Shown here: piece after piece, positions 1 to 34,199 of the stretch
How positions within the stretch are numbered: the first letter of the stretch is position 1
How the letters are laid out: the number at the start of each line of letters is the position of its first letter
The notes under the pieces: model-generated
The model's database searches: none
The model's input: the letters and a program-made list of their open reading frames with translations, nothing else
Told to the model about the DNA's origin: nothing
From: Pseudobutyrivibrio sp.
GTDB lineage: Bacteria; Bacillota; Clostridia; Lachnospirales; Lachnospiraceae
DNA length: 34,199 bases
Direction: 5' to 3'
Assembly (NCBI RefSeq): GCF_017471675.1
Contig: NZ_JAFUSK010000075.1
Location: 1-34,199, forward strand
Position numbers and translations under genes: made by a program

Positions 1-27
1 GCTGTGTTGTTTTCTTTGACGTGACAT
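1..27 (-). CDS. Y1 (IS200/RAYT-like) transposase, N-terminal fragment cut by window edge
   Basis: Only nine codons are visible, reading MSRQRKQHS leftward off the window. The ATG is preceded by a clear GGAGG about seven bases upstream, and a TATAAT-like -10 lies at 49-54 on the same strand. An N-terminus of this type (Met-Ser/Pro-Arg-x-x-Arg) is typical of Firmicutes Y1 transposases of the REP-associated (RAYT) or IS200 type, which are HUH single-strand transposases. The HUH motif and tyrosine are outside the window, so the identification rests on a few residues and the strong ribosome binding site. It sits just downstream of a radical SAM gene that appears truncated, which fits a mobile element. 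Confidence 0.45.
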
Positions 28-89
28 AATGAGTTCCTCCATTTGTTGATTATACAATACTTGAAGGGGATATCTCATTTTGTTTTGTA

Positions 90-1103
90 CTATTTAGATG
101 CTAACACTATACATGAATATCTTTGCAACTCATGTCTTTGAAGTAAAAAGATAAGATTAGATGCAGGATGATTAAATGGGATATTACAATCCTGGCAAAT
201 TTCTATACTTTGTATAATCTTGTCTGCGAGAAAAGCACCATCCACATCCCAACCATCAACTCTTGGCTGTGGTGCATTGATATTTATCTCATCAGCCCCA
301 AGCTCATCAATCATATATTGAATAGACCTTGGTAAATAATCCAAGTTATCTTTACTAGGTGTCATAAGAAAAGAAACTCGTCCATTCATGCTCTTTATCA
401 GTTGGCACTTACTTACCACAGTGTCATATGTTCCTGAGCCATCAGCAAATATTCTATTTCGGTCGTTAATCTCCTTCAGTCCATCCAGACTAATGGTGCA
501 TTTAATATCATTCTCATGAAAATAATTGATAATATCTTCATTTATCAGCGTTCCATTAGTAACAACTTCCTGATTAGCAGATTTTATTTTTCCATCAGCT
601 ATCGCGGACTTTAGCATCTCATTTCCAATTTTTATCAGGTTCATCTTCAGAAGAGGTTCGCCGCCAAAATATTGGATAGAAACATTATTCTTATAATTGT
701 GGGTGATAAAATCTTCTATAATAGATATAAATTTATCTTCATCCATTGAGTGCTTCTTTTTCTCAAATTCCTCAGCTACAAAGCAATATTTACATCTCAT
801 ATTGCAGCCTTCTGTCAGAGATATTCGCAGATAACTTATATAGTTTTTATCTGCTTTGGAAGCCATTTCATATCGTTTCTTTTTTAAATCCATATATTTT
901 AGTTCTTTAAAAACGAAGAACCCCTCATCTATAAGTTCTTTAACAGCCTGAGAATTTTGATTAAGCTCACTATGCTCGTCAAATGCTTCCACCAGTTTGT
1001 ATTGGTCTTCTTCGACTTCGAACATCTTTAAAGTATTTGCATTAAATAAATACTTCTTATTTCCAATAGAAAAACAAAATGCATTTTCAGATTTTTTAAT
1101 CAT
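90..1103 (-). CDS. Radical SAM peptide-maturase-like protein, probably C-terminally truncated
   Basis: The protein is 337 residues from the chosen start (MIKKSENAF). An earlier in-frame ATG at 1226 is rejected because it would place the hairpin at 1194-1241 inside the coding region. Residues 1-75 resemble the small N-terminal domain of RiPP maturases. C100, C104 and C107 form the CxxxCxxC motif that binds the 4Fe-4S cluster and SAM, followed by the GGEP motif (YFGGEPLL) and barrel strands (VTNGT, SLDG). Maturases of this kind normally continue into a SPASM domain that opens with Y-S-C; here the reading ends seven residues after RYSC, about 60 bases before the transposase start. No strong Shine-Dalgarno is visible. 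The natural substrate could be the neighbouring 39-residue peptide, but this is inference. It may be a pseudogene or a naturally short enzyme. Confidence 0.8.
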   Translation of the reverse strand: MIKKSENAFCFSIGNKKYLFNANTLKMFEVEEDQYKLVEAFDEHSELNQNSQAVKELIDEGFFVFKELKYMDLKKKRYEMASKADKNYISYLRISLTEGCNMRCKYCFVAEEFEKKKHSMDEDKFISIIEDFITHNYKNNVSIQYFGGEPLLKMNLIKIGNEMLKSAIADGKIKSANQEVVTNGTLINEDIINYFHENDIKCTISLDGLKEINDRNRIFADGSGTYDTVVSKCQLIKSMNGRVSFLMTPSKDNLDYLPRSIQYMIDELGADEININAPQPRVDGWDVDGAFLADKIIQSIEICQDCNIPFNHPASNLIFLLQRHELQRYSCIVLASK

Positions 1104-1193
1104 AATATCTTTTCTTGATAACTCAGTTTTCCTTTCCTGATATTTCCTATCAATTTTCTTCCTCTGCAAGATACCACGAAAAATGCATACAAA

Positions 1194-1241
1194 AAAAGTG
1201 TCAGAGTTGTGAATATGGTCATTCACAACTCTGACACTTTT
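1194..1241 (-). terminator. 21-bp perfect inverted repeat, terminator-like, between radical SAM gene and peptide gene
   Basis: The arms 1194-1214 and 1221-1241 are exact reverse complements with a six-base loop. On the minus strand the stem is followed by a run of seven T, the form of an intrinsic terminator; the plus strand has only a short T stretch. It could end leftward transcripts from the regulator gene or act as an attenuator ahead of the radical SAM gene. As DNA it could also be an operator between divergent genes. Confidence 0.75.
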
Positions 1242-1291
1242 ATTGGTTATTTCTTCATGCTAACATATTCTTGTTCTAGGAGGATAATGTT

Positions 1292-1411
1292 ATGTTTATT
1301 AAGAAATTAGCTTTGGTTATTGCACTTGCAGTTACTATTTCTTCTACAGTATCTTATGTAACTGTGTTCTCTCCAAATTCAAACTTCATATCTCCTTGGG
1401 AAGAAGAATAA
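1292..1411 (+). CDS. 39-residue secreted-type small peptide (candidate signal or RiPP precursor)
   Basis: A plus-strand ORF in a locus where everything else is minus strand. It has an excellent AGGAGG (1279-1284) eight bases before ATG. A weak promoter (TTGGTT at 1243, 17 bases, TATTCT at 1266) lies directly upstream. The peptide starts MFIKK, then has a hydrophobic core of about 15 residues (LALVIALAVT and on), and ends with a polar tail carrying SPNSNF and SPWEEE. This layout matches exported peptide pheromones of the Phr/PapR/SHP kind, whose C-terminal part is released and sensed. It is divergent from the radical SAM gene and convergent with the dual-HTH regulator, which suggests a peptide-sensing or RiPP function. 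Expression is not proven, and I recognise no family. Confidence 0.6.
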   Translation: MFIKKLALVIALAVTISSTVSYVTVFSPNSNFISPWEEE

Positions 1412-1437
1412 TTTTAAATTGAGTTTAAAAAATGTAG

Positions 1438-3243
1438 TTAGAGTAACGGCTCGAGATTTGTGACATAAAATTTTTTCTCTGATTCACTTTTTTTAAACTC
1501 TGCCAAAGCAACACAGGCTTTTATTCCTTTTTCAATAAGAGCATTGTCTTTTTTTGTTTCCTGCATGGAGTTATTCCATACAATATCATAAATGCAACCT
1601 CCTAGCATAGAGATTCGATCTCTACGAAGCATGCTGATAATATTATACCTTGCAAGTTCATCAGAAATAGTGTAATTACCTTTATTTCCATGATTACTTG
1701 CCACCCACTCCATAATTATGTCGTAAAAGCCAATGCTTACTGATTTATTGTTTGTGCTCATAATATTGTTGCACATACCTTCTATTATCTCTTCACATTT
1801 CTGGTTCTTAACCTTCGCTGCTAAATAATATAAAAGTATTCCTTCCGCCTTTGTAAAAAAATAATCATCAGCATTCTCAATATTATCAATTGGAATGGTA
1901 AGACTAAGGGTATTTAAAATGTTATTTGCAAACTCCTCCCTGCTGATTCTTCCCTGCTCATAATTACAAACATTTATTAATCTGGCCAATACCTGCTGAT
2001 TACTCTTGTCTGTCTTATCAACATTTGTAAGAAGTTTATTTTTTAATGCCTCTGCTGCTTCTATTTGTTGGGTATTGAGTAGCTTTTTGTACTCCAAAAA
2101 CATGTTATTAATTTCGATTTCTGAAGTAGCAATTTCAAATCTTCTAAACAAATATGTCAGTCCAAGTCTCTGAAATAACTGACTGACAATTTGCTGCTGT
2201 GCTCTTGAAGCATTCTTTTCAAGTCGCATTATAGTCCTGACTGAACAAATTCCGTCAGCCAACTGCTCACGGCTCAAGCTCAACATCTTTCTTCGATGTA
2301 AAATCGTATGTGAAACTGAATATATAACACTTGTTTCAAAGAGCAAAACATCTGATTTCCATTTAATGATGTCGTCGCTGCCACTTATCTGCTTTGCAAA
2401 ACTAAGAGCCTCTAGCATCTCCTCTTCCCAGCCACTGATGATGTTCAGCTCTCTTTTTATTTGGATGAGCTTTTGCAAATTATAAACTCTTGACTTGGAA
2501 CGCTCCAGCTCTATAACTTCATCAATAACCTCAGCTGTAATAAATCTGTCTTTTGAATTTAATAGCGATTTAAACAGCTCATAGTATCTAACAACTACAC
2601 CGGACATCAATTTGATGTATGCAATCTTGTCAAAATTTGATTTCTGGATATATGAAAATACCTTTTCATATAGTTCCTTATGGGAAAGAAGATTTTCTGT
2701 GGATGAATCGATCAAACTGCTGTAATACAGGTATCTCTCCAAAATAAATATCTCTTCTGGAGCCAAGCAATACTTATCCAGCATTTGAATATCTATTCCT
2801 TTCATAGTGTAATCTAAAGCATTTTTAAATAAGGCTCTTATTTCTTCTTTGCTTCCATTATTATTTTCAAGATAAAATGCATCCAATACATCAACCAGCT
2901 GATTCCGTATTTTGCCACTGTCTGCAAACTCGGTTTTTAATAGATTTAAAAGCTTTTCTATTTCGTTACTGTTATTATCCAAAATAAAAGCCTCAAGCTT
3001 TACCAGGGTTTCAATGACATTATACTCTTCGTCCTCCACATAATCTTCAAATTCCTCTGGCGAAATTCCTAATCTGGCCATTAACCTATTCCGCATGAAG
3101 TAATTCGGAATCCTGTCTCCATTTTCAAAATAATGAAGGTTCGAAGGAGTACACAGTCCAAGTGAAAGCTGAGCAAGTGATATTCCTCTATATTCTCTTA
3201 TGTTTTTTAATAAACTATAAAAATTCTGTAATTCTTTATCCAT
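1438..3243 (-). CDS. Dual-HTH regulator with helical repeats (RRNPP-like candidate peptide sensor)
   Basis: A 601-residue protein without membrane segments. Residues about 8-60 form an XRE-type helix-turn-helix (LKNIREYRGISLAQLSLG, then NLHYFENGDRIP), followed by about 240 residues of helical, TPR-like sequence. A second XRE-type HTH lies at about 310-363 (LHRRKMLSLSREQLADG, RTIMRLEKNASRA), followed by another helical stretch to the end. RRNPP regulators (Rgg, PlcR, PrgX) have one HTH plus TPRs of about 280-300 residues, so this looks like two such modules fused. The start is supported by GGGGAGGG/AAGG upstream and by a TTGACA-17-TAATTT promoter at 3281-3309. Its neighbour is the small exported-type peptide at 1292, a natural candidate ligand. 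Peptide binding is inferred; direct DNA binding is well supported by the two HTH motifs. Confidence 0.75.
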   Translation of the reverse strand: MDKELQNFYSLLKNIREYRGISLAQLSLGLCTPSNLHYFENGDRIPNYFMRNRLMARLGISPEEFEDYVEDEEYNVIETLVKLEAFILDNNSNEIEKLLNLLKTEFADSGKIRNQLVDVLDAFYLENNNGSKEEIRALFKNALDYTMKGIDIQMLDKYCLAPEEIFILERYLYYSSLIDSSTENLLSHKELYEKVFSYIQKSNFDKIAYIKLMSGVVVRYYELFKSLLNSKDRFITAEVIDEVIELERSKSRVYNLQKLIQIKRELNIISGWEEEMLEALSFAKQISGSDDIIKWKSDVLLFETSVIYSVSHTILHRRKMLSLSREQLADGICSVRTIMRLEKNASRAQQQIVSQLFQRLGLTYLFRRFEIATSEIEINNMFLEYKKLLNTQQIEAAEALKNKLLTNVDKTDKSNQQVLARLINVCNYEQGRISREEFANNILNTLSLTIPIDNIENADDYFFTKAEGILLYYLAAKVKNQKCEEIIEGMCNNIMSTNNKSVSIGFYDIIMEWVASNHGNKGNYTISDELARYNIISMLRRDRISMLGGCIYDIVWNNSMQETKKDNALIEKGIKACVALAEFKKSESEKKFYVTNLEPLL

Positions 3244-3280
3244 TATCTAAAACCTTACCCTCCCCAATATCCCCTTTAAT

Positions 3281-3309
3281 AAATTATCTAAGGCTTACCT
3301 TTTTGTCAA
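3281..3309 (-). promoter_or_regulatory. Promoter of the dual-HTH regulator
   Basis: A perfect -35 TTGACA (3304-3309) is followed by a 17-base spacer and TAATTT (3281-3286). The spacer holds the imperfect dyad AAGGTAAGCCTT, a possible autoregulatory site. Confidence 0.6.
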
Positions 3310-3342
3310 TAAAAATGAGAGGCTTTCCTTGAATAATGTAAT

Positions 3343-3365
3343 AAGGGGCTCCATATGAGCCCCTT
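3343..3365 (-). terminator. Hairpin downstream of the GH3 gene
   Basis: Nine-base arms AAGGGGCTC and GAGCCCCTT enclose a five-base loop. The stem is GC-rich, but only a weak T-rich stretch follows on the minus strand. It probably ends the GH3 transcript. Confidence 0.55.
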
Positions 3366-3435
3366 GATATAGTAATAATCTACACTTGAGAAGAGAGAAT
3401 TAATAAAGATATAGATTATATACTAACATATTTTA

Positions 3436-6400
3436 TTATTCTGACACTGCCTGCTTCTTCTTTTTTAGATAAAGCATAACTACCAGTATCTCTAAACCAA
3501 CTAATACCACTGCTGCAATTACATCAATTGTAATAAACATCTTTGTAAGCTTATCCATACCCTTGTCTAGGTTTTCAGGATAATAGTTCCCTGAGTTTAC
3601 AGTTGTATACATAATGTTCTTACATGCCTGTCGAAGTGCAATTGTAAGTGTTGCTGAATCAGTATCTGTAAGCTGGTTTGAATCATATTTATAGAAACCA
3701 AGCATTGCATCATTACCATTTCTTACTGCATCATCAGTGTTCTGGTAGCCATAATCACCATTCCAATCAGTCAGCACCATTCCTCTAAAGCCCCATTCAT
3801 TTCTAAGAACATTGTTTAGAAGATTTGAATTTGCACCAGACCATACATCTCCAATAAAGTTGAATGAGCTCATCACTGCAAGTGGATATCCTGCCTTCGC
3901 GCCGCCAACCTCTACATTGGACTTAACACATATTTCAAAAGGCTTCATATAGATTTCTCTAATGGCCTGCTCATCTGCAAATGTTTGTAGGAAGCTACAT
4001 CTGTTTACCTCCTGATCATTTAATACAAAATGCTTAATATATGCATATACGCCCTTTGTAGCAAGTCCATTTACAGTATTGCTTGCAATATTTCCTGCTA
4101 ATACTCCATCTTCTGAATAATACTCAAAGTTTCTTCCGCCAAAAGCGCTCCTATGTATATTCATTGCAGGAGAATATGTTCCATAAATTCCAGCTGATGC
4201 ATATTCATCACCCTCTGCTTGACCAATTCTATATGCAAGCTCCTTATTCCATGTCTGTGCAATAAGGTATTCTGTTGCATAAGCTGTTCCATATACACCG
4301 ATATACCAATCATTAAGGCCTGATGTACCATCTGAATCAAGTGTAAGTACCTTACCCACAGATTCTACTGCTGCTGTTTGGAAACCACCAAGGTTTACCA
4401 TATTAGCCATATCTTCAAAGGTCATTTGGTTAAGCAATTCATCCCATGACTCATCATCATAGCTTACGCCAACAAAATCTTTAAGATCCAAGCCATTTTT
4501 TTCACCAGTTACAGGCATTTCATCTTCTGGATTGTCAAATACAGTTGGATCATATTCAGGCACAGCATGCATTCTGATAAAAGCCTGCACATCATCATCC
4601 ATTGCAAATAGTTCTTCCGCTGGAGCAGCTGTAGCCTCTTCATAATTAGCAAATCCATCTGCTCGTGAAAGATATGTTACCTTTCCAAGGGAATAATCCT
4701 GGAACTGATTATTTGCAGGTATATTATCTGAATGTCTACTATCTTTTGAGTAATCAATATCTGCATCTATAGTAATAGTTCTTTCATCAATTACTGTATG
4801 AGAATCTTCTCTAATAGAAAGAATATAATCACCTGCTTCAAGAACATAGCCACCATTACCTGATGAAGCCTTGATACTATTGGAATCATATGATGCCATA
4901 TCCTCATATGCAACTTCAAAGCTAATCACCTGCGAATCACCTGGTTCAAGGACATCTGTCTTATCAAAATCAATAAGATTTACTGATGCCTTTTCAATAC
5001 CACCATTATAATAAGGTGGATTATAATATAGCTCTACAACATCCTTTCCTGCCACATCACCTGTGTTAGTAACAGTAACCTCTATAGAAACAGAATCATT
5101 ATTTTCGGTAAAGCCTGTAATCTCCTGAGAAAAATCAGTGTAGCTTAATCCATATCCAAAAGGATATAAAACCTTTTCATCATAATTAATAAGACCTTCC
5201 TCAGCTGCTGTTTCATAGAACTTGTAGCCCACATAAATACCCTCGATATAGTCAACAAAACCAAATGCACCTTTGAAGGCTTCGTCAGCTGCTGTAAACT
5301 CATCCTTCATGTCCTGCACATTGTTGTAAACAAAAGAACCATAGTTGTTAACTGTAGGAGTATCAAATAAATCATACACGAATGTATCTGCAGTACGGCC
5401 TGAAGGATTTACTGTACCATTTAAAATTTCGCCAAGAGCTTCCATACCAGTTGCTCCAGTACCTGGAACTAATAGTACAGACTTAATTGAATCATAATCA
5501 TTAACCCAGCCAAGCTCCATAGTATTATTGGCGTTGATCACCACGATAACATTCCTAAATTCTGAAGTAACAAGTTCAAGCATATCTTCTTCTGTGTTAC
5601 TCAGCTCAAGGTAATGCTCACCCTCATCAAAATCGTCATAGCTCTTTGAGTTATTATTGTAGCTGCTTGCTAAATATGTATAATTCTCATGTCCATCTGC
5701 ATCCCTATCTGCTGTATTATAAGTTCCATCGATTACAGCTTTCATATCCTGTGGCTCATCCTGTCCTTCACCACCTGAACGGGAAATAACCACAAGTGCT
5801 GTATCGGAGAAGCTTTTGGCTTCATTCATTAAATCATCAGTGTATTTTTCTACTGGTGGTTCAGGAAGCGACCAATCTGTATAGTTGACACTTACTACGT
5901 TGCCACCTAAATCTCTTGTCGCACTATAATCCACATACATATCAACAAGTGACTGATTAACATTAAAGCCTGCATCCTTTAGCGACTGTAAAATATCTAT
6001 GTTTCCAGTATTATCTGCAGAACCAGATCCTGTTCCACCGTAGATAGGATTTGTAGCTGCCCAACCAAATACGTTAATATTAGAATTGTCTGCTAAAGGA
6101 AGTGTTGCATCCTCGTTCTTTGCAAGAACAATTCCTTCCTCACCTATTTCCACATTTATATCTTCAGATGCCTTCTTAGCATCATCTGAAACAGTTGCCG
6201 CGCCATTGATTATAGGAGCTAAGTTGTTATACATAGGTCCTAAGCATATCGAATTTACGATAACTAAAATGATAGCAAACCAGGCTGTTACCGCTGACCA
6301 TCTAACCACAAATCTTGAACCCTTTTTAGCAAAAAAATGTGCTGCAATAAGAACTACTATCAACGCTATTATTGTTCCTAATATCGCGTAAATATATCCG

Positions 6401-6492
6401 CCCAATTGAGTCACATATGTCTGAACATCCTCAGGCGAAACTCCCATACCTGTAAATATAGGAGTGAGCCTATCAATTAAAAACTGTAACAT
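3436..6492 (-). CDS. Membrane-anchored family 3 glycoside hydrolase (beta-glucosidase type) with reversed domain order
   Basis: About 1018 residues. Start chosen at the second ATG of an ATGATG pair because GAGGAG lies seven bases before it. Two N-terminal membrane helices (about 35-90) are followed by the alpha/beta sandwich (EGIVLAKNEDATLPL), a fibronectin-III-like domain (YPFGYGLSYTDF) and only then the TIM barrel with SDGTSGLN, YIKHFVLNDQE and the nucleophile motif VLTDWNGD near residue 910. Usual GH3 enzymes run barrel, sandwich, FnIII; the reversed order is known from Butyrivibrio fibrisolvens bglA and Ruminococcus albus. A C-terminal membrane helix (about 985-1008) ends in KKKKQ. The catalytic part is therefore predicted to sit outside the membrane, releasing sugars from beta-linked oligosaccharides. 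The LytTR/GHKL genes immediately upstream are separated by a terminator. The substrate cannot be read from sequence. Confidence 0.9.
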   Translation of the reverse strand: MLQFLIDRLTPIFTGMGVSPEDVQTYVTQLGGYIYAILGTIIALIVVLIAAHFFAKKGSRFVVRWSAVTAWFAIILVIVNSICLGPMYNNLAPIINGAATVSDDAKKASEDINVEIGEEGIVLAKNEDATLPLADNSNINVFGWAATNPIYGGTGSGSADNTGNIDILQSLKDAGFNVNQSLVDMYVDYSATRDLGGNVVSVNYTDWSLPEPPVEKYTDDLMNEAKSFSDTALVVISRSGGEGQDEPQDMKAVIDGTYNTADRDADGHENYTYLASSYNNNSKSYDDFDEGEHYLELSNTEEDMLELVTSEFRNVIVVINANNTMELGWVNDYDSIKSVLLVPGTGATGMEALGEILNGTVNPSGRTADTFVYDLFDTPTVNNYGSFVYNNVQDMKDEFTAADEAFKGAFGFVDYIEGIYVGYKFYETAAEEGLINYDEKVLYPFGYGLSYTDFSQEITGFTENNDSVSIEVTVTNTGDVAGKDVVELYYNPPYYNGGIEKASVNLIDFDKTDVLEPGDSQVISFEVAYEDMASYDSNSIKASSGNGGYVLEAGDYILSIREDSHTVIDERTITIDADIDYSKDSRHSDNIPANNQFQDYSLGKVTYLSRADGFANYEEATAAPAEELFAMDDDVQAFIRMHAVPEYDPTVFDNPEDEMPVTGEKNGLDLKDFVGVSYDDESWDELLNQMTFEDMANMVNLGGFQTAAVESVGKVLTLDSDGTSGLNDWYIGVYGTAYATEYLIAQTWNKELAYRIGQAEGDEYASAGIYGTYSPAMNIHRSAFGGRNFEYYSEDGVLAGNIASNTVNGLATKGVYAYIKHFVLNDQEVNRCSFLQTFADEQAIREIYMKPFEICVKSNVEVGGAKAGYPLAVMSSFNFIGDVWSGANSNLLNNVLRNEWGFRGMVLTDWNGDYGYQNTDDAVRNGNDAMLGFYKYDSNQLTDTDSATLTIALRQACKNIMYTTVNSGNYYPENLDKGMDKLTKMFITIDVIAAVVLVGLEILVVMLYLKKKKQAVSE

Positions 6493-6554
6493 CATCTTTC
6501 TCCTCATATTAAACTTATTAACAAAGCGCGCTCTTAACTTGGATATAAGATAAC

Positions 6555-6602
6555 AAAAAAATGACCAATCTCTGAATTTTTTCAGAAATCGGTCATTTTT
6601 TT
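6555..6602. terminator. Bidirectional-looking intrinsic terminator between sensor kinase and GH3 genes
   Basis: Outer arms of about ten pairs (AAAAATGACC with GGTCATTTTT) and inner arms TCTGAA/TTCAGA enclose a short T-rich loop, with A and T runs at the two ends. It closes the two-component operon, so GH3 needs its own promoter in the roughly 60 bases between this stem and its start. Confidence 0.8.
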
Positions 6603-6620
6603 CATTTAATCGGTATTACA

Positions 6621-7265
6621 TTACTGTGCCTTGGGTAGTATTATATCTAAATAAAACTTACCATTTTTTGTACTCATAAGTATTGAGCCGCCATACTTCT
6701 CAGTAATATATTTAATACTCTTGACTCCAAAACCATGGTAGCTTTTGTCATCCTTTGTAGTGACAGGAAGTCCATCTATAAATTGAATCTCTCTAGAGCA
6801 TCTGTTTTCCATATGAATTAAAACCATGTCTCCTCGCTCTTTTATGTGAAGGCTGATAACTCTTTCCTCTGGCTTTTCTTTTACAACACTTTCCAGTGCA
6901 TTATCAAAAGCGTTTCCCATTAGAGCGTATATATCTGTTGGAGTCATAAAGTCAATAAGCTTACCATCAATCATACAGCTAAAAGCAACATCTCTCTCGT
7001 TAGAAATCAATGTTTTTTCCCTAAGAACATAATCCAATGTCTCGCATCCAGTATGATAAGTGGCATCATATATAGATACAGCCTGCTGCACTTCCTTTAT
7101 GTATTCATTTCTCTCTTTATTATCTTCAAGCTTAGTCAACGCCTTTAACTGATGCTTCAAATCATGACATTTAATATTAATAATGTCTATAGCTTCCTTG
7201 TTGCTTTTGTGCGCATTGTCTGCCATCTGAAGCAACTGCTCCATGGTATGCTGCTCCTCTAGCAT
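6621..7265 (-). CDS. GHKL histidine kinase, catalytic part (AgrC-like; separated by frameshift from its membrane part)
   Basis: 214 residues with the H-box CHDLKHQL (putative phospho-acceptor in HDLKHQ), the N-box GNAFDNALES and the G-box HGFGVKSIKYITEKYGG, the usual order in AgrC/CitA-like GHKL kinases. No membrane segment is present. The ATG at 7265 has no convincing ribosome binding site. Upstream codons in the same frame read VLRENQ, a coiled-coil linker that would join naturally to the membrane protein at 7276-7947, which ends EVLRT in another frame. The two pieces therefore look like one sensor gene broken by a frameshift. Translation by reinitiation cannot be ruled out, since the stop and new start are about ten bases apart. 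Confidence 0.8.
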   Translation of the reverse strand: MLEEQHTMEQLLQMADNAHKSNKEAIDIINIKCHDLKHQLKALTKLEDNKERNEYIKEVQQAVSIYDATYHTGCETLDYVLREKTLISNERDVAFSCMIDGKLIDFMTPTDIYALMGNAFDNALESVVKEKPEERVISLHIKERGDMVLIHMENRCSREIQFIDGLPVTTKDDKSYHGFGVKSIKYITEKYGGSILMSTKNGKFYLDIILPKAQ

Positions 7266-7275
7266 TTGGTTTTCT

Positions 7276-7947
7276 CTAAGTACGTAATACTTCCATTACA
7301 AGCACAAGCCCGCAGCACATAAAACTATAGCTTGGACATACTACTCTTGATAAGAAGCTAACTTCTGCATTAGAATAGGCCAGACTTAATCCTATTGCAG
7401 CTACCATCACAACCACAAACAGAATTGATATTCTCCTGTCATTTTTTCTAAAATGATTCTTATCTATATTTCTTTTCACTATTATATAATAAATGATAAC
7501 ATCCCACACCACATAAGAGGCATAGTGGAACAAAATGTATGTACTAAATCTTTCATTAGGCTCCATCCCAATATAATAAATCAGAATTGTGGTAAGACCA
7601 AAGCACATATGCTCCGTTGCATATCCACTGGCAACAGCAAACAGGATTTCTATAAATTCCATATCAAATACAAGATAAATAGGAATTATGCTAAAAAGAG
7701 CCCATACAAAATATCTTAGAAAACTATATATATCAAACCCCTGCTGTCCATCTGTAGGAATCAGTATTACATAGCCCCACAAACCACAGCAAATCATATA
7801 GATTACAATGCCAAGTATCAGCCTAGATACAAATCCTCTATTTCTCCTTTGATTAACTAAAAAAGGTACCTCCGCAATAAGTAGCTCCAATGGAAATCTG
7901 ACGAAGGAACCTATTATAATATTCTGAATTTGAATTAATATTTCCAT
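7276..7947 (-). CDS. Membrane sensor domain of AgrC-like histidine kinase (N-terminal part)
   Basis: 223 residues with about six hydrophobic segments (for example LILGIVIYMICCGLWGYVI, FVWALFSIIPIYLVFDM, ISILFVVVMVAAIGLSLAY), typical of the sensor part of AgrC-like kinases. The ATG at 7947 overlaps the TGA of the response regulator, so the two are translationally coupled. The protein lacks a kinase core: it ends at EVLRT just where a kinase would continue into the dimerisation helix. That helix and the GHKL domain lie 10 bases downstream in a different frame. The signal is unknown; no agrB or agrD gene is present in the window. Confidence 0.75.
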   Translation of the reverse strand: MEILIQIQNIIIGSFVRFPLELLIAEVPFLVNQRRNRGFVSRLILGIVIYMICCGLWGYVILIPTDGQQGFDIYSFLRYFVWALFSIIPIYLVFDMEFIEILFAVASGYATEHMCFGLTTILIYYIGMEPNERFSTYILFHYASYVVWDVIIYYIIVKRNIDKNHFRKNDRRISILFVVVMVAAIGLSLAYSNAEVSFLSRVVCPSYSFMCCGLVLVMEVLRT

Positions 7948-8648
7948 CAATAACCACCTACATACTTAATATAATCCTCAGTAAATTGCTTCTTCTGACG
8001 TCTGGAAAGCGGCAGCTTGGCAATACCTACATCTACCTCTTCCTTAGTAATACATCGTACCTGTTCATAGTTAACAAGAATACCTGATGAACATTCTCCG
8101 AAAAACTTGTTACCAAGCTTTTCTTTGATAGACTTAATAGTATTTCGCTCAATATAATCCCGCGACATGGTGTGAAAAATCACTTTGTCCTGGGACTTTT
8201 CAATATACAATATCTCATTACTATTTATTTTATAAAGTCCATCAGGGTCATTTATCAAAACTGAGGTATCTGGCCTCTGTGACACTGAATTAATAGCCTT
8301 TTCAAGTGTATCCGTAAATACGAAATAACCCACTGGCTTAACAATAAAATCTACAGCATTAACCTTGTACCCTTCTATAGCAAACTGAGCCATATTGGTA
8401 ACGAAAACAATGGCTACGGAACTATCCTTTTTGCGGATTTCCCTAGCCACAGTCAGACCATCAGAGCCAGGCATTTCTATATCTAAAAATAAAACATCAT
8501 AATGATTATGAAATTCTTCTAGAAAATCAATGCTGGCCTCATAATAATCTATATTAAATTCTTTCCCCGATTTTTCACTGTACTGATGCAAATAGCCCTT
8601 TAACACATTTGCATCAGTAACAGAATCATCAATAATTGCAATTTTCAT
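7947..8648 (-). CDS. LytTR-family response regulator (AgrA/LytR-like)
   Basis: 233 residues. A receiver domain (1-120) shows the acidic pair IIDDS, the phospho-acceptor in LFLDIEMPGSDG (D56 region), the T switch in FVTN and the lysine in FIVKPVGY. A LytTR DNA-binding domain (about 135-233) follows, with YIEKSQDKVIFHT, RNTIKSIKEKLG and LPLSRRQKKQF. Such proteins bind direct repeats upstream of target genes. The partner is the split sensor kinase downstream, joined by a TGA/ATG overlap. No Shine-Dalgarno precedes the ATG; instead a TATAAT (8653-8658) lies only a few bases upstream, so the message may be nearly leaderless. Confidence 0.9.
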   Translation of the reverse strand: MKIAIIDDSVTDANVLKGYLHQYSEKSGKEFNIDYYEASIDFLEEFHNHYDVLFLDIEMPGSDGLTVAREIRKKDSSVAIVFVTNMAQFAIEGYKVNAVDFIVKPVGYFVFTDTLEKAINSVSQRPDTSVLINDPDGLYKINSNEILYIEKSQDKVIFHTMSRDYIERNTIKSIKEKLGNKFFGECSSGILVNYEQVRCITKEEVDVGIAKLPLSRRQKKQFTEDYIKYVGGY

Positions 8649-8717
8649 GGTGTGATTATACTACAGTTTATTATATTCTTCATCACTTACCTTCTTAATC
8701 AAAAACAAAGCCCACTA

Positions 8718-9719
8718 TTACTTTAAATTTTCCTCGAAGAAGCTCTGCAGCTTGTCAAATGGAATATAATTCTTGTCTCCCCCATCATAAAGGTCTATGT
8801 GAACTGCTTCTGGAATAATCATAAGTTCCTTGTTGTCTGCATACTTGCTATCTTTAATCATATTTGCATAAGCGTCCTTGGCGAAATAACATGAATGAGC
8901 CTTCTCGCCATGGATTAATAGCACTGCACTTCTTATTTCATTTGTATACTGAAGTATTGGCTGATTTATAAAAGATTCACATCCAATCACATTCCAGCCA
9001 CCATTAGAATTAAGGCTTCGCTTGTGGTATCCCCTGTCAGTTTTATAGTAGTCATAGTAATCCTTAACAAAGAAAGGTGCATCCTCTGGAAGTGGATCTA
9101 CCACGCCACCACCAAGCTTGTATTCATCAGCTTTCAAATCTTCTAATCGCTGAGCACACATGGCAGCTCTTTTTGCGTATCTAGCCTCTTCACTATCCTC
9201 TGAATCAAAATACCCCTTAGCGTTTACTCTTGTCATATCATACATAGTTGCAGCTACTGTGGCCTTAATTCTTGTATCAAGCGATGCAGCGTTAAGAGCC
9301 ATTCCACCCCATCCGCAGATTCCTATGATACCAATTCTATCAGCGTCAACTCTAGCATCTAATGAAAGGAAGTCCACTGCTGCCATAAAATCCTCTGTGT
9401 TGATGTCAGGTGATGCCATATATCTCACATTACCACCTGACTCACCTGTAAAGGATGGGTCAAAGGCAATTGTAACAAATCCTCTTTCTGCCATTGTCTG
9501 TGCATACAGCCCAGAGCATTGTTCCTTCACCGCACCAAATGGGCCAGACACTGCAATTGCTGGAAGCTTTCCCTTAGCATTCTTTGGAATATACATATCT
9601 GCAGCAAGTGTGATTCCATATCTATTTACAAAAGTCACCTTACTATGTTCCACCTTATCACTTTTTTCAAAAGTCTTATCCCACTCTGTTACTAAATCTA
9701 ATTGTTCTTTTCTTATCAT
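8718..9719 (-). CDS. Alpha/beta hydrolase of the dienelactone-hydrolase-like type (Cys nucleophile)
   Basis: 333 cytoplasmic residues without a signal peptide. The nucleophile elbow is GICGWGG with Cys135 in place of serine, as in dienelactone hydrolases (GxCxGG). The histidine is probably H307 in EAVHIDLYD, near the C-terminus as in other alpha/beta hydrolases. SGPFG near residue 58 may be the oxyanion region. GGAGG lies upstream of the ATG. Transcription starts from a MerR-type promoter at 9779-9809, divergent from the MerR gene at 9838, so the regulator very probably controls this enzyme. A role in clearing reactive electrophiles or aldehyde-derived esters is possible given the AdhR/NmlR-like regulator, but the substrate is unknown. 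Confidence 0.8.
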   Translation of the reverse strand: MIRKEQLDLVTEWDKTFEKSDKVEHSKVTFVNRYGITLAADMYIPKNAKGKLPAIAVSGPFGAVKEQCSGLYAQTMAERGFVTIAFDPSFTGESGGNVRYMASPDINTEDFMAAVDFLSLDARVDADRIGIIGICGWGGMALNAASLDTRIKATVAATMYDMTRVNAKGYFDSEDSEEARYAKRAAMCAQRLEDLKADEYKLGGGVVDPLPEDAPFFVKDYYDYYKTDRGYHKRSLNSNGGWNVIGCESFINQPILQYTNEIRSAVLLIHGEKAHSCYFAKDAYANMIKDSKYADNKELMIIPEAVHIDLYDGGDKNYIPFDKLQSFFEENLK

Positions 9720-9778
9720 AAGATTGTCCCCTCCGTCTTTAAATATTGTATTTCATGGTTAATCGTGTTACTATGACT

Positions 9779-9809
9779 ATAGTAATACCTAAAGCTGACT
9801 TTAGGTCAA
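9779..9809 (-). promoter_or_regulatory. MerR-type promoter/operator (19-bp spacer) for the hydrolase
   Basis: On the minus strand TTGACC (9804-9809) and TACTAT (9779-9784) are separated by exactly 19 bases, the overlong spacer that MerR proteins activate by untwisting DNA. Overlapping the -35 and spacer is a dyad, ACCTAAAG-N4-CTTTAGGT (9787-9806). The MerR gene starts 30 bases away in the other direction. Confidence 0.85.
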
Positions 9810-9837
9810 GGTTTTTTATTTTTTTGGAGGTCAACTT

Positions 9838-10284
9838 ATGTACACTATAGGTCAAGTATCAGAAATGTTTAATATACCTATTTCCACACTTCGTTATTAC
9901 GATAATGAGGGGTTCTTTCCAAATATGCAACGTCACTCAGGAATAAGAGATTTTTCAGAAAATGAAATTGCAGCTCTTCGAATAGTAGAATGTCTTAAAA
10001 GCTCAGGCCTTGAGATTAAAGAGATTAAACAATTCATGGAGATGACTACCCGCGGTGCTGAAACCTACGAAGACAGATTAAAGCTTTTTGAAGCCAGACG
10101 TGATGCTGTAGAAAATGAAATTTGTAAACTTCAAAGAACTCTAGACATGCTAAAATACAAATGCTGGTATTATGAGCAGGCCATAAAGGATGGAAATGAG
10201 GATAATATTAATGCAATGCTCCCAGACAAGCTTCCTCCAAAAATTCAAAAGCTTTATGATAATGGAAATCAAAAAGCAGTTTAG
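9838..10284 (+). CDS. MerR-family regulator (AdhR/NmlR-like)
   Basis: 148 residues. The N-terminal winged HTH reads MYTIGQVSEMFNIPISTLRYY followed by the wing RHSGIRDFSENEI, close to the AdhR/NmlR branch of MerR proteins that answer aldehydes or other electrophiles. A long dimerisation helix (about 80-125) follows. No metal-binding cysteine cluster is seen; the one cysteine near residue 110 (YKCWYY) might be a sensor. GGAGG lies seven bases before the ATG. It is divergent from the Cys-nucleophile hydrolase, whose promoter carries a matching dyad, and its own promoter would overlap the same site, so autoregulation is likely. A bidirectional terminator follows it. Confidence 0.88.
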   Translation: MYTIGQVSEMFNIPISTLRYYDNEGFFPNMQRHSGIRDFSENEIAALRIVECLKSSGLEIKEIKQFMEMTTRGAETYEDRLKLFEARRDAVENEICKLQRTLDMLKYKCWYYEQAIKDGNEDNINAMLPDKLPPKIQKLYDNGNQKAV

Positions 10285-10291
10285 TGAATAG

Positions 10292-10319
10292 TAAAAGGCG
10301 ACCACTTGGTCGCCTTTTA
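10292..10319. terminator. Bidirectional terminator between merR and tannase-like gene
   Basis: Twelve-base arms TAAAAGGCGACC and GGTCGCCTTTTA flank a four-base loop, with A and T runs at the two ends. It serves the converging MerR gene (plus) and lipoprotein gene (minus). Confidence 0.9.
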
Positions 10320-10325
10320 TAGCTT

Positions 10326-12179
10326 TTATTGATTTACAAGACATTCATTAACCCACTCAATAAAGTTAGTTGTTGAATCTCCTGTTCTTTCAGCTGTTGT
10401 ATGCTGCATTCCCCATACTGTTGTAAAATCTACATCAATATCTTCTGAATAATTCTCTAATGCAAGTGCTAGGTTTGCTTCTGTACTGATTGCTGTATCA
10501 CTCTGCCACAAGCCTGAATTAATTCTAAAGTACTGGGCTACTGATGATGACTGATAGCCCTCTGAATCTGAAAGCAAGTAATACATTGGACTATACATAT
10601 TCAATCGCACATCTACTGTGTTTCCAACTGAATCTGTTTTGGTTAAATCCTCAGCATAATCAGCTGCATAATCAGAACCAATCTCCTCAAGAATTTTGGC
10701 AAGCTCTGCATCGAAATGAGCACCTTCACCATCTCCATAACCAAAGAGTGTGTTTTCTCCCTGACCTCCATCTAACTGGTCAAAGGCTCCCAAATCCTTA
10801 GAAACTGTTTTAACTGCTGCAGTAAAATCAGCAATACTTGTGATTGTTGCAGTATTGGTTTCTTCGTCATATTCAACCCAAGTTCCATTTGCATTTAAAG
10901 CATCGATATAATCCTGAACAGTTTCATATGTTCCACTAATAGTAACGCCTGATGATGTCTCTTTACGTGAAATATCATCTATAGCTGTATAATCTGTTTC
11001 ACCATCTTCAGGCTTGGCTGCTGCATCCTTTTCGCCACCAAAATCAGCTTTATCGAAGTCTTCTGGTGCATTTTCAGAATCAAAATCTCCTCTGCCACCG
11101 CCAGGACCGCCCATGCCTCCCATACCACCACCTTGTGATGATGAATCGGAATCATATGGGAATTCTGTGTCAGCCAAGAAGTTATTAAGTGATGTTTCTA
11201 TTACTTCTTTTATGTATTCATAATAGCTACCAGCCTGGTATCTACCGTCCTCTGATTCTTCCAGGGTAAGCACATTTCCATCCTCGTCAGTAAGACCAAG
11301 CGCATTAATATAATCTGCATAATACGCTGTAAGCGCATCAGATATTTCCTGCTCTTCATCTGTCAAATCACTACGTGTGTTGCCCATGTTCCACTCATAT
11401 GCAGCATCTGCGCTATCAAGATTTGTAATTGGGCACCAAGCCTGTGAACCCATTACTGCATCTGAAACGCCCATAACAGCTCCAATTTCCTCAAGATAAG
11501 CATCGTAAAGTGCTGAATCTCCAGTGATACCAAGAAGTGCAGACTGGGCACCACCACCAGACATGCCAAGAGTAAACACTCTTTCCATGTTTCCTGCGAT
11601 ATTTCCATCATTATATCGAATATATCTAATAGCAGCCTTTAAATCTGTTACACCTGCTGGCGCACCTGCATCTCTACCACGGCATCCTGCTACTACAAGG
11701 ATAAATCCCTCGCTAGTATAATCTGAAACTGAGCCGTAACCAAAGTTTGAATCATACTCAGTTGGGGCATCCATAGCTGCATATCCTGGAGTGTTTACTG
11801 GAAGCGCTATAGGTGCTGTGGCAGCAGTATAATTGCTACTTCCTGCTGTATTATCATAATTAATTTCACAGGTATATGTTCCATCTCCATTGTCAGTTAC
11901 ATCCATATATTCACCAGGCACATATACAGCCAAAGTCTCATAATTTAGATCAGCTGGATTCTCGCAATACTGAATGCCTATCTGATAATAAACATTGTCC
12001 TCCTCATTATAGAGCCATTTTGTATTATCAATCTGGTCTAAATTGGTAATGACCTTTGTACTCTCTGCAGAAGCCGTTGTGGTTACCTCTGTAGAAGAAG
12101 TCTCGGCTGCCTGTCCACAAGCAACAAGTGAAACACTCATCACACCTGCAACTGCCATTTTTAAATACTTTCTTTTCAT
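10326..12179 (-). CDS. Lipoprotein esterase of the tannase/feruloyl esterase (subtype B) family
   Basis: 617 residues from MKRKYLKMAV; the longer frame upstream is not needed, since this start gives a proper lipoprotein signal with lipobox SLVAC (Cys21). The body matches bacterial tannase subtype B: AGCRGRD, VTDLKAAIRYIRYN, nucleophile elbow GMSGGG (Ser207) and WCPITNLDSADAAYEW, then near the C-terminus DVDF and WGMQH (His593) as candidate acid and base. These enzymes cut gallate or hydroxycinnamate esters of plant material, fitting a fibre-degrading anaerobe. Between nucleophile and histidine is a Gly/Met-rich run (about 349-364) and an acidic stretch (to about 396). It lies just downstream of another lipoprotein esterase, probably co-transcribed. 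Substrate specificity is inferred. Confidence 0.82.
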   Translation of the reverse strand: MKRKYLKMAVAGVMSVSLVACGQAAETSSTEVTTTASAESTKVITNLDQIDNTKWLYNEEDNVYYQIGIQYCENPADLNYETLAVYVPGEYMDVTDNGDGTYTCEINYDNTAGSSNYTAATAPIALPVNTPGYAAMDAPTEYDSNFGYGSVSDYTSEGFILVVAGCRGRDAGAPAGVTDLKAAIRYIRYNDGNIAGNMERVFTLGMSGGGAQSALLGITGDSALYDAYLEEIGAVMGVSDAVMGSQAWCPITNLDSADAAYEWNMGNTRSDLTDEEQEISDALTAYYADYINALGLTDEDGNVLTLEESEDGRYQAGSYYEYIKEVIETSLNNFLADTEFPYDSDSSSQGGGMGGMGGPGGGRGDFDSENAPEDFDKADFGGEKDAAAKPEDGETDYTAIDDISRKETSSGVTISGTYETVQDYIDALNANGTWVEYDEETNTATITSIADFTAAVKTVSKDLGAFDQLDGGQGENTLFGYGDGEGAHFDAELAKILEEIGSDYAADYAEDLTKTDSVGNTVDVRLNMYSPMYYLLSDSEGYQSSSVAQYFRINSGLWQSDTAISTEANLALALENYSEDIDVDFTTVWGMQHTTAERTGDSTTNFIEWVNECLVNQ

Positions 12180-12295
12180 TTGAATTATATACCTTCCTTT
12201 CGTAAAAGATACATCATTCAGCCCTGATGTCATATTACTTTCAACATCCCACATAAACAATTCCATTGTTTGAATTCATTAAGTCATATAAGGAA

Positions 12296-13465
12296 TTAAT
12301 TCTCAAACAACCACTCCATTACTGCTACACATCTGTATGCATAATCAAATGATGCCATATGATATTGAACACTCTGCATCATGGAATCATCTCCACCTGC
12401 ATTCATGCCGCCTTGTCCATTGCCTTTACCACCTTCTGTTTTTTCGCCAGCTTCTTGGCTTTTTGCATCCTCTAACATTTCAGGCTTCTCATTATCTGCA
12501 TCCAAAGCCGGTCTTTCAGAATCATCAGAAGAACTATTTGGACCAGCGAATGATGTTTGACTGCCAGCTTCTATTGTTCCTGATGCCCATGACACAAAGT
12601 ATGCCTTTGTTCCACCTGCTAAAAGCTCTGCTGTTGCCTCAGAAAGCTCATCTGGAGTCCATGTTCCATCCCACTGGTCATATGTATAATCAACACCGTC
12701 TTCATCAAACATTTCCATGACTTCCTGCATACCATTATATGCATTTTGATCATCTTCAGCTGCGAAATAAATAAATGTCTGATCTTCAAGCGATGAAAGT
12801 GTGCTTACATCCCACTGACCATCAACAAACATGCATGCTGCATAAAGGTCTGGATATTCAGATGCCAGGATAAGTGTGGTCATACAGCCCATGGACTGAC
12901 CGGTACCATAGATTCTATCTGTATCAACAGCATATTCTTCTGACACATCATCAATCAATCGCTTTGTAAGCTCCACATATTCAGTTGTACTGTATCCATT
13001 CTGGTCATCGAGAATTGTTTCTGGATATGTTGGCACCAATACGATACTTGGATTTGCAGCTTGCCATTCATCAGATGCCCACACTAGTGCACCTCGTCCC
13101 TGTGTTAATGATTTCGTTGCATCATCACCTGCACAGCTTGAATCTGCAATAAAGACTACCATTGGATATTCTTCAGATGCATCATAGCCCTCTGGTAGAT
13201 AGATATTATATGTAACTGTGAGACCAGTTTCATCATCGGTGTACTCCACTTGCTCAAACACATCCGTATAAGCTTCCACTAGAGCATCTGTGTCCTCTGC
13301 GAAGCTGTTATCTACAGTTCCTGTAGATGTTGCTTCAGCCTCTGCTGTAGTCCCCTCAGTTTCCACTGTCTCACTTGTTTCTGTTGTCACCATTTCCGTC
13401 TGTCCGCAAGCAACAGCTGATAAGCCAATTGCCCCGCACAACATTAATGCTAAAATTTTTCTCAT
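12296..13465 (-). CDS. Lipoprotein alpha/beta hydrolase (PHB-depolymerase/esterase-like)
   Basis: 389 residues from MRKILALML; GGAGG lies eight bases upstream, favouring this over an ATG five codons earlier. The lipobox is SAVAC (Cys20), followed by a Thr/Glu-rich linker (about 25-60). The hydrolase core has NIYLPEGYD, the nucleophile elbow GQSMG (Ser191), a probable acid at AAEDD (238-239) and His369 in QYHMASFDY. This is the pattern of LpqC/PHB-depolymerase-like esterases that act outside the membrane. As in the neighbouring tannase-like protein, a disordered Gly/Asp/Glu/Met-rich segment (about 310-361) is inserted before the histidine. The two genes are about 115 bases apart with no strong terminator between them, so an operon is likely. 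Confidence 0.8.
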   Translation of the reverse strand: MRKILALMLCGAIGLSAVACGQTEMVTTETSETVETEGTTAEAEATSTGTVDNSFAEDTDALVEAYTDVFEQVEYTDDETGLTVTYNIYLPEGYDASEEYPMVVFIADSSCAGDDATKSLTQGRGALVWASDEWQAANPSIVLVPTYPETILDDQNGYSTTEYVELTKRLIDDVSEEYAVDTDRIYGTGQSMGCMTTLILASEYPDLYAACMFVDGQWDVSTLSSLEDQTFIYFAAEDDQNAYNGMQEVMEMFDEDGVDYTYDQWDGTWTPDELSEATAELLAGGTKAYFVSWASGTIEAGSQTSFAGPNSSSDDSERPALDADNEKPEMLEDAKSQEAGEKTEGGKGNGQGGMNAGGDDSMMQSVQYHMASFDYAYRCVAVMEWLFEN

Positions 13466-13546
13466 TATAAATTCCTCCAAATATTATTTTTTTCTGCTGC
13501 ATACAAAATTAAAGAGATACAATTTTCATATTTGGAGTATTTTATA

Positions 13547-13596
13547 AAGCGAGCTACCATTCGCTGCCTTGCGACATAAGAAATAGTATCTCGCTT
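13547..13596 (-). other. Palindromic structured element upstream of the esterase lipoprotein gene
   Basis: Arms AAGCGAG (13547-13553) and CTCGCTT (13590-13596) enclose about 36 bases with further self-complementarity. The interior resembles part of the hairpin before the MATE gene (both carry CGAGCYRCCAT then CGCTG on the plus strand). It could be a leader RNA or a dispersed palindromic repeat. The rest of the 235-base gap shows nothing else clear. Confidence 0.35.
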
Positions 13597-13700
13597 ATGT
13601 GATACGTATGTGTTTGATATAAGAATCTTTTCAGAATATGGATTTATTCTGATTCATACTTTTTTATATAGTAAACGAAGTAGAAAGCTTGGCCACATTT

Positions 13701-15071
13701 TTATATTGCCTCAAATTTCAAGCTATTCTTTACTATTTTTCTAAGCATAATATATCCGATTATAGCTGTTAAAACCTCGGCAATTATAAATGTCATCCAA
13801 ATTATAGATTTCGATGCAGTCCCTGAATTGACCATATTTGAAAATACAAAAGCTACAGGAATTACTAGCACAAACTGTCTCAGAATTGAAATAACAAGTG
13901 ACTGAGGTCCTGCGTTAAGTGCCTGGTATATTCCCTGGAACGAAATATTAAGTCCTGCAAATAAAAAGCTTATGGAAACTATTCTCATGGCTGCAATGCA
14001 AATTGCTTCGGTCTCCCCAGACAGTCCAAACATATTTGAAAATGGCCTTGCAAATGCTTCTAAAAGCAATGTTCCAAACAACATAATTGCTGATGTATAA
14101 AGTATTCCCCATTTCATGCCATCTTTGATTCGCTTTTCATCCTTCATTCCATGGGCAAAGGAAATGATAGGTGTAATTGTATCTCTCATGCCAAAGGCTG
14201 CGAACAAAATAAACTGCTGGATTTTGTAATATAGCCCGTAAGCAGTAACCACATTTTCTCCAATGCGAACAAAGATAATATTCAATAGATATGTCATTAT
14301 AGACATCAAGGCCTGAGCAATAATAGCAGGGAAACCTATTGAATAGATTTCTTTAACCATAGCACCATTCAATTTTAAATACTTTCTATCATTTGAAACT
14401 TCGTTATCGTATTTACGATGGAAATACCAACCAAGCCCCATTGATACAAACTGGCCTATTACTGTGGCAAGTGCTGCACCTACTACCTCCATCCTAGGAA
14501 GGCCAAGTAATCCATATATTAAAATTGGATCTAGAATAATATTTGTAAGCGCACCGGCAATCTGGGCAATTGTAGAATACTTTGACCTGCCATGGGCCTG
14601 AAGAAGCTTTTCATATACTGTAAAATATACATTTCCAAGTGATAGCATGCAGCAAATTCTAAGATATACCACTGCCATATCTGAAATTGTTGCATTTGTT
14701 GTTTGAGTTCCTATATAAAGCTTTACACCAAAAGCTCCAAACAGAAAAAACATTGCAAAAATTATAAATGCCAGCACTTTTGTAGTACCTGCTGCACGTG
14801 ATGCCTTCTCATAATCCTGTTGACCCAGGCTTCTTGCAACCACTACATTCATACCTACACCTGTACCAATTCCAAGTGCTATTAATAATACCTGCACGGG
14901 AAAAGCCAGCGTCAGCGCATTAAGAGCCATCTCTCCATTTGCTCCCATATTAGACACAAATGCAGAATCTACTATGTTATATAGTGCCTGCATCATCATC
15001 GATAAAATAATTGGTGTTCCCATCTTTAGCATCAGCGAATTTACTGGTGCTTCCTTCATTGGATTGTTCAT
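13701..15071 (-). CDS. MATE-family multidrug efflux transporter
   Basis: 456 residues from MNNPMKEAP, chosen because GGAGG lies five bases upstream; the frame extends further back only through the leader hairpin. About twelve membrane helices are visible. Family signatures include the start GTPIILSMMMQALYNIVDSAFV, the loop LGQQDYEKASRAAG and the second-half counterpart GFPAIIAQALMSIMTYLLN. MATE proteins export cationic drugs or metabolites in exchange for sodium ions or protons. The gene stands alone behind its own promoter (15167-15194) and a terminator-like hairpin that ends in T7 directly before the ribosome binding site, which suggests transcription attenuation. Substrate unknown. Confidence 0.92.
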   Translation of the reverse strand: MNNPMKEAPVNSLMLKMGTPIILSMMMQALYNIVDSAFVSNMGANGEMALNALTLAFPVQVLLIALGIGTGVGMNVVVARSLGQQDYEKASRAAGTTKVLAFIIFAMFFLFGAFGVKLYIGTQTTNATISDMAVVYLRICCMLSLGNVYFTVYEKLLQAHGRSKYSTIAQIAGALTNIILDPILIYGLLGLPRMEVVGAALATVIGQFVSMGLGWYFHRKYDNEVSNDRKYLKLNGAMVKEIYSIGFPAIIAQALMSIMTYLLNIIFVRIGENVVTAYGLYYKIQQFILFAAFGMRDTITPIISFAHGMKDEKRIKDGMKWGILYTSAIMLFGTLLLEAFARPFSNMFGLSGETEAICIAAMRIVSISFLFAGLNISFQGIYQALNAGPQSLVISILRQFVLVIPVAFVFSNMVNSGTASKSIIWMTFIIAEVLTAIIGYIMLRKIVKNSLKFEAI

Positions 15072-15083
15072 TAATACCTCCAT

Positions 15084-15146
15084 AAAAAAAGCGTGTGCAA
15101 CGAGCCGCCATACATACGCTGGACTTACGCTTTCGCTACACACGCT
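15084..15146 (-). terminator. Terminator-like leader hairpin (candidate attenuator) before the MATE gene
   Basis: Fourteen-base arms 15090-15103 and 15133-15146 pair almost throughout (two or three G-U pairs) around a 29-base loop. Seven T follow on the minus strand, immediately before ATGGAGG. It lies between the MATE promoter and its start codon, so it could stop transcription unless an alternative fold forms. Confidence 0.6.
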
Positions 15147-15166
15147 ACTTATTTCTAAATATGAAA

Positions 15167-15194
15167 TTTATCAGAAACTCTTTAGGTTGTCCAA
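15167..15194 (-). promoter_or_regulatory. Promoter of the MATE gene
   Basis: TTGGAC (15189-15194), a 16-base spacer and GATAAA (15167-15172). The start point would fall just upstream of the leader hairpin. Confidence 0.45.
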
Positions 15195-15243
15195 GGACAT
15201 TTTGCACAAATTTGCAATTTTTTCACTCATTGCAATATCTGAA

Positions 15244-15639
15244 CTAAGAAAACTTTATAGTTTCTGGTGCATCTGTAAATGAGCTAAATGTTGCAACAGC
15301 ATTCTTGAAGTAAAGAACCTCTGTATTATCATCATCTGCAGAATACATATTCTGAAGGGATGGATATGCATCAAGCATAGCCTGCTTTATTTCTCTTCTA
15401 TCATCTGATACAAGCTCTCCAGCAACACGAAGCCACTGTCCATCTTTGAAAGCACAAACCTCTACCTTTGGATTCTTATGAATCTGCTTTGAAACATCCT
15501 TAGATTTTCCTGTCTGGATGTATAATTTGCCGTCAATAATATGTGCTGTTCCAAATGGTCTAACTCTAGGCTGATCACCTTCAACTGTTGCTAGATAATA
15601 AGTACCTGCTTCCTTAAGAAACTTTTCCACTCTTTCCAT
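15244..15639 (-). CDS. Pyridoxamine 5'-phosphate oxidase family (flavin-binding split-barrel) protein
   Basis: 131 residues from MERVEKFLKEAGTYY; AAGGAGG lies eight bases upstream, so the longer start 14 codons back is rejected. Typical split-barrel signatures are YLATVEGDQPRVRPFGTAHIIDGKLYIQTG, KNPKVEVCAFKDGQWLRVAGEL and a closing YFKNAVATFSSF. Such small proteins bind FMN or related cofactors and reduce unknown substrates. It is preceded by TTGCAT-17-TATGAT and by a perfect palindrome ATTGTGCACAAT (15703-15714), also found in similar form before the YczE-like gene and the flavodoxin. The physiological substrate is unknown. Confidence 0.85.
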   Translation of the reverse strand: MERVEKFLKEAGTYYLATVEGDQPRVRPFGTAHIIDGKLYIQTGKSKDVSKQIHKNPKVEVCAFKDGQWLRVAGELVSDDRREIKQAMLDAYPSLQNMYSADDDNTEVLYFKNAVATFSSFTDAPETIKFS

Positions 15640-15702
15640 GTAATAATCCTCCTTAATTCCTTTTTCTTCATCATATCCCAATCATCAGTGAGATGCAAGT
15701 GT

Positions 15703-15714
15703 ATTGTGCACAAT
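15703..15714. promoter_or_regulatory. 12-bp palindrome ATTGTGCACAAT upstream of the flavin-protein promoter
   Basis: A perfect dyad just upstream of the -35 TTGCAT. Related motifs occur at 16944-16955 and 21167-21180. The form suits a MarR/OhrR-type dimer, but no such regulator is in the window. Confidence 0.5.
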
Positions 15715-15741
15715 TTAGTTTATCTCACGTTTTACCATTAT

Positions 15742-16197
15742 TTAATCAAAGCTTATTACAGTTTCTAAGCATTTTACAAACTTCTCCAGCCCAAGCTTAT
15801 CCTCTTTGGAGAATCTATCAAACTTAGGACTATCAATATCAAGTACACCTACTACTTTGCCATCTTTGTGGATTGGCACTACTATTTCAGAATTAGATGC
15901 ACAGTCGCATGCAATGTGCCCTGGAAATTCATGCACATTTGGAACCACAAGAGTCTCATCATTTCCTGCTGCAGTACCGCATACCCCCTTACCAAGTGCA
16001 ATCCTAATACAAGCTACCTTTCCCTGAAATGGTCCAAGTAAAAGCGAACCCTTATTCATCAAATAAAAGCCTGCCCAGTTTAAATCCTCCATGGCATCAT
16101 AAATAATCGCTGATGCATTTGAAAGAACTGGAATGTAATTTGGCTCATCCTCAGCTAGTGCCTTAATCTGTTCTGCTAGTAAATTGTAATCTGTCAT
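15742..16197 (-). CDS. msrC: Free methionine-(R)-sulfoxide reductase, GAF-domain type
   Basis: 151 residues, a single GAF domain. The three cysteines of the family are present with the right spacing: C63 (VACIRI), C73 (GKGVCGTAAG) and C97 (HIACDCAS), matching Cys84, Cys94 and Cys118 of the E. coli enzyme. It reduces free methionine-R-sulfoxide to methionine, protecting against oxidation. NWAGFYL, GPFQGK and GVLDIDSPKFDRF are also typical. It starts 13 bases after the YczE-like gene ends, with GGAGAGG upstream, so the two are probably one operon. Confidence is high because all catalytic residues are visible. Confidence 0.93.
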   Translation of the reverse strand: MTDYNLLAEQIKALAEDEPNYIPVLSNASAIIYDAMEDLNWAGFYLMNKGSLLLGPFQGKVACIRIALGKGVCGTAAGNDETLVVPNVHEFPGHIACDCASNSEIVVPIHKDGKVVGVLDIDSPKFDRFSKEDKLGLEKFVKCLETVISFD

Positions 16198-16209
16198 GTT
16201 TCCTCTCCG

Positions 16210-16899
16210 TTATTTGTTTAATATTGTTCTAAAAGATTCTGTTATTCTTTGATGATGTATTTTTGCAGCATCAAAATGAACTGTATTAAATGCCAATTGC
16301 ATTATAGGTCCAGTACAAAAAGCACATATCAATGTACCAATACCAACAGGGCCTCCTAGTAGCCATCCTACAAATGTAGCTGCACTTAATAGTACAATGC
16401 TAACTACACCAAGAGGTACCTTCTTAAGCCTTTTAACCAAGCCAACTAATAATGTGTCTCTTGGTCCACATCCAAGTGCTGCTGCCATATATGTGTATTG
16501 AGTATAAGCCATTATCACAAGCCCTAATATCATTACAGGAATACCTGTTTTGACAGAGCTACATGGCTTTACAAAATCCATATAATTAAAAAAATCAACT
16601 GACTTTCCAACCACAAATGCATCTATAAACATTGCTATACCTATAGGCTCCTTCATAAGGATATCAATCCCTAAAATACTATATGAAACAATTATTGATG
16701 CAGTTCCATAAAGGATTCCAAAGCTATTTGAAATTCCGAGATTTAGAACATCCCAAGGTCCAGCACCTATGTTAGCCTGAATGGTAAGATACACACCAAA
16801 ACCATTTATAAATAAACTCACTGCTGCAAGTATTACATTTGAAAAAATAGTCCTCTTATCTCTATTAGTCCTATTCTCTTCTCTTAAAAATCTATACAC
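16210..16899 (-). CDS. YczE/YyaS/YitT-like integral membrane protein
   Basis: 229 residues beginning with GTG, preceded by GAGG nine bases upstream. Five to six membrane helices are visible. The signature NIGAGPWDVLNLGIS and the internal counterpart LGCGPRDTLLVGLVKRL mark the YczE family, of unknown function; the two copies suggest an internal duplication. The promoter has TATAAT at 16953-16958 overlapped by the TTGTGCGCA motif, so a repressor could block it. It is followed directly by the methionine sulfoxide reductase gene. Function cannot be assigned further. Confidence 0.82.
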   Translation of the reverse strand: MYRFLREENRTNRDKRTIFSNVILAAVSLFINGFGVYLTIQANIGAGPWDVLNLGISNSFGILYGTASIIVSYSILGIDILMKEPIGIAMFIDAFVVGKSVDFFNYMDFVKPCSSVKTGIPVMILGLVIMAYTQYTYMAAALGCGPRDTLLVGLVKRLKKVPLGVVSIVLLSAATFVGWLLGGPVGIGTLICAFCTGPIMQLAFNTVHFDAAKIHHQRITESFRTILNK

Positions 16900-16943
16900 C
16901 TAAATATTCCTCAATAATTCCGGGTTTGGTTTTGCCCAATTTT

Positions 16944-16958
16944 CCTGCGCACAATTAT
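16944..16958 (-). promoter_or_regulatory. -10 element with overlapping TTGTGCGCA operator-like motif
   Basis: On the minus strand TATAAT (16953-16958) runs directly into TTGTGCGCAG, nine of ten bases matching the palindrome TTGTGCGCAA. The site would place a bound repressor on the start point of the YczE-msrC operon. Confidence 0.45.
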
Positions 16959-16976
16959 ACATCATAAATATAAAAA

Positions 16977-17002
16977 GAGCCAGAAGTTTTACCTTCTGAC
17001 TC
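16977..17002 (-). terminator. Terminator of the 76-residue protein gene
   Basis: Ten-base arms GAGCCAGAAG and CTTCTGACTC (one G-U) with a six-base loop; five T follow on the minus strand. Confidence 0.85.
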
Positions 17003-17015
17003 CAATTATTCATCA

Positions 17016-17246
17016 TTACATTACGCAGCTTCTGCCATCTCTACCTTCCATGTTATCATCCTTAACATATCTGGCATTGAACTCCATGTTAATCTCTCGA
17101 AGCTCCTTCTTGCCTTCAATATAATCATCATACATTTCTGCAAGTCCTGCCATGCATCCATCACAGTATGCCTCGATATTTCCAAGAGATTCCTTTACTA
17201 TTTGCTCTCTTTCTTCTTTTGTTGTGTCTTTGATTAAATATGACAT
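17016..17246 (-). CDS. Small acidic conserved-type protein with CxxC motif (unknown)
   Basis: 76 residues, no membrane segment, mostly helical and charged. It has C28 and C31 in AYCDGCMAGLAEMYDDYIEG and one more cysteine near the C-terminus (SCVM). GGAG lies about eight bases before the ATG, and it is flanked by its own promoter-like TATAAT (near 17285) and terminator, so it is a monocistronic unit and very likely real. I do not recognise the family. The CxxC could bind a metal or be redox active; a solitary CxxC is weak evidence. Confidence 0.65.
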   Translation of the reverse strand: MSYLIKDTTKEEREQIVKESLGNIEAYCDGCMAGLAEMYDDYIEGKKELREINMEFNARYVKDDNMEGRDGRSCVM

Positions 17247-17307
17247 AGTACATCTCCATTAAATAAATCTTGGTTTTGTCCAATTATACATCATATACAT
17301 AAAAAGA

Positions 17308-17329
17308 GCCAGAGCATCGCTGTTCTGGC
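17308..17329 (-). terminator. Terminator of the merR-ybjQ unit
   Basis: Arms GCCAGAGC and GTTCTGGC (one G-U) with a six-base loop, followed by TCTTTTT on the minus strand. The downstream bases are nearly identical to those after the terminator at 16977-17002. Confidence 0.8.
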
Positions 17330-17338
17330 ATTTATACC

Positions 17339-17650
17339 CTAAATGAACTTTACTGCTGTTCCGTATGCCATAACCTCTGCTGCACCCTGCATAACAGATG
17401 ATGATGCATATCTCACACCAACAATGGCATCAGCTCCAAGCTGCTCAGCCTCATCCACCATTCTCTTAGTAGCAATCTGTCTAGCTTCCACAAGCATATC
17501 TGTGTAGCCTTTTATTTCACCACCAACTAGTGTCTTCATACCAGCCATAAAATCCTTACCAAAGTTTTTTGACTGTACGATAGTTCCTTTCACTACTCCA
17601 ATGGCCTCAAAATTCTGACCTGGGATTGTTTCAATACTTACGAGCTTCAT
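17339..17650 (-). CDS. ybjQ: YbjQ/UPF0145 family protein
   Basis: 103 residues. Family signatures are the start ETIPGQNFEAIGVVKGT, the GGEIKGYTDMLVEAR helix, AEQLGADAIVGVRY and the end EVMAYGTAVKF. YbjQ proteins form pentamers of unknown function, sometimes labelled heavy-metal binding. The gene overlaps the membrane-bound MerR gene by 20 bases and has its own GGAGGAG, so both are made from one message. The pairing with a MerR regulator hints at a stress role, but no ligand is known. Confidence 0.93.
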   Translation of the reverse strand: MKLVSIETIPGQNFEAIGVVKGTIVQSKNFGKDFMAGMKTLVGGEIKGYTDMLVEARQIATKRMVDEAEQLGADAIVGVRYASSSVMQGAAEVMAYGTAVKFI

Positions 17651-18275
17651 AAATTTCTCCTCCTTCTATTTCCTTTAATCTTTGTTTAAGTGCAATAACT
17701 GTTCCAACAATCATGGCACCAAAAAGCACAACAATAATAGCAATAAATCCAAGTGGTGTATCTGGGTCACTCATAGCTGTCAGGCAAATAAAAATAATCA
17801 TTGCCAAAAAGAATACTATACTAACAGCTGCTGCAATAATAGGACCCTGCTTACTTTTCTTTATATCAGTTTTGTTTACATCCATAAATCTAATGCCTCC
17901 CTTCTCAAGCTTTTTCATTTCCTCAAGGTAAGATTCAGCCTGTAGATTATCAAAGTGAACATCTGCTTCAATCATTTCTCTGCACATTTCCTTCATCACA
18001 TCCAGCTCCTGCTGTCTATGTGTAAAATGAGAAATATGTCTATCTAAACAATCAGCTACAGAGATTTTTCCTGCTTCAAGTCTTTTTATCTCCTCAATAG
18101 GAACCTCTAATCTTCTAAGAAGCTTTATCTTATTTAATAGGTCCACATCCTCCAAGGAGTAATCTCTATACCCATTCTCTAGATTGCGCTTAGGAATAAT
18201 CAGCCCCTGCTCCTCATAAAAACGGATATTCTTTTTTGTAATCCCAACTAGTTCTTCTACTTGATTAATCTTCAT
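17631..18275 (-). CDS. Membrane-anchored MerR-family regulator
   Basis: 214 residues. Winged HTH MKINQVEELVGITKKNIRFY with the wing NLENGYRDYSLEDV, followed by a dimer helix (about 80-125). Unusually for MerR, two membrane helices follow (about 144-168 and 174-197), with a basic, acidic tail at the C-terminus. The effector region is therefore the membrane itself or a loop of about five residues; no metal-binding cysteine cluster is seen. The wing sequence NGYR resembles CueR, and a CueR-like dyad stands before the YhfC-hydrolase operon upstream (20251-20281), the most likely target. GGAG lies five bases before the ATG. The upstream gap is filled by six 53-bp repeats. Confidence 0.85.
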   Translation of the reverse strand: MKINQVEELVGITKKNIRFYEEQGLIIPKRNLENGYRDYSLEDVDLLNKIKLLRRLEVPIEEIKRLEAGKISVADCLDRHISHFTHRQQELDVMKEMCREMIEADVHFDNLQAESYLEEMKKLEKGGIRFMDVNKTDIKKSKQGPIIAAAVSIVFFLAMIIFICLTAMSDPDTPLGFIAIIVVLFGAMIVGTVIALKQRLKEIEGGEIYEARKY

Positions 18276-18295
18276 GCTGTCTCCACACTTGCCAA

Positions 18296-18600
18296 CTACT
18301 ACCTGTAACTCATTCTTCTTTCTCAGTTAGTAGTCTCTTTTCTTGGTACTACTAGCTATAGAACACTTTTCCTTCTCAGATAGTAGTCTTTTTCTTTGCC
18401 ACTACTACCTATAAGACATTTTTCCTTCACAGGTAGTAATCTTTTTCTTTGCCACTACTACCTATAAGACATTTTTCCTTCACAGGTAGTAATCTTTTTC
18501 TTTGCTGCTACTACCTATAAGACATTTTTCCTTTTCAGGTAGTAATCTCTCTCTTTGCCACTACTGCCTGTAGCACATTTTTCCCTCTCAGATAGTAGCT
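18296..18600 (-). repeat. Six tandem 53-bp repeats, each with 8-bp inverted arms
   Basis: Left arms (CTACTACCT or variants) begin at 18296, 18349, 18402, 18455, 18508 and 18561, an exact 53-base period. In each unit the arms TACTACCT and AGGTAGTA start 28 bases apart. The central copies are nearly identical and the outer ones diverge. On the minus strand each unit also holds GGAAAAATG. The array fills the whole gap between the hydrolase and the MerR gene, and its last arm covers the hydrolase stop codon. Confidence 0.92.
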
Positions 18601-19409
18601 TCTCCTAAAAACTCAGTGATTAACCTATTAATTTCCCTTGGTCTGTCGGTGTTTGCATTGTGACCTGCACCTTCAATCCAGTGAAGTGGTAATCCTGTCT
18701 TAGCATGCCATACTCTGTTGTATCTTTTAGTGGAGCCTGCCATATCCTTGGTGCCGCATATAAGCATTGCAGGACATGTAATCTCATAAGGTAGCTCTGC
18801 TTCAACAGCCTCGACCAAAATCCTGTAGCCACCGCCTGCAAGACTTGAATATCTTTCTTGGTCACCATCATAGGTCATCATGAACTCCCTCATTAAGGCA
18901 CGTCCGTATTCAGTGGTTGCCACCCCATTTGTACCCTGTCTCAATAGTGTCTTCCACGGATAATAGCGATACACAGGAGTCATTCTATGAAGTAGCCAAA
19001 GCTCAATTCCTATATAGTACTGCTTTTGCAATGGAGCCGAATCAATGGATACAAATCCAACAGCCTTATTAGGAAATAACTGCATAAACATTTGCCCCAA
19101 ATATCCACCCATGGACTGTCCTATAATAACAGGCTTATCAAAACCATTCTCCAAAAGAATTTCATTTAGCCATGTAGCTTTGTCTGCCAGGGAAAAATCC
19201 ATATCAAAAGGATAAGAAAGAGCATGTGCAGGCGCATCCCACACAAACACTGGATACATACCTTCAAAATACTCAATCTGCTTATCAAATAATCTATGAT
19301 CTGCAGTTAGCCCCGGTAAAAACACCAGCTGCTTGTCCTGATTCGTTCCATCAGGATTAATCCAATAATGAATCTGCCCGCACCTTGTGCTGTAAATCTT
19401 CTCCTTCAT
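18588..19409 (-). CDS. Alpha/beta hydrolase (serine type)
   Basis: 273 residues, cytoplasmic. VFLPGLTADHRLF gives the oxyanion loop, GQSMGG the nucleophile elbow (Ser99), CGTKDMAG the probable acid and GAGHNANTDRP the catalytic His250, a complete triad in the usual order. Resembles lysophospholipase/esterase or meta-cleavage hydrolase types; the substrate is not evident. The start lies two bases after the stop of the YhfC-like gene, so they form one operon driven by the MerR-type promoter at 20251. The last codons (ATI, stop) lie inside the first 53-bp repeat, meaning the gene end was reshaped by, or gave rise to, the array. Confidence 0.85.
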   Translation of the reverse strand: MKEKIYSTRCGQIHYWINPDGTNQDKQLVFLPGLTADHRLFDKQIEYFEGMYPVFVWDAPAHALSYPFDMDFSLADKATWLNEILLENGFDKPVIIGQSMGGYLGQMFMQLFPNKAVGFVSIDSAPLQKQYYIGIELWLLHRMTPVYRYYPWKTLLRQGTNGVATTEYGRALMREFMMTYDGDQERYSSLAGGGYRILVEAVEAELPYEITCPAMLICGTKDMAGSTKRYNRVWHAKTGLPLHWIEGAGHNANTDRPREINRLITEFLGEATI

Positions 19410-19411
19410 AA

Positions 19412-20197
19412 TTATGCAATCTCCCTATCATTTAAGTATGTCTTAAATACTAATACTGCAATAATAGTTACAAGCACTATTAGTACCAGCTCTAAAACTA
19501 AGCTTGATACATATCCTGCTAAAAGAACTGTCACAAAATCCAACCCTGCATGAAGGACAATGGCTAATAACAATAGCTGTACCTTTTTATTTGTCACTGC
19601 CTTATAAACTATATAGGATAGGCATATATGTAAGGTTACAGCAACAACTCGCTCTACTCCTGCCAGATAAAAATCCAGTGAGTCAGTAGTCCAAAGCAAT
19701 GATACCTGCTGCATTGTTTGCTCTTTAGTACTTGCATCAAGTGAAGCTAACATTGGTTCAAAGGTTCCGGTGTTAATCAATATTGATGTTATCAGATTTG
19801 ATATAGAAGATAATCCAACAATGATAATAGCCTCTATTCCACCATGACCTATGCCATACATTAATGCATTTAGTTTGTTGAGCCCCTTCTTTTTAAAAAG
19901 ATTCATTGAAGTAAACCGCCCCATCTCTTCAAACACACCTGCTGCAAGTCCACCATAAACAGCCTTCACTAAAAGATTTCCTGTTAATGCTTCACCAAAT
20001 TGTTTAATCATTACAACATGAAGGCATTGCTCTAGCACAAGTGCAAAGATAATAAATGTAGCAGCTCCTATTCCAAACCAAAGCATGTCTGCCTTTAGTT
20101 TAAGAAATGCATAAATCATAAGTCCAATCGGAAGCCCAACTGCCACTATAAAAGCAAAGCACATTCCTATAATTGATAATGCAGGTACTGTTCCCAT
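19412..20197 (-). CDS. YhfC-like polytopic membrane protein (putative intramembrane metalloprotease)
   Basis: 261 residues from MGTVPALSII; AAAGGAGG five bases upstream favours this start over a frame 42 codons longer, which would run through the promoter. About seven membrane helices. Motifs are FEEMGRF (E90, E91, R94), GIGHGGIEA (H118, E122), a helix with THICLSY and HAGLDF, which resemble the glutamate and histidine layout of CPBP/YhfC-type intramembrane proteases. Activity is inferred from motifs only. It heads an operon with the hydrolase two bases downstream; the promoter carries a CueR-like dyad. The membrane-bound MerR downstream is the likely regulator. Confidence 0.78.
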   Translation of the reverse strand: MGTVPALSIIGMCFAFIVAVGLPIGLMIYAFLKLKADMLWFGIGAATFIIFALVLEQCLHVVMIKQFGEALTGNLLVKAVYGGLAAGVFEEMGRFTSMNLFKKKGLNKLNALMYGIGHGGIEAIIIVGLSSISNLITSILINTGTFEPMLASLDASTKEQTMQQVSLLWTTDSLDFYLAGVERVVAVTLHICLSYIVYKAVTNKKVQLLLLAIVLHAGLDFVTVLLAGYVSSLVLELVLIVLVTIIAVLVFKTYLNDREIA

Positions 20198-20250
20198 AAC
20201 AGCCTCCTTTAAAAGAATTAGTTTTAAGACTTGGCCTTGTCTATGTCTAA

Positions 20251-20281
20251 AATATAAACCTTCCATAAGGTGGAAGGTCAA
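20251..20281 (-). promoter_or_regulatory. MerR/CueR-like promoter (19-bp spacer) of the YhfC-hydrolase operon
   Basis: Minus strand TTGACC (20276-20281) and TATATT (20251-20256) lie exactly 19 bases apart. The dyad ACCTTCC-N7-GGAAGGT (20258-20278) equals the half-sites of CueR operators such as E. coli copA. About 47 bases separate the predicted start point from the ATG. Confidence 0.88.
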
Positions 20282-20397
20282 TACTATTTTTAATTCTTTT
20301 GATAAGCAACAATTATTTGACATTATACCATAATCATATTTGACCTGACTTTTCCTGACAACATTTTCTTCCAGAAAAAATTTAATTTTTTAGATTA

Positions 20398-20708
20398 ATG
20401 CATCCCTTAAGGAATAAATAATATTTGGGGATGCATTCAGAAATTTAACTATGCATCCCAAGCTCTTAAAACAACAGCTAGGGATGCACGTAAAAAAAAT
20501 AAATGCATCCATAATTGGCTTTAACACCTTTATGGATGCATTCATTCCCTAATTTATAGCAAAATATAAAGTTAAATTTTGGAAAAAGTTTAGTCTTGTG
20601 CATCCCATAATCATGAAAGCTATTAATAGGATGCATAGTTAAAAAATAAAAATATTTTTATGCATCCTGCAAATAAATTGTTGCTATTTGGGATGCATTT
20701 TATTGTGT
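20398..20708. repeat. Array of five inverted-repeat units, arms ATGCATCCC / GGGATGCAT
   Basis: Ten half-sites alternate in orientation. Units occupy 20398-20436, 20451-20489, 20503-20541, 20598-20636 and 20660-20708. Arm gaps are 21, 21, 21, 21 and 31 bases. Interior sequences are unrelated, so only the arms are conserved. Unit starts are 53, 52, 95 and 62 bases apart, all close to whole helical turns. The array fills most of the 400-base gap before the YhfC promoter; nothing coding is visible there. Confidence 0.92.
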
Positions 20709-20730
20709 CATCAACTATTTTGTTGTTCTA

Positions 20731-21126
20731 TTAGCAGGATATCATCTTTTTTGCAAAGGCCTCTGCCTCAACCATCTGCTTTTCATTTGGCTTATTTCTT
20801 ACATAGCAAGTTTCGTCAGCGACTTCTATTCCCTTAGCAACTAAAGCCTTCTTAATCAAATCAATAGAATGCTTTGAAATCCATGATGTAGAAAATACTA
20901 CTGCCTTCTTAACCTTGCTTCCATCAATTCCTGCTAAATATTCATTCATCACTTTATCAAGACCATAGGCATATAAAGCTCCGCCAATGAATAAAACATC
21001 AATATTTTCTGTAATCTTTGCGCTATCCTCATCTACAGAAATAGGAATAACTCCAGCACCTTTTCCAATTGCCTCTGCAAGAAGCTTTGTATTTCCTGAT
21101 TTTGAATAATATCTAACTGCTACCAT
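20731..21126 (-). CDS. Flavodoxin-like protein
   Basis: 131 residues. The phosphate-binding loop is YYSKSGNTKLLAEA, close to the flavodoxin T/SxTGNT pattern, followed by VLFIGGALYAYGLDK and VVFSTSWIS. Flavodoxins carry electrons with FMN, or act as FMN quinone reductases. At 131 residues it is short for a flavodoxin. AGGAGG lies six bases before the ATG. The promoter TTGACA-17-TATATT (21190-21218) is strong, with the operator-like AATTGTGCGCAATT at 21167-21180 just downstream, so it should be repressible by whatever binds the motif. It is a single-gene unit between the ATGCATCCC array and the carB terminator. Confidence 0.85.
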   Translation of the reverse strand: MVAVRYYSKSGNTKLLAEAIGKGAGVIPISVDEDSAKITENIDVLFIGGALYAYGLDKVMNEYLAGIDGSKVKKAVVFSTSWISKHSIDLIKKALVAKGIEVADETCYVRNKPNEKQMVEAEAFAKKMISC

Positions 21127-21166
21127 AATTAACCTCCTGAATCATAATCAATTTTATATGCTATTT

Positions 21167-21218
21167 AATTGTGCGCAATTTATATTGTTAATATACATCT
21201 CCAATACCTCTATGTCAA
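21167..21218 (-). promoter_or_regulatory. Flavodoxin promoter with downstream palindrome
   Basis: TTGACA (21213-21218), a 17-base spacer and TATATT (21190-21195), then the palindrome AATTGTGCGCAATT (21167-21180, one central mismatch). The palindrome sits in the early leader, where a bound repressor would block elongation or initiation. Confidence 0.75.
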
Positions 21219-21232
21219 GCAATAATAATAAA

Positions 21233-21269
21233 AAAGCTATCCTGCATCTATTAAATGCAAGATAGCTTT
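21233..21269 (-). terminator. Terminator of the purL-carAB unit
   Basis: Fifteen-base arms (21233-21247 and 21255-21269, one G-U) with a seven-base loop and a T run on the minus strand, 17 bases after the carB stop. Confidence 0.92.
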
Positions 21270-21285
21270 AAATCCCTTATTATAT

Positions 21286-24200
21286 TTAGATTGTTGCTAC
21301 ATCCACAAGAGTGTATTCAGTAGTTGCTGATTCCAGTGATGTTGCAAGAGCAACAGCAGTATCCATAGCAGTGATACAGTTGATACCTGTTTCGATAGCA
21401 TTTCTTCTAATCAAGAACCCATCACGGGTCTTATCGCCGTGGCCCTGAGTAGGTGTGTCGATTACAAGGTCAATCTTGTGTCCTAAGATAAGGTCCATTA
21501 CGTTTGGCGATTCCTGTGTAATCTTATTAACCTGTCTTGCTTCTACGCCACCATCCTGCAAATACTTTGCTGTAGAGCGTGTTGCATAGATTGTATAGCC
21601 AAGCTTTTCAAACCTCTTGGCAACCTCAAGTGCCTCTGGCTTATCAGCATCCTTTACTGTGATAATCATCTGCTTGTGCTTTGGAAGAACAACTCCTGCA
21701 CCAAGGAATGCTTTGTAGAGAGCTTCCTCAAAGGTCTTTGCAATACCAAGACACTCACCAGTAGATTTCATTTCAGGTCCAAGGCTGATTTCAGCACCTC
21801 TAAGCTTTTCAAATGAGAATACTGGCATCTTGATTGCTATGTAATCTGCCTCTGGCTGAAGGCCTGGCTTATATCCCATTTCCGTAATCTTGTGACCAAG
21901 TATCGCCTTTGCTGCAAGGTCAACAATTGGAATACCAGTAACCTTGCTGATGTATGGTACTGTACGAGAGCTTCGAGGGTTAACCTCGATTACATACACC
22001 TCACCATCCATTGCAATGAACTGGATGTTAATCATACCAAGTACGTGAAGTGCCTTTGCAAGGCGTTCTGTATAATCTACAATCTTGTCCTTAATGTCCT
22101 GAGTGATGGTATGAGCAGGATATACGCTGATACTATCACCTGAGTGGATACCGGTGCGCTCAATATGCTCCATGATACCAGGAATAAGGATGTTTTCACC
22201 GTCACAGATTGCATCAACCTCAATCTCCTTACCCTGTAAGTACTTATCTACAAGGATTGGGTGATCCTGGGCAATCTGATTGATGATATCCATAAACTTC
22301 TCAATTTCATCATCGTTGAAGGCAATCTGCATTCCCTGACCACCAAGTACATATGAAGGACGAACAAGTACTGGGTAGCCAAGTCTGTTTGCAACTTCCT
22401 TAGCTTCCTCTGCTGTAAATACTGTTCCGCCTGCTGCACGAGGAATCTGTGTCTGCTCTAAGATTTCATCGAAGAGCTCTCTATCTTCTGCTGCATCTAC
22501 ATCCTCTGCCTTTGTACCAAGGATTGGCACGCCGATTTTCATAAGATGCTCTGTAAGCTTGATAGCTGTCTGTCCACCGAACTGTACGATAGCTCCGTCT
22601 GGCTTTTCAAGATTTACGATTGATTCAACATCCTCGTTTGTAAGAGGCTCAAAGTAAAGCTTGTCTGCAATATCAAAGTCTGTTGAAACTGTCTCAGGGT
22701 TGTTGTTAACAATGACTGTCTCCCAGCCTTCCTTGGCAAATGCCCATGTAGCATGAACTGAACAGTAGTCAAACTCAACACCCTGTCCGATTCTGATTGG
22801 ACCAGAACCAAGAACAAGAACCTTCTTTCTATCCTTAGTCTCTACAGCCTCATTCTCGCTACCGTAAACGCTGTAGTAGTAAGGTGTCATGGCATCAAAC
22901 TCTGCTGCACAGGTATCAACCATCTTGTATGCTGCCACGATGCCGTTGTCATAACGCATCTTTCTAACTTCTTCCTCAGTCATCTTGCCATTTAAGTGAG
23001 CGATGACGCTATCTGGAAATTCGATTCTCTTTGCTTCCTTAAGAAGGTCTACTGTAAGCTCCTCCTGCTGAAGTCTAAGCTCCATTTCAACAAGAATCTT
23101 AATCTTATCAATGAACCACATATCAATCTTTGTGATTTCATGTATTGTCTCGTAAGATGTGCCACGTCTAAGTGCTTCTGCGATGCAGTAGATTCTTCTA
23201 TCATCAACAACTGTAAGCGCTTCCTCAAGCTCAGCGTCTGTCATGTCGCAGAAGTCGTAGCTAAGAAGTGAATCTACATGCTGCTCCAATGAGCGGATAG
23301 CCTTCATCAATGCACCTTCGAAGTTATTGCAGATAGACATTACCTCGCCGGTAGCCTTCATCTGGGTAGTAAGCTTACGCTGAGCTGTGATGAACTTATC
23401 AAATGGAAGTCTTGGAATCTTTACTACACAGTAATCAAGCATTGGCTCAAATGATGCATAAGTCTTCTTTGTGATAGCGTTTGGAATCTCATCAAGTGTG
23501 TATCCAAGGGCAATCTTTGCAGCTACCTTTGCGATTGGGTAACCTGTTGCCTTTGATGCTAATGCTGATGAACGAGATACTCTAGGATTTACCTCGATTA
23601 CGCAATACTCAAAGCTTTCTGGGTGAAGGGCATACTGTACGTTACATCCACCTGTAATACCAAGCTCATCGATGATGCGAAGTGCAGATGTACGAAGCAT
23701 CTGGTATTCCTTATCACCAAGTGTCTGTGAAGGAGCAACTACGATTGAGTCACCTGTATGTACACCAACTGGGTCGATGTTTTCCATGTTACAAACAGTG
23801 ATGCAGTTGCCGTTGGCATCTCGCATTACCTCGTACTCGATTTCCTTCCAGCCAGCGATGCATCGTTCAACAAGTACCTCATGCACACGTGAAAGTCTAA
23901 GACCGTTTGTAAGGATTTCTACAAGCTCTGTCTGGTTGTGAGCGATACCACCGCCTGAACCGCCAAGTGTGTAAGCAGGACGAAGTACTACTGGATAGCC
24001 GATTGTATTTGTAAACTTAATACCATCCTCAACTGTGTTAACAACCAGTGAAGCTGCTACAGGCTCCCCAAGCTTTTCCATTGTGTCCTTAAATGCCTGT
24101 CTATCCTCAGCTCTAAAGATTGTCTCTGCTGTTGTACCAATAAGCTTAACACCCTGCTCCTCTAAGAAGCCGCTTTCTGCAAGCTCCATACCAAGGTTAA

Positions 24201-24486
24201 GTCCAGCCTGACCTCCAAGTGTTGGAAGAAGTGAATCTGGCTTTTCCTTAATAATAATTTGCTTTAAAACATCTACTGTAAGTGGCTCGATGTAAACCTC
24301 ATCAGCAATCTCCTTATCAGTCATAATTGTTGCAGGGTTAGAGTTTACAAGACAAACCTCTATCCCCTCTTCCTTAAGGGAACGACAAGCCTGAGTTCCA
24401 GCATAATCAAACTCTGCTGCCTGTCCAATGACGATAGGGCCAGAGCCAATCACCATTACTTTCTTAATGTCACTTCTCTTTGGCAT
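21286..24486 (-). CDS. carB: Carbamoyl-phosphate synthase, large subunit
   Basis: 1066 residues, the usual length. Two homologous ATP-grasp halves are seen, each opening with KKVMVIGSGPIVIGQ or KKVLVLGSGPIRIGQ and each carrying GGQ (PTLGGQAG, QFGGQTA) and EVNPR motifs. The first half makes carboxyphosphate and the second phosphorylates carbamate; a C-terminal MGS-like regulatory domain (about 930-1066, MIITVKDADKPEAL to DTPTQGHGDKTRDG) binds allosteric effectors. It joins with carA to make carbamoyl phosphate for arginine and pyrimidines. Its ATG shares one base with the carA stop (TAATG), so translation is coupled. Confidence 0.98.
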   Translation of the reverse strand: MPKRSDIKKVMVIGSGPIVIGQAAEFDYAGTQACRSLKEEGIEVCLVNSNPATIMTDKEIADEVYIEPLTVDVLKQIIIKEKPDSLLPTLGGQAGLNLGMELAESGFLEEQGVKLIGTTAETIFRAEDRQAFKDTMEKLGEPVAASLVVNTVEDGIKFTNTIGYPVVLRPAYTLGGSGGGIAHNQTELVEILTNGLRLSRVHEVLVERCIAGWKEIEYEVMRDANGNCITVCNMENIDPVGVHTGDSIVVAPSQTLGDKEYQMLRTSALRIIDELGITGGCNVQYALHPESFEYCVIEVNPRVSRSSALASKATGYPIAKVAAKIALGYTLDEIPNAITKKTYASFEPMLDYCVVKIPRLPFDKFITAQRKLTTQMKATGEVMSICNNFEGALMKAIRSLEQHVDSLLSYDFCDMTDAELEEALTVVDDRRIYCIAEALRRGTSYETIHEITKIDMWFIDKIKILVEMELRLQQEELTVDLLKEAKRIEFPDSVIAHLNGKMTEEEVRKMRYDNGIVAAYKMVDTCAAEFDAMTPYYYSVYGSENEAVETKDRKKVLVLGSGPIRIGQGVEFDYCSVHATWAFAKEGWETVIVNNNPETVSTDFDIADKLYFEPLTNEDVESIVNLEKPDGAIVQFGGQTAIKLTEHLMKIGVPILGTKAEDVDAAEDRELFDEILEQTQIPRAAGGTVFTAEEAKEVANRLGYPVLVRPSYVLGGQGMQIAFNDDEIEKFMDIINQIAQDHPILVDKYLQGKEIEVDAICDGENILIPGIMEHIERTGIHSGDSISVYPAHTITQDIKDKIVDYTERLAKALHVLGMINIQFIAMDGEVYVIEVNPRSSRTVPYISKVTGIPIVDLAAKAILGHKITEMGYKPGLQPEADYIAIKMPVFSFEKLRGAEISLGPEMKSTGECLGIAKTFEEALYKAFLGAGVVLPKHKQMIITVKDADKPEALEVAKRFEKLGYTIYATRSTAKYLQDGGVEARQVNKITQESPNVMDLILGHKIDLVIDTPTQGHGDKTRDGFLIRRNAIETGINCITAMDTAVALATSLESATTEYTLVDVATI

Positions 24487-25556
24487 TACTGCTCTCCTCC
24501 CATCATCTTAATAAATCTATCAAACAAATATCCGCTGTCCTGTGGTCCTGGGCAAGCCTCAGGATGGAACTGAACAGTGAAGATGTTCTTTCCTGTGTAT
24601 TTAAGTCCTTCATTTGTTCCATCATTTACATTTACAAATGCAGGTACTGCAATCTTTTCATCAAGTCCGTCTGTATCAACTACATAACCGTGGTTTTGAG
24701 ATGAAATATATACTTTGCCAGTCTCCAAATCCTTTACAGGATGGTTGCCACCTCTGTGGCCGTATTTCAGCTTATGTGTATCAAGACCATTTGCAAGTGC
24801 CATTAACTGATGTCCAAGGCAGATTGCAAAAATTGGCACATCTGATTCATAAAGCTTTTTAACCTCATCAATGATAGGACCGCAATCCTTTGGATCTCCA
24901 GGTCCGTTTGAAAGCATAATTCCGTCTGGATTTCCTGCTAAAATTTCCTTAGCCTTTGTATGTGCTGGGTAAATAGTTACCTCACAGCCTCTATCATTTA
25001 ATGATTTTGCAATATTTCTCTTGGCACCAAAATCTAAAAGTGCAACCTTCTTACCATTTCCCTTAAGCACAGATTTTTCATGGCATGTAACCTTTGATAC
25101 CACATCACCTGTTGCATAAGCTGCAAGCTTTGGCTTAATCTCCTCAAAGTTAAAGTGCTCATTTGTGGTAATCATACCATTCATAGTTCCACGGTCCCTA
25201 AGGATTTTAGTAAGCGCACGTGTATCAATACCAGAAATACCAGTGATGTTATGCTTAACTAAGAAATCCTGAATAGTTCCCTTGCATCTGAAATTTGATG
25301 GAATTCTGCTAAGCTCTCTTACAATAAATCCATCTGGCCAAGGTCTACCGCTTTCCATATCATCTGTAATTCCATAGTTACCAATAAGTGGATATGTCAT
25401 GCACACTGCCTGTCCTGCATAGGAAGGGTCTGTGAGCACTTCCAGGTAACCTGTCATAGAAGTATTGAAAACTATTTCACTTATAACTTCTCTTGTTGAC
25501 CCTATGCTAGTTCCTTCAAAAACTGTCCCGTCTTCCAAAATTAAAAATGCTTTCAT
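24486..25556 (-). CDS. carA: Carbamoyl-phosphate synthase, small (glutamine amidotransferase) subunit
   Basis: 356 residues. N-terminal CarA domain (LILEDGTVFEG, SMTGYLEVLTDPSYAGQ), then a class I GATase with the triad Cys246 (FAICLGHQ), His331 and Glu333 (FHPEACPGP). It frees ammonia from glutamine and passes it to CarB. GAGGAAAG precedes the ATG. It lies 64 bases downstream of purL, across a hairpin at 25584-25616, so it may be expressed both from purL read-through and from its own signals. No pyrimidine attenuator is recognised. Confidence 0.97.
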   Translation of the reverse strand: MKAFLILEDGTVFEGTSIGSTREVISEIVFNTSMTGYLEVLTDPSYAGQAVCMTYPLIGNYGITDDMESGRPWPDGFIVRELSRIPSNFRCKGTIQDFLVKHNITGISGIDTRALTKILRDRGTMNGMITTNEHFNFEEIKPKLAAYATGDVVSKVTCHEKSVLKGNGKKVALLDFGAKRNIAKSLNDRGCEVTIYPAHTKAKEILAGNPDGIMLSNGPGDPKDCGPIIDEVKKLYESDVPIFAICLGHQLMALANGLDTHKLKYGHRGGNHPVKDLETGKVYISSQNHGYVVDTDGLDEKIAVPAFVNVNDGTNEGLKYTGKNIFTVQFHPEACPGPQDSGYLFDRFIKMMGGEQ

Positions 25557-25583
25557 CTTTCCTCTTTTCTACCCTTTTTATTA

Positions 25584-25616
25584 AAACTCCAAGGTAGTAA
25601 ATTTACCTTGGAGTTT
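25584..25616. terminator. Hairpin between purL and carA
   Basis: Perfect thirteen-base arms (AAACTCCAAGGTA and its complement) with a seven-base loop. On the minus strand TTTT then AATAAAAA follows, a moderate terminator; it probably reduces rather than stops flow from purL to carAB. Confidence 0.75.
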
Positions 25617-25620
25617 GTTT

Positions 25621-28600
25621 TTATCTAAAATAGTCTACACCAGATTCGAACAACTTCATATCCTGATTGCCATAGATGTTAATTGAAACACCATCTCCCT
25701 TACGCTCGGCATGGCACATCTTTCCGTAAACTCTACCATCAGGGCTAGTAATACCCTCAATAGCAGCAAAGCTTCCGTTGATGTTCCACTCCTCGTCCAT
25801 AGATGCATTTCCATCTAAATCAACATACTGAGTTGCCACCTGACCATTTTCGAATAGCTTCTTAATCCATTCTTCAGGTGCAACAAATCGGCCTTCACCG
25901 TGTGATGCTGGAGCGCAATAAACTTCACCTGTCTTTGTACCTGCAAGCCATGGTGACTTATTGCTGACCACCTTTGTATATGCAATTTTTGAAATATGAC
26001 GTCCGATTGTGTTGTATGTAAGTGTAGGAGAATCTTCAGTCTGTGTATGGATTTCTCCATAAGGTACAAGGCCAAGCTTAATAAGTGCCTGGAAACCATT
26101 ACAAATACCAAGCATCAAACCGTCTCTATTTTCAAGAAGATTTGTGATAGCCTCCTTCATCTTAGCATTTCTAAATGCTGTAGCAAAGAACTTTGCAGAA
26201 CCCTCTGGCTCATCACCAGCTGAGAAACCACCTGGGAACATTACAATCTGTGACTGAGCAATTGCTCTTGAGAATTCATCTACAGACTCTCTAATGTCTT
26301 CTGCTGTCTGGTTCTTAAAGACCTTAACATTTGTGATTGCACCAGCCTGCTCAAATGCTCTGGCAGAATCGTACTCACAGTTTGTACCTGGGAATACTGG
26401 AATAAATACTCTAGGCTTTGCAATCTTATTCTTGCAAATGTAGAAATCCTTTGCCTTATATAAATCGGACTGAACAGGTGTAGTATCTTCGCTGCTCTTT
26501 GTCTTGAATACCTTTTCAAGTGGGCTAGTCCATGCTGCTATAGCCTCATCCATGGTAATCTTAACATCCTTATAAGTGAATGTGGCATCATCAGTAACCT
26601 CACCAACCACATATCCGCAATCTGTAAGACCTGCCTTTGTCAGCTCATTTTCTATTGCAAGTGCAGCATCCTCTGAAACCTCAAGGACAATATCACCAAC
26701 TGAGTATCCAAATAATGTTTTATTTGTAAAGCCATCTAAAATCTTAACACCAAGCTTGTTACCAAAAGCCATCTTAGATACAGCAGGTACAAGTCCGTAA
26801 GCATCAAGAGCATAAGCAGCCTTAATATTTCCCATCTCAACCATCTGACGAACAGCTGCGTAAATCTGCTTAGCCTGCTCGTAGTTTGGCTGATCATAAG
26901 CATCTCTTAAAACTCTAAGAACAAAAAGCTTATCTCCTGCTTCCTTAAGCTCAGGTGTTACTATATCACCAACCTTAGCAACATCTACTGCAAATGAAAC
27001 CAGTGTAGGTGGAACATCGATTTCGTTAAATGTTCCTGACATAGAATCCTTACCACCAATTGATGGAAGACCAAACTGCATCTGAGCTCTATATGCACCA
27101 AGAAGTGCTGCAAATGGCTGACTCCAACGCTTTGGATCAGCGCTCATTCTACGGAAGTACTCCTGGAAAGTGAATCTAATCTTCTTGTAATCACCACCAG
27201 TTGCAACGATACGTGCTACTGATTCAAGCACTGCATACTGTGCACCGTGATATGGTGACCATGAGCTTACATAAGGATTAAATCCAAATGCCATCATAGT
27301 AACTGCATCAGTCTTTCCATCTGCTACAGGAACCTTTGCAACCATTGACTGTGTCTCTGTAAGCTGATACTTACCACCGAAAGGCATCAGTGTTGAGCCT
27401 GCTCCAATAGAACCATCAAACATCTCAACAAGTCCCTTTTGTGAACAGTTGTTAAGGTCTGATAAAGTATCAAGCCAAGCAGCCTTAACATCACCATTCT
27501 CTAAATCCTTAGCAACCTTTTCGATTCCATATTTATCAATATATTTTTCACTAGCATCAGGAAGCTCTACATATACATCTGTCTCCTGGTGAGCACCGTT
27601 TGTATCAAGGAAGGCACGTGACAGATTAACAATCTCCTTGCCTCTCCAGTTAAGAACAAGACGAGGCTCTTCTGTTACAACAGCAACCTCAATTGCCTCT
27701 AAGTTCTCCTCTGCAGCATACTGTAAGAACTTGTTTACATCAGCAGGAGCAACAACAACTGCCATTCTCTCCTGAGATTCTGAAATAGCAAGCTCTGTTC
27801 CATCAAGACCTGCGTACTTCTTAGGAACCTTATCAAGGTCTACTGTAAGACCAGGAGCAAGCTCTCCGATTGCAACTGAAACACCGCCGGCACCAAAATC
27901 GTTACACTTCTTAATTATATAAGAAACCTCTTCTCTTCTGAAAAGACGCTGAATCTTACGCTCTGTAGGTGGATTACCCTTTTGTACCTCAGCTCCGCAA
28001 ACTGCTGTAGATTCAGTATTGTGAGCCTTTGATGAACCTGTAGCACCACCGATTCCATCACGACCAGTACGACCACCAAGAAGGATGATTCTATCACCTG
28101 GGTCAGAGTTTAAACGCTGAACAGCACGTCTAGGAGCAGCACCCATAACAGCACCGATTTCCATACGCTTAGCAACGTAATCTGGATGATAGATTTCCTT
28201 AACATATCCAGTAGCAAGACCAATCTGGTTACCATAAGAGCTATAGCCATGAGCAGCCTCACGAACAAGCTTCTTCTGAGGAAGCTTTCCTTCTATTGTA
28301 TCCTTAACAGAAACTGTTGGGTCAGCAGCACCTGTAACACGCATAGCCTGATATACATAAGTACGTCCTGAAAGTGGATCACGAATAGCACCACCAAGAC
28401 ATGTTGCAGCACCACCAAATGGCTCGATTTCTGTAGGATGGTTATGTGTTTCGTTCTTGAAATTGATTAACCATTCCTCCTCAGTTCCATCTACATTGAT
28501 TGGAACTACTATTGAGCAGGCATTAATCTCATCAGATTCTTCCTGGTCATCAAGCATACCATCTGCCTTAAGACGCTTCATAGCAAGAAGTGCAAGATCC

Positions 28601-29421
28601 ATAAGGCATACAAACTTGTCATCTCTGTCCTTATAAAGAATCTTGAAATTATCAAGATAATCATCAAAAGTTTCCTGAATAGGAGCCTTATAAAAACCAT
28701 CTTCAATAGTTACATTCTTAAGCTCTGTAGAGAATGTAGTATGTCTACAATGATCAGACCAATATGTATCTAATACCCTGATTTCAGTGACAGTAGGGTC
28801 TCTGTGTTCATCTTTGGAAAAATAGTGCTGAATGTGAAGGAAATCCTTAAATGTCATAGCAAGATTTAAGGAATCGTATAAATCTTTTAAATCATTTTCA
28901 GCCATTGAAGAAAAACCGTCAAATGTCTTGACGTCGGCTGGCTCATCGAAATTATTAGATAGAGACTCTGGTAAATCAAGAGAAGTCTCTCTAGAATCAA
29001 CTGGATTAATACAATGCTTCTTTATAGCATTGAATTCTTCATCTGTAATATTGCCCTCAATAACATAAGTAGTAGCTGTATGAATTGTAGGTTCTTCATT
29101 TTCATTTAAAAGCTTAAGACACTGCTCTACTGAATCAGCGCGCTGGTCAAACTGTCCTGGGAGAAACTCAACAGAAAAGACTCTGCCATTGTAATCAAAA
29201 GTCCCTTCGTAAACATTATCAACAGGAGGCTCCGAAAAAACAGTCTTAACTGCCTTCTTAAAAACGTCGTCAGAAACATCTTGAACATCATAACGAATCA
29301 AGACTCTAACTCCCGTAACATCCTTGATGCCTAAGTAGCTTCCTATTTCGGATAGCAATGACTTGGCAGATACTGCAAATTGTGGCTTTTTTTCAACGTA
29401 AACTCTTCTTACCTTGCCCAC
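25621..29421 (-). CDS. purL: Phosphoribosylformylglycinamidine synthase, single-chain (clostridial type)
   Basis: 1266 residues in one chain joining PurS-like, PurL and PurQ-like parts. It turns FGAR, glutamine and ATP into FGAM in purine synthesis. The N-terminal part carries VRRVYVEKKPQF; the catalytic core shows DTYWSDHCRHTTF, FKNETHNHPTEIEPFGGAATC and a second half with SIGGKDSMSGTF. The C-terminal GATase has FPGTNCEYDSARAF, FPGGFSAGDE, Cys1107 (LGICNGFQ), SHGEGR, and His1237/Glu1239 in CHAERKGDG, where most relatives have HPER. Translation starts with GTG behind GGAGGTG. The leader before it (29422-29520) can fold into a three-way junction. Confidence 0.97.
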   Translation of the reverse strand: MGKVRRVYVEKKPQFAVSAKSLLSEIGSYLGIKDVTGVRVLIRYDVQDVSDDVFKKAVKTVFSEPPVDNVYEGTFDYNGRVFSVEFLPGQFDQRADSVEQCLKLLNENEEPTIHTATTYVIEGNITDEEFNAIKKHCINPVDSRETSLDLPESLSNNFDEPADVKTFDGFSSMAENDLKDLYDSLNLAMTFKDFLHIQHYFSKDEHRDPTVTEIRVLDTYWSDHCRHTTFSTELKNVTIEDGFYKAPIQETFDDYLDNFKILYKDRDDKFVCLMDLALLAMKRLKADGMLDDQEESDEINACSIVVPINVDGTEEEWLINFKNETHNHPTEIEPFGGAATCLGGAIRDPLSGRTYVYQAMRVTGAADPTVSVKDTIEGKLPQKKLVREAAHGYSSYGNQIGLATGYVKEIYHPDYVAKRMEIGAVMGAAPRRAVQRLNSDPGDRIILLGGRTGRDGIGGATGSSKAHNTESTAVCGAEVQKGNPPTERKIQRLFRREEVSYIIKKCNDFGAGGVSVAIGELAPGLTVDLDKVPKKYAGLDGTELAISESQERMAVVVAPADVNKFLQYAAEENLEAIEVAVVTEEPRLVLNWRGKEIVNLSRAFLDTNGAHQETDVYVELPDASEKYIDKYGIEKVAKDLENGDVKAAWLDTLSDLNNCSQKGLVEMFDGSIGAGSTLMPFGGKYQLTETQSMVAKVPVADGKTDAVTMMAFGFNPYVSSWSPYHGAQYAVLESVARIVATGGDYKKIRFTFQEYFRRMSADPKRWSQPFAALLGAYRAQMQFGLPSIGGKDSMSGTFNEIDVPPTLVSFAVDVAKVGDIVTPELKEAGDKLFVLRVLRDAYDQPNYEQAKQIYAAVRQMVEMGNIKAAYALDAYGLVPAVSKMAFGNKLGVKILDGFTNKTLFGYSVGDIVLEVSEDAALAIENELTKAGLTDCGYVVGEVTDDATFTYKDVKITMDEAIAAWTSPLEKVFKTKSSEDTTPVQSDLYKAKDFYICKNKIAKPRVFIPVFPGTNCEYDSARAFEQAGAITNVKVFKNQTAEDIRESVDEFSRAIAQSQIVMFPGGFSAGDEPEGSAKFFATAFRNAKMKEAITNLLENRDGLMLGICNGFQALIKLGLVPYGEIHTQTEDSPTLTYNTIGRHISKIAYTKVVSNKSPWLAGTKTGEVYCAPASHGEGRFVAPEEWIKKLFENGQVATQYVDLDGNASMDEEWNINGSFAAIEGITSPDGRVYGKMCHAERKGDGVSINIYGNQDMKLFESGVDYFR

Positions 29422-29450
29422 TTTACACCTCCGTATATTTACTTGAAAAT

Positions 29451-29520
29451 CTGTGAGTAATGCTTCCTGCCAGACTTTTATGTCCGAAAACTAGTAAATT
29501 GCTGACAGTCAGCCTCACAG
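29451..29520 (-). ncRNA. Candidate structured leader RNA (three-way junction) upstream of purL
   Basis: On the minus strand CTGTGAG (29514-29520) pairs with CTCACAG (29451-29457), enclosing two hairpins: GCTGA/TCAGC and CGGAC/GTCTG. The layout resembles a riboswitch aptamer, but it does not match the purine, ZTP or ykkC consensus as I recall them. It lies between an extended -10 promoter and the GTG. Confidence 0.4.
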
Positions 29521-29528
29521 TTAAAAAG

Positions 29529-29537
29529 AGTATAACA
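29529..29537 (-). promoter_or_regulatory. Extended -10 promoter of purL
   Basis: TGTTATACT on the minus strand fits an extended -10 (TGnTATAAT-like); the -35 region is poor. It would start transcripts just upstream of the folded leader. Confidence 0.5.
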
Positions 29538-29565
29538 CAAAAAATTCACAACTCCTAATAATTTT

Positions 29566-31971
29566 TTAGGTCAATTTTTGCCAGAATTTTGTTAATTTTA
29601 ACGAAACTTCATCCACTGTGGTAAAAGAAGCATCATTCCATTCTCGAGGAAAAGTTTTTCTGTAGCTTGATAATCTAAATCGGTCGTCCAAAAGTGCAAT
29701 TACACCAACATCGTCTTTTGTTCTAATAAGTCTTCCAGCTGCCTGTATAACCTTGTTCATACCAGGATATAAATAAGCATATTCAAAACCATTCTTGCCA
29801 CTTTCATCAAAGAAGTCTGCCATTAGCTTTCGCTCATTTCCAACTTGAGGTAGGCCGGCGCCAAGTATCACAACACCAATAAGCTTTCCACCAACTAAAT
29901 CTATTCCTTCTGAAAAAATGCCACCTAATGTGCAAAAAGCAACCATAGACTTTTCCCGCTTCTTTTCAAATTCCATTAGGAATTCTTCTCGCTCCTGCTC
30001 AGTCATATTCTGACTCTGCACCAATATATCAACATTATTTGAAATAGTCTCATACTTGCTTAGGATATCCTCTAAGAATTTATATGATGGACCAAATACC
30101 ATGTAGTTGCCCTGTTTAGCCTTTACAATAGTATTTATGTATGTAGCATATTTTAAATACTCCTCATCGCCACGTTTGGTATACTTACTGGTTACATCCG
30201 TTCCTAAAAGCAATGCCCTTTTTCTTTGGTCAAAAACTGAATCAACATAGATGGCATATACATCCTTTTCATTGCACAATAGATTTTTATAATATTCTAT
30301 TGGAAGAAGTGTAGCGCTAAAATATACTGTAGCTCTTGCCATCCTAAGTCTATCCTGCAGCTGTGCTGACGGGTCAATGCAATATAGATGAAGATTGAAG
30401 TTCTTATCCTCATCAAAATCGCAATAAATCCTATAATGTTCTTTGTCCTGCTGATATGCCAGTGCTGTAAAATTTCTTAATCTGAAATAAAAATCTAAAA
30501 CCTCGTCTTGATATATACCGAACTTAATTTCCTTCTTAAATAACTGTTCTAATATCATCTGCAAATTATCACAGGCATTAAGTAACAAATCTATATCATC
30601 AAGAACTGTTATATCACTTTCACATTCACGCTTGTATTCAAGCATTATCCTGTTACATTTTTCAAGTGCATTAACCAGCTTTTTGCTAACAGGCTTTGCA
30701 TATCTTTTGATAGAAAGTATTTCTTCTTTGATAAGAGTTTCGGAATACATTTCTCTGGCTCTATCAACCATATTATGAGCCTCATCCACCAAGAAAATAT
30801 GCTCCCCATTTTTCCCATCTGCGAAAAATCTTTTTAAATAGACATTAGGGTCAAACACATAATTGTAATCGCAAATAATTCCCTCACACCAGGTGCTTAC
30901 ATCCAGTGCCAACTCAAAAGGACATACCACATACTCCTCAGCATAGGAAAGAATAACATCCCTTGTTATAACATTTTCCTTTGTAATGACCTCATATATG
31001 GCATCATTTATTCTATCAAAATGCCCCCTGGCATAAGGACAATAATCAGGATTACAATCCGCTTCATCACACATACACATTTTATCCTTGGCAGTGAGCA
31101 TAATTGTCTTTCCCTCATAGCCTTTTTCTGTAAGCATGGTATATGCATCCTTCGCGGCTATAGCAGTAGCCGTCTTGGCAGTTAAATAAAATATTCGCTC
31201 CGCCAAATTCTGCCCCAAGGCCATTACAGCCGGATATACGTTTGCTATAGTTTTACCAGTTCCAGTAGGCGCCTGCATAAATAGAATCTTCTGTCTATAA
31301 ATGCTTCTATAAACATCAGATACAAGCTTCTTTTGTCCATCCCTATACTCAAATGGAAACTGTAAATCTCTAGCGGATTCTATTAATTCTTGCTTGTGAT
31401 AGTATTGAAAATCAGACCATTTTCTAAATATTCCTATGATAGTTAGAAACCATTTTTCAATTTCATCAAAAGTATAGACCTGATTAAATCGTTTTATTTC
31501 TTCCGTCTCAAGGCTCACGTATGTCATCTGAACTTCCACTGTGTCTAATTGGTATTCATTGGCGACTATATAAGCGTAGCATTTAGCCTGAGCCTCATGA
31601 ACTAGTACAGGCTTTTCAAATGTCATTACATCCATGTACATGCCCTTAATTTCATCTACAGTTGCTGCAACAACTATACCGTCCTCATCTCTATCTAAAA
31701 CCAAGCCATCTGCTCTGCCTTCAATACCAAGTGTGTAATCTTCATATTCAATCTGATATTTAAGTGGTACCTCTGCACTATAAAAGGGACCCATAGAATT
31801 TTGAATTTTTCTATGGATCCTACTTCCTGCCTGCATAGCCTCGAAAGGATCTACCGAACCTTTTCTGTCGTCTATATCTCCCTCTCTAAGAAGAAATTCT
31901 ACAAGATTTCTGACAGATATATTTATTTGTGCCTTTTCTCCCTCTGGAGTAATTAATCTCGAAACTTTCAT
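29566..31971 (-). CDS. XPD/DinG-type Fe-S helicase with Cas4-like nuclease domain
   Basis: 801 residues. The N-terminal about 200 residues look like a PD-(D/E)XK (Cas4-type) domain: HRKIQ, GIEGRADG, DEIKG and HEAQAKCYAYI. Then superfamily 2 helicase motifs: Walker A APTGTGKT, a four-cysteine Fe-S cluster (CMC, then ADCNPDYC), DEAH in FLVDEAHN, and motif VI GRLIRT near the C-terminus. XPD/DinG helicases unwind DNA 5' to 3' in repair or at R-loops; the nuclease fold suggests processing. The start is fixed by the domain's N-terminus, but no Shine-Dalgarno exists: a hairpin ending in T7 sits only three bases before the ATG. Not adjacent to CRISPR. Confidence 0.92.
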   Translation of the reverse strand: MKVSRLITPEGEKAQINISVRNLVEFLLREGDIDDRKGSVDPFEAMQAGSRIHRKIQNSMGPFYSAEVPLKYQIEYEDYTLGIEGRADGLVLDRDEDGIVVAATVDEIKGMYMDVMTFEKPVLVHEAQAKCYAYIVANEYQLDTVEVQMTYVSLETEEIKRFNQVYTFDEIEKWFLTIIGIFRKWSDFQYYHKQELIESARDLQFPFEYRDGQKKLVSDVYRSIYRQKILFMQAPTGTGKTIANVYPAVMALGQNLAERIFYLTAKTATAIAAKDAYTMLTEKGYEGKTIMLTAKDKMCMCDEADCNPDYCPYARGHFDRINDAIYEVITKENVITRDVILSYAEEYVVCPFELALDVSTWCEGIICDYNYVFDPNVYLKRFFADGKNGEHIFLVDEAHNMVDRAREMYSETLIKEEILSIKRYAKPVSKKLVNALEKCNRIMLEYKRECESDITVLDDIDLLLNACDNLQMILEQLFKKEIKFGIYQDEVLDFYFRLRNFTALAYQQDKEHYRIYCDFDEDKNFNLHLYCIDPSAQLQDRLRMARATVYFSATLLPIEYYKNLLCNEKDVYAIYVDSVFDQRKRALLLGTDVTSKYTKRGDEEYLKYATYINTIVKAKQGNYMVFGPSYKFLEDILSKYETISNNVDILVQSQNMTEQEREEFLMEFEKKREKSMVAFCTLGGIFSEGIDLVGGKLIGVVILGAGLPQVGNERKLMADFFDESGKNGFEYAYLYPGMNKVIQAAGRLIRTKDDVGVIALLDDRFRLSSYRKTFPREWNDASFTTVDEVSLKLTKFWQKLT

Positions 31972-31974
31972 AAT

Positions 31975-32007
31975 AAAAAAAGACCTGCAAGTGTTAACTT
32001 ACAGGTC
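31975..32007 (-). terminator. Hairpin with T7 ending at the helicase start codon
   Basis: Eleven-base arms (31982-31992 and 31997-32007, one G-U) with loop GTTA, followed by seven T on the minus strand. It probably ends the HPr-like message but also forms the first bases of the helicase message, whose TATAAT lies at 32010-32015. Confidence 0.8.
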
Positions 32008-32009
32008 AT

Positions 32010-32015
32010 ATTATA
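32010..32015 (-). promoter_or_regulatory. -10 element of the helicase gene
   Basis: A consensus TATAAT on the minus strand; the -35 (17 bases upstream) is poor. The predicted start point falls inside or at the edge of the terminator hairpin. Confidence 0.4.
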
Positions 32016-32091
32016 CAATATATTATTACGGTAAGCTATGCTTACTATAATACAAAAGCCAGTTGCTTAAGCGATATCCTTTGAATCTATA

Positions 32092-32319
32092 CTAAGCTAC
32101 AACGAACTTCTTAACTGCATTAAAGAAACCTGAATCTGAATGCTCTGAAACATAAACATCCATCTCACGCTTAACCCCCATTGCAAGCACACCTAATAGA
32201 GACTTACCATCAATGTATACCACGCCGCTGTGAAGGTCAATATCACCACCACACTTAGAAGCTGCATTAACAAACTCCTCTGCGTCCTGTGTGTTCTCTA
32301 AAAGAATTTTAAATTTCAT
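32092..32319 (-). CDS. HPr-like protein lacking the phospho-accepting histidine (Crh-like)
   Basis: 75 residues from MKFKILLEN; the TAGGAG nine bases before this ATG favours it over a TTG three codons earlier. The fold pattern of HPr is clear (NAASKCGGDIDL, VVYIDGKSLLGVLAMGV), and Ser40 corresponds to the regulatory Ser46. At the place of His15 the protein has Asn9, and the HARPA motif is absent, so it cannot carry phosphate for sugar transport. Bacillus Crh has the same combination and acts with CcpA in catabolite repression. A Crh-like regulatory role is the best guess. Strong promoter TTGACA-17-TATAAC at 32365-32393. Confidence 0.82.
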   Translation of the reverse strand: MKFKILLENTQDAEEFVNAASKCGGDIDLHSGVVYIDGKSLLGVLAMGVKREMDVYVSEHSDSGFFNAVKKFVVA

Positions 32320-32364
32320 AAAAATCAACTCCTATTACTAATTAAGACTATAACTGTATGTTAA

Positions 32365-32393
32365 GTTATAACATGGTAACAGGCTCATGTCAA
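32365..32393 (-). promoter_or_regulatory. Promoter of the HPr-like gene
   Basis: Perfect -35 TTGACA (32388-32393), 17-base spacer, TATAAC (32365-32370). Confidence 0.8.
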
Positions 32394-32441
32394 TGTAATT
32401 ATTGCTAATGAATTTTCAATTATTGCATTCATTCAAAAACA

Positions 32442-32469
32442 AAGCCTCGGCTTTAATCCACCGAGGCTT
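32442..32469 (-). terminator. Terminator of the HDOD gene (distal)
   Basis: Nine-base GC-rich arms AAGCCTCGG and CCGAGGCTT with a ten-base loop; TTTGTTTTTG follows on the minus strand. Confidence 0.85.
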
Positions 32470-32476
32470 AACATAT

Positions 32477-32518
32477 GACTTCTTGCTGACAGAATAATGA
32501 AATTGTCAACAAGAAGTC
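32477..32518 (-). terminator. Second, proximal hairpin after the HDOD stop codon
   Basis: Outer arms GACTTCTTG/CAAGAAGTC and inner TGACA/TGTCA flank a 12-base loop. It has no T run and may protect the 3' end of the message or support the stronger hairpin downstream. Confidence 0.55.
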
Positions 32519-32523
32519 CTACT

Positions 32524-33747
32524 CTACTGAATGAACATACTTCCATACCACTTTAATGCTTCTACATAAGCTTCGTATACGTCATCCATTTCTATATCAT
32601 GCAATACCATTAATCTTGAAACTTCCTGCCAATCACCTGCCTCATAGCTTAGGAGAAATTCCAGCTGTGGGGCAAATATACCATCATCACTAACAAGAGC
32701 CTTCTTAATTTCATTACTTACACCTACCTGCTCTAATGCTTTATCCATTGGCATATCCAAAATAAGATTTAATAATGAAAACAATCCCATTAAGAATAGC
32801 TCGTCTTTTCTCATTGCATAATCGAAAATAGGTGCTAAATTTTCAGCAAATCTAGCTCGTACCAATGACAATCTTGTAATCTCGTTTGGTTTACCAGCTG
32901 CAAGTCCATTAAGAAGTGTAGTATTTAACCACCTTCTAAGTTCCTTTTGACCAAGTAATGCTGTTGCCTGAGCAATAGAACGAATATTGGAGTTAATAGT
33001 AAGCTTATTGGCTATTTTTAATAATTCAATAGTAAGAGCTGGATCCTGACTTATAACATTAGCAACATCATCTAAATCAAAATCAGGCTCATTTATCACC
33101 TTCATAAGTTTTAAATAGTTAATCTTTATAGGAGCTACCTCTGTATCCCCTTTATTAATAGGAACTCTAAAGAATGTTCCCTCAAACACCTTGAATAAAC
33201 CAGATTCCTTAGCGCTTTCAAATTCTTCTTTTGTGTGAAGATTTTCTGCACATAAATCTATATTAGGCAAAATCTTTCTAAATTCTTTAGCTTGTTCTAT
33301 TACATCACCTGTATCACTATTAATGAGTAACAAGTCAAAATCATTCATCATGAATTTGAATTCATCCAGGCTTGTTATAGGCAAATCCTTAAGAGCAAGC
33401 TTAAAGCCTTTACTCTTTAAATCCTGCAAGCGCTTATTGTATGACTCTTCTGGTTTGATTGTCTGGTCAATTAATAAAACTATTCTTCCATCAAATCCCG
33501 TTAATTGTTGCTCGATATTCGAAAATAGAGAAATATTATTAATAGGAATAATAATACTACAATTAGCTACTAAATCATCTTCAGAAACACTATCAAAAAC
33601 TTCTAATCCAACAATAGAACCAGCACCATCATATTTACCTGCAATAAGTAAATGTGGTCTTTCATACATGTTCTCCTTCTGCGCATATAAACAATAAGAT
33701 GCAACAGACATATCCTCATAAAAAAGTGGTACTAACGTAGCAAGCAT
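32524..33747 (-). CDS. EAL-like/HDOD signalling protein
   Basis: 407 residues. The first about 205 look like a degenerate EAL-type barrel (VVLLIDQT-like strands, FKLALKDLP, FMMNDFDLLLINS, FEGTFFRVP), but the signature E-A/V-L is missing, so c-di-GMP hydrolysis is unlikely. An HDOD domain follows (about 210-400): INYLKLMKVI, DDVANVISQDPALTIELLKIAN, RSIAQATALLGQKELRRWLN and LFLMGLFSLLNLILDMPMD. Proteins of this build (YuxH-like) act in signalling and motility control. AGGAG precedes the ATG; promoter TTGAAT-17-TATAAT at 33823-33851, with repeats CAGAATAT just downstream that may be an operator. Binding of cyclic nucleotides is inferred only. Confidence 0.88.
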   Translation of the reverse strand: MLATLVPLFYEDMSVASYCLYAQKENMYERPHLLIAGKYDGAGSIVGLEVFDSVSEDDLVANCSIIIPINNISLFSNIEQQLTGFDGRIVLLIDQTIKPEESYNKRLQDLKSKGFKLALKDLPITSLDEFKFMMNDFDLLLINSDTGDVIEQAKEFRKILPNIDLCAENLHTKEEFESAKESGLFKVFEGTFFRVPINKGDTEVAPIKINYLKLMKVINEPDFDLDDVANVISQDPALTIELLKIANKLTINSNIRSIAQATALLGQKELRRWLNTTLLNGLAAGKPNEITRLSLVRARFAENLAPIFDYAMRKDELFLMGLFSLLNLILDMPMDKALEQVGVSNEIKKALVSDDGIFAPQLEFLLSYEAGDWQEVSRLMVLHDIEMDDVYEAYVEALKWYGSMFIQ

Positions 33748-33788
33748 AATTTTTCTCCTTTTTAATCCAGGTATTTAAAGCCGTAAAT

Positions 33789-33851
33789 ATATTCTGACAG
33801 AATATTCAGAATATTTATCTTTATTATAGCACTCTGTTTTTTTATATTCAA
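33789..33851 (-). promoter_or_regulatory. HDOD promoter with CAGAATAT operator-like repeats
   Basis: TTGAAT (33846-33851), 17 bases, TATAAT (33823-33828). Downstream lie a perfect dyad ATATTCTG-A-CAGAATAT (33789-33805) and a further CAGAATAT (33807-33814), spaced nine bases apart. Confidence 0.65.
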
Positions 33852-33866
33852 TTAATAGCATAAAAA

Positions 33867-33898
33867 AATAGCTGTGAACAATATTGTTCACAGCTATT
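33867..33898 (-). terminator. 32-bp perfect palindrome, terminator of the tRNA transcript
   Basis: Arms 33867-33882 and 33883-33898 are exact reverse complements with no separating base; on the minus strand TTTTTT follows. Located right after tRNA-Trp. Confidence 0.85.
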
Positions 33899-33905
33899 AG
33901 TCAAA

Positions 33906-33976
33906 CAGGGGACGAGAGAATCGAACTCCCACCAAAGGTTTTGGAGACCCCTATCATACCATTTGACCAGTCCCCT
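33906..33976 (-). tRNA. tRNA-Trp (anticodon CCA)
   Basis: The acceptor arms AGGGGAC and GTCCCCT pair fully, followed by discriminator G. The anticodon loop is CTCCAAA, giving anticodon CCA, on a stem GGGGT/ACCTT with two G-U pairs. The T arm GGGAG-TTCGATT-CTCTC is well formed. CCA is not encoded. It is downstream of tRNA-Ala on the same strand and is followed by a strong terminator. Confidence 0.95.
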
Positions 33977-33983
33977 AAATCGT

Positions 33984-34058
33984 AAGCGAAAAACCTAAAC
34001 TTGGTTTAAGTCCCTCACCCACGCGACTAGTAAATATTAACACAATATTTAGTCGCTT
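33984..34058 (-). other. Structured spacer between tRNA-Trp and tRNA-Ala
   Basis: Outer arms AAGCGA (33984-33989) and TCGCTT (34053-34058) enclose hairpins AAACC/GGTTT and TAAATATT/AATATTTA (34031-34051, extended by GCGAC/GTCGC). It may guide tRNA processing, be a dispersed palindromic repeat, or be a small RNA. Confidence 0.35.
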
Positions 34059-34141
34059 TCAATAGAAAAAACACATTTTTTTCACATTTTTTCAATTGAC
34101 TTTTTAGAAACAAAAAGTTCTTGCTTTCACAAGAACTTAAG

Positions 34142-34199
34142 TGGAGACGGAGAGATTCGAACTCATGACCCCCAGCTTGCAAGGCAGGTGCTCTCCCAA
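34142..34199 (-). tRNA. tRNA-Ala (anticodon UGC), 5' part outside the window
   Basis: The anticodon loop CTTGCAA gives anticodon TGC, and GCACC...GGGGGTC with TTCGAAT matches tRNA-Ala. The 3' acceptor strand is CGTCTCC with discriminator A. Three pairs are broken as read here: T-T in the anticodon stem (CCTGC/GCTGG) and A-C plus T-T in the T stem (ATGAG/CTCTC). The gene may be a weak or decaying copy; the acceptor partner is not visible. Confidence 0.85.

Follow-up and report, generated by a model that had tools for sequence, protein, structure and literature searches.

The Pseudobutyrivibrio locus described here is very probably a peptide quorum-sensing system, in which a receptor made of two fused PlcR-type units would act on a peptide gene and on a divergent gene. 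The window that we analysed (34,199 nucleotides) is an entire contig, C49, of the Pseudobutyrivibrio sp. genome. Read from one contig edge, it carries one end of an insertion element, a radical SAM gene reduced to its 5′ part, a long palindrome, a small peptide ORF and the regulator gene (Table 1). The peptide ORF and the regulator lie tail to tail, with 26 nt between the ORF and the regulator stop, and the radical SAM gene stands back to back with the peptide gene, with the palindrome in between. A preliminary description of this DNA had proposed a 39-residue plus-strand peptide frame with an AGGAGG sequence and a 601-residue regulator with two HTH domains, and both are present in the sequence.

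Table 1. Features of the locus, in window coordinates
Feature	Position	Strand	Basis
Candidate pheromone precursor ORF, 39 aa, ATG start	1292..1411	+	ORF listing; convergent counterparts in relatives
AGGAGG ribosome-binding site, 8 nt 5′ of ATG	1278..1283	+	sequence
Long palindrome, candidate operator	1190..1245		25-nt arms; equivalents 5′ of peptides elsewhere
Weak candidate -10 box TAACAT, 4/6	1261..1266	+	read by eye
Double-module regulator, 601 aa	1438..3243	-	ORF, Pfam, module comparison, model
Module 1, residues 1-299, HTH and TPR-like helices	2347..3243	-	PlcR 2qfc profile match; model
HTH 1, residues 12-65	3049..3210	-	Pfam HTH_3
Module 2, residues 300-601, HTH and TPR-like helices	1441..2346	-	PlcR 2qfc profile match; model
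HTH 2, residues 311-363	2155..2313	-	TIGR03070 below cut-off; second HTH_3 stretch; PDB HTH matches
Radical SAM gene, 5′ part only, candidate target	110..1103	-	Pfam Radical_SAM; repeat at cut
IS3-type insertion element end (presumed type), contig edge	1..109	-	repeat elsewhere in genome

The regulator is a duplicated PlcR-like unit

The 601-aa chain of the regulator contains a PlcR-like HTH-TPR unit twice, as an internal duplication. Its two modules are homologous to each other (E 7e-36 over 263 columns), and their family profiles match PlcR (2qfc) with E values of 1.1e-8 for module 1 and 2.2e-19 for module 2, in both cases along nearly the full length. Pfam HTH_3 is found in two stretches of the chain (E 1.1e-8). 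When the AlphaFold2 model (pLDDT 86.2, pTM 0.87) is compared with known structures, ranks 1-3 are PlcR entries, with NprR, ComR, Rgg2 and Rap lower, and the profile of the whole family likewise places PlcR first and lists Rgg2 lower. The fused two-module form that had been suggested for this protein is thus supported by module homology, by the PlcR matches of both halves and by the model. A TPR-like fold of the helical regions had been set beforehand as a test of the proposal, and both modules are TPR-like by profile, model and fold matches. No viral relative was confirmed.

Each module has the RRNPPA arrangement of an N-terminal HTH followed by TPR repeats, as judged by the PlcR match, the model and the fold matches, and a precursor gene within the 10-100 aa expected of RRNPPA systems is adjacent (39 aa, 26 nt from the regulator stop). 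PMC10075063 identifies such repeats with TPR profile HMMs; at the level of Pfam, TPR models gave no match in the regulator. According to the available text of PMC10075063, RRNPP_detector screens receptors of 250-500 aa; each module has about 300 aa, and because the whole chain has 601 aa we regard the regulator as a variant of RRNPPA and not as a member. It also departs from the PlcR subfamily, which has one HTH and one TPR domain per chain, by having two of each.

It is quite possible, if somewhat short of an even chance, that one module senses the peptide and that the other has turned into a DNA-binding or dimerising part. Module 1 is the less PlcR-like of the two, which suits such a division of labour, although an HTH and a TPR-like helix run are kept in both modules of the model.

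A convergent peptide gene recurs beside the regulator

The 39-aa peptide has a basic-hydrophobic N-terminus and an acidic tail, SPWEEE, and searches of Pfam and NCBIfam gave no match to it. We looked for counterparts with a rule that was shaped after the first examples had been inspected: an ORF of 22-80 aa starting with ATG, with a ribosome-binding site, a basic start and a hydrophobic segment (signal-likeness being judged by hydropathy), whose 3′ end lies at most 60 nt from the regulator stop. Under this strict rule, a convergent signal-like ORF is found at the 3′ end of the regulator in 31 of 46 non-duplicate related loci, against an expectation of 0.18 of 46 from 40 dinucleotide shuffles per locus. 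This set of 46 excludes the duplicates L039, L010, L046, L037 and L047, as well as L038, whose downstream sequence is too short, and takes in a few regulators that are split or have a single module (L025, L051, L052 and L054). None of the 46 loci has a peptide by the rule on the same strand, and none has one 5′ of the regulator on either strand. Among unrelated control genes, the rule picks out an ORF at 1 of 84 neighbouring genes and at none of 22 others in the window (1/106). The 15 loci missed by the rule comprise six with a candidate outside it and nine without a convincing candidate.

Conservation of the peptide frame beside regulator homologues was the other test laid down in the preliminary description, and it holds in a second sample too, where 11 of 13 double regulators outside the first set have a convergent peptide by the rule. 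The dN/dS values of five peptide pairs are 0.17, 0.08, 0.15, 0.40 and 0.19, with three of the five pairs drawn from the same three loci and dS above 1 in two. In 30 of the 34 peptides, the final 15 residues are net acidic. Two further such regulators occur in the same genome (29% and 28% identity), and on the 3′ end of each converges a small ORF of basic-hydrophobic-polar build.

A long palindrome is a candidate operator

The palindrome, which is absent from the preliminary description, is a third recurring part of the locus. Its 25-nt arms are 96% complementary and are separated by 6 nt, with a core at 1198-1237, and we consider it a candidate operator between the peptide gene and the radical SAM gene. 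Across 34 loci, the best inverted repeat in the 180 nt 5′ of the peptide start has a mean score of 14.1, compared with 6.2 for shuffled sequences and 6.2 for control stretches inside the regulator gene. Scores of at least 13 are reached in 18/34 loci (in one of these, L020, the repeat overlaps the ribosome-binding site) and in 0/34 control stretches, while one of 20 shuffles gave a score of 13 in 2/34 loci. A further set has a long palindrome in 12/24 loci versus 0/24 controls and 0/24 shuffles, with 360 nt searched instead of 180 where no peptide had been called. Long palindromes are also present in 4 of the 11 loci of the first set that lack a called peptide.

Palindrome sequence follows receptor relatedness. 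Two arm types are common, GGGACAGAGTTGTC-like and CATGACNTTTT-like; sorting into these types, A and B, was done by eye once the palindromes had been seen. On the receptor tree, which has 49 rows (15 and 11 of them typed), the type changes once, compared with 8.7 changes when shuffled, and 0 of 500 shuffles were as low; a quick receptor tree was used, with the same count of changes. Because the types had been set by eye, we added a label-free test, in which arm similarity and receptor identity are correlated with a Spearman coefficient of 0.51 (0/5000 permutations; 27 of the 34 arms, L020 having been dropped along with six that lack a full-length double regulator).

Promoter elements accompany the palindrome. 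For the -10 and arm analyses, palindromes scoring at least 11 were used and L020 and L033 were left out, since their repeats fall on the ribosome-binding site or within an A-rich stretch. A -10 box matching in at least 5 of 6 positions is found in 16/18 loci, at a median distance of 42 nt from the centre of the palindrome; a spread of distances this tight arises in 0.5% of shuffles and an equal number of boxes in 9%. The window's own candidate, TAACAT, lies 43.5 nt from the centre of the palindrome core, and the automated scan chose a different 4/6 site there. The -35 boxes are poor, with a best match of 5/6 in 1/18 loci and of at most 4 in 17/18, a figure with no control behind it.

Given that poor -35 boxes suggest promoters needing an activator, we lean modestly towards activation over repression. 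The same signalling system with the receptor as a repressor, lifted off the DNA by the peptide, is a reading that we consider a serious one, at roughly one chance in three. The palindrome extends to the -35 region, where a repressor could sit, and, in the available text of PMC7595303, TprA of Streptococcus pneumoniae is a PlcR homologue whose peptide gene points the opposite way and whose regulon includes a lantibiotic cluster; TprA usually acts by repression that the peptide lifts. Against this stands the combination of -10 boxes with mostly poor -35 boxes next to the palindromes.

Far less probable is that the palindrome works as an RNA hairpin, as a terminator or attenuator, and not as a protein-binding site. 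The window's palindrome stands between A7 and T4 and could terminate transcripts in both directions, but both divergent genes start downstream of it, the palindromes of L002 and L003 have no such T runs, the -10 boxes fall within a narrow range of distances 3′ of the palindrome, and its sequence tracks the relatedness of the receptors. Slightly less probable still is a toxin or bacteriocin held down by an XRE-type regulator, since, although XRE regulators often act as antitoxins and ORFs of this short, basic and hydrophobic kind can encode membrane toxins, the peptide tails are mostly net acidic, the peptide has no Pfam or NCBIfam match and the regulator is PlcR-like in both halves.

Two other ideas about the palindrome were set aside or weakened. 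Palindromes nested within the arms have a summed score of 65, above the shuffled mean of 49.9 and maximum of 61; as proof that HTH domains pair on each arm this is only suggestive, because the arms are relatives of one another and p exceeds 0.05 in 15 of 18 loci taken singly. A wider regulon was also considered. When two operator patterns were searched in this genome, paired sites were found at the three regulator loci only, and elsewhere there were two single half-sites with 2 mismatches. Therefore, each system looks local.

The radical SAM gene and other divergent neighbours

The listed radical SAM ORF runs from 90 to 1226 on the minus strand and has a GTG start at 1226, inside the palindrome; the ATG at 1103 is the likelier start. 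Its product matches Pfam Radical_SAM (E 1.5e-16) and, in part, the CcpM model (151.6 bits against a cut-off of 500). CcpM-like enzymes have radical SAM and SPASM in one protein, and the window has the radical SAM part only. This gene is truncated in the window by an IS3-type element. Window positions 1-109 recur three more times in the genome. One copy, on contig C35, forms the end of an insertion element that has ORFs of 116 and 274 aa and that we take to be of the IS3 type. Adjoining the C35 copy is a SPASM-like ORF (TIGR04085, 22.6 bits, below the cut-off of 27), after which come peptidase-like ORFs, an MFS transporter, another radical SAM protein and an adenylation enzyme (names given by eye). 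We provisionally take these genes as the other half of the window's radical SAM cluster, which the element would have split.

The radical SAM maturase-like neighbour noted in the preliminary description is present, but as a gene cut off by an insertion element, and it is one of several kinds of divergent neighbour. At the C11 locus of the same genome, the divergent gene encodes an M16 peptidase; after it come an ORF of no assigned function and an ApyD-like B12 radical SAM gene that runs off the contig. A regular expression for the radical SAM motif hits 9/44 neighbourhood segments, a count taken over segments of unequal length, with no background control and after removal of one false match in a regulator tail (L089). 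Of 20 neighbour proteins scanned, eight have no Pfam match and the others are varied, with matches to M16, B12/radical SAM, EAL, histidine kinase, ThiF, MFS, ABC, thioredoxin-like and C39-like families as well as weaker ones. These two counts speak against radical SAM enzymes as the general target.

Origin and spread of the double form

Single-module relatives of 298 aa in Oscillospiraceae MAGs (L051 and L052) have the same convergent peptide and long palindrome. At the single-module loci the palindromes are as long as at double-regulator loci, and two dimers may do there what two fused chains do here. At four loci (L025, L099, L131 and L133), adjacent and overlapping single-module ORFs occur as pairs, module 1 then module 2; three of the four have the peptide after module 2, one of these at a distance of 115 nt. 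Two more adjacent pairs were listed, one in the fused order (G190:C125) and one in the opposite order (G138:C41). A quick tree of the modules groups the four split pairs with module 1 and module 2, respectively, which fits duplication followed by fusion, with fission as the alternative. The same tree suggested a second, independent fusion at L007 and L015, with both modules on the module 2 side. This was dropped, since a test of one module 1 clade did not lead to rejection of a single origin (p-AU 0.661, likelihood higher by 7.05).

Matches to the family profile or protein occur in 4/29 genomes of the genus, the source genome included. Because scoring was confined to the best 3-4 candidates of each genome, the wider counts are lower bounds: at least 17/298 genomes in a first draw from the family (source genome included), at least 45/396 in a second draw with a broader profile (source genome and single-module matches included) and at least 8/393 in a class-wide draw (again with the source genome), in which the full-length double matches among the scored candidates came only from Lachnospiraceae. 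The combination of double regulator, convergent peptide and palindrome occurs in rumen and gut Lachnospiraceae.

Proposed mechanism

Computation shows the parts of the locus and how they are conserved, the duplicated PlcR-like unit and the agreement of palindrome sequence with receptor relatedness; secretion, binding and gene control we infer from the locus anatomy together with PlcR and TprA. The product of the small gene would be exported as a precursor, from which the acidic C-terminal tail might be released and then re-imported, and one module or both would hold it in the TPR groove. The receptor would then act on the palindrome of about 40 bp in the bidirectional promoter that serves the peptide gene and its divergent neighbour. 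The two HTH domains of one chain would sit on one arm, such that two chains could cover the palindrome. By switching on the peptide gene, the receptor would create feedback, and the divergent target, here a RiPP-type radical SAM gene interrupted by the insertion element, would be switched on as well.

More tentatively, and with somewhat less conviction than we give to a repressor or to a single sensing module, we suggest that in Lachnospiraceae two different PlcR-type sensors have been fused head to tail. Each chain would then have two pockets and two HTH domains, two chains would clamp one palindrome of about 40 bp, the pockets could integrate two peptide states or signals, and the tandem pairs would be surviving intermediates.

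Relation to known systems

PlcR/PapR of the Bacillus cereus group appears to have the nearest receptor, as both module profiles and the top structural ranks indicate. PlcR is one HTH-TPR unit that dimerises, with a palindromic operator and a small adjoining peptide gene, papR, that runs in the same direction as plcR. In contrast, two units share one chain here and the peptide gene converges on the regulator. TprA of S. pneumoniae is also a single-module receptor, of a size inside the 285-473 aa of the validated receptors in PMC10075063. In layout, TprA/PhrA is the nearest known relative, given its oppositely directed peptide gene and its control of a lanthionine-peptide locus, and it differs in that TprA is a repressor relieved by the peptide (available text of PMC7595303).

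The preliminary description had placed the locus within the Rgg/SHP theme. The pairing of a peptide with an HTH-TPR regulator stands, whereas the nearest receptor appears to be PlcR by profile and structure and the nearest layout is that of TprA/PhrA. Streptococcal Rgg/SHP systems with RaS-RiPP clusters do share a pheromone, an HTH-TPR receptor and radical SAM RiPP genes, as far as the available texts of PMC13361665 and PMC12322106 go, but here sequence and fold look nearer to PlcR than to Rgg, there are two modules and the peptide tails are mostly acidic. The Qsr/QssR systems of Clostridium are likewise RRNPP-type receptor and peptide pairs; their validated receptors have 285-473 aa, and a double form is not mentioned in the available text of PMC10075063. 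The HTH is at the N terminus of the receptors in the available texts of PMC12700828 and PMC9765709, which also mention no double form, and no word beginning with Lachnospir occurs in the main texts of PMC10075063, PMC12700828 and PMC9765709.

Implications

Among the literature matches listed, at most the best 12-25 of a search and mostly from outside subscription journals and preprints, there was no description of RRNPP-type quorum sensing with a double receptor, nor of RRNPP systems in Lachnospiraceae. A detector restricted to 250-500 aa would miss the double form. Lachnospiraceae are dominant bacteria of the gut and rumen, and in this family the locus looks like a switch for signalling between cells, with a receptor of unusual length. 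It supplies parts that can be tested, namely a candidate pheromone, a receptor and a defined candidate operator, and the tandem gene pairs offer a route to understanding how a dimeric receptor may have turned into one chain.

Module order and candidate peptides

At family loci L025, L099, L131 and L133, two single-module PlcR-like ORFs are neighbours in the same order as the modules of the fused 601-aa regulator, and the reverse order seems to occur at G138:C41 (genome:contig) in the family hit listing.

The peptides accompanying two single-module receptors from Oscillospiraceae MAGs (L051 and L052) have near-identical N-termini and diverged last residues; it looks as if they had split into distinct pherotypes. 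A tail motif, ST(L/F/Y)S, recurs in the peptides of L011, L117, L019, L043, L045 and L049, which belong to different receptor branches.

Neighbouring genes

M16-peptidase-like ORFs were recognized by eye near further family regulators at L092 and L075. The former locus, which lies near the double regulator of L007, also carries a radical SAM motif protein.

Beside the regulator locus in the window is a GH3-like glycosidase ORF whose Pfam domains are in swapped order (C, Fn3-like, N), with hydrophobic stretches seen by eye close to either end. Elsewhere in the window, a LytTR-like response regulator ORF adjoins kinase-domain-like and membrane-protein-like ORFs, and these last two may constitute a single sensor kinase spread over two reading frames.

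Left of an IS3-type copy, on contig C35 of the same genome, is a cluster (L139) of ORFs with a SPASM-like end and peptidase-like, MFS-like, radical-SAM-like and adenylation-like character. The radical SAM cluster in the window and this one may be two halves of a whole.

Positions of features in the window and on contig C35
Feature	Position	Strand	Basis
GH3-like glycosidase ORF	3436-6507	-	
C domain	residues 126-456		Pfam
Fn3-like domain	residues 489-568		Pfam
N domain	residues 741-916		Pfam
LytTR-like ORF with adjoining ORFs	6621-8648	-	by eye
Kinase-domain-like ORF	6621-7265	-	by eye
Membrane-protein-like ORF	7276-7950	-	by eye
Cluster on C35 (L139)	1-6172
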